Part shown: in pieces, positions 1-64,000 of the stretch
Position numbering within the stretch: position 1 is the stretch's first letter
Layout of the letters: each line of letters opens with the position of its first letter
DNA from: Polyporus tsugae
Taxonomy: Eukaryota > Basidiomycota > Agaricomycetes > Polyporales > Polyporaceae
Assembly (NCBI GenBank): GCA_024305745.1
Contig: JAHRBS010000014.1
Coordinates: 2,549,501-2,613,500, forward strand
Direction of reading: 5' to 3'
DNA: 64,000 nucleotides
The notes under the pieces: model-generated
The model's input: the letters and a program-made list of their open reading frames with translations, nothing else
The model's database searches: none
What the model was told of the DNA's origin: nothing
Program-made: the position numbers and the translations under genes

Positions 1-1735
1 ATCCGTCTTCTTGGACGTGTGCACGGAAGGGATGCAGATGGGGTGCCTTCTCCGTCATCGAATCAATGGAAGCATCCTAGTGTGTGGCACAGGTGAGAAG
101 TGATGTTCTGTGATCCCGACGAATCAACGCACCTACTACGTCGACGTCCTACGCCGAGTGACCGATGGGTCTTGGGCTCTTCGTCTCAGAGCAAGCGAGA
201 ACAATGGCTGTGCGACGTAGGGACCGCGGCAGTGCGCACCCCTCTTGGCCTCGCTTTGTACGGTGTCGGGTGTGTCAATGTGGGAGTGTGGAAGAATGAA
301 CGGAAGCAAATGCGCCGATGCTTCCCGGTGTCCAATGGTTCTCAGCTCCCACGGATCGTGCACCCTCCGCAAGGGGCGATGCGGAACCGTGGGTCTCCTG
401 GAAGGTTGGCTGTACATACCGGCATTTTGGCCCACCAAACCCACGAGATCCACACAGGAACGGGATAGTAACAACGAGCTCTTAGCAGGTAGCGGAAAGT
501 CTGGAAGACGGTGCCACTTGATGAACTTGGGATCCGATACAGTATCGTCGTCTCTACGGAAGATGTCCGATGTGGCGAGCTAAACAGGCACAAAGCTCAC
601 ATGATTATGTACAATCCCTCCGGGCTCCGGAGCACTCACATCGATCCTCAATCGAACAATGGTCTGCGCGACGCGCGCTAAACGGATATCCAGCGATAGG
701 ATACGGCAATGACATCCCTGGAAGATACCTAGAAATAACTTTTCAGACATACACCGCTGCTGTGAGTGGCTTGGGAGCTGATTATACTTACTTACCTCTA
801 AGAGATACTCTTCTCTCACGGGGTTCAGTCCTATTTATGACTGACTTGAAAGTAAGCAGTTCAGTAGTATGCGTCGCTAGACTTGGATGGACACTAGGCA
901 TTCACAACCCCTGCAGAAAAAGCAAAACGCCTCAGCGGTGATGGCATCTGACGTAGGCCTGTACCGTCCGCCTCACCTCCCCTATATATCCACAAAATTG
1001 CCCATGGTGCCCGCTCGAGAGATGCCCGAGTCTGCTATTAACCAGAAATCGCCCCTAGCTCGGGCAATTTCGTAGTAGGAGTGGAAGCGCCGCGACTCGG
1101 AGGTCCCTCGCTAGCGACCGAATGACCCGATTCCGAAATAGACCGTCCTTTTTTCTTGGTTGAGGCGGGTAGCTAGCTCTGAATGGACGAAAATCACCAT
1201 CATGGTGGAAGAAGAAACCCAGAGGAACAGGAAACTGTACTGTCTGCACATGGTGGTCGCGCCAGCTGTGCCACGTGTGTCCTCTCGCGGCCGTTTGCCA
1301 TCTCCGGGCCGAAGTATCGGGGCGCCGGGGCGACGGCCTTTTGTTCCGGGATAGTCCTGGTCCACCGGCGCAGAGGCTTGCGGTACTCCAGGAACTTGAA
1401 ATTTGTCGACGATCAGTTAATACTATTATCACTACCAGGACAAGAGAGGCTAACGAAATGCTTATCACAACACACTGGCAGTACTTCTCGGCCTGGCACT
1501 GGAGGTACATAGTCTCCGACAGTGCCTCGGGCTAAACCTCGTTGAAGAGCAAACGAGCAAGTCAAGTCAATGACTGATAGAATGCGAAGGGACCAATCGC
1601 ACGTTAACTCTCAAAGTACATGCTGAAGAGTCCGTCCCTCGCCGAGACGACGTCTCGATGCTATAGTCCGTGGCGCGCGCAGACCCGAACTTCGTCCGCG
1701 ACGACCGTGGTCCAATTGTACATGGCCGGCACATA
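1..1735. other. No supported gene
   Basis: I see no convincing coding region here. Open frames exist on both strands but they overlap, lack recognisable domains, and show no coherent GT-AG exon chain. A minus-strand frame near 1055-1510 starts with a hydrophobic stretch and then becomes Arg-rich, which reads like chance coding. The last few hundred bases are the 3' flank of the 7-TM gene at 1736-2990. Confidence 0.5.
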
Positions 1736-2990
1736 TCACACCATCGAAGACGACAGCTCTTCCGCGGACTCGTGCACACGGACGTACACCGCGCTCGGCG
1801 GTGCAGACCTCGGCCGACTGGGACCCTGCCGTGAGAATGCACTGGCATATGCACGTTTCTCTCCGCGTCGGTGCGCGGGTATCCTTCGACTCGGACTCGT
1901 CATCCATCTCGCAGAAGCCCGCTCGTGTGGTTCGGAACCAGATGCCCAGATAGTGGCGAGGAGGACGCCGATGATGGTGACGTAGTTGTTGACCATGAGC
2001 ACGAGTACCCCGCGCCCGAAGTCCGCGTCGCGCAGGATAAGCACCAGCTGTACGACGTTGAGGATGACGGGGAAGACGAAGTTGGAGGCAGAGATCCAGA
2101 AGAGGGTCTTGAGACGCTCGAGGAATGGGCTTGAGCCTGACAGTACAATACGTGGGGGGTCAGTTGCGGAGCGGGTAGCAAGCGTCCGTGCGATAAGATG
2201 GTTACCTCGGATACGCAAAGGGTCTGGAGGTGGATGGCCCACGAGGCCGCGCGTTCCAGTGTGGATTCGGAACAGAAATAGGCCGGAGACGTATCTAGGA
2301 CGAAACCAAATGAACTCAGATGGCGTTGCCTGCGATTCAGTGACATCGACTCACGTATCGTCGATGAGCTGCAGCAACCATTCCATCTTGGCGTTTTGCA
2401 TGTGCCAAACGGACTCGGCAAGCTCAAGCGCATCCTGCGCACGAGGCCCTTCGAGGAGCAGGGAGATGAAGTACGCAGTATTCACCAGTCGGACGACCTT
2501 CAAGAGAGCTATCGGGACATATAACGCGGACCATTGGGTCCGGGAGAGAAGCCGTGGAGGATAGACGGAGATGACTCTGAGTATCAGTACGCTCTCGACG
2601 CACAGCGGAACGAGCACGTAGAGGGATATTCCTATTATGCTGCGCGCGATCGGGATCTCGGGCTGGTTTAGGATGGGCCCAGCCTGTCATATCGTAGTTA
2701 AGGATCCAGTAAATATACGCCTGAGCGAGAGAGCAGCTGCAGTTTCAGACACTCACCGCACTGAAGAAGTTGATGATTCCTTGAATCAACCCAAAAACGA
2801 TAACAATGACGTTGAAGATGAAGGCAGGCTGTCGTCGCAGACGAGGTGTCGAGAAGAAAAATAGCATGACCGCGGTCGGGATGAGGAAGGACGAAAGGAC
2901 CGTGCCCAACACCAGAAACATCAGGCTTTCGCTGACTATTGGAAGAGGAACGAAGAACGGGGAGGAAGTAAAGGAAGGACTGGACGCCAT
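1736..2990 (-). CDS. Seven-transmembrane protein, GPCR-like family of basidiomycetes
   Basis: Four exons (2990-2757, 2683-2355, 2294-2206, 2136-1736) join in frame to about 350 residues. Exon 1 gives a first hydrophobic helix (SLMFLVLGTVLSSFLIP) and a second after a short basic loop (STPRLRRQ). Exon 2 holds two more helices, then a helix near KVVRLVNTAYFI. Exon 4 gives FVFPVILNVVQLVLIL and a last helix at YVTIIGVLLATIW. The C-terminal tail is hydrophilic and Ser/Arg-rich, as expected for a cytoplasmic tail. The layout matches the uncharacterised 7-TM families that are numerous in mushroom genomes and distantly resemble fungal receptors. Ligand and function are unknown. All four junctions have GT-AG borders and keep frame, so the model is good although no named domain is seen. 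Confidence 0.75.
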
Positions 2991-3326
2991 TGCATGAACG
3001 GAGAGTTGGAAGTGGGAAAGTAGAGGGACGCCTCACATTCATTGAACTTAAATGTGCGTGCTGTGGCTGTGGCGCGTAGGAGGGTAGCCTGGGGATTAAA
3101 TTTCGCGATTGAACTTGAATCGAAGAGGGAACGAGCGTTTGGTGCTGCAACCGAGCAGCCCGACCTAAGTGTTCGTCTGTTTTTCTACGTCAGACGGAGA
3201 CCCAGGAAGGACAACTAGCGCACCCAGTCTGGATGGATCTGTCGTTTGAATCAATCGAAGTCGGTCATGGGTTGACGATTTCTTGGCCAGTTCTGTTCGT
3301 TGCTTGTGGCCTACAGATAATCAGAG

Positions 3327-3741
3327 CTAACGTTCTATCATTGAGCTGGTAGAAGATAGGGCCCTCCGGGATTCCAAGCACCGAGAAAGTACGAAGTCCA
3401 AAGTGCGGATGTTGTTCATGCAGGTAAATACTAGAAAACAGACACACGTTCAAAGCCCATGGTTTAGGTGCAAGTAGCGACAAAGCTACCCCAGATTCAA
3501 AAGAAGAACTTGCCTTGCTACCTTGAGGAAGGAGCAGCGGTCTTGAGAACTCGTCGAACGGCCGCTCACCGGTCGCAACAGCCCTTCTTGTCGCGATGGT
3601 CGTCTCATCCGATATGTCAAAGACGTTGTCCACAAGGTCGGTCCTGACGGTTGGCTTCCAGTCAGCGCATAACTTGGCACGGATTGCAGAAAAAGTATGT
3701 ATCCTCGCCTCAAACGCCGTCGCAGCGCCTACTTCCTTCAT
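3327..3741 (-). CDS. Hypothetical protein, possible F-box/LRR-type fragment
   Basis: An ATG at 3741 opens a frame with ordinary amino-acid composition (for example SDETTIATRRAVATGERPFD). A plausible intron from about 3523 to 3424 joins it to a segment reading TCMNNIRTLDFVLSRCL, which resembles the repeated 'number of residues then leucines' style of basidiomycete F-box/LRR proteins, and then a stop near 3327. Read without that intron the frame continues to 3265. The product is short for an F-box protein and no F-box is visible, so this may be a truncated relic. Function is not assigned. Confidence 0.3.
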
Positions 3742-4155
3742 TTTTGTTCACGTTCTCGAACACCCCTTGCCTACATCAAGCTTCGCCGTCCATGTTTTGG
3801 CGACGGGCGATGATGGATCAGAAAGCAGTCGAGTTGTGTGGCAATGGTCGTGACTCGTGGCGTGGTTGTAGATGATGATCCGGACTAGTCTGCCGAAAAC
3901 CGATATTGACACATATTTGTTCCGCCTGCCTTATTCGTTACTCAACCGTGTTTACAAGTCGGACTCGGACGTTCGCTTGAACGGCCGCTGTGCGGCCCAC
4001 TCTGCGACATTAGGTTGTGAGTACCTCTATAGAACGTACAAAAGTCAGTCCTGCAGACAAGTTAGGGATGCTCAACCAAGTAACGACCGAAAGTCCACAA
4101 ACAGAACCACAATCATCTCCGAGCCGCAGAGCCCACGGCCGTGGATCCTCATCGA

Positions 4156-6243
4156 TCATCCCAGGAACAGACTCGTCTGGCTCGCCAAAAATATGAGCGT
4201 GAACGGCATCGCGATCGACAGCGCCCACAACACCTGCGTCCTCAGGTCCTCTCCACTCGTCGTCGTCGCCGCCGAGGACGCCTGAAGCGCGGCCCCGCGA
4301 CCACTGACGCTGCCGTTGGCACCCGGCGTCGCCATGTTCGAGCACATCCTGCCCTTCGGGTCGAGTGCCGTGACTGGCAGCAAGATCTGGCGCACGACCC
4401 ATCAACAACTTTATGGCATGTGTCTAGATGTCGGGACGTAGCTCACCTGAGGGTTCCCAGCCTTCCCGCTGACGATGATGCCGCCCTTATCGTTCGCGAC
4501 GACCTTGTTGCAAGTCAATATGTCCACGAGCGTCTCTTCAGGTTTGTATCCGGCCCCAGGGACGTTCCAGTACGGAACGGTGCTGCTTCCCACGTTGGAG
4601 AGTAGGGCAAGTAGAGGCGGCTTCGATACTGCGATGGTGTGCTGTGACACGGCATAGAGCTTGGCCTGCGCACGGATCGTAGGTTGTGCTTAGTACGTGG
4701 ATTCGGGACGAGACAGATCCGAGGAGAAACTCACAGGCGTCCTCAGGAAGTCGGCGTTGTGCGCCATGGCGGCTCTCCGGGCGGCGTTGTAGAGCTTGAC
4801 GTCAGTTACGAGTGCCTTCTGCTCGACGTATCCAGATGACCACAGACTACATTATCATCGCGTTACAATGTCAGGATGATGCACGCAACCGTTGGACGTT
4901 GTCTGAGACTTACGCTTCACGGTTGAAAGGAACCCCGCCGCCAGTGTATGACTGTTCTTGACCTGAGAATATGCGTCAGCTGGATGGGAGTAGGAACCAG
5001 TCGTGCTAATGCTCCCTGACCTTGATAGAGAATAGGTATCCCATCCTGCATGAATGGCCAAGCCATCGCATTCCTGATAAGCTTTGTAAAGGTTCGACGT
5101 GAGTGGAGTCCCGGTACAAGATGCTCAAACGAACGAAACCCACAGCGTGATCTTTGACGGAATACATGAACCGCGGGTTGTCGTGGTTATCCAGGAAAGA
5201 CCCGACCAGGAATTCGCCGGTCTTGTACCGCGCCTGCGAGTCCCAGACCTTTATTGCGAGCTCGGTGATGTTGCCGGACGGATTCGCGAAGGCGGACACC
5301 AGCTGGTACCAAGCCGGATAATCGAGCACGCCGTCGAGTACCTCTGAATGCAGAAATATCAGCGCGGTACTAACAGTGCGAAGTCAAAAGAACTTACGAG
5401 TGTAATCGGCGACGTAAGCCGGATCGCCATTCAACACTTCTCCGAGCGTGAAGACACCCGCTGCCTGCGCAAACCCGGGCCAGAAGTCCTTTCGGACATG
5501 CTTGACGGTGTCGATGCGAATGCCGTCGATGGAGTAGTTGGAGACGAGGACCTTGATCCAATTGTTCATGGTGTTTACGACGGCTGGATCTTCCGTGTTG
5601 AGGTCTACGAGAGGGAGGTTCTTGTCACCGAGCCAACACTGTTCAACGTTGGTCTGGTTGTGGTCGTCGGAGATGTAGCATTCGGGGTGGAAGAAAGATG
5701 GGGAGGAGAAAGGCTGGTATATGAGGTAGTTTGGGGGATCGGCCACGGCGCCCATGTGATTGACGACGACGTCGACCATGAGGAGCATGTTGCGTCTGTG
5801 CAGCTCGGCGCTGAGTGCCTTGAGGTCGCTCGCGTTGCCGAAGTGTGGGTTGAGCGAGTTCAAGTCCTGGCTCCAGTAGCTGTACACCGAGGGGGTGAGA
5901 GACAGTGAGGTGGAATGGGACGCGGCACCTAGGAAAGAACGGACACTGACCCATGATATGCCTGCCCGTATGGTGTGTCCCCCTCGATGTTCGCGACGAC
6001 CGGAGAAATCCAGATCGCGTCGAAGCCCAGATCCTTGATGTAGTCGAGCCTGTTGATGATACCCCTCCACGTCCCGCCACAGTACCGAGCGGCAGTCGTG
6101 TTGCATGGAGGGCTCGAGTTATCCGAGGTTGCGAATCGGTCGGTCAGCACCTGGTAGATGGTCCTGTTGCGCCATTGCTCCGCGGTCGCCGCAAAAGCGG
6201 ATACGACGAAGAGAGGGAAAACGAGGGGGCGCAACATGGGCAA
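4156..6243 (-). CDS. Secreted alpha-amylase, GH13, with GPI-like C-terminal tail
   Basis: Hydrolyses alpha-1,4 bonds in starch outside the cell. The protein begins with a hydrophobic signal peptide (MPMLRPLVFPLFVVSAFA), followed by the GH13 opening EQWRNRTIYQVLTDRFA. The Cys pair around PPCNTTAARYCGGTW matches fungal amylases. Catalytic motifs are present in order: DVVVNHMG (region I), GIRIDTVKHV (nucleophile Asp), FTLGEVLNG (acid/base Glu) and FLDNHDNPR (third Asp). Seven or so introns of about 50-70 bp interrupt it; for example 'GQAYHG' joins 'YWSQDLNSLNP' across an intron near 5950-5884, and 'VADYT' joins 'QVLDGVLDYPAWYQL' near 5390. After the catalytic barrel comes a beta domain and then a Ser/Thr/Ala-rich spacer ending in a hydrophobic helix (LWALSIAMPFTLIFLASQ) at the stop codon. 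This suggests attachment to the wall or membrane, unlike Taka-amylase-type enzymes. Confidence 0.93.
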
Positions 6244-7360
6244 GGAGATGCGACAGACCGCTAACTAAGGAGGAATGGTATGCTTCTCCACGTCCTTCCG
6301 GAGGTCGGGAGCTCGAGTGCTGAACCGGGCTTGGAGTTGTGGCGAGAATGTTGCCCGACGGCGGAAGCGGAAAATGGGGTGTTGCGAGCACAAAGAGTAG
6401 GGGGAAAGGGAGAGAGGGTAGTTCGACTTTGGCAAGAGCTGCAAGTTTATATGCCGCTCGCCTTGGTTCGGAAGCAGCTGTGATGGGTGAAGGTATGTCA
6501 AGAGGAGCCGACATGCCGACATTCCATACATGGCGGTGGCCTGCCCGCATATGGTTGTTCAACCACACTCCATGCGGATCATCCCGTCGACGACGTCATC
6601 TTTGGTTGCCGCGGAAACTAGTTGGAGCCCGAGGTCACAAATTTCATGAGTGCACATCTCATCCGAAAGACATCGTACGAGGCCTTACTTTGGGGACACT
6701 CAGCGTAGAGCTGCTTTGAACCGTTGGCATTCCGAAGCGTCAAACTGGGCGGGATCTGTGCAACAATTCTTCTTCAAGATTGGAACCGTTTCCCCCGTTT
6801 GACTCTTACCCGGAAGGACGTCTATGGCGGGATGACTTCTACGAAGCTTAAGGCGTAGTCGCAATGCGAAAAGGCGAGACACCAAAATCAATGGCAGGTG
6901 CCGTCGGTGTTTAATGACTGGGAACGGTCTCCTGTTACAAGATGTTTGCGGACCTGAACTTCGGGTTTGACTCAAGCGCCTTAAAGACTGACAGAATAGG
7001 GCATGCTTACCACACTGTTAATGATTCACAAAGGGTAAATAAAGGACCATTCTCCTTTTGTTCGTGGGCGTGGCAGAGTTCAGGTCTGTAATTAGTACGC
7101 TTGTAACGTCGTCAGAGAAGTAAAACATTATAGACGCCGATGTGAGCTGGCGTTGAGTGACGAATATGGAAACTCATCGTTGGAGCTCCCAATTTGGTAT
7201 GGTGACGTAAGCAATACCATTGGGCGCCACTTGCACTTCGTCTTTCTGCTCGTCCTCATCCTCGTCGTCCTCATCCTCGTCGTCCTCATCCTCGTCGTCA
7301 ACAACCTTACCGGCTCCCTGCTTGCTATTCATATACCGGATAACGCCCAAGGCGACTGCT
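6244..7360. other. Intergenic region between amylase and exonuclease genes
   Basis: About 1.1 kb. The left part is the amylase promoter and contains a TATAAA-like motif on the minus strand near 6449-6455, roughly 200 bp upstream of its start. Frames near 6700-6975 (minus) have no recognisable product. The right end is the exonuclease 5' flank with a 15-bp tandem repeat. Confidence 0.5.
7251..7299. repeat. 15-bp tandem repeat, about three copies
   Basis: The unit CTCATCCTCGTCGTC repeats three times perfectly from 7255 with a partial copy before it. It encodes Ser runs on one strand and Asp/Glu runs on the other. It lies in the likely 5' untranslated region of the downstream exonuclease gene, so I do not treat the low-complexity peptides as real. 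Confidence 0.85.
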
Positions 7361-9867
7361 ATGAAGCGCAGCCAAGTGTCCTCGCGCTCGGCTGAAGACA
7401 TCCAAGCGAGCAAGCGGCTGAAGCTCTCAGACGGCTCAGACCGCCAAGGCTCGGACGGCGCGGGAGCATGGACAAAGGTTGAGAAGCGCAAGTCGAAGAA
7501 ACAAAAGAAGATGGAGACAAAATTCGAGGTACGCCCTCAACCGTATATTTCTACTGCAGCGCCTGCCCATTCATCCCCTACCCCAGGCCAACCCTCCCAA
7601 ATTCATGTATGCCAAAAATGAGATTATGAGGCGAAGGGAGGCCGTCGGAATCAGTGTGCGTATGTGCTGGCTTCTGCTATGGTAACTAGGCTGAACTCGG
7701 TCTGCAGGACGTTCGAGAACTTGTCCTCCACCTAGTCGCCGATGCACCCCCTCCGAGTTGGGTCAGAGTTGAGGTACGTTCTGTTCGCATTATACGTGTG
7801 CTTTCTCCCCTCAAGCATCTCTCCAGAGTCCCCGCTCGATCAACAAAGTGGTCGCTCTTCTGATACCAGGACTAACCCCAGACATTCTCTCCCTCCCGCC
7901 TCTCCCCACATCTGCCACATCGAACCCACACATCCCTCTGCAAGTCCCATTACCACAAACAAATGGCGCGGGGGAGAGCTCCTCCGGGGTCCCCTTCATC
8001 AATGCTACCTTCACCTACGCGTGCCCGACCCGTGCGCCAGGCGACCAGACACGCTTGCACTCCGTCCTGAACACGTTCTTCCAAGGACCGGTCACCGGTG
8101 AGGAGAAGAAGAGGAGACTAACGGAACGCCTAACCTGTGAGTGTTAAGGCTGTCGTTCATACCTTCTTCCCTCACGTACCGTTGGCTCCAGCAGAACGAG
8201 CACAAGAAAAGTCTCCAATGCGTTACCTCCTCACGCTCGAGCAGATGGTCGAGAACGGATACCCGGTTCCGTCGTACCTCGCGGAGGTGTTCGAGAAGCC
8301 GCCAGGATGGGTCGAGACGAAGGTCGCGACCGTCGATGCGACGCTGCTATCCCCACCTCCAAGCCCGAACGAGCCTCCGCGAATATACGCGATGGACTGC
8401 GAAATGGTACGTCGCGTCTTACGCACTTGCACGCTCTTCAGACATTCCCACTTTCGGGAGAGGGAAAAAGGGTCTTGTCGTGAAAAGGACCCCTCGAAGT
8501 TTCATCGCCGAACCGTTACTTGTGAACTCCACGAGAGCATTTCTTTCCTCTTTTCCGCCTGTGCGAAAGCCTTCAGGAACAACTTCCTCTCCTGAAAAGT
8601 TTACCTTTGTCATCATTTTCGTGACAATTGTGGCAGTGCATTTCACGAAAGAAGTTCCAAACAATTAAAAGAAAGGAAACTTTTACCCATCCATTTTCTG
8701 CTTCGAGAATGGCCCCCTGACATAACGTTCGTGTACTCATACAAATCACCATTCAGTGCTTAACTGAAGACGGCAAGCAACTCGCGCGCGTGTGCATGAT
8801 AGACTACACCTCCGGAATTGTCGTCTACGACCAGCTCGTCAAGCCCAGCAAACCCGTCACGGACTACCTCACCCGCTGGTCCGGCATCACCGCTGAAGGC
8901 CTCGAGAGCGCGACAGCAACGTTCGATGAGGTTCAGACCCACATCCTCTCTGTCCTCTCCGTCTGGCCGACCCCGGTGCTACTCGGGCACTCGCTCGAGT
9001 CGGACCTGCAGGCGCTGAAGATCTGCCACCCGAGGTGTATCGATACCGCTGTGATTTACCACCATCCACGGGGCCGACCTTTGAAGCCCGGGCTGGCGTG
9101 GCTGACGAAGAAGTGGTGCGGGCGCGAGATTCAGAACCGCGGCGAGGGCGGGCACGACCCAGAGGAGGACGCGCAGGCGTGTTTGGATCTCCTGAGGAAG
9201 AAAGTGGAGCACGGTACGCCCTATATTCTTATCATAGAAATCTGGTGTGCTGATCCTGTACGCAGGGCCCGGCTTCGGCGAGTTCAAAGTCGATACGGAG
9301 TCCATCTTTGAGCGCATGGCCCGCGCACGCACCCGGAGCGTCGCCACCGCCTCTGCTGTCGTCGACCACGGCAAGCCGAGCGCTTGGCACGGGCAGAAGG
9401 CGACGAGCTGCGTCGCGTGCGCGTCCGACGCGGACGTCCTCGCGGGGCTCCTCGGATCCCTCGACTCACACCACTTCATCTTCGGCCGCTTCACCGCCCT
9501 CGCAGACGTCCGTGGATGGATCACGCCCAAGGCGACGGGCGACGCGTCGCTCGAGCCCACAACACAAACTAGTAGAGGTGCGGAGGCGCTCCTCGAGACG
9601 ATGAAGGCGCTCGACGGGCAGCTGCGTGAGCTGTATGGGGCGCTGCCAGCGCGGACTGCTGTGGTCATCTTCACGGGGCATGCGGACCCGCGGCGGATGG
9701 CGGAGCTGAATGCGAGGAAAGGGGCGTTCGAGAACGCGCTGAAGTTGGGGAAGAATGTTGGGGAGCTCGAGAAGGAGGCGAGGTGGACGAGCGCGGATGG
9801 GAGAGAACTGGAGGAAGAGGTGGAGAAAGCGAAGAGGGGGTTGCTGTTCCTGGGGATAAAAGGATAA
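7361..9867 (+). CDS. Rex1/Rnh70-type 3'-5' RNA exonuclease (DEDDh family)
   Basis: Nuclear exonuclease; the yeast orthologue Rex1 trims 5S rRNA, tRNA and other RNA 3' ends. Seven exons (7361-7528, 7587-7655, 7708-7773, 7827-8136, 8192-8406, 8757-9213, 9266-9867) close in frame. The N-terminus is Lys-rich (KVEKRKSKKQKK), fitting a nuclear signal. It is followed by the family's conserved region DVRELVLHLVADAPPPSW and INKVVALLIPGL. Exonuclease motifs: IYAMDCEM (Exo I, Asp and Glu) at the end of exon 5; LLGHSLESDLQAL (Exo II); and HDPEEDAQACLDLL (Exo III, His and Asp) in exon 6. The C-terminal part (FGRFTALADVRGW, VVIFTGHADPRRM) is the conserved Rex1 tail. The start at 7361 is chosen because the in-frame ATG at 7220 would add only a Ser run encoded by a tandem repeat. 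The 350-bp intron 5 is unusually long for this window. Confidence 0.92.
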
Positions 9868-10090
9868 ATGTCGGAGAGTGGTCCAGGGTAGGTGGTGGAC
9901 GACGTGATATATGTTTGTTTTGTTTTGATCTATCCACGAACTTTATGCTTGGTGTGAGGCGGTGCAAGTTGTGTGCGGCCGCGTTTCGAATACGTTGTCT
10001 TCGTGAACGGCACCCAATCATCATTAGACCATCGTTACTGTAAGCTTAAGGTAAAGTAGGCGTAATACGACGTCACCAAAGTATTTCAGT
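9868..10090. other. Convergent intergenic spacer
   Basis: About 220 bp between the stop codons of the plus-strand exonuclease and the minus-strand F-box gene. It would hold both 3' ends. No gene seen. Confidence 0.6.
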
Positions 10091-13000
10091 CTACACCCCT
10101 CGGTAATCGAGCTCGGAATACGAAAGTTTCGTGCCAACTTGCCCGATCGACCGAAGGCGGACAGCAGCATCCGGAGCAGGCTCCACACAGATCCTATGGA
10201 CGGGAATCAGGGAACCTGCTTTGAGAGGGTCATAGTAGAAGTCTTGGCCGAGGACGGGTTCCAAAATGTCGTGGCTAATTCGAACAAAAATTCGTTAGCA
10301 AATCATGGAGAGGACGAGAGCATTGTACACCACGTACACGGAGCGCAAGTGTTCCATCATGAACTTTTCGGACCTTGCATCGAAGCGCCGGCCGAGGCAC
10401 TGATTGCAGCGCACCCACAGCGGATACGATGGCTCGAGCTCGCATTTCTCTTCCGCAAGTTTCAAGGCACGTAATTCGCGGTCGGTGAGCAGCCGCCAGG
10501 ACGGGTCGAAATGGTCAGTTTGGCCGAACCGAAGACGGTCAACGACGTGGATGGCCTGCGATGGATGTCAAAACGCGTTACTATGGGATAGACGTAGGTT
10601 GCTCACCGCTTGTCTCCAGTTGAAGATCGTCCTCAGCTGACCGCCCCCAGGCAGGAGCGTATGGGGCTCACAAAGCTCGCACACAAACGCAGCGCCAGCC
10701 TTGTCCATGTCCAACGCCGTCGCCGTATCTTCATCCAGCCCAAGCGTCGTGACCAGAGACACGACAGCGCTCGAGCCGGATGGGAGGAAAGAGAGTATCT
10801 CGGGGTTGACGGAACAGGGTTCGTTGGAGTCGTCCAGCAGACCGCCACCGTGATCCATGTGGTCCATGAGATGCGCAAGTGCCTCTACTCTCCCGAACGT
10901 GATGTCGCCCCAGCTTGACTTCTCCGTATCGTGAGCGACGTGGGAGCACTCCGTCACGAACATGGCTGCGTCGAGGGACGGCATGATCGCCAAAATGGCC
11001 TGGAATAAACTTGAAGGCCCGGACTTCACCTTCAGATTCCGGAGGCTCCTGTCCACGTCCGCCTGCCATGCTCCAATCGCGTCAGGGAGCTTGCTAACTG
11101 CCGTCGTGTAGTCTTCGCCACTGATCCTGTTGCGCGCTCCGTTGGTAACGGCGAGAACGTGCGGGAATCCGTAGACGATGCGCGCGTTGGGCATCTTCTC
11201 GAGTTGGAGCGGCGTGAACTTCATCAGCCACTGGGCGTACCGGTCTCCCATATCCCGCCGCCGAGCCCGGAACAGGCTTGCGTGGAGTTTGTCTACACTC
11301 TCCTGCAGGGCAGTCTGAACCGGCTCAAGCTGCTTGTGTACGCCGTTCCACTGGGTTAGGATGACGATGCGCGGGCCGCAGTCGACACGGATGTAATGCG
11401 GGGGTTCGTGTGCTCGGACACCGAGGCCGTCAGGATAGATATGGCGACCAGCTTTCGGTTGGAAGATGAAGTGTCTGACAAGAAACCTTCAAGTTAGCAT
11501 CCGCATGAGACAGCTGCTCAACAAGGCCAGAGGGCACGAACCGTTGTTTAACGTGCAAGAAGGCGGTCACGTAAGAGCGTGGCTCGAAGGTCTTACAAAG
11601 GTTGCATCGCCAGAGCCAAGTCCGAGGGTTGTCTCGATGCGCAGGCATGTTCTCTAGATCGTGTTCTGCATTCATGACGGCTTGGTTCTCGAGGTCATTG
11701 AGCATCCTCCATGATGGTTCCGGGTGATCAACGCGTCCTAGCCTCCAGCAGTCTACGTAGTGATTCGCCTGTTTTCCGGTCAATAGCAGCGCACCAGCAT
11801 CGTTACGAGATACTCACCGCTTGCCTCCAATCCATCACCGGCTTGAACAATCCGTCCTCACTCTCGAGCGGCTCTGCGTCGCAATGCTCGCAGACGAAGC
11901 GCATGCGAGTGAAGTCCATATGCAAGGGCATCGCCTTCTCTTCGTCCAAGCCCACCAGCTTGATGAGCGACCGCACAGCCGTCGAACCAGCCTCCGTAAA
12001 CTGCAGTGTCTCGAAAGGCGCACACCCTTCCGAGTATGGCTCCAAGCCCAAAGCGTCGTGGTTGTGGTAGAGGTGGAAGAGTGCCTCCCGCCTGCTGTAC
12101 GCAACATCGCCGCGGTACGTCGCCGCGGAGCCGTCCCGGTGCGACGGGTGGCTGCAAATCGTGACGAACTACGAGAGGTTAAGCTTGTTCGGATCCCCGT
12201 CGTCGCCCATCGTCTGCCAGCCCGCCATGTCGCCCATGCGCATGTCGATCACGCCGTCCCAAGCGCAGATGAACGAACCGAAGTTGGCGATGGCCCGCGT
12301 GAAGTCTTCGTGTGGAACCTCGACGTCGGGCGGCCGCTGGAGAATCTCTGCGAACTGAGGAAGGAAACATGGATATGATCCCGACAGGAGGGACAGTCTC
12401 TCACTCGATCGGCGGGAGGGCCTTGCCGTGCTCATCGTACAGCTCGGCGATGAGTCTCCGGCGCGCATCGACATGCGAAGGCTCGCCCGCGGTATTTCTG
12501 AGATTGAGAAAGCATCGGTGAAGGAAGCGGGGCTCGAGCTGCGTCTGGATATCGTTCCAAGCTGTGCCTAAAGTCAGTACGATTCACGTGCGATTCATGG
12601 AGAAGCGACCTTGTTCTGTAAGCAGCACGGGACGCATATGGACGACCCTCAAAACCTCCTTGATATCTCGCTCCTTGTATCCCAAAGCCTTGAACCGATC
12701 GAACACCCTGAGAACGAATATCACCAAGAGTATAACATCGAAGGTAAGAATACACGCACTGTTGATAGCGCTTCTGTTTCAGTTCGTTAACATTTCGAAC
12801 CTTGCCTTGAGACGCATCCCAGCACTCCTTGGAGTGCTGAACATTCTCGATGTCAGGAAAAGAAGGGCGTGCACATGAACGTACAAGACTACACGCACTT
12901 CTAAAACGGCTTTCACGAGTGCCAGACGCTCTTGCTTGAAAAGGTGCAGATCTTCCGCTGCCCCAGGTGTTCCGCGACCCACGTCAAGGTGTATCGCCTC

Positions 13001-13739
13001 AAGCAAGGCCCCAATCTTGATTACGTCTTCGTTCCAGTAGAAACGAGTAGTTTTCGGTGCGCCGAAAAGTCCGGTAGCTATTACAACGAGATGAATCGTG
13101 CGGGATTGGTAACTCGGGCGTCCGCGACTTACCGTAGGGCAATAAATCCACCATGGACTTGTCGCTGTCAGGGAAGACTTGTAAAATGTACGACTCCTTC
13201 ATCGTGCTATCAATTAAGGCGGACGTTGTCAACACATTTCAGTCGGTTGAAGATGTGAAAGAGTTTTGACTGACCTTTCCTTGAGGCACGGGACGCATAA
13301 TCTGCAACGCCACTCGAAGATGACTCTGCGGATCTTGCTGTTGCCACACCTCTCGCAGACGGTTTCTCCAAAGACCAGGTTTGCCCAGAACGGCTCCGAG
13401 ACCTCGTCTGGAGGTTCGGGGTAGTTTGGAAAGGCCCTCTCGCGCGCAGCTATCCATACGGTCGATGCCTTCCGATCCAACAGCAGCTTGCGGAAGGACT
13501 TGGATGTGCGAGTGACACGGAGAAGGTCCAATGGCCGCAGACGAGAGAATATCTGAAAGATGGTTGTGAGCGTTTCGAATGGCAAGCGGAGGAAACATGG
13601 GTCTGACCTCGAACAGGATGTCTATTGACAAATCAGGCAGAGCACTGGGGAACTTCAGCTTGTTCTTGCCTGTAGACTTCTTGCGCCGCTTTCGGGAAAC
13701 AACATCGGCGGCGCTGGGCTCTGTCGGAGCTACATCCAT
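10091..13739 (-). pseudogene. F-box gene with duplicated CxxC module; first module carries lesions
   Basis: The 5' exon (from 13739) is Lys-rich and leads into an F-box (LKFPSALPDLSIDILFE joined to IFSRLRPLDLLRVTRTSKSF) and a Cys cluster (CERCGNSK...CRLCVPC) that could bind zinc. Many short exons follow. A module then occurs twice: copy A has FVTICSH, RFVCEHCD, DWRQAV and LWRCNLCK (about 12350-11490); copy B has FVTECSH, AFVCELCE, NWRQAV and LWVRCNQC (about 11250-10290). The frame is open from about 11465 to 10571, so both modules lie in one transcript model ending SELDYRGV at 10091. F-box proteins are SCF ubiquitin-ligase adaptors; the module's role is unknown. In copy A a TAG lies in frame at 12169-12171, and the exon ending at 12405 does not match the phase of the exon beginning at 12354. 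I therefore score it as a probable pseudogene or a locus with sequence errors. Two separate neighbouring genes is the main alternative. Confidence 0.6.
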
Positions 13740-14163
13740 AACGATGTGCTAACGACGACGTATCGGAAGATTTCTTAGTGGGTAGGGTATATGAACGGCT
13801 CGGAACTCGCCTTGTAGCGGACCAGTCCATATAAGTAGGGGCCACAGATATTACTACTCCGAATGAATCAGAGTGATTGCCGCCCGCTAGTAAATATTAC
13901 TAACTTAAGTAACATGTCGTCCACCGTGCGTGTAACGTCTGCTTTTATGAGCTGAGGGTAGGGTCTTTCACAGTACTTAGTACGTATGGCCTGTGATCCG
14001 TGAAGAAACTGCTAACAGGTGGAAGCTTCGAGGCTATCAGAGTTGCTACCGACCACGGGGTATATTCTGGCACTAAGCACAACTTTACAGCCACGGTCGG
14101 CCCTCTGTCTCTGTATCACCTAAGTAGATGAGGATGATCGTTGTCCGATGCGTATAAGTAACC
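13740..14163. other. Intergenic region
   Basis: About 420 bp, AT-richer than the flanks. It holds the F-box gene promoter on the left and the GH3 gene 3' flank on the right. No gene or repeat recognised. Confidence 0.5.
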
Positions 14164-16906
14164 CTAGAGGGGGATGCTGCCCTTCAACCGGAAATCACGG
14201 CTGCTCGCCCCCACCGAGAACGTGAACTGACCCTCGGGCTTCCGCCAGCCCTGCGCCTCGCTGTCCCAGATGCTGAGGTCATAGCGCGACAGGGTGATGC
14301 TGACCGTCTGGCTCTCGCCAGGCCGGAGCAGCACGTCCGAGAATCCACGAAGCACGCTCGGGGGCTCGCTCGCGCCGGACGGGAAGTGCAGGTACAGCTG
14401 CGGGATCTAGTGCGATTGTGCCAAAAGTCAGTCCTTCAGCATCCAGCCCATTGACATGACGAAGCAGCCAAAGAGTACTAAAAGCTCACCTCGCCGCCGT
14501 TCACCTTGCCGATGTTCCGCACTTCGAACGACACCTCAAACGCCGGCCGGTGGAGCCACAGCGCCGTGGAGCCGCCCTCAACATTGGGACTCGCCTGCCC
14601 CCCTGCCCACGCCTTCTCCTGCGTCACCGAGTCCTGATCATGCTGCTGCACCTGCTGCACGCGCAGCCCCGAGTACGCAAAGTCCGTGTACGACAGCCCG
14701 AAGCCGAACTCGAAGCGCGGCTCAATGTCGTTCGCGTCAAAGTGGCGGTAGTCAATGTTCAGGCCCTCCGTGTACTCGATCAGGATGATCTCGTTCGTGT
14801 TTCCGCCCGTAATCAGCTGCGCGCCGTAGTCGGCGGGGCTCTTCGCGATGGTGTATGGGAGGCGGCCGGACGGGTTCACCGCACCGTAGAGGACGTCCAC
14901 GAGCGAGTTTCCGCTCTCCTGGCCCGGCAGCCCAGCCCACAGCACGGCGGTGACGTTCGGGTTCTCGATCCACGGCTCGAGGATCGCAGGGCCGACCGAG
15001 TGCACTACGACGACCGTGTTCGGGTTCGCGGCCGCGACGGCGTTGATCAAGTTGTCTGCGTTGCCCCAGAGCGTGAGGTTCTTGCGGTCGCCCTCGTTGC
15101 CGTCGACGGTGATATAGTCCTCGCCCGAGTCCGCGTTGACGAACACGAGCGCGAGGTCCTGGTTGATCGCGGTGGCCGCAGCGCCCGCGAGGTCCCAGTT
15201 GTTGAGGAACCACGAGACGCTGGAGCGGTCCTTGCGTGCGCGCTCCTGGATCGCCTCGAGGGGGGTGATGAGATACGGGAAGTTCGCCGTGCCGGAGCCC
15301 CAGCCCATCGCGAGCGTGCCGTCGTCGCCCCCGCGATCAGTGTAACCGTTCGGGCCCCGACTGGACGGGCCAGAGTCGTTGCCTATTGGCAGTTAGAGTC
15401 GGGCCGAATAAATATACACGACGAAATAGAAGACGAACCGATAATGGCGATAGACTTCGGCTTGCCGAGCGGTAACGCGTTCTTGACATTCTTGAGGAGA
15501 ATCGTGCTCGCCGCGCCGATCTCGCGCACCACTTGGAAGTGGTCATCTTGCACATCCACGTGCGCGTTCGTAGCAGGGTCGTCCGGGAAGAACGCGTTAA
15601 AGCTCACTACGCGCGCTCGTATCAGCGCTGCCGAGGGAAGAATATACGGGAGAACGCACCGTTGGGGTAGTTCTCATCCTGACCGAGGTGGTACCATGCC
15701 CCGACGATACGCTCCGCCATGTCGTTCACACGCGACTCCGCGATTGTCTTGTTCTCGACGAAGGCAGTCAGGTTCGCGCCCCACCAGCTCGTGCCCGAGC
15801 TGAAGGTGATGTCGCCCGGCATCGACATCTGCGCGTCGTCGCCATCAGCGCAATGCAATCCATAGCAAGACAAGCAGAAGATACGTACGTCGAGACCAGC
15901 GACGGCAGCAAGAGTTGAGTGGTGCGCACCCCAGTCCGACATGACGTAACCCTGGAAGCCGAGCTCGCCCTTGAGGATCTGGTTGAGGGTGCGGTCGTTC
16001 TCGCATGCCCAGGTCGCGTTCACTTGGTCTAGCACGAACCAAGTCAGCATCTCCCGCGAAGCCCACCAGGACGACGAAAATACCCACTGTAGCTGCACAT
16101 GACGCTGGCCACGCCCGCCTGCACGGCCCGCATGAACGGGTGCACGTAGATCTCGTGCTCCGTCCTGTCGTCGACGTGCGAAGACTCGTGATCGCGCAGA
16201 TGCTCCTGCTCGCTGTATCGCACCCCCAGCGTCAGCTCTCACCCCAAACCCCCTCAGCCCACGGAAGACGTACTTGTTAATGTAATGCTTCGCACACGCC
16301 TGCGCTCCCCCTGCCTGCCAGCCCAAAACCGTCTCGTACGCCGCCTCGCCCGTCAAGAACGGGTCCGCCCCGAACCCCTCCCAGTTCCGCCCGCCCTGCG
16401 CGATCCTCCCCATGTTCATCATGGGCCCCAAGCCGACATGCGCGCCCTTGCCCTTGAACTCCTGCCCGATCGCTTTGCCCCGCGCGCGGATCAGCGTCCG
16501 GTTCCACGTCGTCGCCGCGTTCACGCCCGCCGGGAACGCGGTGGCGAAGTCCGTGAAGCGCACACCCAACGGCGAGTCCTCCAGACACAAGCCCGGGAAG
16601 TCGGAGCCGACGGCGGGGATGTTGCCGACGCAGCGGCCGCCCATCCATCCGACGCCCGTCGTGAGGTTGACCCTCTGCTCGAGCGTGAAACCAGAGAGGA
16701 GCTTCTGCGCTTTCGTTTTTGCGATTGCCCAGGAAGGGCCGAAGTCAGGGATGAGTTGTGAGCCGGGCGGCGGGGGCGCTTTGGGGGACGTTGCGGGGAA
16801 GACGCCTGGATAGGGGGTAGCTGAAGGGGTCGGGAAGGCGGAGAAGGGGTAGGAGGAAATGGGGAGTGTGATGAGGGCTAAGGGACCGCAGTCAGTGCGC
16901 GTTCAT
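14164..16906 (-). CDS. GH3 beta-glucosidase, secreted
   Basis: Hydrolyses cellobiose and other beta-glucosides to glucose. The N-terminal GH3 domain shows [38 protein letters not shown] and the nucleophile motif [21 protein letters not shown]. The second domain shows [23 protein letters not shown] and [14 protein letters not shown] across introns, and the acid/base region [13 protein letters not shown]. The end is a fibronectin-III-like domain ([20 protein letters not shown]) with stop at 14164. Exons are joined by short introns, for example near 15600-15660 and 15368-15440. The 5' end is unresolved: the signal-like stretch [14 protein letters not shown] is in a different frame from the nearest upstream ATG (16906), which runs into TGA after four codons. 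A one-base change would fuse them. Alternatively a small upstream exon exists that I cannot see. The rest is intact and typical of fungal GH3 enzymes. Confidence 0.9.
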
Positions 16907-17768
16907 GGTGCTAGCAAGGAAGAGTAGAATAAAGGTGCGAAGAGGGAAGGGTGGATTTCGGGGAGCAACGCGAAAACGAAAACGAGCCTTGGCCTTTTCC
17001 CTCCCAGAGGAATTGGTTTGGTAATTGGGGAGGGGACGTATAATTTTTTTTGCTTTCGTGGGTTTACCGCAAGGACGAAAGAGGGTTCCCCGTCGCGTTG
17101 GAGTCTTGAACGGCTACGTGGAATAGGAGTCTCCGCGCCGGACGAAGATGTGAATGGCAGCGCGAGGGAAATCCTTGCTGTGCCGTGGTACAAGAAGGGT
17201 GAGGCGCGCGCGTTCTGATATCAGAATTCGCGTCGTACTCAGGCGACGAAAACACGGTGAGATATCCACGGTGCGAGAAAGCCAGAGACAAGCCGCGGGG
17301 CTTGTACGGCCCTGTATGCGCCCCAAAGAACAACTGCATGGCATCGTGTATGCGGCTTCGAGGACGAAATTGCGCGGATATATGCGCCTGCACCAAAATA
17401 GAACAACTGTCGCAGTACGCACGCCTCCGACACGCCGTAGCACGTATGCAGAAAAAACACCCCCGAGGAATCCATGGCGCATATAGGTGGTTCTTCAAAT
17501 GAATCACCGTTCGGAGAGCCGTTCGCTGGGAAGCTAAGGTCTCATGGCTCCTCGAAGTAGACGAAGAGACCCTTGAGTGGCGGCAGACGACAGCTCGTCG
17601 TGCCAGGGTAGAAAACTCTGGCACGAACAGGTGCGTCGTCACCCGGAGGAAGGGGAAAAGCCATATCCAAGGACACGCCCCAATGTCGCGCCATGTCTGG
17701 GGAAAAACACGGGTACGGAGCCTCGCCGTCCAGACATCATGTGATGTCTGAGAGCCGCTACGTCAAGC
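16907..17768. other. Intergenic region
   Basis: About 860 bp between the GH3 start and the 3' end of the Ser/Thr-rich gene. Open frames on both strands overlap and lack domains. A TATA-like TTATACG motif lies on the minus strand near 17040, about 135 bp upstream of the candidate GH3 start. Confidence 0.45.
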
Positions 17769-18354
17769 TTAGCGCAGGCATAGCGTTCCGTCGAGAGCGG
17801 AGCCATTCCCGGCTGCCGCATCCCCGATCACAGTCGGGCAAACGGCGGCTAGGGATGCGGGGTCGGGGGATGCGCGCTCGACGGAGACACGATTGGAATG
17901 ATGAAGCCGTAAACGTGCGTTTGCATATCTTGAGAATAATGGGGATAGGGAAGCGGCCAAAAAGGTGGGGCAGAAGAAAGAACGAAATAGAACACGTACT
18001 GGTCTCAGTAGCAGGAGCACCAGGAGTGGTGGTCACCGCAGCAGAGGTAGTAGACGCGACTGAAGGAACTGACGACGCGCTGCCTGTGGGGGAGGAACCC
18101 ACGCCGGAGGAGCCTAAAAAGCTGGAGCTTGTTGCGGGCAATGAAGTTGCGCTCGAGGAGGAGGCGAGGAAAGACGAGCTAGTTGCTGCCAACGAGCTTA
18201 CGCTTGAGGAAGAGCCAAGGAAGGTCGAGCCAGTTGCGGGCGAGGAACTCACTCCCGAGTTGGTTGTAAGGTCAGAGGGTGCAGCATCGGTAAGGACAGC
18301 GAGGAGGAGGAGGGCGCAGAGGACCGACAATCTGGAGTTGAGGATGAGAGCCAT
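17769..18354 (-). CDS. Small secreted Ser/Thr-rich (mucin-like) protein
   Basis: The ATG at 18354 opens with a strong signal peptide (LSVLCALLLLAVLTDAAPS). The mature part is almost entirely Ser, Thr, Ala and Pro, with repeats around ATSSSFLASSSS and ATSSSFLGSS, so heavy O-mannosylation is expected. An intron from about 18001, with its acceptor just before AVCPTVIGD, joins a short C-terminal exon ending at 17769 with one Cys pair partner visible (CPTV and CLR). A TATAAAA box is present about 85 bp upstream. No enzymatic domain is seen; a wall-associated or secreted structural role is inference. The opposite strand carries a long acidic open frame over the same bases that I regard as its shadow. 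Confidence 0.65.
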
Positions 18355-18438
18355 GGCGTCGAGGTCGACGGGATGGCTGCAGCGAAGTCGGACCGCAATT
18401 GGGGTTGGGAAAAGCTCGGATGAGGATGGCGAAGGGCA

Positions 18439-18445
18439 TTTTATA
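18439..18445 (-). promoter_or_regulatory. TATA box of the Ser/Thr-rich protein gene
   Basis: Reads TATAAAA on the minus strand, about 85 bp upstream of the start codon at 18354. Spacing fits a fungal core promoter with a short leader. Confidence 0.5.
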
Positions 18446-20613
18446 CCGTCCAAGTCGAGGATGAGGACAACATGCGGCTGACTTCGAATTCCATGCCAGT
18501 GGCGAGCAGCGAGCTTCTGTTGGCGCCTATTGCCCCACAAACGCGTAACGCCCGCGCAACGGGAGGCCCTCCGCGTCCTCCGCGCCTTTACTCGGCTTGC
18601 ATCCTCCGCCCAGCCTCCTTCCTTCGCCACCTTCCTTGCGCTTCGGATTCTCTCTTGGGTTCTCCACCCATCGCGAGCACCCCAGGCAGCGACGATTGGG
18701 CGTCCGTCGTGCCCGCCGCTACGCTCAGAATACCTCGACCCCGTCTGGATCCGTGCGTTGCGGGCTCTACATATATATATCATGACCGTTTGGCGCGAGT
18801 CTCACCGTCGGTCACCACCCCGTCAACGCCGACTCAACGGTTTCTGACCGCTTCGTCACAGTTTCGTAACTCTATGCAAGCCCCATCTTTCGCTATCATT
18901 CGGCCACTTTCTCCTCCCATCGCCGGACGCGAACACTGTCCATCGTGACCCTTCGATCCCGTCTCATGACCATGTTCAATAGTCTATAGCCGACGTCTCC
19001 CGGCGGCCGTCTCTGCCGCCCTCCTTCCCAGCTCTCTCCTCCGTCTGGGCTCAGTGGCTTTTGTCTCCGGTGTCGTAACTTGTCGTAACCGGTCCGCTGA
19101 ATCAGGCTTTCCATTCCTTCCTTTCGCCCTGCCGCCGGCCACACTAGGGGCATGGATCTGTGGGACACGATGTTACATCGTGAATAATTGTGACCTTTGA
19201 CCATTTCGGACAAAGGTGCAGTACATATTGCGTTGCGTCATGTTTGCGACATGCCGGTTACATGCATCTAACAAGCATGTAACGCAGAAATTGCGTTACA
19301 TTTGAAAGGCGATCGCATATTGCTACCAGCATTCATAATCCGGTAAGTATTATAATTTCTTTCATTTGAGGAAGCCCTGATCGCGGGAGCTTCGTCATCG
19401 TTCTCCGGGATTTTCCACATGGCTCGCATCCTCCCGTTCGTCGCGATGTCCGGCCCGCCCTCTCGCGTACAGATGCGTCCACCTGAACACCTTCGAACAT
19501 CCATCCGCCCCGCCGCAACGGCGCCGTGTTCCTAAGACAAATTTCGCCCACCGAGTGTGTACGCTGATCGCCTCCATCGGGTACGTACCAACGCACCAGA
19601 ACGACGGACTTTGTTGTTGACCACACTGCATGCGCAGAGCTCGAAATGCGTTGGGGGTCTGACTTTCCGCTGAAGTCGACGCGATGCCATTGCATCGTCC
19701 CCTCCAAGATCTCATCGTCTATCCCATTCTTGGTACCAGTGGCCTCCACGACCGTGCCGAGCGGCGATAGCAGTCGTGCACGTCATATGTTCGTAGTTAC
19801 TGTCCAGGAAGCACGGTCTTCCGCGGTGGTCCCGCAAGGTCATGTGCTCGCCTTCCTCATGCAGGCTTCAGGTGGGTACCAACATCTTGCGCATTGTGCC
19901 CCTCCGTCGTCCATTGTTTCACCCTCCATCTCTCTCAGGTTGTAGGGCCTTACGTTTGGTGGATCCATCGCTCGCTTTTGCGTCGTGAGTCCTCGCAGCC
20001 CCTCGTTCTCTCTGGCTGCTGCTTTCGGACCAGCATCTCGCCCCTTGCTCTTGACATTCACGGTGATGTTGAGCTATCGCTTACCGCGGACGTCTTTCTG
20101 TTGCTTACCTGGGATGTAAGTACTCATGTTCAATGCCCATTGGTTTATCTCAGTAATAGTATCGCGACAATCATGGTGGCGCAATAGTGTGGCGACATCG
20201 ACCCTGTAATAAGCGAATGGCACGTGGGCAGCTAGTCTGAGGCATCGGCACCAAAATCTCGCCTGGAGTATCGCGTTCGATTTAAGATTCACTGTGGCCG
20301 ACCTGGCCGTTGGGCTTGCCTCGCACCATCGCGCTGTAAATTCTGGACGAGCATGGCCTGCTCCGTTGAACCCAAAACTTACTCGGAAGTGCCAATATCC
20401 TGCACTTACCGTCAGCGTACGTAGCAACAGCTCATCGACTTCCTCACCTCAACCGACCTGATGTCCGTCCTCGGCTGTCCTCGCATTTTCGGTGTGTATC
20501 GTGTCATCCAAGTATGCATCATTCTACTATCTTACAAGCCAAACGTCCATCCACTGGCACCTCATAATATATCACGTACCGGTCATTACGGGTAGCACAC
20601 TCTGCCGGAACGC
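18446..20613. other. About 2.2 kb without a supported gene
   Basis: The interval includes CT-rich stretches (18540-19050) and an AT-richer part (19150-20500). Several open frames of 60-140 codons occur on both strands; the longest on the minus strand (19749-19333) has unremarkable composition but no domain and no exon partners. I cannot call a gene. The left part includes the promoter of the Ser/Thr-rich gene and the right end the 3' flank of the ferric reductase. Confidence 0.45.
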
Positions 20614-22788
20614 TCAAATCGCGAACAGCTCCGTATGCAATCCCACCCCGCCCAGCTCGACGCCCCTCGTCAAACTCACCCTCGCGACGGCATTGTGCGC
20701 CTCCCGAGTCAGCGACTCCGGACCCGCAGCACACACCCCCACTCCGCCGCCCAGCCCGACCCACCGCAGTCTCGCCGACCCAGGCAAGGGATGCGCGCAC
20801 TCGTCCGTCTCGAGCGACCTGTTGTCCGACTCCTCCTCGCAAGGCTCCAAGTCGGACTTGCGCCAGGACGATGCGGATGGGGGCGGGGGCGTGACGAGGT
20901 CGCGCAGGAGGCCCGTCACGGACGGACGCGTGCAGATCGTGACGTCCATGTTCGGGATCGGAGGAACAGCTTCGGGATTGCAGAGGCAGGTGACGTAGAC
21001 GGAGATATGCAGGTCGAGCGACGTGCCCGCGACGGTCGTCGCGAGGTCCATCAGCATCGGCGCGAACCAGTGGATCGCACCTGGGATACGGATACGGGTG
21101 GTGTGTCAGCCAACCAACCAACATAGCAGCAGAATGGGGAGAGGGCAGGAGGAAGGGATGGAACGTACCGTACGAGCGGACACACCACGCGAACTCGATG
21201 CGGCGCGTCTTCTCGCCGTTAGGCCGGCCGAGCTTGACGCATCGCGCCGCGATGTCGTCGAGCATTCCGAGCGTGAAGGTTACCCCAGACCCGCCCGACA
21301 CGAGTAGAACGCTCTCGTACTCCCCAAGGTCGATGCTCGAGCCGCCGTACGGGCCATCGATCATCACGTGGATGGGTACGCCCAGCTGCTCGTCCTTCTC
21401 TCCCACGCGTCCACGCTCTTGTTCCGCAAGCGCGTACTGGTTGAGGTGGCGTGTCCAGTCGCCGACAGCGCGTGCGGCCAGGGTCATCGTGCCACCTGGA
21501 ACGCATGAGGAGGAAGAGGGCGCGTTGACGACGGTGAGCGGGTGGGACTCGAAGATGCGGCCGGAGAAGAAGACGCGGAGGCGGACGTGCTGGCCGGCGA
21601 CCCAGCCGTCGTCGCAGTCGTGCACATGGATCAAGGTCATATTGCTGTCGACCGGAACGAGAGTTGCGTCCTTGATGCGGTAGCGGAACATGCGCAGGAG
21701 TATGTCCAAACCGTAGAATGCCAAGGGCGGGAATATCCACGGAGTGGCGTAGATCGTGTGGTAACAAACCGTGATGAAGAAAGCGACGTATCCCAGGACG
21801 CTGGATGGTGTCCGTCAGCAGAAAACATGACACGTACAGAAGGCAGTACTCACTGGATTACGAAGAATGACTGGTAAAAGAACCTTCGAACAGGGCGGAA
21901 TGAGGTGAGGACGAGCACGCAAAGGACGCCGTAGGCTGCGACGCCGGATGTTTCCTTCTGCTGCCCCAGGATAGGAAGCCCGAAAATGAGGTGATTGTTG
22001 ATCCATAGCGCTCCGTGAACGGTGGCGCCAATGAACATCCCACGTCCGGCCCACCGGTGGATGTAGTTGAGCTTCTCGTAACCGTGTCCAGGGCCGAGAA
22101 GCAGAGAAAGGATCGAGTTCTTCGTCGCAAATAGGAAGACGATAGGGAACTGGGCGAGAGCCAAGAAGCCTACGAACCGCAATCAGTAACTGGGTCCGAA
22201 GGACTGACAAGTACCATAGATGGCAACTCACCCGCGCGGTTAGGGTTGTCGATAAGAGGGACGTGCATCGTGATGCATGCAATGACCAAAGTCAGATACG
22301 CAGCGATCACAATCACTGTCAACGAACGATGAGCGGACACGAGTAGCATGCAAGGCAGACAGAAGATAAGAACGTACTCTGCCCCAAATCAAGCTCAATA
22401 CCAGGCAGGCTCCAGAGCGTCGCTGACCACAGGGTGTCCCCAATGCCAGAGAGCCTCCGCCGTGACCGTGGAGGTTCAACCTCCGTGGTCCCTGCGGGAG
22501 CATAGCTCCGAGCCTTGGTGTTCTCAGTTACGCCGCTGATGAGCCCACGGAACAAGCGCCCCGTCTTGAAGGCTCGTGCGATGTGTGGGATGGAGACGAG
22601 TGCGGCGAGACCGATGCCAGCAGCCCAGATGATGGAGAATTTACGTTGCCATTGGGGGTCGACTACGTATGAGCTACATTACGATGTAGACCGTTAGCGA
22701 TGAAACCAAGGGTAAATGTCGGGAAGAAACCCTACTTGTACTGCTGCAACTCGGTAGGAATGACGGGGGGAGCCCCAAAGTCGCTCAT
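20614..22788 (-). CDS. Ferric reductase / NADPH oxidase-like transmembrane reductase (FRE family)
   Basis: Plasma-membrane enzyme that passes electrons from NADPH through FAD and two hemes to reduce Fe(III) or Cu(II) before uptake. The start is MSDFGAPPVIPTELQQYK at 22788, and an intron follows. Multiple helices follow (FSIIWAAGIGLAALVSIP, VIVIAAYLTLVIACITM, ALAQFPIVFLFATK). Heme ligands come as two His pairs 14 residues apart: YIHRWAGRGMFIGATVHG, and a second pair whose first His codon is split by an intron (about 21869-21803) before VLGYVAFFITVCYH. The FAD motif is ESHPLTVVN. The NADPH motif is LVSGGSGVTFTLG, and the C-terminal nucleotide domain (HISVYVTCLC, VTICTRPSV) ends at 20614. It is divergent from the CTR copper transporter at 23299, suggesting shared metal control. 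Confidence 0.92.
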
Positions 22789-23298
22789 GGCGCAAGTCGT
22801 GGGGCTGAAAACCAGCAGATAAATGGCGAATACATATAACTGAGGAATGCAGAAACTTACGGGGCGTGAGGGAGTTCGGAGTCGTGGTTGTCTCCAAGCC
22901 GAGGAGGGAGGCCCAGGGACCTAAGCTACGCACCCGTACTTGCTCGGGCCAAACAGAGACGAAAAATCTTTTCACCTACATTCTCAGGCAATTGGCGCCG
23001 ACTGGGAAGGTGCGACTCGTGGTGAAAAAGATTTTTCTCCTCCTCATCAGCTTGCTAACTTCGTCTTCACTCTTTCGTCAGATTTTCATGCTGCATGCCT
23101 GCCGATATGCCTGGCTTTCCAAAAGCTCGTCAAGTCCTGGATAAGAGGACCTGGAACGCAGTACATGCTTGGCTATTTAATAGTGGTTGATGGTTCTGGT
23201 TGAACTCGAGACTCTTATCTCCTCAACTCCCTCTCGGTTCGGCTTCCATCGTACCAGCGGTACTCCGTCGCACGTCCTTCTCACTTCATCTCCACCAA
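22789..23298. promoter_or_regulatory. Shared divergent promoter of ferric reductase and CTR transporter
   Basis: 510 bp separates the two start codons. A TATTTAAT stretch near 23169-23176 is about 125 bp upstream of the CTR start. GATA-core sequences occur at about 22817 (CAGATAA) and about 23139 (GGATAAG), which could bind GATA-type iron regulators. I did not find an exact TTTGCTC copper element. Co-regulation is inference from the arrangement. Confidence 0.45.
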
Positions 23299-24127
23299 AT
23301 GGACATGTCTATGGCTTCGATGTCGGCGACGGCCACGGCGGCTGTCGCCAGGGCCACGAGCACCGGCATGAGCATGAGCATGAGCATGGGAGGCAGCTCG
23401 TGTAAAATATCTGTGAGTCTCTCTCACGTCTTTCGGTCTTCCCGGTCTTCAGTGCACCGTTAGCGTGCTGGGGCGTTACCCCACGCATCCGAATGTTGTC
23501 GCTAAGCCCGCCAACGTTGTCCACACGCCGAGTCGCGTAGTGGGCGATTTGCCGCTCTAATACTGGTGATGCGACTGCCATACTGACCACTTCGCAGATG
23601 CTATGGAACTGGTACACCGTAGACAGCTGCTTCATCTCGACTAGTTGGCATGTCAAGAGCAAGGGCGCCTTCGCGGGCTCGTGCATCGGCGTCATCATCC
23701 TCGTCATCGCGCTCGAGGGCCTGCGCCGTCTCCAACGGGAGTTCGATCGCTACTTGCACCGCGCCAACGGCACGTCGTCTCCTCGGATCTACACGCAAGA
23801 GCAAAGCGATACCGCCAATCGCAAGGGGCTCAACCCTCTAGCCTCTGCCTTGGGTCGCGGCTCGCTCGTCGACCAGCTCAAGTTGTGGCAGCAACTCCTT
23901 CGCTCGGGTTTGTTCATGGTACAGTTCGCGGTGGGATACTTCGTCATGCTGCTTGCGATGTACTACAACGGTATGGTTTTGGAAGAGTCGCGCATCGTCA
24001 CTCACTGACAATGGTTTTGATTTTAGGGTACATGATCATTTGCATCTTTATCGGCGCTTTCCTTGGTGCTTCTATCTTCCAATGGGATACATATCACGCA
24101 ACGGAGTTGCGTTTACCTTTCTTGTAA
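23299..24127 (+). CDS. High-affinity copper transporter, CTR family
   Basis: Imports Cu(I) as a homotrimer in the plasma membrane. Three exons (23299-23412, 23598-23970, 24027-24127) close in frame to about 195 residues. The N-terminus is extracellular and Met-rich (MDMSMASMS, GMSMSMSMGG), giving the Mets motifs of the family. Exon 2 starts MLWNWYTVDSCFI, then the first helix (FAGSCIGVIILVIALEGL), a cytoplasmic loop, and the second helix containing the Cu-binding MxxxM motif (YFVMLLAMYYNGYM). Exon 3 completes the third helix (IICIFIGAFLGASIF). The tail after the last helix is short and lacks the usual His/Cys cluster. The gene is next to a ferric reductase and about 2.5 kb from a second CTR gene on the other strand. 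Confidence 0.9.
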
Positions 24128-24626
24128 CATGTTCCCGTTGATGCTTACTTGTGTCCCTAGGGGTCCCGAGACGCGCGATTCTTGCTGCAATTGATCGCGG
24201 GGTTACACGTTCATCCATCCAGTCTGCACCTACATAGTATATCTTGTACCCTACATATGTCGTGGACCGGTGTCATGCACTAGATACTGCTCAGTGATAT
24301 GTGTCAGATGCGCTGCGGCACGCGTGCATCGTCATCGCCCGTTTCAATTGGAGGATACGGATCAACTGCAATTCATACTTTACCACATGCCAATGGGGCT
24401 TCATGACTACATTGCGCTGTCGCACACTATCATTGCGACCATCAAGGTACTGCCGAATCGATGACATCCCTGGCAAACGGCAGAAGCCTCGTACAGACTT
24501 CGGTGCACCATGTTCCAGAGCCGTGCTGCGCCGGAGGCTGGACCTGAATGCGGCTTTCTACATACGTTCATCCTCTGCGGCGGACAGCGGCCCTGTTCCC
24601 CGCATTTACCCTGGCCCAAGAATCAA
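24128..24626. other. Intergenic region
   Basis: About 500 bp holding the CTR 3' flank and the 5' flank of the DJ-1-like pseudogene. No gene recognised. Confidence 0.5.
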
Positions 24627-25358
24627 ATGCCACCAGTTCGTCTCGCCATTACACCCTCCACTCTCTCTGGATGCCAGCTCACTAACGTTTCGCCCGCCCC
24701 GACAGCCCCAGATAAGTTCAGCATAGTCCTCTTCGGAGGCTTCGAGCCCCTCGACGTCTTCGGCCACGCCAAGGTGCTCCAAACGCTCTCCCGGACGCGC
24801 CCAGTCTCGCTCTAGCTCATCTCCAATGCCAACGACTCGTTGCTCGTCGCTGTGTCCACCGCGCCGCGCTCCGCAGCGATGAACCCGTACGACTCGTCCG
24901 CCTTCCAGTCCGCCATCCCCGGGCACAGGGTCGCGACCGTCGCGGGCGACCTCGAGGTGCTCCTCGTCTCTGGGGGGCTCGGCACGCGCGCGCGCGATCT
25001 GAATGCGACGATCGACTGGGTGCGCGCGACGTACCCTTCGTTGTATTCGCTCATCAGCGTGTGCACGGGCGGGTCGATAGTCCCCCGTGCGGGGGTGTTC
25101 GACGGGCGGCGCCCGACCACGAACAAGGTGTCGTGGAACCAGACGATCGTGTACGGGACGAATATCACCTGGGACAAGAAGGCGCGGTGAATCGATGACG
25201 GAAACGTGTGGTCGTCGGGCGGGGTGAGCGCGGAGATCGACGTGACGTTCGGGTTCATCGCCGATACGTGGGGCGAGGATATTGCACGGAGAACGAACCT
25301 AATCGAGCATGAGTGGAGGAACAACCCGAACTGGGACATCTTTGGATATGGGTGGTAG
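24627..25358 (+). pseudogene. Broken DJ-1/PfpI-family gene
   Basis: A single reading frame shows the family's opening (FSIVLFGGFEPLDVFGHAKVL), the region NPYDSSAFQ, and the nucleophile elbow SLISVCTGGSIV with the catalytic Cys. Then come GVFDGRRPTTNK and the C-terminal GVSAEIDVTFGFIADTWGEDIA, ending WDIFGYGW and TAG. Two in-frame stops interrupt it: TAG at 24813-24815 and TGA at 25188-25190. The TGA falls where the family usually has Trp (KAR-stop-IDDGNVW), so TGG to TGA is likely. The rest of the frame is conserved with no frameshift, implying recent inactivation or sequence error. Intact members are putative hydrolases, glyoxalases or chaperone-like proteins. The two stops are not near splice borders I can use to remove them. 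Confidence 0.8.
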
Positions 25359-25506
25359 ACAATCGCTGGTTTCTGAGTATTAGAAGCAGGGTATGGGTAC
25401 AACACCTGAGTTTTTCCTACATGAAACACATGAATGTCCATCAACTGTAAGAAATGAATCAGCAACGAATATCACGACCACAACGAACCACGCACCTCCA
25501 GACCGC

Positions 25507-26304
25507 TCATCCCGAACTTGACGCATCTCCATCCCTGCCAGCTTCCTCCTTCTCCCCCTCCTCCACCTCAGCCTTGAACTCCTCCCTTAGAATCTCCCTC
25601 GCCTCCACCAATGCCTTCCCCAGCAAGTTCAGCCCCCACCCCTCCCTCCCCTGCGCGTCGCTACCACACGTCTTCCTCGCCTTCTTCTCCCCCATCCCGA
25701 TCCCCCAGATCCGGTCCCGCGGACTCGCCTCGATCAGTTCACGCTCCCCTGTCCCGAACAGCTCGCGCCGGAGCTGAGGGTTCTGCCGGAACTTGTGCAG
25801 GGAGCCCTCGAGGACGATCCGCGTGCGCTCGCGCATCCACGTCTCATCGTCGAAGTTTTTCACCTTCCGCCCCAGCGCCTTCACCTCCTTCGGGGACGGC
25901 GCGCGGCGTGCACGCCCACCCGCCCCTTTCGCGTTCGAGTTCGAGGTTGTTGAAGGCGACACGGCCTTGGACGGCCGCGAGCGCGTGTTCCGCGTTGGGC
26001 CCGGGCCAGCGGCAGAGGGTGAGGATGGGGAGGGGGAGGAGGAAGAGCCCGGGAGGCCGACGACCCGCTCGAAGATTTCCCTGTCTCCAAACAGCAGCGC
26101 CTTCTGCGCCATCATCCAGTGCTCGGCCGTCGGGAAGTACACATCGCGCTCCTCTCCCTCCCTGGCTTCTTCTCCTTCTCCATCCCCTTGCGGCGCGGGG
26201 AGCGCGACGCGCACGGTGAAAGGCGAGGGGTACCACTGGCCCGCCCAACCGTTCGGACCGTCGGGCTTCCAGAAGAAGACGAAGTCGCCAGGGGTTTTCG
26301 GCAT
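25507..26304 (-). CDS. NADAR-domain protein (YbiA/DUF1768-like N-glycosidase)
   Basis: Single-exon gene of about 265 residues; the start MPKTPGDFVFFWKPDG at 26304 is preferred to an upstream ATG because it sits at the domain boundary. Family signatures in order: FFWKPDGPNGWAGQWYPSPF, VYFPTAEHWMMAQKALLFGD, EVKALGRKVKNFDDETW, SLHKFRQNPQLRRELFGTG, EASPRDRIWGIGMG, and GWGLNLLGKALVEAREILRE. A 50-60 residue Ser/Pro-rich insertion (about residues 95-150) separates the two halves and is absent from bacterial YbiA. NADAR proteins are linked to hydrolysis of damaged riboflavin intermediates and to ADP-ribose chemistry; which applies here is open. The C-terminus is acidic and Glu-rich. Confidence 0.88.
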   Translation of the reverse strand: MPKTPGDFVFFWKPDGPNGWAGQWYPSPFTVRVALPAPQGDGEGEEAREGEERDVYFPTAEHWMMAQKALLFGDREIFERVVGLPGSSSSPSPSSPSAAGPGPTRNTRSRPSKAVSPSTTSNSNAKGAGGRARRAPSPKEVKALGRKVKNFDDETWMRERTRIVLEGSLHKFRQNPQLRRELFGTGERELIEASPRDRIWGIGMGEKKARKTCGSDAQGREGWGLNLLGKALVEAREILREEFKAEVEEGEKEEAGRDGDASSSG

Positions 26305-26657
26305 CGTCGCCTTTCGTCGATTTGGTGTAGTGGTGAGATTTGTGAGTGGGAGAAGGAAGCTTATGGTGGGTGAATAACCCAAACGATGCTCAAGTTATGA
26401 ATATCCTCTGGGGGTCATCTCGAGTCACTAGCCTAGCGACATGCATGACGTGCACAGCCTCGACGACCTGCCAACGCGGCTCCGCACTGAGGGACGGCGC
26501 ACTCAATATCACCATACCCAACATATCAATGAGGGGAACGACATGATCGTTAGTCTCGTGAAATTCAATAGTACATCCTTGTCGTAACAATGTCCTTTCC
26601 GTCTAATGCATGTTCAACATGATAATGGAAGGGTGTGGAAGTGGGGAGAGCGTGGGG
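26305..26657. other. Intergenic region
   Basis: About 350 bp between the NADAR start and the second CTR stop. Contains both flanks. No gene. Confidence 0.5.
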
Positions 26658-27410
26658 TCAGTGGTGCCCAGCATGAGCGGCGAACCGCCCGAATAGCGCC
26701 TCTCCAACACCCAAACCGACCACGACGGATATGATGAAGGATGCCTGGAACGTCCTACGTGAACCCATGAGCATGCAACCCTAACAAGGGCAGTATCAAT
26801 GAATGCACGTACATGACGACAAGCATGATCGCGAAATGTATGAGCGCCTGGGCGCCATGAATGATTCCCCGGGAGATATCGTTGGCGGGTATGAAGGGTA
26901 GCCCTGTACGCAGGGCAGCCACGTCGCGGACGCGACCGGGCCAAGAGGTGCTGGACGACTTCTCGCCGAGGTTGACCCTGTCAGCCTGAACGATCTGCGC
27001 CCTGTAAACGGTGTCAGCGAAGTCGGGATAGACAGCAAGGGAAGTAGAGACAAAGCCTGCATGGAAGAGAGACGACGAGCGTCCCAAAGGGTGCCAAAGG
27101 AAAATACATACCGCTTGGACCAGTGCGCCTCCATCACCGACCGGGCAGCCGCAATCCACCTATCGACCAAGGCGAACAGGAATAACCCAATGCAGGTGCC
27201 CACCATCGCACCCTTGCTCGACGGTACCCAGCCATAGAACCAAAGAATGTCCCCAGGGGTGAAGTGAAGATACGGGATCATGCTGCCCGAAGCGAGGCTC
27301 ATCGCCCCGTCCATGGTCATGTCCATGCCATTGTCGTGAGCGTACACTCCCGACGCCAGCATCGCGCAGGCAGCCAGGGATACCCAAGCGATTGAACGGT
27401 AAGTAGACAT
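26658..27410 (-). CDS. Second CTR-family copper transporter
   Basis: The start at 27410 gives a signal-like first segment (IAWVSLAACAMLASGVYAHD) and a Met motif (GMDMTMDGAM). The CTR core PYLHFTPGDILWFYGWVPSSKGAMVGTCIGLFLFALVDRW follows. An intron of about 110 bp joins AHWSKR to AQIVQADRVNLGEK. Exon 2 carries the second helix (ALIHFAIMLVVM, with a Met pair), and an intron of about 58 bp leads to TFQASFIISVVVGLGVGEALFGRFAAHAGHH at the stop. The GxxxG-type third helix and His-rich tail are canonical. The product is about 200 residues. It differs clearly from the CTR at 23299, with a processed-looking N-terminus and an intact His tail, so the pair is not a recent duplicate. It may act on a different membrane. 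Confidence 0.9.
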
Positions 27411-27499
27411 GGAGGAAAGCCTGGAGGTAGATGGGTAAGGAAGGGCGGGGAAGGGTAAAGGAACACATGTGAAGAGGGTGTTTTGTGTACATTACGTAA

Positions 27500-28086
27500 T
27501 CAAGCCAAACATGCATAAACTTCCCAAACCCCCGCGCGTCGGTATGCACCATGAATCCCAACACAACTGACACCTTCGCTCACCCCGCTGTATTGGCTGT
27601 GCGGCTTTTGGGTGAACATGCCGATGATAACGTACGCGTTCGGGGGAGTGGGTATACGTCGACTTCGTGTCGCCAAGGTCTGCGTTCCGCCGCAAAGTCG
27701 GACAGATCGAATGTGACGTTGAAGTTCCCGAGTCAAGGTTGGCTCGGGGAAAACCTCTCACGGCCGACCGCACGGACCATGAAGACGTCAGGGATCTTGT
27801 TCCGTCGCAGCATTGGTAGGGGATCAGAAACTCCCAGGTGCGGACTCGCTGGAACCAGACAGAACGCAACGGCCCGAGAGGATCGAATAAAGCCAAGGAT
27901 TGCCCAGAGCACGAGGAACCCGGCTATCGATGGTGCCGCCACGAAATGGTGACCTGCTAAATGATGCCTAGGATCGAGTCGCTGCCGGTCGGTGGCGTGG
28001 CGTGGACCGCGAGGGTAGGTGAGAAGGGCAAAAGACGGCCGGACGAACGGAGGACCGTGTTGTTGAGCGAAAGGGGAGCCCACCAA
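27500..28086 (-). CDS. Hypothetical membrane protein fragment
   Basis: Two minus-strand segments look coding. One (about 27960-27735) has a transmembrane helix (SIAGFLVLWAILGFI) followed by RSSRAVAFCLVPASPHLGV. The other (about 27690-27560) reads TPPNAYVIIGMFTQKP in a different frame. The order resembles small single-helix proteins common in mushroom genomes, but I could not find a junction that joins the two in frame. Treat this as a tentative locus, possibly decayed. Confidence 0.25.
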
Positions 28087-28850
28087 CGCGCCTTCGAGGT
28101 GAAATAGACGCCTGGTGAAGCGCTAGAGCGACGGTGACCAGGCAGTTGTGCGCCGCGGAAAGTCGATGAGATTCCTGGAAACATAGTAAAACGGCGTAAA
28201 ACGAGCATACATACGTCTCGCGATGCATATATGCGCTTTCGTAACGGCAGAGGACCGACGCGGAGCTTCGTGAGGGTGTCCTCCCACTCGGCGCGGTGGT
28301 CATAAACAACAACGCACCTTCTGGTCCCACCTGGGTGCCTCTCTCTACCGCTCAAAATCAGACGAGTGATACGCCTCCAAAACACATCTTCCCTGCATCT
28401 AAAATCTTCGCCGGGCCATCGCCATCCCAGCCGAACGATTGTCGTAGTCTCCAAATCTGGTCGTCCGTATGATCAAGACGACATCGAGCTTGTTGAGGAC
28501 ACCTCCCGCTCGATGTCGTCCGATGAGCTTGCGAAGATGCACGTAAAGCGATCATGAGGGTAAGGACAAGGGGAGGACGGGCGGGAAGAAAAGGGAGAGG
28601 GGAGAGAGGGATGCGTGGAGGGGTGGGGGGAGAAAGAAGAAGGCGCGAGCTTGCGGCATTTTGGCGAGTGAGGCATTTCCCTCATTGGCTGAGCTCTCTT
28701 TCAGCGGAGATGCAATAGTTTGGGGGCCACAATTAGAGCTCCGCCCTAACTGCGCCACAACCCCAAGATGGCGCTCGGCGGGAAACTGACCCGCTCTTCC
28801 GAAAACGTCACTCTCACTCGTGTTCCAGTACCACAGCTTGCGCCTGGGGC
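28087..28850. other. Region without a firm gene
   Basis: About 760 bp. A plus-strand frame near 28460-28557 ends with SGRPYDQDDIELVEDTSRS, which is hydrophilic and could be a terminal exon, but no upstream exons are evident. The stretch 28560-28660 is G/A-rich and low in complexity. Confidence 0.35.
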
Positions 28851-29333
28851 GTGCTCGTCGCTTGCTCATCTTCCTCTTCGACCTCGACCACCTCGTCCTC
28901 GTCCTCGCCCATGTCTATTCCCCCTTCCCAGCGTTCCAACTCCATCAGCCATGCTACATCCCCCAAGTGGAGATCGTCCCTCTCGAGCCCCCGGAAGCAG
29001 AAGCCATCAGCCAGCGTCTCCGTCGTCTTTGCGCAGCCAGAACCAGGTGCAAGACTGGGGTCCGCTATCGACAGACTCCCTGTGGTCAGCGTAGACGACG
29101 CTGTCAGCGTGTACAGCGTCTCGTCCAGGAAGCGCGAACGGCTCAACTCCAATGCATCCAGTTTCGTGAGCCATACAGACCCGCGGAGCGACCGGGAAAG
29201 GGAGGAAGTGGAGCGGAAGCGTTCAAAGTTGAACCCCGATGTGTGCGATGATCCACCCCACGTGGATGGACGTACCACAGCGAACGGGGTGCTCCCCACA
29301 GATATTATAGGTATGTCTGTTCTCTTTTATTAG
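28851..29333 (+). CDS. Hypothetical Ser-rich protein (strand uncertain)
   Basis: Open frame of 160 codons; an internal ATG at about 28911 (MSIPPSQRSNS) may be the true start. The product is hydrophilic and Ser/Arg-rich (RSSLSSPRKQKPSASVSVV, DRLPVVSVDDAVSVYSVSS), typical of disordered fungal proteins, and its third positions are GC-rich. The antisense frame 29299-28814 is also open and ends in a Glu/Asp run, so the strand is not certain. No domain is recognised. A splice donor (GGTATGT) near 29309-29315 could end this exon. Confidence 0.35.
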   Translation: MLVACSSSSSTSTTSSSSSPMSIPPSQRSNSISHATSPKWRSSLSSPRKQKPSASVSVVFAQPEPGARLGSAIDRLPVVSVDDAVSVYSVSSRKRERLNSNASSFVSHTDPRSDREREEVERKRSKLNPDVCDDPPHVDGRTTANGVLPTDIIGMSVLFY

Positions 29334-30372
29334 CGACCATCTGTTCGAGAACTACCGTGTGGGTAGAATGGTCTGCATGAGTCCCATTCTGCCACATTAT
29401 CTACTCTACGTGGACACGAGGCAGGATGGCTCGGGGGCCCTGCATTCAGGCATGTCCACTCCAGCTTCCGCTGCGAGTAACTCCTTGAGCGGACGCAACC
29501 TCATTTGCGCCGACGATCATACCGAAATGGGCTCTTGATCCTGTGAGTGAAGGCTGGTTGTATGCGTATTGTCGTTTAAGAAGAGGATATATGCGTGGTA
29601 TTGAAGGCAGTTTTGGTAGTCTCGGAACCATCCGTTTTGGAACTCGTCCCCCTGGGCCCTATCCTCTCGTTATCCTCCGGTTTTCCTTTTCCTTTCTACA
29701 AAACGTCCGGCGAAGAAAGCTGGTCCCACGCACCGCGCGAGGACTAAGCAGCAAACTCCGGATACTGCTTTTGAGCATTGTCTCACGCATCACACTGGAG
29801 TGAGCTCGGGCAGCGTCCCCAGATAGCCACGCTCTGCCTTGAGACCCGTCGCGAAGAGGTTGCGCGGGAATTGACGCGTCGGGACCCGATCCCGCGGGAA
29901 ATGATTCTGGGACCCTGGGTCGGGGCTCAGGCGGGGAAGCCCCACCCGTCTAGTATTTTACCAGACGTTTTGGAACGCTTGCCTTCCCTCCTCGTTGCCC
30001 TCCAGGGATCCTTTCTCGGACGCCTTTCAAAACGGCCGGATTCGAGACTACTGATGAGCCATCGATTCTGCTGCGAATGGGATATGGGCTTGTGTGCGTA
30101 ATCAATTCCCAGCCGCTGTATAGTGATCGAGACCAACGTCTACACTGTGTCACACTGTGCGCGGGCGATGTATGAACACAGAGAAGCAGAGCGCAGAAGT
30201 TAGCATGTCTCGATCACAGTAGCCATGGCGAGACTCTCGTGCTACTATATCAGGCCCACGCGAGAAAACGGACGGATAGTCGCCCCAACCCCATCCCAGC
30301 CAAGTTAACTTACCATTTTTCTACCCAGGATCTGCGTCGAACCCTGTCGATCTTACCGAATCTCCGAAGCCC
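29334..30372. other. Intergenic region
   Basis: About 1 kb. Frames on both strands are short and without domains. The right half contains the 5' flank of the hydrolase gene, including a pyrimidine-rich stretch just before the start codon at 30373. Confidence 0.5.
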
Positions 30373-33300
30373 ATGGACACCTCCTTTCCATCGTCCGCTC
30401 AACCGGACGAGTTGAAGTCAGAGTCGCATCCACCGGCCGATCCGTGCTCACAACCGCAGCTTGAAACCCAATCGCAGTCGCAGTCGCAGCCGCAGGGAAC
30501 AATCCCATCCCCAACTACGCGTTTGGACACACAACAGACCGTGGACGCTGCCAAGCCAGCAGCCGCCCGATCCTCTTGGTTCGGCTTCTCGCGCACGAAG
30601 GCCAGTGACAACGGTCCAGAAACAAGCCCTGCCCATCCGTCAACCACGAGCGCCGGATCTGTCGCCTCCTCGTCCGAGCCTGGATTGGCTTCCGACTCTG
30701 TTCCATCGCCCACCATTCCCTCCGTGCGAAGCGACGACGCCGACGTCTCCAACATGAGGGTTGAAACGGTAGACCTGTCCACCACTCTCCCAGCGCGGGC
30801 GGCGCCCGCGATCTCCCCTCCGCGCGACATTCCCAAGCCCACTTCTCAGATCGCCTTCCCTTCCGTCGCATACTCGCCTCCTACTTCTACCTCTCCAACG
30901 TACCTGAAGAGCAATACGACATCCATCTCTTCCGTTGATGAGGAGGTACCAGTGCTCCAGAATAGTACCCGCACCATCACCCCACAGGCCGTTGTTGAGC
31001 CTCATGACACGAACATGAAGGCGGCGGGTCGCAAGCCGTCAGTGTCGTCGCTGAACCCCTCGGCAAGTAGGTTCACGCTGAGGTTGCCCCTTCTGGGTCG
31101 CCCCAAGGTCCCACTCGAGCAAGCGGTCGCATCGGTACAGGCAGAGGACATTGGGGAGGCGGCGTCGGGTGAACTTGCGAAGACGGACGATGCACCGGCA
31201 GCAGATGGCACGTTTTTGAAATTTATGCACGCCTTGTATGTGTATCCTGACGACTACTCTAGCTTCCGCTTCCGCTGCGCCGCAGGTCATAAACGTCATC
31301 CCTCCTACCCCCAGCTCTGAACCCGCAGACCCAACTTCGTCTCAACCTCAGTCTGCCGGGCAAAAAGAGGAGTGGGAGGCAGAGGCGGCGAAGGCTGCGG
31401 ACGACTCAAAGAGTGCTACGACAGTCCGGCCAGCGTCTTGGTGGGACTATGTCGGGTGGGGAGACCAAGCCTCTTCCGACTCTTCCAACGCGCAAGGCCA
31501 GGGGCAGGACAAGCGCTCCGATGATACCAAGGATGTGGCGGAGAATCCGGAGACCAAGGATCGTGTGGACATAGCGCAACCCGCTAAGCAGCCTTCTTCG
31601 TCGGATGTGACGACCAAGCCGCAGAACCTAACGCCGGAGCCGCAAGGCGAAGCACCCCCGCTGGCAACGGCGACGCAGCACGACCACCAGGATGCGAAAT
31701 CGGACAAGAAGCCCTCGTCGATCCTTTCTACAGAGACTGTGAAAAGTCATGGCCCGTCATGGTACTCCCCATGGGCGTGGTATCCGTCCGGCCATCCACC
31801 GTCCCCTGTAGCTGTTCAGCCCTCTGCCGCAGGTTCTGACACGGCGAAGACCGACGCCGAGATGGTGAAGGAGGAGGCGCTCGCGCGCGATGAGGGACGA
31901 CGACTGGAACGGGACGCTCAAGCTCAACCCGAGTCTGCCCCTGCCTCCGCTCCCGCTGTCGACACACCTGCGTCACCATCCGAGCCAACCAACCCGATCC
32001 ATTCGTCTATCACGGACAACAGGTCCGGCTGGATGTCGTTCTTCATGTCCAAGTCACTTACCGTCAGGGCTGTCACGGATGGAACGGACAGCAGGAGGGT
32101 AGAGGGGATGGAAGTTATGGAAATCGAAGATGAACCTGATCCAGAGGTTGCAGTCGAGGTTCCAATCGGCGACAACAAAGCGAACAGGACGGACATCCAA
32201 GCACAGGCTGCCCCGAAGAAGTCCGAGCTTGTCCTGTCCACCTCTCCCAAAACGCCTTCCTCAGCCCCCTTAACCCCCATCCCCAAGTCTCCGAAGACGC
32301 CGAAGGCGCCTGCGAAAGATAAAGAGCGCGAGTCCAAGAAACCTGAGCCCGTCCCGCCCCTAACTGACTCCGACTCTGTCAAGCGCGGCGTACGCACACC
32401 CTCCCCTACACCGTCTGGTGCGACAGGGACTCCTCCGAGCAGCACGACGCCGAATTTCGTACTGCCGACGTGGGAAGACACGTTCCACATTCTGCCCCGT
32501 TCGCAGCCTCCGCCCCGCCCACACGGCACGAAGTCGAAACTAACTGGCGCACTGTCGTATGTCGCTGGTGCGCTCTTCTCTGGTGAGAGCAGTTTGGTGA
32601 AGGGCAAGGGCAAAGGCAAGGGAAAGGCGAAGGGCAAGGACGGTGACGGGTATCGGACGTGGGCGTCTCCAGCCCCAACACAGCAGGAACAGGGCGAGTT
32701 CGTGGCGTTTGGGCAAGAGCTCCCGAAGGCGCTAGATGTGGTTGGGGAGACGTTGAACCCGTACATACTCAACGGGGGCTGTAGGGTCATCGTGATCGGC
32801 GTCGCTGGTTGGTCGCCAGGTAAGTCTTTTTTCCCTTTCTCTCTCTGCTCTCAGGGTGCTCCCGCCCAAGTACGCGCAGTGCGTCGTTGGTCGACTCAAA
32901 GACGATGGAACCTCCGTCAGATGCTTGTCTCGGGATTGGATAGCGGTGCTATATTGGTCTTGGAACGTGTGACATCGGGCTGCGGTGCTTGTGTTTCATT
33001 GGGTCCGCCGTGGTCCATAGACAGAGCTCCCGTAGTACCGCATCATGGGGAGATGGAGATCTCGGAGAGGGTCCACAGCTGATCTTCTTTTCATTTACCT
33101 TTGCAGGCGCGGTGACACGAACGCTTGCAGGAGGGGTAAGTTTTCGCAACCGAGCTTCTATCTCATTTCAAAGTGTGCTGACTGTACTGTCGTGGGTGTC
33201 CTTCTGGTGATGTGGCTGTGGTTCTGTTGTTCCTAGTTGCCATCTTCGAGCAGTAAGTTCGTCAACATGACTGTCCAAGCCCTCGAGCAGTTCGCGGACG

Positions 33301-34811
33301 AGGGCGGGTTCAAGTTCAAGAAGGTTACGCCCATGGCGCTCGAGGGCGACGGCACGATACGGAAGAAGGTCTCAAGGTCAGTGCTGGTTTTAAAGCTGAT
33401 GGTGACAAGATATTGAGGGTCTCACATTGTCGGTTTTGGCGATTTTTAGGGTCTACAACCACCTGCTAGAGAATGACGAATGGATGGAGGACCTGCACGC
33501 CGCCGACGTTATCTTCGTCGCCAGTCATTCGCAAGGCGCTGTCGTCTCCACGCACCTTATCGACCGTCTGATCGAAGACGGGCACATCCTAACCGCGCGC
33601 AGCGTAGACACCTTGGCAAAGTCTGCTGCTGCAATTGCCGCTGGCGGTGCTGCGGCTGTCCCTACTGCTCAAGCCCAGAGAATCTGTCTGCTGTCCCTCT
33701 GTGGTATTCATTTAGGCCCTTTGCGGTACATGAAGACCAGTTCGCTGTTGCAGCCATACATTCAGGTGAGTTATTTTGACAGATGAGGATGAGAGCGAGG
33801 CTTACACCAGCCCTCAGTACGTGGAGAACGCCGCCGCCCGAGAGCTGTTTGAGTTCCAGGTATGTCAACGTTTCGTTTCATGTTGACCGTAGGTAATGCC
33901 ATGCTGATTTGACGCCATTCAGGATACTGAGTCGAAAGCATCGAAGAACTACGTCGGGGCCCTGAGGAACGTCTTAGATCACGGAGTAAGCGGCCTCCGA
34001 GGTTGTTCCACGTCAGGCTTGCTGATATTCGTTGCAGACGAAAGCGGTGTATATTGCGTCTTTGAACGATCAAGTCGTGCCCATATACTCCGGCTTGTTC
34101 ACTGCAGCGTCCCATCCTCGGATTTTGCGTGCTCTGTATATCGATAACGATGCCTACCAGTGCGTGCCGTTTGTCACTAACAAGGGATCAAGAAAGCAGT
34201 CTGATTTAACCACTCTCATCAGCTCGTCTGATTTCCTTTCTAATCTATTGATCCTCCTAATTCGCATTCTCAATGCGGGACTGTCCGATCGAGGCTTGCT
34301 CGCACACCTATCTGAGGCGACCGCCGGGACACTGAGCGGAATTGGGCACTCAACGGCCTATGAAGAGCTAGCAACGTACTCGTAAGTGTGCTACACTTCT
34401 CTTCCTCGGCGCTTCTCATGCTTCTATCCATCAAGGCTGGCGGTGAAGTACTTCTTCACGACTAACGACGGTACCGCTTCCGACGCGGAGCTTGTAATCA
34501 ACCCATTCAATGCGGTGGAGGAGCAGAACGATTACGAGGTGGGTGTCGAAAAAAGACAGATGATTGTCGCCATCTTCCCATGTGAACGGCCAACTAATCC
34601 TTTGGTTAAGATACCGTGGTTGCTCCGGGACATGATTGCAGACCACAAGATTTCGCACTTCTTCGCGCACGAGTTCTCGCAGTTGCGTGACGCCTTTGAC
34701 GGCTGGCAACCTAAGACAACGATTCTCCGCGACGTGAAGAGGAAACTGCAACCCATTACACGGTTGTCGACAATAGCTCCGCAGACCTCCAGTTCTATTA
34801 GCAAACTTTAA
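30373..34811 (+). CDS. YML020W-like protein with C-terminal alpha/beta-hydrolase domain
   Basis: Eleven exons close in frame: 30373-31239, 31286-32819, 33107-33135, 33237-33376, 33450-33765, 33818-33859, 33923-33985, 34038-34159, 34223-34381, 34436-34538, 34611-34811. The first 770 or so residues are disordered, rich in Ser, Pro, Gln and Lys, with two Trp-containing islands (SSWFGFSRTK, ATTVRPASWWDYVGW, HGPSWYSPWAWYPSG) that recur in the family. The folded part begins near NFVLPTWEDTFHILPRS. It contains CRVIVIGVAGWSPG, then the nucleophile elbow VIFVASHSQGAVVSTHLIDRL (Ser), YIASLNDQVVPIYSGLF (likely Asp) and a C-terminal His region (ISHFFAHEFSQL). The family is fungal; the yeast member is uncharacterised, so the substrate is unknown. 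A 287-bp intron separates the disordered part from the rest. Confidence 0.88.
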
Positions 34812-35281
34812 TACTTCGTACCGTTGTCGCACGCGCATCGCATTTCTTCACACATTCCCCGTACAACACCATACCAGATCATTCACATTAGCATAGATAC
34901 AGAGAACAAGAACACACGGACTTTCCTACTTAGCTTCCTTCCAAACAAGACACAAATATGTATTACACAATGTAGAATCATTCGATTGCTGTAGAGTTTA
35001 TATCATCTTTGGGGCCAATATACTCGTGGTGAGACGAGAGCCGGGTGGTGGTGAGTGACAGGCTATGACCTTACTTGCCAGACGTTTATCTGTGATAAAT
35101 CATCATCATCATCATCATCATCCATCATCATCATCATCATCATTCCCGTTGACGTACATCGTGCTGTGAGAGGGAGAAAGCGGAATTTGAATCTTACAGG
35201 ACGCAAAGTAGCCAGATCTAATGGTAACAAATCCAATTGCGCTACGCGAGGCGCCTCGAGACTTGGTCTATGGTTGCCTTC
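34812..35281. other. Convergent intergenic region with microsatellite
   Basis: About 470 bp between two stop codons. AT-rich, containing the trinucleotide repeat at 35098-35143. No gene. Confidence 0.6.
35098..35143. repeat. (ATC)n trinucleotide microsatellite
   Basis: About fifteen ATC/CAT units interrupted once near 35121 (TCCATC). Lies between the two convergent 3' ends. Confidence 0.9.
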
Positions 35282-36887
35282 TCAGTACTCGTCCTTCTGG
35301 CGATATTCTGCGCCGCAATCGCCGATAGTCATGATCATCGTGCTGCTCCTGGACCGCTTCAAGACGGCCTCGATGTCGGCCTTGTCTCGCTCTGTGAGCG
35401 AGAAGGTGAACGCCTTCGCGTTGTCGTCAGTATTGTCGCTCAATCCCAGGCGGGCTCCTGAGTAAGATCATGATGATGATCGACATCAGCGGCGGTGGAT
35501 GGCACCACAGGGAATAGCGGAAAGCTGTACGATACCTATGAGGACGGCGCCTACAAAAGGATGTTCGAGAACCCAGCGGATGGCGACGTTCGCGATGCTC
35601 ACACCCCCGTGGCGGTCTGCGATGTCGCGCAGGAGCCTGAGTAAAGTTTGGAAGAGGTCCCAGTCTCCCCAAGCCTTCAGAATCACATCGAGATACTGTC
35701 GCATGTGGTGAGTGACCGTCAACGTCAAACCCCATAGGATAGCCGCTAAGATGGAAGGGGGATTACCTTTCTCTGAGAAGGATTCAACTGCCCCGAGTAC
35801 AGCTCTGGCTCCGGTTTCTCGAGCCACCGGTCGGTGAGAAGCCCCCCACACTGCATCCGTAACGATGTCATGATTTGAGTCTACTCATAGACGTAAAGAT
35901 GCCCTCACCAGTGTGCCATACGCCAGAACCTTGAAGCCGTACCTGACGCACAGATCGTTCATACCATGGAGGGGTCGGACATCGATGATTGAAAACTATG
36001 GCGAAGCATGTGAGCTGGATGCCGCAGCAACACAATTCTATTTCGAACGACACTTACTGCAACTTGGTTCGAGACAATATATCCGCGTCCGAGCTCGACA
36101 CAGACCTCCTCGGTCCTCTTTGTGTCGAAGTTGCACAGCCCCAAGTTCCGTATCTTCCCAGCCGTCTTCAGCCGGGCGAGGTGCTGGAGGGCGGTAATGT
36201 AAGTCCTGTCCTGATAGTCCTGCCAAAAGAACTGCCAGCGCCGGGCGATATCAATCATGCCACCGCAGTGAACTGAGGCAGACTACATACCTGGAGAAGA
36301 TCAACCCTGTCCTTGTGCATCCGGTCAGAACGCTCTTTGACGGCCGCTGCGACCTTCTCGTAGGTTATTTCCGTAGGGTGGAAGATGCACCACTTCGTGG
36401 CTCCGAACGGGCGGGGGTTGGTATCAGCGGGAAGACCGGAGACAAACGAGCCCTAGTACGGCGCCATATCAGTGAGGTGTTGCGAAGCGCTGTAAACATG
36501 CACCCACGAAAAGATCCTCGGCAGGCCCATAGTGGTCCGCTGGTCTCAGCAATATCAGTGACTGGTACGATCATAGGATAGAAGGCACGTACCCTAGATA
36601 ATCGAACGATGGTGGATGAGTGTATGTCAGAGCGGAGTTTTACTCGGCGGCCATCCACTTACCATGTCTGTCAGAAGGCAGTCAGTGAACTTGTGAGACA
36701 CGCTACGATGGGTGGAGCGCTGCTCACCGAACGCAAAGAAACCTTTTCCCATGTGGGCGGCCATGGCATCACGAACTTTCGGGGCAGGAGCGCTTCCCCA
36801 TGCGTTGCTGGACAGCTGCCAGAGACCAATCCAGATGCGCGGAAGCGAGGTAGCCGGAGAAAGCATGAAACAGTTGTCTCCCTCCAT
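35282..36887 (-). CDS. Aldo/keto reductase
   Basis: NADP-dependent reductase of aldehydes or ketones, TIM-barrel fold. Exon pieces read in order: TSLPRIWIGLWQLSSNAWG; DM and DHYGPAEDLF (catalytic Asp and Tyr region); GSFVSGLPADTNPRPFGATKWCIF (catalytic Lys region); DLLQFFWQDYQDRTYITALQHL; KIRNLGLCNFDT; YIVSNQFSIIDVRPLHGMNDLC; FKVLAYGTL; CGGLLTDRWLEKPEPELYSG; YLDVILKAWGDWDLFQ; VSIANVAIRWVLEHPFVGAVLIG; ARLGLSDN; and a C-terminus ending GDCGAEYRQKDEY at 35282. Most introns are 45-70 bp. One junction (between about 36660 and 36545, at DM to ADHYG) does not close with a standard acceptor in phase, so that part may be mis-modelled or damaged. It is close to a fungal/bacterial AKR group whose physiological substrates are unknown. 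Confidence 0.88.
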
Positions 36888-37252
36888 GGCTCGGTGCTGC
36901 TGGTGCTGTTGTTGAGAAACATCCTCGCTCTCTCCAGGTTTTATACTCTAGTGAGAAAAGGTCGGTGAGTAAATGATACCCGAGTACTGCGTCAACGACC
37001 CAGAGGTACAGCGGGCACCCTGTAGTATACCGACGCGAGGAGGAGGTCGGAATTGTGGTGCCCATAGACGGCCATCGAACCACCGGCGGCCAAAATGGTT
37101 AGCGCGGGAGCATCAGCGCTAAGCTTGAATCTAGTAGTTTTCTGTTAACTCGATAGGTTAGATTTCGGCACAAAGAGAAAGAAAGGGGTTGTCACCCCCC
37201 TTTTGATTGAATTTTGACCCACTTGGAGTATAAGAGGAAAGGTGGACTGGAC
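36888..37252. other. Divergent intergenic region
   Basis: 365 bp between the starts of the aldo/keto reductase and the orphan gene. A TATAAG motif at 37229-37234 is about 20 bp upstream of the orphan ATG, close for a TATA box. No gene. Confidence 0.5.
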
Positions 37253-38082
37253 ATGGAATGGCAGGGCAACCCCTCCATCGACACGATTCGCAGCTCACCA
37301 AACACCACGATGCCCAGCACCGAACTTTCCGCCAGTCCCCTCGGGCCACGTACCGCAGGAGACGCTCGCCCCGTTCTGGGACATGTGTGAGTACCGCCCG
37401 GGGAACCCAGGCCCAACCCAGACGAACTATCAGCTGAAACGGAACCCTCTCGTAGGAACCTCATGGTTGACACCCTCATCGCCAACGCTAACCTTGAGGA
37501 GTAAGCAAGTTACCGAAACTCACGTCGGAGGTGATCGTGACTGACGGCGGTTTTTCGAATCGCAGCCTCCGCGCAATCGTGCGGGGCATGCTAGCCACGA
37601 ATCCCCCTTCTGTCACCCACGCCTTCACGGCTGCGTCTAGACAGCGGCTGCTGCGGGTCGACGCGACCGCGATTCCTGATACGACAGGGATATTTGTGGC
37701 CGGGGCCGGAGACACGACGGCTGCTCCTACCGAGAAGCTGCATGATATCCTCGTCCGCATCCGCACGCTCTATGGGTCCGGACTAGGATTCGCAAGCCTC
37801 AGGATCCTCTCGCGCGTCGTCAGCGCGACGATCGGAGTGTGTTGGGAGGAGGACAGCGATACAGAGGACGTCCTCGCCAACATTGACGCCGACATCAGCC
37901 AGGCCATACAAAGTTCGAAGGAGGAGCTGGATAGTGACCGGGTCACGGATCTTCAGGATGCACGAGAGATCGTGCAGGAGCTCCGGTCGGCGGTCAACGA
38001 AAGCCAGATGGACGTCAAGAAGTGGGATGGGGCGTTTCCGTTCGAGCGCGCGGCGTCTAGCTTGGAATATTGGAGGGTTTAG
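37253..38082 (+). CDS. Orphan protein, helical, no recognised domain
   Basis: Three exons (37253-37386, 37456-37500, 37566-38082) close exactly in frame to 231 residues. The N-terminus is Ser/Pro-rich. The middle part, DLRAIVRGMLATNPPSVTHAFTAASRQRLL, may be helical. The C-terminal third is strongly acidic and probably helical (EEDSDTEDVLANIDADISQ, LQDAREIVQELRSAVNES). There is no signal peptide and no membrane segment. Codon use matches neighbouring genes. I do not recognise a family; the clean exon structure argues that the gene is real. Confidence 0.7.
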
Positions 38083-38932
38083 CGGCTGGAATACGGACAA
38101 AAGATATCTTGAACCGAGTAATTTCACCTTGCATTGTGCAGATAGCGACTGCTGCGAACCACGTGGGCGTTTAGGCTCTTATCCCCGCAAAGTCAAGCTG
38201 ACAGTGCGTGGGTATCTGAAACCGTTAACTCCAAAATAGAGACTCAGCCGTGCAACCGCCGTCCCTTATCCGATGCAGCCGGCCTCATGTCTAGTCACCG
38301 GTGCAATGAGGTGGAAAGGGCAACACCGGTTTCCGAGCTCTGTCGGCGGACGGCTTGATGGTCGTGGGATCCACGAACACATTGTCCGCTCGACAACTTG
38401 AATACCGATCGCCATGTAAAGGGGTCAAGAGTTCAGAAGGGTTTCCGAACGTGAACACGACTTGCCAGCGCCGTGACTTCCTGTGGGAATTCGATATGCG
38501 AGTGCGAGGTTGAGCGTATCGATGCGATAAACCGTCTGCACCGGAAGCGCGTAAGACCCCATGCACGATGTGGGCATAGCAACCCAATGGCCCGTCGTGT
38601 AGCGATATCATTTGTCATTTCTGCAAGGGACTATCCGCTAGGTCAGTTGTCCTGGATTAAACACGGACGTGCACCGACTGGACGGAGACGGCATAGCAAG
38701 GCGGCCCATAGCATGAGCGCTGACAACGCACTGGTGGTCGGGACACTTGCGGTAATTTCATGTCGCCCTTGGTGGTCTTCGACAACAAGCGCACGCTGAG
38801 TAGTCTGTAAGCCGTTCACTGCAGTGAGCCTTCATCACACACCAGCACGCCTCCCAAGTCGTACATTCGAAGCAGCCATCTGGGCCTCTGTACACACCTT
38901 CGTGTGCCCATGACCCCGACGGCGACCACATC
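38083..38932. other. Region without a supported gene
   Basis: About 850 bp between two convergent 3' ends. Short frames on both strands show no domains. I see no repeat. Confidence 0.5.
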
Positions 38933-40606
38933 CTAGCGCCTCGCCTTCTTGGAGCCCTCACTATTGCCCTTCTCCCTCGCCCGCTTTCCCATTTGCACTT
39001 TCTCCGCCGGGACTTTGCTCTCGGTGCCCTCGGGGTTCCCTTTTCCGCGCAGGTAGTCCCATATCAAAGAGTCTTCGTACGGCGCTTCGAAGTTGTCGAG
39101 CGCATTCGGAGGATAGAACCAGTAGTTGAACGCCATGTGGATGTCAGCGCCGCCCTTCACGCTGTCGCCAGAAGAGGAGGGGCCAGAGGTCGAGGTGACC
39201 TCGTGCCACCACGACGCGGGCAGGTAGAGCATCTCGCCGGCGGAGAGTTCGACAACGTAGGGTGCTGTCGCCTTGCGAAGGGCCGAGAAGCTTGACGCAG
39301 AAAAGCCGGGAGGTAGGGCTGCTGTCGTAGGGATGTCGAGATGCCGGTGGAGGTGGGCGGTTGGAATGCGCGAGAAGGAGGACGGCTCGTTCGCCTGGGC
39401 CACGCTGTCGCCGCTCGAGCCCTGCTCGTCTTCGCCTTGGCTATCGTCCGAGTGACCAATGCCTCTCCACTCAGGCCACTTCGTTTCCTCGTCCTCTTCC
39501 TCCTCAGGGCTCTCTTCTTCGTCATCTGTCTCGTCCTCGACAGCGTGACGCGACGGACCAGCGCCGACGTTTTCATCTCCGTCTTCCAGACTGCCAATGA
39601 GGGCATCGAAGTCGTCCACGTCGCCGTCGCCGTCCTCGTCCTCCAGCGCCAGCATGCCCAGCTCGTCCAGCGCCTCGTCGTGCGCGTCCATCAGAGCCTT
39701 CATCTCCTTCGAATGCGCCTTGTCTTTCCCCTTGCCCTTGCTTTTCGCCCTGAGTGCATCAATCTTGTGCTCGAGGGCACGCACGCGGGCCCTGCAAGCG
39801 GCTCGTCGGGACAGCCCGTCGGAGCGCACCGGGATATCGGTGTACGCGATGAGACCGTTCGGATGAAGGGTGTCGAGGGTCCCGTAGGGATAAAGGTGCT
39901 TGATCTCTGACGGAGGGAAGAGCACGAAGCGCTTGCGCCCTTGGAGCAGACAGTACAGGTTGTCGTGGAAGTCGTGGTGCTGCCGTCGTCGTCGTCGTCG
40001 ACGTCAGCATGCGAGGCTGCAGAGGTGAGAGAGAGACTCACGAGACCAGATGAGGAGCCGTCCTTGGACTTGCCGATCCAGAGGTTCACTTGCTGGAGGA
40101 AGAGGTTCCCCATGATGCGCGGCACGGCCGGGAACTCGTCTTTAAGTGCGCTCGTGGGCGGAGGGAAGACTGTCTCTGCGTCTGGATCCTCATCCAAGTA
40201 CTGGGTGGTGAGGTAGGGGTGAGGACCGTCGTCGCTACGAAGCCTCGCAAGAAAGTCGCGAAATTTCATGGATATCCGCTCGACGTCCGTGCCGTATTGG
40301 TTAGCGGTGGGATGGATGGGCTCGACCGTGACCACTACATCGCCCGCCTTTTGCGAGAGATAGAACATATCGGGCTATGCATAAAAGTAAACGTCAGTAA
40401 CAAATGCCACCACATTATCGAGTATTACCTACCCATTTTCGACCTTGGAAAGCAGGATCGTCGAGCAGGCCTGTGAGAATCACTGGTCGACGTTTTGACA
40501 CGTACTTTGCGAAAAAATCTTCTGCCGACAAAGTAGGATCGACGCGCTCGAGCTTCAACTTCTTCATCATGCTTGTGTTCTTTCCCGATTTGCCTGGTTT
40601 AACCAC
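38933..40606 (-). CDS. JmjC / Cupin_8 Fe(II)-dependent dioxygenase
   Basis: Three exons (40606-40433, 40374-40042, 39979-38933) close to 517 residues. The N-terminus has the family's opening PTLSAEDFFAKYVSKRRPVILTG. Exon 2 holds GTDVERISMKFRDFLARL and MGNLFLQQVNLWIG. Exon 3 opens with the metal motif HHDFHDNLYCLLQGRKRFVLFPP (His and Asp ligands), and a later AGEMLYLPASWWHEV and IHMAFNYWFYPPN supply the distal His. Between these lies a long acidic insertion (EDEDGDGDVDDFDALIG, EEESPEEEEDEETKW) of more than 150 residues. The C-terminus is Lys/Arg-rich, fitting nuclear location. JmjC proteins of this type hydroxylate or demethylate proteins or modify tRNA; the substrate cannot be told here. A transposon begins 81 bp upstream of the start codon. 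Confidence 0.88.
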
Positions 40607-40686
40607 TCCAGTGGGCGGATGCCAGCTGCAGTGCCAGTGGGCGAAAATTGTCGGTGAGGCTTGAGCAAGATCGGGAACTTGTTATT

Positions 40687-40714
40687 ACTGTTTTCAAAAT
40701 GATACGGAATCGCA
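40687..40714 (+). repeat. Left terminal inverted repeat of the Tc1-like element
   Basis: First 28 bp match the reverse complement of 48391-48418 at about 25 positions, including ACTGTTTTCA and GATACGGAATCGC. Similarity fades inward. Confidence 0.85.
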
Positions 40715-40999
40715 TTTCTCGCGCACCGCCTGGGCGCTCGTTCCAACGGTCGGGCCGGGCAGTGCGATCGGCGCTTAAGCGCACTGGTCGTTCCGAGTCG
40801 TCGATTCCCTCGTCCCTCCCTCTGGATTCGCAATGGCTCGCAGGAAGGTATCAACTGATCTCAAAGCCCGCATACCCGTCTTGTTTCTTGACCAGAGGCG
40901 CTCTGTTGCGGAAATCTGCGAGATTCTGGGTGTTGCAAAGAGTATGGTGTACCAGACTCTAGCGTACATTCGGCAATATGGGACACCTCAAAACCCCCT

Positions 41000-41004
41000 C
41001 GCGA
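41000..41004. repeat. Target-site duplication, left copy (CGCGA)
   Basis: Identical to 47341-47345, immediately outside the other LTR. Five bp is the standard length for Copia elements. Confidence 0.95.
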
Positions 41005-41332
41005 TGTTGAACCCGGGGGCAAAGCCCACACCGGGCAGCAACTCTAGCGGAAGCTCCGCATACTCACCTGGAGGGGTTGTTGAGGCTTGTTAAGTGATGA
41101 TGGTGGTAGGGTGTAAAGAACTGTCTGTATTGGGGGCTCTGGGGAGCCCGTATATATACTACTAGATTACATAAGAACTGTTCAGTAGCATACACGGTGC
41201 ACAGTCGAGCTGTGCGTGATTATCATAGACGAGGCTATGAGTAATCTGGCATGTGTGACAACTGGCGCTATGGCGGTGTCACAGCCTAGCGGCTATGTTG
41301 GCTGCCAGCGCTTGGCAGTGCCGCGCTCAACA
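41005..41332 (-). repeat. LTR (3' LTR in element orientation)
   Basis: 328 bp, starts TGTTGA and ends TCAACA (6-bp inverted ends). Differs from the other LTR at three positions. On the element's strand it contains a TATATATA box followed by a pyrimidine-rich leader, as expected for U3-R. Confidence 0.95.
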
Positions 41333-41343
41333 CTCCCCCTCGC
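41333..41343 (-). other. Polypurine tract
   Basis: Minus strand reads GCGAGGGGGAG directly against the 3' LTR. The Gag-Pol stop codon (TAG, 41345-41343) abuts it, so coding extends to the very end of the internal region. Confidence 0.8.
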
Positions 41344-44300
41344 TAAGTACTCGGCATGGGTACGAAAGCGGATTTGGCGCTATAAGCTGGCCGTGGAAAG
41401 TGGAGCCCGAGTTGAGAGCGGAATTTAACGAATTTCGTCGCTCCCAAGTTCTTGGTGAATATATCGGTGGGATTGTTGTCACCTTCAATGTAGAATAGGT
41501 CGACGATGCCCTTTTCATGTACCTCCCGAATGTAGTGATAGCGGATGTCGATGTGTTTAGACCTCGGCTCCGTTACTGGATTCGATGCAATGAAGATAGA
41601 CCCTTGGTTATCTCCAGAAAGAGGTATATGATCAATATAGTAGCCGAGTTCTGCAAGTAGGTTGCGAACCCAGACTACTTGGTGACTACAATCACTCATC
41701 GCCATATACTCAGCCTCAGTTGAGGAATGAGCAATCGTTTTCTGTGCACGTGAAGTCCACGAGAAAACACCACCCGCTAGTTTCAGGAAGAATCCTGTCT
41801 GCGAGCGTCGAGTGTTGGGATCTGATGCCCAATCAGAGTCAGTACCGGCAACTAAGCCAGTCTGAGCTTTGCCTTTGTAAACCAGGGAGTAATCCTTGGT
41901 TCCAACCAGATAGCGGCAGATATAGAGTGCACGCTTGAGGTGCTCCTCAGATGGGTTGGATGCAAACTGGGACAATTTTGTCACAGCGAAGGCTAAGTCC
42001 GGCCTTGTTCCTAACATGATATACAGTAGGGAACCGATGACTGTCTGGAACCTAGAGCGAAGCTCTGGTGTGGATTGCTCTTTGTTGGGCTCAGGTTGGT
42101 AACCTGCTGGGAGCGGAGTAGTAGCTGGTCACGTGTTAGTCATGCCGCAACGTTCCAGTACTTTCTCTAGGTAGGCGCATTGATCCAGGTGGATATCGTT
42201 GCCTTTGCGTGTAATACGCATGCGTAAGAACGCTTTGGCATCGCCAAGGTCTCGACACTCCCACTTTCTCATGAAGCGAGCTTTCAGTTCAGCTACGAGC
42301 TTCCTATTTCGCCCACAAAAGAGTGCATCGTCAACGTAGACGATAACAACTACAAGTGCTCCATCAGAGCGTTTGTAGATGTATATGCCTGCATCATTGC
42401 TGAGCCATTTAAAGCCCATCAATGTCATGGACTCAGACAAGGTGCGCCACCACGCTAAACCTGCCTGCTTAAGCCCATATAGAGCACGTTTGAGTCTGAG
42501 GACTTTGTGCTCTGTGCCGGGTGTGCGAAACCCTTCTGGCTGCTCCATATATATCTCTTCGTCCAGCTTGCCATATAGGTAGGCACTGCGTACATCGAGG
42601 CCTGAGATATGCCAGTCCTCGAGCGTTGCTAATGCTGTGATGAGACGCACTGTCTCGAATCGTACAACTGGGGAGAATATTTTGTTGAAGTCTTCGCCTT
42701 CGACCTGGGAGAAGCCTTTCGCAACAAGCCTGGCTTTCTTTCGTCCGTCAGTTTTGACGTCGAATACCCAGCGGTTCTTGACGACCTTTCGCCCTTTGGG
42801 CCGGTCAACCAAGTCATACACATCGCGCCTGCGAAGAGCCTCTAATTCTTCGCGGCAAGCGTTGAACCACTCCTTTCGCTCATCCTTTGGTAGAACAGCG
42901 ATATCACGGAAGGTCCATTCGCGCACATTAAGTGGCGAGGCCTTCTCCCCCTCATCGTCTGGTGGGATAGCCTTAGAAATAAGGTATTGGATGAGATATG
43001 CTCCCCCTTCCCGGCATAGTTCTGCCACATCAGTTCCGTCTGGATCACGCAGGGCATCTTCGACTTCCTCTGAGGACGCGTCTTCATCATCATCATCTGT
43101 TTCTTCCTCAGAACTTTCGTTCGAGTGTGCCTCTGAGCTTTGCTCACTAGGAGCGCCTGAGTGAGGTGGAGGGACTGGCTCTGCAGGTATAGGTTCCGGT
43201 ATGGGACCAGAGTCATCCTCTTCCTCAGTGTCACTGCTACTAGGTGAGATCATGGGAGTAGGCTCCCGTGGCGTGGTCCATTTCGAAGGTGGACGGAGTA
43301 CGGGTTCATCGCGTGATCGCGGAAGTGATCGAGAAGAGCTAGGCCCGGGAAGCCTCTCATCTCTGGATGGTGGCGCGGTACGAGAGCGACTTGTTTCTCC
43401 ACGAACTTCAACCATTTTCTTCCACGATTCCCATTTCTCTATGTCCTTGAAAATGTCTGTAGGGTGTCGTGATTCACCATAGACATTCCCTTCGCGAACT
43501 GGTACTTTCCGTTCTCTCCCAGATCGTCGCGGAGGACTCGCGCCAGATCTTTCAACCGGAGGAGATTGCGGCAACACAGGGCTATGCACACTCCGCGGCG
43601 TCTGTCTGCGTGAAGTACGCTGTACAGGTAGTTCAGCCGGTGGTGCAGGAGGTGCGACGTCTCGCACCTTGCCCTTGTCCTTTTTAGAAGGAAGGTTTTT
43701 GGGAGGACGATGTGGCTCCTCATCGTCATCAGGGAGATTCTTAGGAGCGGGGACTTGGTCCGCGGATTCCTGTGATTCCTCTTCATTGGGCGCAATCTGC
43801 TGCCTCTGTTGCTCCTGCTCGTGCGGACACTTCGGAAACATATGTTCATCAAATAGCGCTTGAGCAGCTGTAAAGATGACATTGTTTGGTAGGCGCATGA
43901 ACTTATAATTGTGACTTCCATCGCCGATGCCAAGGTAAACCATCAACTCCGATTTGGGGGATAGTTTATTCTTCCGCACTTCAGGTGGCAAGAAGACATA
44001 GGCTCCACATCCAAAGACGCGTAGGTGGCTAATGTCTGGCTTGGAGTTGTATAGAAGTTCATAGGGGGTTCGCCATTCCAGACGACACATAGGCGTCCTG
44101 TTATAGACGTGTGTAGCATGATCAAAGGAGAATTCCCACCAGGACTGAGGTATGCAAGCGTCATGTCGCATTGCCTCCCCTTTGTCCATGAGCGTACGAA
44201 TTATGCGCTCGGCACGGCCATTCTGTTGATGAATGTGTGGTGCACTGGTTATAATCTCGATGCCTCTGTCCTTGAGCATATTCGTGAAGGCTTTTGATTT

Positions 44301-46694
44301 CAATTCACCTCCAGCATCAGATTTCCATTTCTGCACCTTTGCGCCATATTGGTTTTCAACATATGTCAACCATTGTCGCGTAGATTGTAGGGCAGTGTCC
44401 TTGGTACGAAGTTTGACGGTCCACACGTGTGAAGTGTAGTCATCATAGTACAGTATAGCATACTTGTGTTTGTGGTACGAAGGGACAGGGAATTCTTTGA
44501 GGTCCGTGTGGACTAGCTCAAAAGGTTTTGACGCTCGTCTAAGATCGAGCGGATGGGATTGCGATGGCATTTTGCCTTCAGCACATCCTCGGCAAATCGA
44601 GTCCTCTTTGGGAATCTCAACATGCGGGCACTTGTCAGTGTGTTTCCGAGCATGTCTCAGCACATCGCGCGAAGGGTGTCCTAAGCGACGGTGTAGAGTA
44701 TCATAGTCGACAGCTTCAAAGGCTGTGATCATGTTTCGCGCCAGTAAAGGCTGCGTGAAGATGACATAAATAGTGTCACCAACGTTTCGTGGTTGAAACG
44801 TGACTACTTGCTTATTTGCTTGGTAGAAGGAGATACTAGCGGTCGATGCACGCGCTTTCATTCCTTCACGGAGTAATGCTCCCATTGAAACAAGTTTGTT
44901 GGTAAGATTTGGGACCAAGGCGACATTCATCAGCCTTATGGTCTTTCCAGACTCTAAAGTTAGGAAGACAGTCCCTTCACCAGTCATGAACGTGACCCCA
45001 TCTGCTGTGTATAGCGGTCGATGGACTTTGTAGTACCGGAAATCGGCGAAGTCACTCATGTTGAACGTAAAGTGCATTGACGCTCCTGAGTCGAGCATCC
45101 ACATGTTCGAGTCTTGCCGTTCAATCTGCTTATTCTTTCCCTTACAGCGCGCACACTTAGCATGTGAAGAGTGGTGAGGACATGTATTCTGCTCTATAGC
45201 TACAGATACATGCGGGCTGTTTACACAACAAGAGGGACTTGCGACATTATCAGCTGCCATTAAGGGCGCAAAGTCAGCATACAACTTGTTGTGGGGAGAA
45301 GAATAGACTGACCAGTACTGATCGAAGAAAGATTCAACTTCATCTTCAACCACGCCGAGCGACATGACGTCCTCGTCGTCCGTCAGCTCGTTCATCGGGT
45401 CGTCCAGAGGGGCGAGGCGCTCCTCTAGGGTGCGCTCTGACATGCGCTCCCTGAGGGTGCGCTTGCACTTGGGCGCGCGGTCCTCCTCACTGTCTGAGTC
45501 CTCGAGCTGCAAACTGCTGCTCTCCTCGGTGCCACTGGGTAAGTCGTTGCCACCACTCATCGTCGGAGATTGGGTTGATGAAGATGCGAGTGGGGTGGCC
45601 ACAGGCGAAGCCGCGCGGTTCTGTTCCTCCGGGGCGCGAGGGGCCTGTTGGAGTCGGACGAGGTCCTCGAGGATGCGGATGCGCTCGAACGTTGGCTGGA
45701 TGCCGAGTTCCTCGGCGAGGGATATGGCAGACGTGAGCGAGGGGTACTTGTTGTCCCCTGTCTTTGCGCGGACGGGCTTGCGCATGAGAGCGTGCGGATC
45801 CTCCACTCCGCTGGGGCCCTGGGTGATCGTGGTTGGGACGTCAGTGATGTGGGCAAAAGGCGCCACATCAACCATATGGGCAAAGTGCGCATGTTGGTGC
45901 GCACCTGGCTGTCCACCACGACCACGTCCAGAGCGGCGGCCGTGAGAGCGTCTGCCTTGTTGCTGCTGCCCATCAGGGCGCTGCTGCTGCTGCTGCTGCT
46001 GCCACTGAGGGTGCTGCTGCTGCTGCTGACGGAAGTTGGGGTCCGGCCCCTTGCGCTTGACAGCGCTGATCTTGTTGGCGTTGTTACGCGACTGGTGACG
46101 TCCTTGGCGCTGTTCCCAGTGCATGATCACGGCCTGGCGGACGCCGGCGAGCGTGATCTTCTTGATGGCAGGGCCAGCAGCATCATCCTTCAGGCCAGAG
46201 ATGTAGACCTGGATGACGGGATCCATGGACTGAGGGAGCTTGGAGACAAGCATCATCCCCTTGACGTGCTCTGAAACGTCGAACTTGTTGGTATCAAGGC
46301 GCTGGAAGTGCGCCTCGAGCTTGTCGAGGGCTGGGATAGGATTGGAGTCGCTGGGGACGGTGAGACTGATCGCGGCACGGAAGTCTTGATAGACGATGGG
46401 GATGCCCGGCTTCCCGTAGTTCGTCTTGAGGTGGTTCCAGATGTCCGCGGCAGTGGTCTTGCTAGCGATGGCACTGATGATGCTTTGAGCGAGGCGAAGG
46501 CGGATGTTACCCATGGCCTTGCCATTGAGTCCGTCCCATTCTGCTTGCTTGTCAGCGTCGGTGGCGGGGCGAGACTCGTTGATGACCTTCCACTGTCCTT
46601 GTGCCAGGAGGTAGGACTCCATGGTCACGGCCCACTCGAGGTAGTTGGGGCCCGTGAGGACGCTGGTAACGGCGGTGTAGAGCGCGTTCGACAT
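41343..46694 (-). pseudogene. Copia Gag-Pol polyprotein with one in-frame stop
   Basis: About 1783 codons in one frame from ATG 46694 to TAG 41343, broken once by TGA at 42131-42129 between reverse transcriptase and RNase H. Domains with rough positions: UBN2-type Gag (residues 10-200, TGPNYLEWAVTMESYLLAQG); a Q-rich then Arg/Gly-rich stretch (220-265) where a zinc knuckle would be; aspartic protease at 535 (MWMLDSGASMHF); GAG-pre-integrase (CRGCAEGKMPSQSHP); integrase core at 725-840 (HTDLKEFPVPS, GRAERIIRTLM); reverse transcriptase at 1300-1500 (NRWVFDVKTDG, LDVRSAYLYG, VYVDDALFCG). RNase H follows the TGA (GTDSDWASDPNTRRSQTG, SSTEAEYMAMSDCSHQ, KHIDIRYHYIRE). The TGA sits in a conserved linker near TNT-stop-PATTPLP; CGA to TGA by CpG deamination is a likely origin. 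Confidence 0.93.
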
Positions 46695-46997
46695 TGTGCG
46701 AGAGGGGTTAAAGTCTGGAGGGAAGAAGACGTGTCAGTCAACATCCACAAAGACTTTTTAGGGCAGCGGTCATGGAAAAACGCGCTGGCATAGGTTCCCC
46801 CTCTATTTGGTGGAGGGCAGGCAGCGACCTCGAAGGCGCGCCACATCCAGCTCCACTGCTGTGGATGGCAGGCAGCGGATAATCGCGCCACATCCATCCA
46901 ACAGGTTGTCTGCCATAACGGCGACGAAGGGATTCCAGGCGAGCTGGAAGCCTCACAGGTCGCAGCCAGCAATGAGCGGCGCAGTACCTGGGCATCA
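46695..46997 (-). other. Retrotransposon 5' leader
   Basis: About 300 bp between the primer-binding site and the Gag start. It would contain packaging signals; I see short direct repeats around TCCACTG/ATCCATCC but nothing decisive. Confidence 0.5.
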
Positions 46998-47012
46998 CCA
47001 GGGCTCATAACC
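46998..47012 (-). other. Primer-binding site matching initiator tRNA-Met anticodon arm
   Basis: Directly inside the 5' LTR. The plus strand reads CCAGGGCTCATAACC. CAGGGCTCATAACC is the anticodon stem-loop sequence of eukaryotic initiator tRNA-Met (CAT anticodon inside), not the tRNA 3' end. This is the half-tRNA priming known for Drosophila copia and Ty5. Confidence 0.8.
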
Positions 47013-47340
47013 TGTTGAACCCGGGGGCAAAGCCCACACCGGGCAGCAACTCTAGCGGAAGCTCCGCATACTCACCTGGAGGGGTTGTTGAGGCTTGTTA
47101 AGTGATGATGGTGGTAGGGTGTAAAGAACTGTCTGTATTGGGGGCTCTGGGGAGCCCGTATATATACTACTAGATTACATAAGAACTGTACAGTAGCATA
47201 CACGGTGCACAGTCGAGCTGTGCGTGATTATCATAGACGAGGCTATGAGTAATCTGGCATGTGTGACAACTGGCGCTATGGCGGTATCACAGCCTAGCGG
47301 CTATGTTGGCTGCCAGTGCTTGGCAGTGCCGCGCTCAACA
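47013..47340 (-). repeat. LTR (5' LTR in element orientation)
   Basis: 328 bp, same ends as the left copy. The three differences I count lie at the sites corresponding to the T/A, G/A and C/T changes in the right half of the plus-strand LTR. Confidence 0.95.
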
Positions 47341-47345
47341 CGCGA
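47341..47345. repeat. Target-site duplication, right copy (CGCGA)
   Basis: Matches 41000-41004. Removing one copy restores the transposase reading frame. Confidence 0.95.
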
Positions 47346-48390
47346 GACAAGCTGGCCGCCCCCGTGTCCTTATGGGGGAACATATCCAATTCATCCGCAC
47401 CCTCCTTAATGAGAAGCCTACCCTCTACCTCGATGAAATCCAGGACCACCTTACTCGCACGTTTGGCATCCGCGTCTCCCTTGCCACACTTGTCCGCACC
47501 CTCCGTCGCATCCGCTACTCATCAAAGGCTGTTGTGAAGGGGGCAGCTGAGCGAGACGATCTTCTGCGCGCTGCTTTCATGAACCGCATCGCATTGGAGG
47601 TCCCTGACCCATCTATGCTTATGTTTGGTGATGAAAGTGCAGTCGATCAACGGGCAGCAATCCGCAAACGTGGATGGGCACCCCTGGCTTCACACTGTGT
47701 TCAAAGATCCTGCTTTGTCCGAGGACAGCGATATTCATTGCTCCCCATCCTCACAATTGATGGCCTCGTGACCTTCAAAGTGTTCGAGGGTTCCGTCACA
47801 AGCGAGCGGTTTGTGGAATTTCTCCGCGAATTTGTGGTATGCTCCATGTATATGTCTGAATTATGCACATCATGCTAACTCTTTCATAGATTCCACTCAC
47901 CACACCATATCCTGGCCCACGAAGTGTGTTGATTTTGGACAACTGTAGTATTCATCACGCAGAAGCCGTGCGGGCACTGGTTGAAGATGAGGCTTGTGAG
48001 TTATAAGGTGTCAATGATTTTGTTACTAATGCTCACAGTCACTTTGTAGTGTGCAAGCTTATCTTCCTGCCACCGTACTCCCCCGACAGAAATCCTATTG
48101 AACTCGCTTTCGGGTTTATCAAATCACAGCTCCGCCGAGCGAACCACGAGCTAGTTGTCTCGGACATTAGCGAGGCGTGCTACAAGGTCACACCGGAGAT
48201 GGCGAGAGGATGGTTTAGATGTGCGGGGTATATGTAACTGATGAAACAACGCATCTACCGTACATAAGCTAGCAATGTAACCCACCCGTCGTCGAGTCGG
48301 ACGTCTCACCGGGACTGAGCGCCCACGGAGAAAGGACATAGGCGCCCTCGCCTCAACCGGACCTGGGCGGCTAGGGCGCGATGGCGAAAA

Positions 48391-48418
48391 CGCGATTCCG
48401 TATCAATATGAAAACAGT
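48391..48418 (-). repeat. Right terminal inverted repeat of the Tc1-like element
   Basis: Reverse complement starts ACTGTTTTCATATTGATACGG, matching the left end with a few substitutions. Confidence 0.85.
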
Positions 48419-49158
48419 TATAAAGTTGTTCGAACTCTTTTTGTATTCGTGGGAACTAGCCTTTTCTCCGCGCTCAGCATATGCTTACATAATTTCATCC
48501 GCATTGCGGGCCTCTTCTCAAGAACTTTCGTCGTCATCTTATATTATCCCTGCTGTACGATATCGTAGGGCGGATTGGACGCGATCGAAAGTTTGGAGGC
48601 AGCACTGTCACGATGTGGATACTGTGTGGATGTCGATTATGAGAGGTTCTTCAATTCGACAGATATTATCTCCGATTCCTAATGCCTATGACCTTTGGAA
48701 ATATCCATCGCTCCACGGTTTCAAGGGATACTACTCTCATCTGCTGCCTGGTCTGAGCTTCGGCGGCCTCTTGAGATTCAACTTGAATTTAGTGACACTG
48801 TCAACAAGCTCGAGGGCCATTTCCGCAGATAAGGCTGCGTCCCTGTCATTAGCCGATCGGCTATTAGGGAGGTGCCTGAACGACTCGTGCATTGACATCC
48901 ACCGACGACGAGAGAGACGTCTCAAACACCCTCGAGGGTCTCCACTAAGGTTCTCTCCTCAGTTCTCCCTCCGCTGCTTCTTCTACTGCTCTCTATCTTC
49001 CGGGCTGTTTCGTCTGCTGCTGTCGCCTCTGTGCATCCGACGTCTTCCATTACCATCGCCGAACAACGCACAACACACCATCTGCCTCGCCTGCCTAGTA
49101 TGTCGATTGGTAGCTGAACTCTCCACATCCTACGCTGCTCTTCTCGCCACGACGCAGC
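48419..49158. other. Upstream region of the Ser-rich coiled-coil gene
   Basis: About 740 bp. Pyrimidine-rich from 48900 to 49150, consistent with a promoter/5' UTR. A plus-strand open frame of 323 codons begins inside the transposon end (48381) and continues through here, but its content looks like translated CT-rich noncoding DNA. Confidence 0.5.
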
Positions 49159-52096
49159 GTGTTTACCATGACACAAACACAGCGAGCTTCACAAATCCCA
49201 GTGATGACCCCTCGGGCGTCCCACAACGGTTCCAACCTGCCGAGTGCGTTGCCTTCCCCACACCTCGGCCTTGTCCCCCCCTCTCGATATCCCTCTGTGA
49301 GCGGGAGCCCAACCCTCCCTTCACCGGGCTCCAGCCCATCCCCACCGAGTAGCGGAGGCGGGAACACTCCCTTCCGTACCTTCCGCAACTTCCTTTCCTT
49401 CGGGACTAGCAGCAAGCACGCGCCGAGTCCTAGCTTGCCTTCCGCGATACCGAAGAGCCATTTCAGCACGCTTGGGCCCCTCCGCCGTTCTGTCAACGTG
49501 GAGCGCAGGGCATCATCCCCACAACTCGTGAGGCGTTCAGAAGACGACTATGTGTTAACTATCGACGTCCCTCGTCCTGGCGACGAGAAGTCACCAAATA
49601 CCCGCTTGTCAAAAAGCAGTGACCCCTCCCCAACATCCCGATCACCGTTGTCCTGCTCGCAGAGTCTGGTAGCGGAAAGTCCAGGTGCGTTCATTCTCGG
49701 CGATTTGAGCTGTCCCCGTACCTACACGTGCCACAGCTTCACCCGCAGGCACGCCTGCGTTACATGCATCCGAACTCTCTACGATCCTGGAGGCGGAAAC
49801 CTCTGGGATATCGAAACACCTCCCCAGTCTTGACTCTTCGCAGGCAGAGAGCGAACGGGAATCTGACATCAGCCCAAACGCATTCCAGCCACGGGCACTC
49901 TACCCCCCACCGCGCAATACCCGGCATGGTAGCTCTTCGCCATCAAATGATACCTCTGCATTGGATCTCTCGACATCGAAGCTCAGGAGCGAGGTTCTCG
50001 CCGCGCTATCGGAGAGTGGCGGGAAGCAGGACTGGCTGAATGGTGTCGTTGTGGATGACGTGCCTTCGGACAGCGCCATTGGTCGCGAGCGAACGCCCGA
50101 AAGTTCAGACACGAGCTTCAACTTGGACTCTCTCGACCCCGACCTCGCCGCGCTGCTCAGCCCGAACAGGGTGCGGGGCGGCAGCACTGAGCCAGCGATC
50201 CTTGTAGCTATCGACGCTATACCACCCCCCACCTCTAGTCCCCCTCCTATTTCGCCGAAAAGACACGCCTTCTCCACCGCCACCTCCCCTTCGTCGACGA
50301 CATCAAGCGGGATGCAAGCGAGCACCTCGACGCGCCGCATCCCCACCTCCCTCTCTGCCGCCCCCCGTCTGCGTCCAAACTCTAGTTTTCTTCCGCCACC
50401 TATCACAAGATCAGTCTCCGACCGCTCTGGCTTCACTTCTGCAGGGATCTCAGGTCCCCCCTCCCCCGTCACGCGCACACCGCCCGGTCGCATGTCCGTC
50501 AGTCCCGATCGTCCACTATCGATGATATCTGGTTCGTCTCATAGTCGACTCTTGCGCGCGTCCCCCGGAGACACCACGACTACGGCGAACTCGACCATGC
50601 GAACACTAGGCAGCAGCGGAAACAGTGAAGAGCGTGGAACCCCAGCTTCGCGCCTTATGACGCCTTCACGATCGTACTCTGCGAACCCATCGCGTCCACC
50701 ATTGTCACGGTTTCACGCGACGCCGAGCAGCATCTGGGACGCACACTCGGCGTCTCCGCCCTCGCGCGCTCCTTCGTCGATCGGCACTGCCCCGAGCCGC
50801 CTGCAGAGCCATCGTCCAAGCCTGGATACGGAACGGCCACGGCTCACGGGCAATCTCCGGACACGGAAGCGTAGCACGAGTGTCATCGAGAACAGGATAA
50901 CTGCTGCCTCCACGTTGCATCATCCTGGATCGGTCTCGGGTCCTCGTAACATGACGGACTGGCTGGGTCCGCGAACAGCCAAAGCATTTGCCGCAGCGGG
51001 GCTGCTGGACCTCGACAAGGATTCACCCGGTAGCTCGAGTCGCCCCTCGTCGCGCTTCGGTACCTCGCGCAGCAGTATCGACAGGGACTCGCGGTCGCGA
51101 TACACGCCGTCGCGAAATGCGTACTCCGAGGCCGGATCGACCTCGTCATACGGCGCGCGAAGCGGGAGCGTATCACGGGCGGCTGGTTATCCGGACGGCG
51201 CTGTGGGTCCGATGGGCGAGACGTCGCCGCGAACGGTGTTCTCAAGCGCCTCAACAGCTCCAACATCGGTGTCTGCTTCTTCCTTCCACTCGGAGATTCA
51301 GCAACTCCAGGATAAGCACGCGCTCGAGACTAGCGCGCTCCTCAATGCCCTCGCTGACTCTCAGCGGACAACCCACATGCTCCGGGACGAGAACGGGCAA
51401 CTACGAGAGCGTATCCAGATGCTTGAGGATAAACTCGCAGACGCGCAGGAGCGTATTCAGGCAATTCTCTACTCACAGCCTCCCGCCATCCCCCCGAACC
51501 CGGTGTATTCAAAGCGCTACGCCAGCCCGGGCTCGTCCGAGCGCCGCGCGTTCCCTACGCACTCGCGAAAGAACTCTTTTCTGCGCGTGCGTGGGGAACC
51601 TTCGTCCTATCCGGACACTCCCTCATCCCCCGACCTTCCCTCCGCTAATCCAGAAACTGCGTATGACGTCGCAGACGCATTCAAACCACCTTCTCGAAAG
51701 CGCGCGAGCACGACCTCGTCCATGTTTGCGTCGCTCCCCTCCAACATGTCTATGATTATGCAAGAAGAGCACATCTCGCCTGATGCCTTCGTCGCCTTCT
51801 CGCAACACTCGTCTTCCCCGCCCGGCTCACCCACGATGGTCCTCGCGCGTCTCCACGGCGAGAACAGCCCAGGCGTGTACTCATCCATCCCGAAACCTTC
51901 GCCCAGACGGAGCTTCGGCCACGTCGCGAAGAAGTCCGCGTCGTCTGCGGGGAATATCTCGCCGACCACAGCGAGCTTCTCGATAACGACAAGCTCACCA
52001 GGGAGTTTGTACCTGCGACCGGAACATGAGCGCCATTTGGGCGATATGCCGCCGCTCGACCTCGATTCGGAGGAGTTCGACTTTGACGATAGCTAG
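49159..52096 (+). CDS. Large Ser/Pro-rich protein with C-terminal coiled coil
   Basis: Two exons, 49159-49684 and 49749-52096, close in frame to about 957 residues (the ATG encoding MTQTQ at 49168 is an alternative start). The product is mostly disordered, rich in Ser, Pro, Arg and Thr, with many SP/TP sites that could be phosphorylated. One folded element is clear: a coiled coil around residues 690-750 (EIQQLQDKHALETSALLNAL, RDENGQLRERIQMLEDKLAD). Other conserved-looking islands are TPALHASELSTILEAETSG at the start of exon 2 and NMTDWLGPRTAKAFAAAGLLD in the middle. The C-terminus is acidic (DLDSEEFDFDDS). No catalytic domain is seen. The composition fits a cytoskeletal, polarity or signalling scaffold, but that is inference. 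Confidence 0.8.
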
Positions 52097-53285
52097 TCGC
52101 GGGTGAGCCACTACTCACATACCGACATATGTCCATGCATGCCCCATCGCACGCTCCTTTCACGCGTCTGTCCTTTCCCAATCGCTTGTTTGCCCGCTTG
52201 AGCGTTTTGCTCGCGGACCCGAGTCTCACACCTTGGCGCACGGATCGGTTTATGGATCCTTCGTTTTCGCTCATTATGTACATTCTTCTTCATGTTTGGG
52301 ATTTCCCCACCTTGTCCGCTCGCTCATGATCCCGCTCCTTTCGCATCTGCTTTCGTTCTTCATCCCCATCATCTCCATCTCGAGACCGCTCGCCCTCCCA
52401 CCATACCACCTCCTCTGCTAACTCTCGTCTTAGCGCGCCTGCATGCACGCATAATTTAGACCGTCCATGTTTTGCTGTCGCGTACCCGTACTGTAACTCT
52501 CACCAGTTGTTTGTTTAGCTCCTCCTGCGCTCTGTCAACAGGATGTACCTTACGTAGACCGCTATTTTAGTCCTGCGCTGTGCTCGCTGTGGCATCTTCT
52601 GCAGTTGCTCCGTACCTGTTTCGTATTCTTTTCTTTGGCTGCTCCCATTTCAGGTGCGTTTGCCCGATTAGCGTCTTCCGGGAGGGCTTGACATTAGTAC
52701 GTGTGTCAAAATCTTCACGCACAAGTATGACTGATGCAACCTTGGCTGTCTAGGTCTCCTAATCTTAACGACCACGTTTCCCATCCAAATGCTAGCCGGC
52801 CGTCCACAGTTCCCGTGGTACTGCTCAAGCATGAATTTCGACGCTGGAAACGCTTCCGCATGGTGTCCGATCACTCCGAGCTACTCCGCGATTCGAGAAA
52901 GCCCCCGTAAACTTGTTCATTCACAATCTTCACGTGAAGTTGAAAGGACAGACGACCTGAGAAGACGGTGTCGTCCCCGCCCTGGTGTGGCAGTCAGCAT
53001 TTTCGAAGTGCGTTCTCGATGAAATATATTCACTTCGCTAATTGACTGCAAACAATAGACCCGATATTCTGAAGGCTTTGGGAGACAGGTGTCAGAGTGG
53101 CCACAGCGCTTTGTGGCCGCTTTGTGGGTGCTAGCCCACCCGCATCGCAACCGCTTAAAAGCCGGCGCTCCGCAACTGCTCCTGGCTACCAACCACCACC
53201 AACTACCACCTCAATCCGATCCAGGCCTCCAGCTCAATACTCAAACCTTCTTACCTCTAACGATTTGCCGTAGCTACGATCACAC
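52097..53285. other. Intergenic region
   Basis: About 1.2 kb. T-rich 3' flank of the coiled-coil gene to about 52650, then a stretch with short frames only. No gene supported. Confidence 0.5.
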
Positions 53286-54800
53286 ATGCCGACAAGATCA
53301 GCACCTTCGGAGGATCCTTCAACGTCGGTGGTTAAGGGACGGACTTCCACTTCGAATGTAAGTTTTATGAGTTCTCTGTGACACTCATACCAACTACCGA
53401 TGCTCATTGGACTCGCGTTTTCTGCTCGCACTTTCATACTAGACAACAAGGGAGTGTTGGGCTGCCAATCCCGGTGACATAGTACGTGCGCCTCCCTACG
53501 AACCACTTGAACCACGCTGACCGACGCTCGTCGACCAGGCCAATGCTATAAATGAAGTGCACCAGGTACGTTCAATTGCTTCCAGTGCTCGTCCGTTTGT
53601 TTCAAATGCGAAATACGATAGGGTATCAAAGAATCGCTTGTCTCCGACAACACGCTTAACGACCCAACCACGGCGGTGCTTCAGGTAGATCCTTGGCTCT
53701 CTTTCTCAAATTTACCCCTCGGTTTACATTGGCTCTTAGGTCGAACCAGAAGCAAGTCCGTTACTCATAGCATCCGAACGCCCTCGGCGACAGAAACGGC
53801 GGAGTCTCAAGTTGATAGTACCTACTCTGCGACCGGGGAGAAGGCGGAATTTGAGTCTGCCGCCAATACTTGCTAGTGTAGCCGCTCTCCAGCCCAAACG
53901 AACCGCGACATCCCCATCTCCTCAGTCCCTCGGAAGAGTTTCTTCGCCAGCAACTTCGCCAAAGCGCTTCTGGCGCGTTCTACGGTCCTGGCCAAAGGAT
54001 CCAGAATATAAGGTTCGATCCTCCTCACTCTAATGTGTTTCTTAACTGAACTCGAATGGTGTAGGACGACATACAGACGGTACTGACAAATGAAGTCCCT
54101 GAGGATACCCACCGCACGTTGGATGACGGGAACGAGGGGGCAGTGGATATGACATATTGCGATAGCCCGGTGAGCGATTATCAATCAATGGTGCGTCCGA
54201 GTAGCTGGCTTCGAATCATTAATAAATTTCTCACTCGACGGGGGCCATAGGTGTTGAGTTCTATTGACGAGGTGGACTCTCTCCTCGAAGTTACCTGTAG
54301 CATGCCAACAGGACCTGCACACGAGGATTCCACACTATTCGAGCGTACAACCGCCCTACCCCTCACGATGGGTTGCTTTGAGGGGCAGGAGTTTTCCAAC
54401 GCAAGTGAACAGACGGTACGCATTCATTGGCTAAGCCACTCATCTAAAACCGCCTCACATCTTCTCGGCAACACAGGATCTTCCGCCGATCGACCCGGCG
54501 TACAAGGCGCTCTTACCTATTTTCTACGGACTGGAAACGATCACACTCAGTCCGTACCGTCGTTCCCTGGGAGAGGAACACGACGACGAGGACTATTCCA
54601 AGTTCTGGGAGACCTTCGGCCAACTCTCCGCGAGGGAAGTCCTCTACGCCGTCTACGCCATTCGCGCGGGCACGTTGGATGCTCCTATAGCTATCGCGTC
54701 TCCAAATCACGACGACCTGCCTGTGCTGACGACCTTCTGTGCATTGTGGGCCGCGCTCGCGACGATCCTGGCGGTGTATTTTTATACAAGCCTGCCATGA
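53286..54800 (+). CDS. Orphan tail-anchored protein with eight symmetric exons
   Basis: Eight exons (53286-53357, 53443-53481, 53539-53565, 53622-53684, 53740-54012, 54065-54190, 54251-54415, 54477-54800) join to 362 residues; every exon length is a multiple of three, so every intron is phase 0. The N-terminus is Ser/Thr-rich (TRSAPSEDPSTSVVKGRTS). Exon 5 is basic (SERPRRQKRRSLKLIVPTL, SPKRFWRVLRSWPKD). Exons 6-7 are acidic. Exon 8 contains DPAYKALLPIFYGLETITLSP and YSKFWETFGQLSAREVLYAVYA. It ends in a single hydrophobic helix (VLTTFCALWAALATILAVYFY) a few residues before the stop, as in tail-anchored ER or outer-membrane proteins. There is no signal peptide. No family recognised. Confidence 0.75.
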
Positions 54801-55073
54801 GATGCACGCAGTTGTCCATCATTATATATATACCTCTCATGGCATTGATAGTTATGTAGGCCACCATAAGCTTACCCGTAGTGACGGTTGTATTGACACG
54901 CTGGACGTTACATGATCATCTGCGTTCGCGAGATCGGGACGCCAAAGTTCATTTAATGCTGATTTATGTCCCGTCCGACGTGGGTACATTTGCAGAATTT
55001 CGCGCTCGTATCGAATACTCAAGAGATTGATATTGAAGGTGGCTACGAGCTGATAAAGTGATCCGAGCATCTA

Positions 55074-55754
55074 TTAACCTAGGTACATTTCCACCTCCGT
55101 GGCCACGCTGAGTGCGCGACACAGGGGATGGAAGGCATGGCCGAATGTCGAGTGGCAGGAGTTGATGGTGAGGGCATGGAGGCGTCTGGCTCCATGGGTC
55201 GGGGAGACGTACGAAGCGTCGGCGGATGTGTCGCGCTCGGAGGAGATCAAGACGCGGCGTAAGATGAGGTTGTGGAGCGATGGTAAGTGGCACGATAGCA
55301 CCTGTTCCACGTCCTCGACGCAGATCTTGGGCAAGGGGTCCGCTCCCGGCACGGAGACGTCGACCTTGATTGTCTGGATGTAGGGATGGATGTCGGGCGA
55401 GGCAAGCAACCAGTCGTACAGACGAGAAAGCGTACTCTTCGAGGAGGCAGGGCTGCAAGAGACAGTGTCGAAGAGGTGATATCAGGCAGGAAGGGACCCT
55501 GTGCACCGCCGAAAGTGTCGAGTTCGAACTCCACAACGTCTACGAACTCCACACAACTCCCAGTTGCCTGGCTGCATAGTGGCGACACGAACGTGGATTA
55601 TTCCTCTCAAACCGGTCCCGTCGCGAGAGACGCGCACCTCGAACCCAGTGCCTCCAACATCGACCTTGAGCTTGCAAAAAGCTTGAACACGGGGCCCAGC
55701 GGGACCGTGACCTCGCCAGCGTTTGGAGCCAACTCCCCACACATCCCACCGCAA
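55074..55754 (-). CDS. F-box/LRR-like protein fragment
   Basis: Segments read in the style of basidiomycete F-box/LRR proteins: LKVDVGGTGFEVRVSRDGTG, then PGNWELCGV, and after a probable intron LSRLYDWLLASPDIHPYIQT with DVEQVLSCHLPSLHNLILRRVLIS, ending ATEVEMYLG at 55074. The first two lie in one frame and the rest in another. Introns near 55560-55450 may connect them, but I could not fix all borders. An N-terminal F-box is not visible; the upstream ATG at about 55834 (YERPLTMYDVGSTVND) may belong to it. Possibly a truncated gene. Confidence 0.4.
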
Positions 55755-55896
55755 AGGGTAGTGTTCGAACTTCCATCACAATCATTAACAGTAGAGCCTA
55801 CGTCGTACATCGTGAGCGGTCTCTCGTAAACAATCATCTCGTCAAAGCAAAAAAGCGCGCTCCGACTCCGGGGAACCCACGCCAAGGAAGGCGCGA

Positions 55897-56409
55897 CTAG
55901 AGGAGGGTCCAGCTGATGCCGTGGAGGCGACCGACGTCCAGCGACGCGAGCTGCTGGAATGCCGTCGGGGTGAGGTCGAGGCTGCCCGGCGCGCAGCCGG
56001 GGCAGGTGTCCTCGACCGTCACGGTGACCGTCTTGCCGTCGGGGCCGGTCACGAGCAACTGGCGACCGCACATGGGGTTGCTGTCGCGCGCGCATATGTC
56101 AGCATGCACAGGAATGCGGCGGGGTAAGGAGGAGACGGGAGGGGAACGTACGCGTTGGGGTTCGCGGTCGCGCCGGGGAAGCTCTGGATGGTCGCGATGT
56201 CGACGGCGACGATGAAGTCCGCCTCGGTGTTGAAGTGACCGCACGAGCCGAGGCCGGGGGCGTAGAACGTGGCTGTGCGGGCGGGCGCGTCAGCATTGGT
56301 TTCACGGAGCAGGAAAGAGGGCACGCGTACCATCACCACCAGACATGCTCGTGGCCAAGCCGGCGGTGGCGGCGGAGAGGGTGGCGAGGGCGACAGCAGC
56401 GAAGCGCAT
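55897..56409 (-). CDS. Small secreted barwin-like / RlpA-like double-psi beta-barrel protein
   Basis: The start at 56409 gives a signal peptide (MRFAAVALATLSAATAGLA). Exon 1 (56409-56331) joins across an intron to ATFYAPGLGSCGHFNTEADFIVAVD, and a second intron (from about 56151) joins NPNA to NPMCGRQLLV. The remainder, VTVEDTCPGCAPGSLDLTPTAFQQL, ends GRLHGISWTLL at 55897. The four Cys and the ATFYAPGLGSCG / CPGC motifs are those of expansin-like, barwin-related proteins lacking the carbohydrate-binding domain. Such proteins are secreted and associated with loosening or binding wall polysaccharides; lytic activity is not shown. A TATATAA motif lies upstream at about 56553-56559. Confidence 0.88.
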
Positions 56410-56552
56410 TTTGCTTAAAAGAATGGGGAGGACGAGAAGAGAGGACGAAAGAGGGTAGTGTGCGAGCGGGGAAGAGGCACCGGGCCTGAAGTTGCGATGG
56501 AAGAGCGAAGGTGAGTTACAAACTGAGGAATCCGCCGTGCTGGTGAGGTGCC

Positions 56553-56559
56553 TTATATA
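56553..56559 (-). promoter_or_regulatory. TATA box of the barwin-like gene
   Basis: TATATAA on the minus strand, about 145 bp upstream of the start codon at 56409. Confidence 0.55.
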
Positions 56560-57600
56560 ACCTGCGCGCGCGCCCTCTTCATGGCGCGCGCGGAGGGCTC
56601 GCTCCGTCTCGAATCGGAATCGGGACCGCGGGAAGGGAGACGGACACGACGACTGGTCAACGCGCGAGGCGGCCATCAGGGCATCGATTGATCATTGCAT
56701 ATTCATGTTCGCGCCGAACTGACAGCGGAGGGTTTCTGCGTTTGAATCTGATGTGCAGATGCAGTCGAAGTGCGGGTGTTGCGAGTTCGCAGTCGGCCGT
56801 GGTCATGACGAGCTGCAAAGCTTGATTGGAATGCTGTGCGTGAGGACGGAAAACCACTGGGGCCGTGCGTTTTGCAAAGAGGCTAGGGAGGTTGTAGGGA
56901 GGTACAACTTACAAGCGAGGCAGCGTCCCAGAGGTAGCACGGAAGAGGGGATATCAGAGTTGGACCTTGCCAATGCATGCGCTGGAAGAAGGTGGCACGA
57001 GTGCGAGCCGTCGGACAAAGGGCAGGGATCGCACTTGGAGGCGCTTCGTCTACGCTGCGCCGGACAAGATGGCCGTCTCTGCAGTGTATCTGGCTGTACT
57101 TGGCTGTTGTACTTATAATTAGTTGAAGCATTGACCTATTACCGACGGTGCTTACATCGGTAACACTAAAAACCTGTTGAAGAAACGCACTTCGGTCAAC
57201 ACACAGAGGTTACGATGCTGAATTGGATCTCACTCGGATTCCTCGTAGGCTCGTCCTTACCGGATGCAGCGTCGGGGCGTGTGGTAACTTCAAAACTTGA
57301 AGGACAACAGGCGCCCATAACATCTGATGCAGATGGGAACTAAGTAGTACTGCGCAGTGTGCGCTCTGTTATGACGGCCGCCGAACCGCCTCCGTGTGAT
57401 GCTGTTGCTTGCTGGGCTGGCTTGCGTGGGCGAAAACAATCTTGCGACGCTATAAAGACATTCCGATTGGCATTTGAGAGGAATGTATTATCAGCTGGAT
57501 GAGGAGGTGAGGAGTGCTTACCAAGAAAATGACTGTGGACGAGGATCAGATTGGCCATTAAGTTATGGCGGACTACGATCAGGAGCTAAAAAGAGTGGTA
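56560..57600. other. Intergenic region
   Basis: About 1 kb. The left part continues the barwin-like promoter (GC-rich GCGCGCGC stretches near 56560-56590). Other frames are short and domainless. Confidence 0.5.
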
Positions 57601-57625
57601 CAGTAGACACCCTCTTAACGCATAC
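57601..57625 (+). repeat. Left TIR of the 570-bp element
   Basis: Perfect 25-bp match to the reverse complement of 58146-58170. Confidence 0.9.
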
Positions 57626-57837
57626 TTCTCATAACGCATAACCCCTTATAACGCATGGCTCGAGGCCTTTCCCGACTTGGGGAAGGGGGGAAAACGCATA
57701 ATCCCCTGATAACGCATACGCATACCCCTTCGGGCCGGGATAAAGGCATACCTGGACGTTATGTAATTTCAATTGTTGGGCACATACGGTGCTGCGGTTG
57801 AATAAAATTGTTCCTTAATCCCCTGTCGCTCCTCCCT

Positions 57838-57993
57838 ATGGCCCCGAAAGCGATCGAAATCCTCAAAAGAGGGCTTAAGGTCCTAGAAGCCACTTTTGCA
57901 TTGCGAAAATCTCAACTCCTTGCTCGTCGCGCCGAGAACAAATCGATTATGGTCCCTACTGAAATCACTGACTTCTTTGCACGTACTAGATAG
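57838..57993 (+). CDS. 51-codon open frame inside the TIR element
   Basis: Reads MAPKAIEILKRGLKVLEATF and continues as a basic helical peptide to a stop at 57993. It may be the surviving 3' end of a transposase gene whose remainder was deleted. No catalytic motif. Could be chance. Confidence 0.3.
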   Translation: MAPKAIEILKRGLKVLEATFALRKSQLLARRAENKSIMVPTEITDFFARTR

Positions 57994-58145
57994 ACTAGTC
58001 TAGTTAGACCACCTATGTACGAACGACTCCACCACATGGTGGGCGCCTATAATCAGAAGTCTCGTCCCTTGGTGGGCGCCTAATATCGACGCCTCCCATA
58101 ACCCATGACCCCTAATAACACATACCACGGACCCCTTCCCGAGGG

Positions 58146-58170
58146 GTATGCGTTAAGAGGGTGTCTACTG
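58146..58170 (-). repeat. Right TIR of the 570-bp element
   Basis: Perfect inverted copy of 57601-57625. Confidence 0.9.
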
Positions 58171-58172
58171 TA

Positions 58173-60058
58173 ACATATACTAAAAGTAAGTGGACGTAGC
58201 GGACTCTGTTGACCTGCTGCTGACCGAGGCGACCCGGCGCGATAAGTAGGAGGGAGGGGCCGCGACCGTGAGGGTGGTCAGAGAGCACCGGCCCGGGGAC
58301 TTGTGAGGCTGGGCTGAGGGACACGCGTGCGTCACGGTGTGACCAAAATGCACGTGGGCGTTCCCCAACAAGGCACGCGCGGCTGTGAGAGGCCTTGTTC
58401 CGGTTGTGGCGGGTGTCGCCGTTGCGCTTTGTCCCTTTGCAGTCGTTTGCGACGACGAGCTCGCCACTCCCGATAACTGCTTCCACTTCGACTCTCATCT
58501 CTTGACTGCCACTGAAAGCTGCTATCCTCCGCTTCCTCAAGCCGTCCAGCGATTGAAGAGCGTCGAGCGCAATCACTGCAAGGTCGTCCGGAAACACAGC
58601 GGGTGATCTCTCTGGGACGACGACAGATCCTTGGTAAGTTCCTCATTTGCCCCTTCATGAGGCCGTCGCCCTTTTCTTCCATGTCTTTGGCGAACCCCTC
58701 TGCCTCATGGGACGAAGACGGTGTTGGAACTTTGCGCGTTGAGGGAGGGTATAGCAGAAGGAAAAGGTGCTGCTGCTGCTGCTGCTGCTGAAACGGCGCA
58801 TATGGTCGTGAGTTCTTCAACCCCCCAGCACCGCCGTTTTCTTCTTGAAGTATTCGTTTAGCCATTTGTGCTCATCGCAGCGTTATCGACAACGTAACGG
58901 CGGGCACTTGGATCCTCCCTGACGCCTAAAGTGCGCCTTACATCACATTACGGCATCTTGTTCATGATGCCAGTGCCTCACCCTGAGCCTCTGGAATCTC
59001 AACAGTGAGCCTACTTTCCTTCCCGGAACGTGTCCCGCGGTTCAGTGAGAGCGCTGTGCATGATGTCATCCATTGCGGAAGTTCTATCCTGGACGGCGTT
59101 CTGACGCTCTGACGCTCTGAGCACACTGGATTCGTCATGCACGCACTCTTTCTGGCACCCTGGCTGCGTTCTGGGCAGGTCATCGGGAGGGTTTTAACGC
59201 GGGCATACCATCGGTGAAACAGGTCCCATGCGGCCGCATGTTTGCGCTTATCTATCAAATTCGACGCTGTAATAGCTTCAGCGAGGCGCAGGATGTCCGG
59301 AATTGGATGAGGGAGAGCAGGAGGTGGCAGTCGACTTGTCGGACAGCGACGTGTCGGAGTCTAGTTGGGCGAGGAATGCCCGAGATTGATACTTCGTGAG
59401 GAAGTCTGAAGTCGGTCGGTCGGATTGCATCCGTTTTGGCCTGGCGCCGAGCTTCGTGGCTGTCGTTATCGTTATGCACAGGAGTCCAAGACGGTCTCGT
59501 TATGCTGCGAACATGTCCGCAGCGTTCGACAAGATATCGGACAAACAACATCCATCCAGATGCGGCTGGATGATATCCGTCAGACGGTCGTTGATGTCCG
59601 CTTGCTTGATCCTATTCGGATGCTTGCTCCTGTGGATGAGGAAAACCTACGTCTACAAAAATCTGTCCTTGGCCTTCTGTTTCAACTTTCACGCACCGTC
59701 ACGATACATCGCTCGCGAGGGGATGATTTGCCGCTACACGCTCCGCCCAGTCTGCTCTGGGAACAATGATGAACGGCAACACAGCGGCACGTTTTGTTGC
59801 AGCAGCAGCAGCTTATCTGCGGTGCTCGGCCTGTCGGCATCTCTGTTCGGCTCGCCCATACCAAGCTGTTTGGTGTCGTTCCACCGCATCGGACACAGGG
59901 CCTGGGCCTATATATGCGTCGTGGTGTGCGGGGTCGCGACGACCATCTCATGTCGCTGTCTTGTAGCTCTCACCGATGTTCTTGCTTTTCTTCCCCATTT
60001 CGCCGCCTGGTGTTGGAGTCGTCCAACAAGCCTTCGCTAACGCATTTACTCAACAGCC
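58173..60058. other. About 1.9 kb without a firm gene
   Basis: A minus-strand frame from 58865 begins MAKRILQEENGGAGGLKNSR, runs through a poly-Gln tract and could splice near 58620 to a segment reading ALDALQSLDGLRKRRIAAF. This is a possible small gene, but I cannot confirm it. From 58900 to 60000 frames on both strands lack domains. The right end is the promoter and pyrimidine-rich leader of the RBR ligase gene. Confidence 0.35.
58768..58790. repeat. (TGC)n microsatellite
   Basis: Seven to eight uninterrupted TGC/CTG units. Encodes Gln on the minus strand and Cys on the plus strand. Confidence 0.85.
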
Positions 60059-63000
60059 ATGGACCGGCATGTGATCAACATCGACGCCCTGGACAACTCA
60101 CCAGAGAGCGCGGGCCCCAGCAGAAACACGCGCGCGTCCAAGGCGAAGACGAAGACGCTCCCCAAGCCACGGAAGGCCAAGCGCGCCGCTGCCCTGCCCG
60201 GCGACGTGATCGAGTTGACGGACTCGGAGGACGACAAACCGCGTGCTGGGCCCTCCCAACAGAATCGCGCACCGCGCGCCGCCGCCGGCCCGGCGCACGC
60301 CAAAAGGGCGCTGCTCTTGCCGCCACCGCCGGCGCGAGCAAGGGAGAGAGAAAGGGAACAGGCGGTAGTGCCTATCGAGCATCCGCCGGCTGCTGCACTT
60401 GCGAGGCTGCCGTTGTTCCTCCCGGAAGATTTTGAGGATGTCGCATGGGGGGTACCCCAGCCAGTCATTGTTCCTGCACCAGCGGTGGCAGCCGTACAAG
60501 CTCCAGCACCGGTAGCCGTACAAGCAGCAGCGCCCGCGATCGTAGCTGCGCCTGAGGTTCTGTGGGACCATCCTGCGCCGCAGGAGGCCAATGCTCAACC
60601 CGTCGCAGACGACGAGATCCCGTTCGACGTATACGTTGCGCAGGTCTTAGAGATCATCCCAGACGTGCTCGCAGCACACGTGGTGTCGCTCATAGAGCAG
60701 CACTACCCGACCTACAAGGACAAGGTCGTCGAGCCTGTCCTGCATAACCTGTTTGAGAACCCCGACTATCCGAAGGCGGAGGCGAAGGGTAAGGGTAAGC
60801 GGAAGAGGGAAGACGAGGACGAGGAGCCGCCTCAGCGCGCTGTCAAGGCGAAGATCGACTATGGCGACAAGAACCGGAGGCGGGAGGGTGGCGTGCACTA
60901 TGTGAGCCTCGCGCTGGTAAGTTGTAGGTTGCTCATCGTGGACTTGTGCTCACTCACGTGATATGGTTTGCAGGAGCAACTGGAAAGCGAGTTTGTGTAC
61001 GTACCTTCTGCGCACATCCGGATCGTCTTTGGCCAGAACAACGCGCTGTATGCGCCGGCGTACCTTGAGCTGCGCGAGCAGCAGCAGCATGTGCCGCTGC
61101 CGTACAAGTCCATGCTGCGGCCGCGCAACAAGGGCAAGGGCAAGCGTGTGCAGAAGCACGACGACGAGCTGGACCGGGAGATGGCGTGGGTGCGGCAGAA
61201 GCTGGACGAGGAGGAGGCGAAGCGGACCGCGGCGGACGCGGAGGAGGAAAGGATGCAGGCGGAGGGCGGGATCGAGTGCGGATGCTGCTTCTCCGAATAT
61301 CCGTTCGTGAGTGGTTTGCCCGGGGTCGTCTCTCTGTGTCCACCACGTCTTGTTTACCGTTGCGATAGGACAAGATGGTGCAGTGCCCGGAGGCGCACCT
61401 CTTTTGCACATCGTGCATGCTCACGTACGCGGAGACGAAGCTCGGCGAGCACGACGCGCGGATCGTGTGCATGGACCAGTCCGGGTGCAAGCTGCCGTTC
61501 CCGGAGTCGGAGCTGCGTCGGTTCCTCACCCCGAAGCTCCTCGAGCTGTACGAGCGCGTCAAGCAGCGGAAGGAGATCGAGGCGGCGGGGCTCGAGGGGC
61601 TCGAGGAGTGCCCGTTCTGCGAGTACAAGGTCGTGATCGAGAACGAGCAGGAGCGGCTCTTCCGCTGCGAGAACGAGGGCTGTGGCGCGGTGACGTGCAG
61701 GAAGTGCAAGAAGCTGGTGCGTGTCCGTTTGTTGCCGCTTTTGCCCTCGCCCTCGCCTTCGCCCACTCTCGTATCGTCTAGGCCTGGCGCTGCCCGACTG
61801 TCATCTTGCCGTCTCCGCCCAACACCCACTGTGCCTCGTGTCTACCATTCATTCTCGCTCTCGCGGTCGTACCTCAATGTGGATTTGGTGCTCGTGGCAG
61901 CAGCATCAAGATGAACATCTTGTTCCCTTGTTCCCTTGTTTTCCTCCATTCCTTCGATTACCTTCATGGCTGTGTATATGCGAGTTATTGCGACTCCGTT
62001 GATTGTTCTCGGTGTTTGGTATGGAAGCTGGACACCGCCCTCACGATTCTTTTTCTGTTGCGACAGGACCATCTGCCGAAGAGTTGCCAAGGTGCGCGGT
62101 GGTTGAGCGAGTCCAACATCAGGCGCATTTCGGTTTGCTTACGGGGCTCCCTGATCCGCTGGTGTTGCAGAAGTCGAAGACGACAAGAAGCTCGACGTGC
62201 GACATGCGATTGAAGAAGCCATGAGTATGCGACGGCCGTTCGTCTCCGCCCCTCGGTATAATTTTGGCTGACAAGCATGTCCTGCACTGCCTTTAGCTCA
62301 CGCGCTCATGCGGAATTGCCCGAAGTGCCAGAAAGGTGTGTGTTCGTCGCTGTTCGGCAGGGCTTCCATGTAACGAATGAATGGCGTCTTCGTGGTTGTG
62401 CTCGGGTGCGGGTCCTCGTTTAGCGTTTATCAAGGAAATGGGGGTGCGTGTGCCGCTCGTCTGGCGTGTCTTGCCCGTTTTTGCCTTGGAAACTAACCTT
62501 CGCGGACGGTGTTTCTCCCAAATACCAGTGCAACAAGATGACTTGTCCGAACTGCGGCACGCTCTCATGCTACATATGTCGCAAGGTTATCAACGGTTAT
62601 GAACATTTTAACCAGGTGAGTGTCACGATATCGACCGGCCAAACACGGCGACGATATTGACGCATTAATTTCCAGCAGCCTCCCTATACTCAAAAGGCCG
62701 ATCCGAAAAAATGTGCCCTTTGGGACGCAACGGGCGTAGAAGGCCGTCATAGCGACGAGGTTGGCGTTTCATGAACGTTTGTCGGAACTCTTCTCATTGT
62801 GCTATTGCTATGTGAAGGTGACCGCCGCTGCCAAGAAAGCGCTCGAGGAGTACAAGCGGGTCCATCCCGAAATTGACGAGAAGGATCTCCATGTCGACCT
62901 TCCACCTCCGCCGCCGGCTCCGGGGCCGTCGCGTGGGGTACCGTACGTCCACGTCCCCCCTCTGGGAATACCCCATGCCCCTGCCTTGCATCAGCCCGGC

Positions 63001-63276
63001 TTGCAGGACATGAGGAGGGTGCAAGCTGCGCATGCTCAGGCTATCGCAAGGCATCAGGCACAGTGGGACGTTTTACGAGGCCTTCCCGCCCAGATTTTGC
63101 ACCCGCCTATGTTCAACGTCCAGGTGCACATCAACCACAACCAACCGCAAGCTGGCCCGGCGTATCCCCAAGCGGCGGCGGCGGCAGCAGCCGCCGCCGC
63201 CGCTCTCCCTCCTCCTCCCGTCCCCGCAGCTCGCCCGAGGGCACGACGGTCGGCTCGCAATCGTGCGCGGAGATGA
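60059..63276 (+). CDS. RBR E3 ubiquitin ligase, RNF216/TRIAD3-like
   Basis: Transfers ubiquitin from an E2 through a thioester on a RING2 cysteine. Ten exons (60059-60916, 60974-61306, 61369-61716, 62067-62091, 62171-62224, 62297-62335, 62424-62443, 62529-62615, 62676-62759, 62818-63276) close to 768 residues. Exon 1 could instead end at 60900, where GTGAGC follows GGVHY. The N-terminal third is disordered with a motif GDVIELTDSEDDK that resembles a SUMO-interacting site, and then ADDEIPFDVYVAQVLEIIPDV, conserved in RNF216. RING1 is IECGCCFSEYPF with CPEAHLFCTSCMLTYAE. IBR is CPFCEYKVV with CGAVTCRKCKKLDHLPKSC. RING2 is RNCPKCQKAFIKEMGCNKMTC with CGTLSCYICRKVINGYEHF; the catalytic Cys lies in CNKMTC. 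The C-terminus has a Pro/Ala-rich region with an Ala run (about 63170-63205). Confidence 0.93.
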
Positions 63277-64000
63277 CCGTGCCGCACGCCGCATCCCATC
63301 GAGGTGTGTGGCAACTTCGTTTGGTGGTCACCGACCGTGAATCTCGCTCCAAGTGCCGTCTCTTCCGTTTCCACCACGTGATGCTGTGCTGCGCCACATC
63401 GGCCAACGTACTTTAGGATCTTCGGTGTTAGCTTGGTATTCTACTTATATCCGATTGTTGTTAATGCTCCTCGCTTGACATGCAGTGTGATCTTGCATTG
63501 TTATCAACGATTGAGTTTGCTCCCTCATCGCTCGACGCCTCGTGTCCCCGAGCCGCTGCCACGCGACGACGCCGCAGAGTCCTTCCACCGGTCCTGGTCG
63601 CTGCGGCGGCGTCGGCCTGTGTTTTCTTGTCGCTGTTGGGGCGCATACAGTTCGACGGACTTGGCTCGGGCGCGGGCCGTGCACCGCGAGATTCGAACTC
63701 TGTACACGCAGTGGGGCCAAGCAAGTGGCCAAGCCCGTCAGTGTGCGATGCCAAGTCTCGTCGAGGTGTTCTAGCGGGCTCGGTGGTGGGAGCAATAATC
63801 AATTACTTACTGAGCCTGTGGGTTTAGCACAACCTCTCGAGCGATTGATTACTCCCCCTCGAGAGGGGTTGAGACACGTCGTGATTGACTGGCGGCCAGC
63901 GCATCGGGTCATGTGTTTTGCATAATGCACTCTTTGTGGGCTATCGTTTCATGGCTTCGAAGAAAAGGCACAACTTTCTTGGCAATGACCACATTGAGTG
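63277..64000. other. 3' flank, no supported gene
   Basis: About 720 bp after the ligase stop. Frames on both strands are domainless. A 14-bp palindrome CCCCTCGAGAGGGG lies near 63853-63866. Confidence 0.5.

Follow-up and report, generated by a model that had tools for sequence, protein, structure and literature searches.

A Polyporus tsugae Copia retrotransposon whose putative primer-binding site is complementary to the anticodon arm of host initiator tRNA-Met

With which primer does a retrotransposon begin minus-strand DNA synthesis when the bases at the inner edge of its 5' LTR are complementary to the anticodon arm of a tRNA and not to its 3' end? The question arises in a window of 64,000 nucleotides (the whole stretch of DNA analysed here, contig C3:2549501-2613500 of a searched genome of 43.2 Mb in 18 contigs), in which a Ty1/copia element with 328-bp LTRs and a 5-bp target duplication occupies positions 41005-47340 on the minus strand. 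A first-pass annotation, made from the letters of the window, had placed a primer-binding site (PBS) of 15 bases at 46998..47012, assigned it to the anticodon arm of initiator tRNA-Met (iMet) and read it as a sign of priming by half a tRNA.

The identity of the element carrying this site is clear from its coding sequence and its boundaries (Table 1). Its gag-pol frame contains matches to Retrotran_gag_2, Pol_BBD, GAG-pre-integrase (below cut-off), rve, SH3_retrovirus and RVT_2, and the order Retrotran_gag_2, Pol_BBD, rve, RVT_2, in which the integrase precedes the reverse transcriptase (RT), is that of Ty1/copia elements (Pseudoviridae), as are the LTRs and the short target duplication. The RVT_2 match of the window copy is interrupted by one in-frame TGA, and a Pfam search of the 224-aa downstream frame gives no match. 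Among 120 listed relatives of the pol sequence are proteins from Trametes sanguinea, Ganoderma sinense, Antrodiella citrinella, Phanerochaete sordida, Pleurotus, Lentinula and Agaricus, which points to a polypore-type basidiomycete as the probable host. The joined flanks of the element, a 30-base empty site, are found uninterrupted at eight exact places and one with a single mismatch elsewhere in the genome (reversed control, 0), which fixes the boundaries of the insertion. The recipient of the insertion is itself a DNA transposon, the 36-bp inverted ends of which are 89% complementary and a DDE_3 transposase piece of which lies to the right of the copia LTR.

Table 1. Positions in the window of the copia element, its primer-binding site and the DNA transposon that hosts it.
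Feature	Coordinates	Strand	Basis or remark
PBS, sense GGTTATGAGCCCTG	46999..47012	-	complement of host tRNA-iMet nt 26-39
5' LTR, 328 bp, sense TGTTGAGCG...GGTTCAACA	47013..47340	-	3/328 mismatches to other LTR
3' LTR, 328 bp	41005..41332	-	LTR comparison
Putative polypurine tract, sense GAGGGGGAG, directly before 3' LTR	41333..41341	-	sequence reading
gag-pol open frame, 1521 aa	42129..46694	-	Pfam matches
Downstream open frame, 224 aa	41343..42017	-	sits where copia elements carry RNase H; position only
Target-site duplication CGCGA, left copy	41000..41004		flank comparison
Target-site duplication CGCGA, right copy	47341..47345		flank comparison
DNA transposon hosting the copia element	40682..48423		inverted repeats 40682-40717, 48388-48423

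Read on the plus strand, positions 46999-47012 are CAGGGCTCATAACC and adjoin the LTR beginning at 47013; in the sense of the element the PBS stands in the context ...TTCAACA-GGTTATGAGCCCTG-GTGATG.... These 14 bases are the exact complement of nt 26-39 of the iMet gene, a segment that runs from the 5' strand of the anticodon stem through the loop and takes in two bases of the 3' strand. A genome pattern search recovers four host iMet genes of identical sequence, each with the 14-mer at nt 26-39. The first-pass annotation had staked its reading on such an alignment, and the stretch is present exactly in all four genes. Its site has to be shortened by one base, as 14 of the 15 positions pair exactly but base 46998 falls outside the match: a sense G stands opposite tRNA nt 25, which is also a G, and this leaves a match of 14 bp. 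The site does abut the 5' LTR as described, although the minus-strand orientation of the element had been left unstated. If all four bases are taken as equally frequent, an exact iMet 14-mer would stand at this one position with a probability of about 2e-7, and one from any of an assumed 45 tRNAs with a probability of about 1e-5. The duplex predicted for the first 24 leader bases is -31.0 kcal/mol with the half-tRNA versus -16.8 kcal/mol with the tRNA 3' end, both energies being given without a shuffle control.

The site was compared with 34 distinct host tRNA sequences, namely the loci of 30 of the 63 listed tRNA matches together with the four iMet loci. Among these 34, tRNA 3' ends extended by CCA match the LTR edge at 7 of 14 positions at best, and the best internal match of a tRNA other than iMet reaches 10/14. 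The first-pass annotation would have yielded to a better-fitting 3' end of another tRNA, and this part of the host tRNA set contains none. The site that the iMet 3' end would pair with, TGGTAGCAACTC, occurs in the genome at background level (5 versus 5 for the reversed pattern). Part of the tested loci lies on contig C18, which is dense in tRNAs and looks mitochondrial.

We then asked where else the 14-mer occurs. The exact sequence is found 94 times in the genome versus 0 times for the reversed pattern; four of these occurrences are the iMet genes and 90 are other sites. Allowing one mismatch yields 112 matches versus 9 reversed, that is 18 further sites, six of which are listed. A list of matches to RVT_2, the Copia RT domain, was compiled from 100 scored candidates and holds 98, a lower bound. 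Upstream of 77 of these 98, on the right strand and 2.3-4.25 kb away, lies a copy of the site; the 77 sites pair one-to-one with their RVT_2 matches at distances of 2346-4250 bases, and the distances recur by family (e.g., 3422, 3841 and 4208). Since the sites were found through the exact 14-mer, their identity to one another follows from selection, and 77/98 is the fairer measure. Wrong-strand pairs at 2-4.5 kb are seen for 4 of the 98. As a control we used RVT_1 (Gypsy/LINE-type) matches, 150 of 242 candidates having been scored. Over 2-4.5 kb none of the 150 listed has a site in the correct orientation and one has a site in the opposite orientation; when the range is widened to 7.5 kb, two have a correctly oriented site.

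No exact upstream site accompanies the other 21 of the 98 RVT_2 matches. In six 400-bp intervals upstream of such matches, whose placement relative to the true 5' ends is a guess, one 13/14 site is found behind an LTR of the window family; the other five intervals contain no convincing site (best 8-11/14). Thirteen of the 90 non-tRNA sites are without a listed RVT_2 partner, and the three of these that were read (L005, L084 and L091) all lie at LTR-like ends. L005 (G000:C1:1021645) combines the LTR end and PBS of the window family with a different leader, and perhaps represents a non-autonomous or recombinant relative. L084 (G000:C2:2481414, 2482062) carries the PBS twice in the same orientation at a spacing of 648 bases, and one of the two copies follows an LTR end that differs in part and precedes a leader that differs as well; the pair is perhaps a nested or duplicated 5' end.

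Of the 90 non-tRNA sites we read 29, the window's own included. Every one of the 29 directly follows an end in A, and in all 29 the base before GG is A and not a further G, from which the 3' end of the primer should be nt 39. The next base downstream extends the iMet match to 15 in 16 of the 29 sites, the window copy not being among them. By LTR end and leader the 29 sites form five groups of 14, 4, 8, 2 and 1 sites; both LTRs were compared only for the window element, and the LTR of the other groups was read from the sequence end. One RT piece per group was compared, with a second piece from one of the groups; identity is 32-47% between the five groups and 91% for the two pieces of a single group. 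The 30 bases before the site share 8-13/30 positions between groups and the 30 bases after it 4-12/30, where 7-8 are expected by chance. The leaders of groups 2 and 3 are the exception; they agree at 16/30 positions and may be related, so that these two groups are not fully independent.

At the level of sequence, then, the 14-bp complement is exact, it is placed at the LTR edge, and it is present upstream of most of the listed Copia RTs. The exact iMet match and the lack of a fitting 3' end among the tested tRNAs support the half-tRNA reading of the first-pass annotation, and we consider it very probable that the 5' half of host tRNA-iMet, paired with the PBS, primes synthesis of the minus DNA strand, as in copia and Ty5. 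In such a mechanism the cut in iMet would fall between nt 39 and nt 40, in the 3' strand of the anticodon stem; the resulting 5' half would anneal to the PBS, and RT would extend it from the half-tRNA 3' end into U5. RNase P is a candidate for the nuclease by analogy with Ty5; it is likewise by analogy that we infer cleavage, nuclease, packaging and priming.

Other origins of the 14 bases must be weighed against priming by the iMet 5' half. The element could possess a conventional PBS offset from the LTR, for 12 bases in there is a TGG that starts TGGTGATGCCC and would pair with a tRNA ending GGGCATCA-CCA. This TGG is present in the window family, but a TGG directly after the 14-mer is absent from the four other groups, and a T-arm pattern followed by GGGCATCA occurs at a single place in the genome, where ARAGORN finds no tRNA gene. 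With no 3' end among the 34 tRNA sequences exceeding 7/14 at the LTR edge either, an offset site is extremely improbable. We give as little credence to self-priming, in which the cut-off 5' end of the element's own transcript pairs with the PBS, as is known for fission yeast Tf1 and has been predicted for plant TAR elements, according to passages in PMC5445492 and PMC6317226. The complementarity of the PBS to the element's own transcript start that characterizes the Tf1 type is not seen in the window element, where the longest exact complement between PBS region and LTR is 6 bases and shuffled LTRs mostly give 5-7, and self-priming would leave the exact iMet match unexplained.

It is also very unlikely that the 14 bases play no part in priming and are left over from a decayed tRNA fragment or shared through common descent. 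Passive inheritance is feasible within one family, and the leaders of groups 2 and 3 are alike in part (16/30), yet the site is kept at the same junction in groups whose RTs are 32-47% identical and whose other flanks agree at near-chance levels (4-13/30). Moreover, the homology to the tRNA stops within one further base, and the RVT_1 matches are without the site. In Ty1 the leader contacts other parts of iMet as well. A search for extra contacts of this kind between the window leader and iMet returned a longest exact run of 7 bases, within the range of shuffles, and one of 10 with G-U pairs (unshuffled), and the candidate was rejected.

To our knowledge, half-tRNA priming is experimental for copia and Ty5 alone and is a matter of sequence reading elsewhere. 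The primer of copia is a 39-nt 5' fragment of iMet and so has the same end, nt 39, as the one deduced for the window element. The identity of that primer is biochemical and concerns a different host and a different sequence, and the use of the Ty5 primer was reportedly tested by Ke et al. in 1999, whereas the primer of the window element is inferred from the DNA. Half-tRNA priming marks the genus Hemivirus in the ICTV profile; judged on a PBS that complements iMet nt 26-39 exactly and that no tested 3' end fits, the element is probably a further case of the known half-tRNA-primed kind. Drosophila copia, for which PMC5371799 describes a half-tRNA primer, shares the Ty1/copia domain order with the window element, and the Ty5 primer is described there as an iMet that owes its 3' end to a cut within the anticodon region, for which RNase P is held responsible.

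Comparable sites have been described in fungi and plants. The basidiomycete Puccinia hordei harbors Copia-28 (Copia-28_PHord), with a PBS for the iMet anticodon loop and 5-bp TSDs, and this loop also predominates among the primer types of fungal Helenus elements (PMC10886601). Those Copia families that the same source names from P. hordei use the loops of tRNA-Tyr, -Ile, -Asp or iMet, or the iMet 3' end; as far as descriptions can be compared, several primers there contrast with one iMet site at 77 of 98 Copia RT matches here. Among plant elements, Osser, Bryco and part of Gymco-II have a half tRNA-Met PBS and Bianca a half tRNA-Ile PBS (PMC6317226); by description these are Ty1/copia elements with a half-tRNA PBS as here, but of plant lineages. 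The ascomycete FunCo1 Copia element likewise has a PBS complementary to an internal tRNA region, but that of tRNA-Lys (Drosophila gene) rather than iMet, and fungal GalEa Copia elements are reported to have a hairpin site and no PBS (PMC5445492). For polypores, we recognized no description of half-tRNA priming in the open-licence literature searched.

We put forward as tentative, and as somewhat doubtful, the wider proposal that nearly every Copia lineage of this genome depends on the same iMet 5' half, ending at nt 39, and that this machinery spread a set of Helenus-like repeats that carry tRNA-Cys and lie near the same elements. If true, replication of every Copia element in the genome would pass through one shared bottleneck, a cleavage step of the host. 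The identical 14-base site in at least five divergent groups offers a natural test of how well the position of cleavage is conserved, and iMet halves are a simple target to look for in fungal small-RNA data.

The repeats in question are 249 bp long, read TGTTAGG...GCTAATA, and contain a tRNA-Cys(GCA) gene in their 3' part as identified by ARAGORN. Matches at 96-100% identity number 17 in the genome (one copy at L044:1484-1732), of which one is incomplete. Fifteen of the 17 are found no more than 25 kb from an RVT_2 match, versus about 11% of random places (eight contigs); Copia elements are reported at centromeres in Ganoderma leucocontextum (PMC10817607). Helenus elements are recognized by a tRNA-like sequence inside the LTR, a 5-bp TSD in fungi, and two LTRs with PBS and PPT. 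None of the 17 matches is seen to belong to a full-length element with two LTRs or a PBS. The fungal tRNA-coding Helenus families named in PMC10886601 carry tRNA-His and -Thr, and its main text does not mention tRNA-Cys or cysteine. Of twelve copies read, 11 are intact at both ends, and perfect 5-bp duplications bound 5 of the 11; among the remaining six, two share the same flanks and probably go back to the duplication of one copy. Since the closest pair on the same strand is about 10 kb apart, the tRNA-Cys repeats resemble solo LTRs left by an element of the Helenus type.
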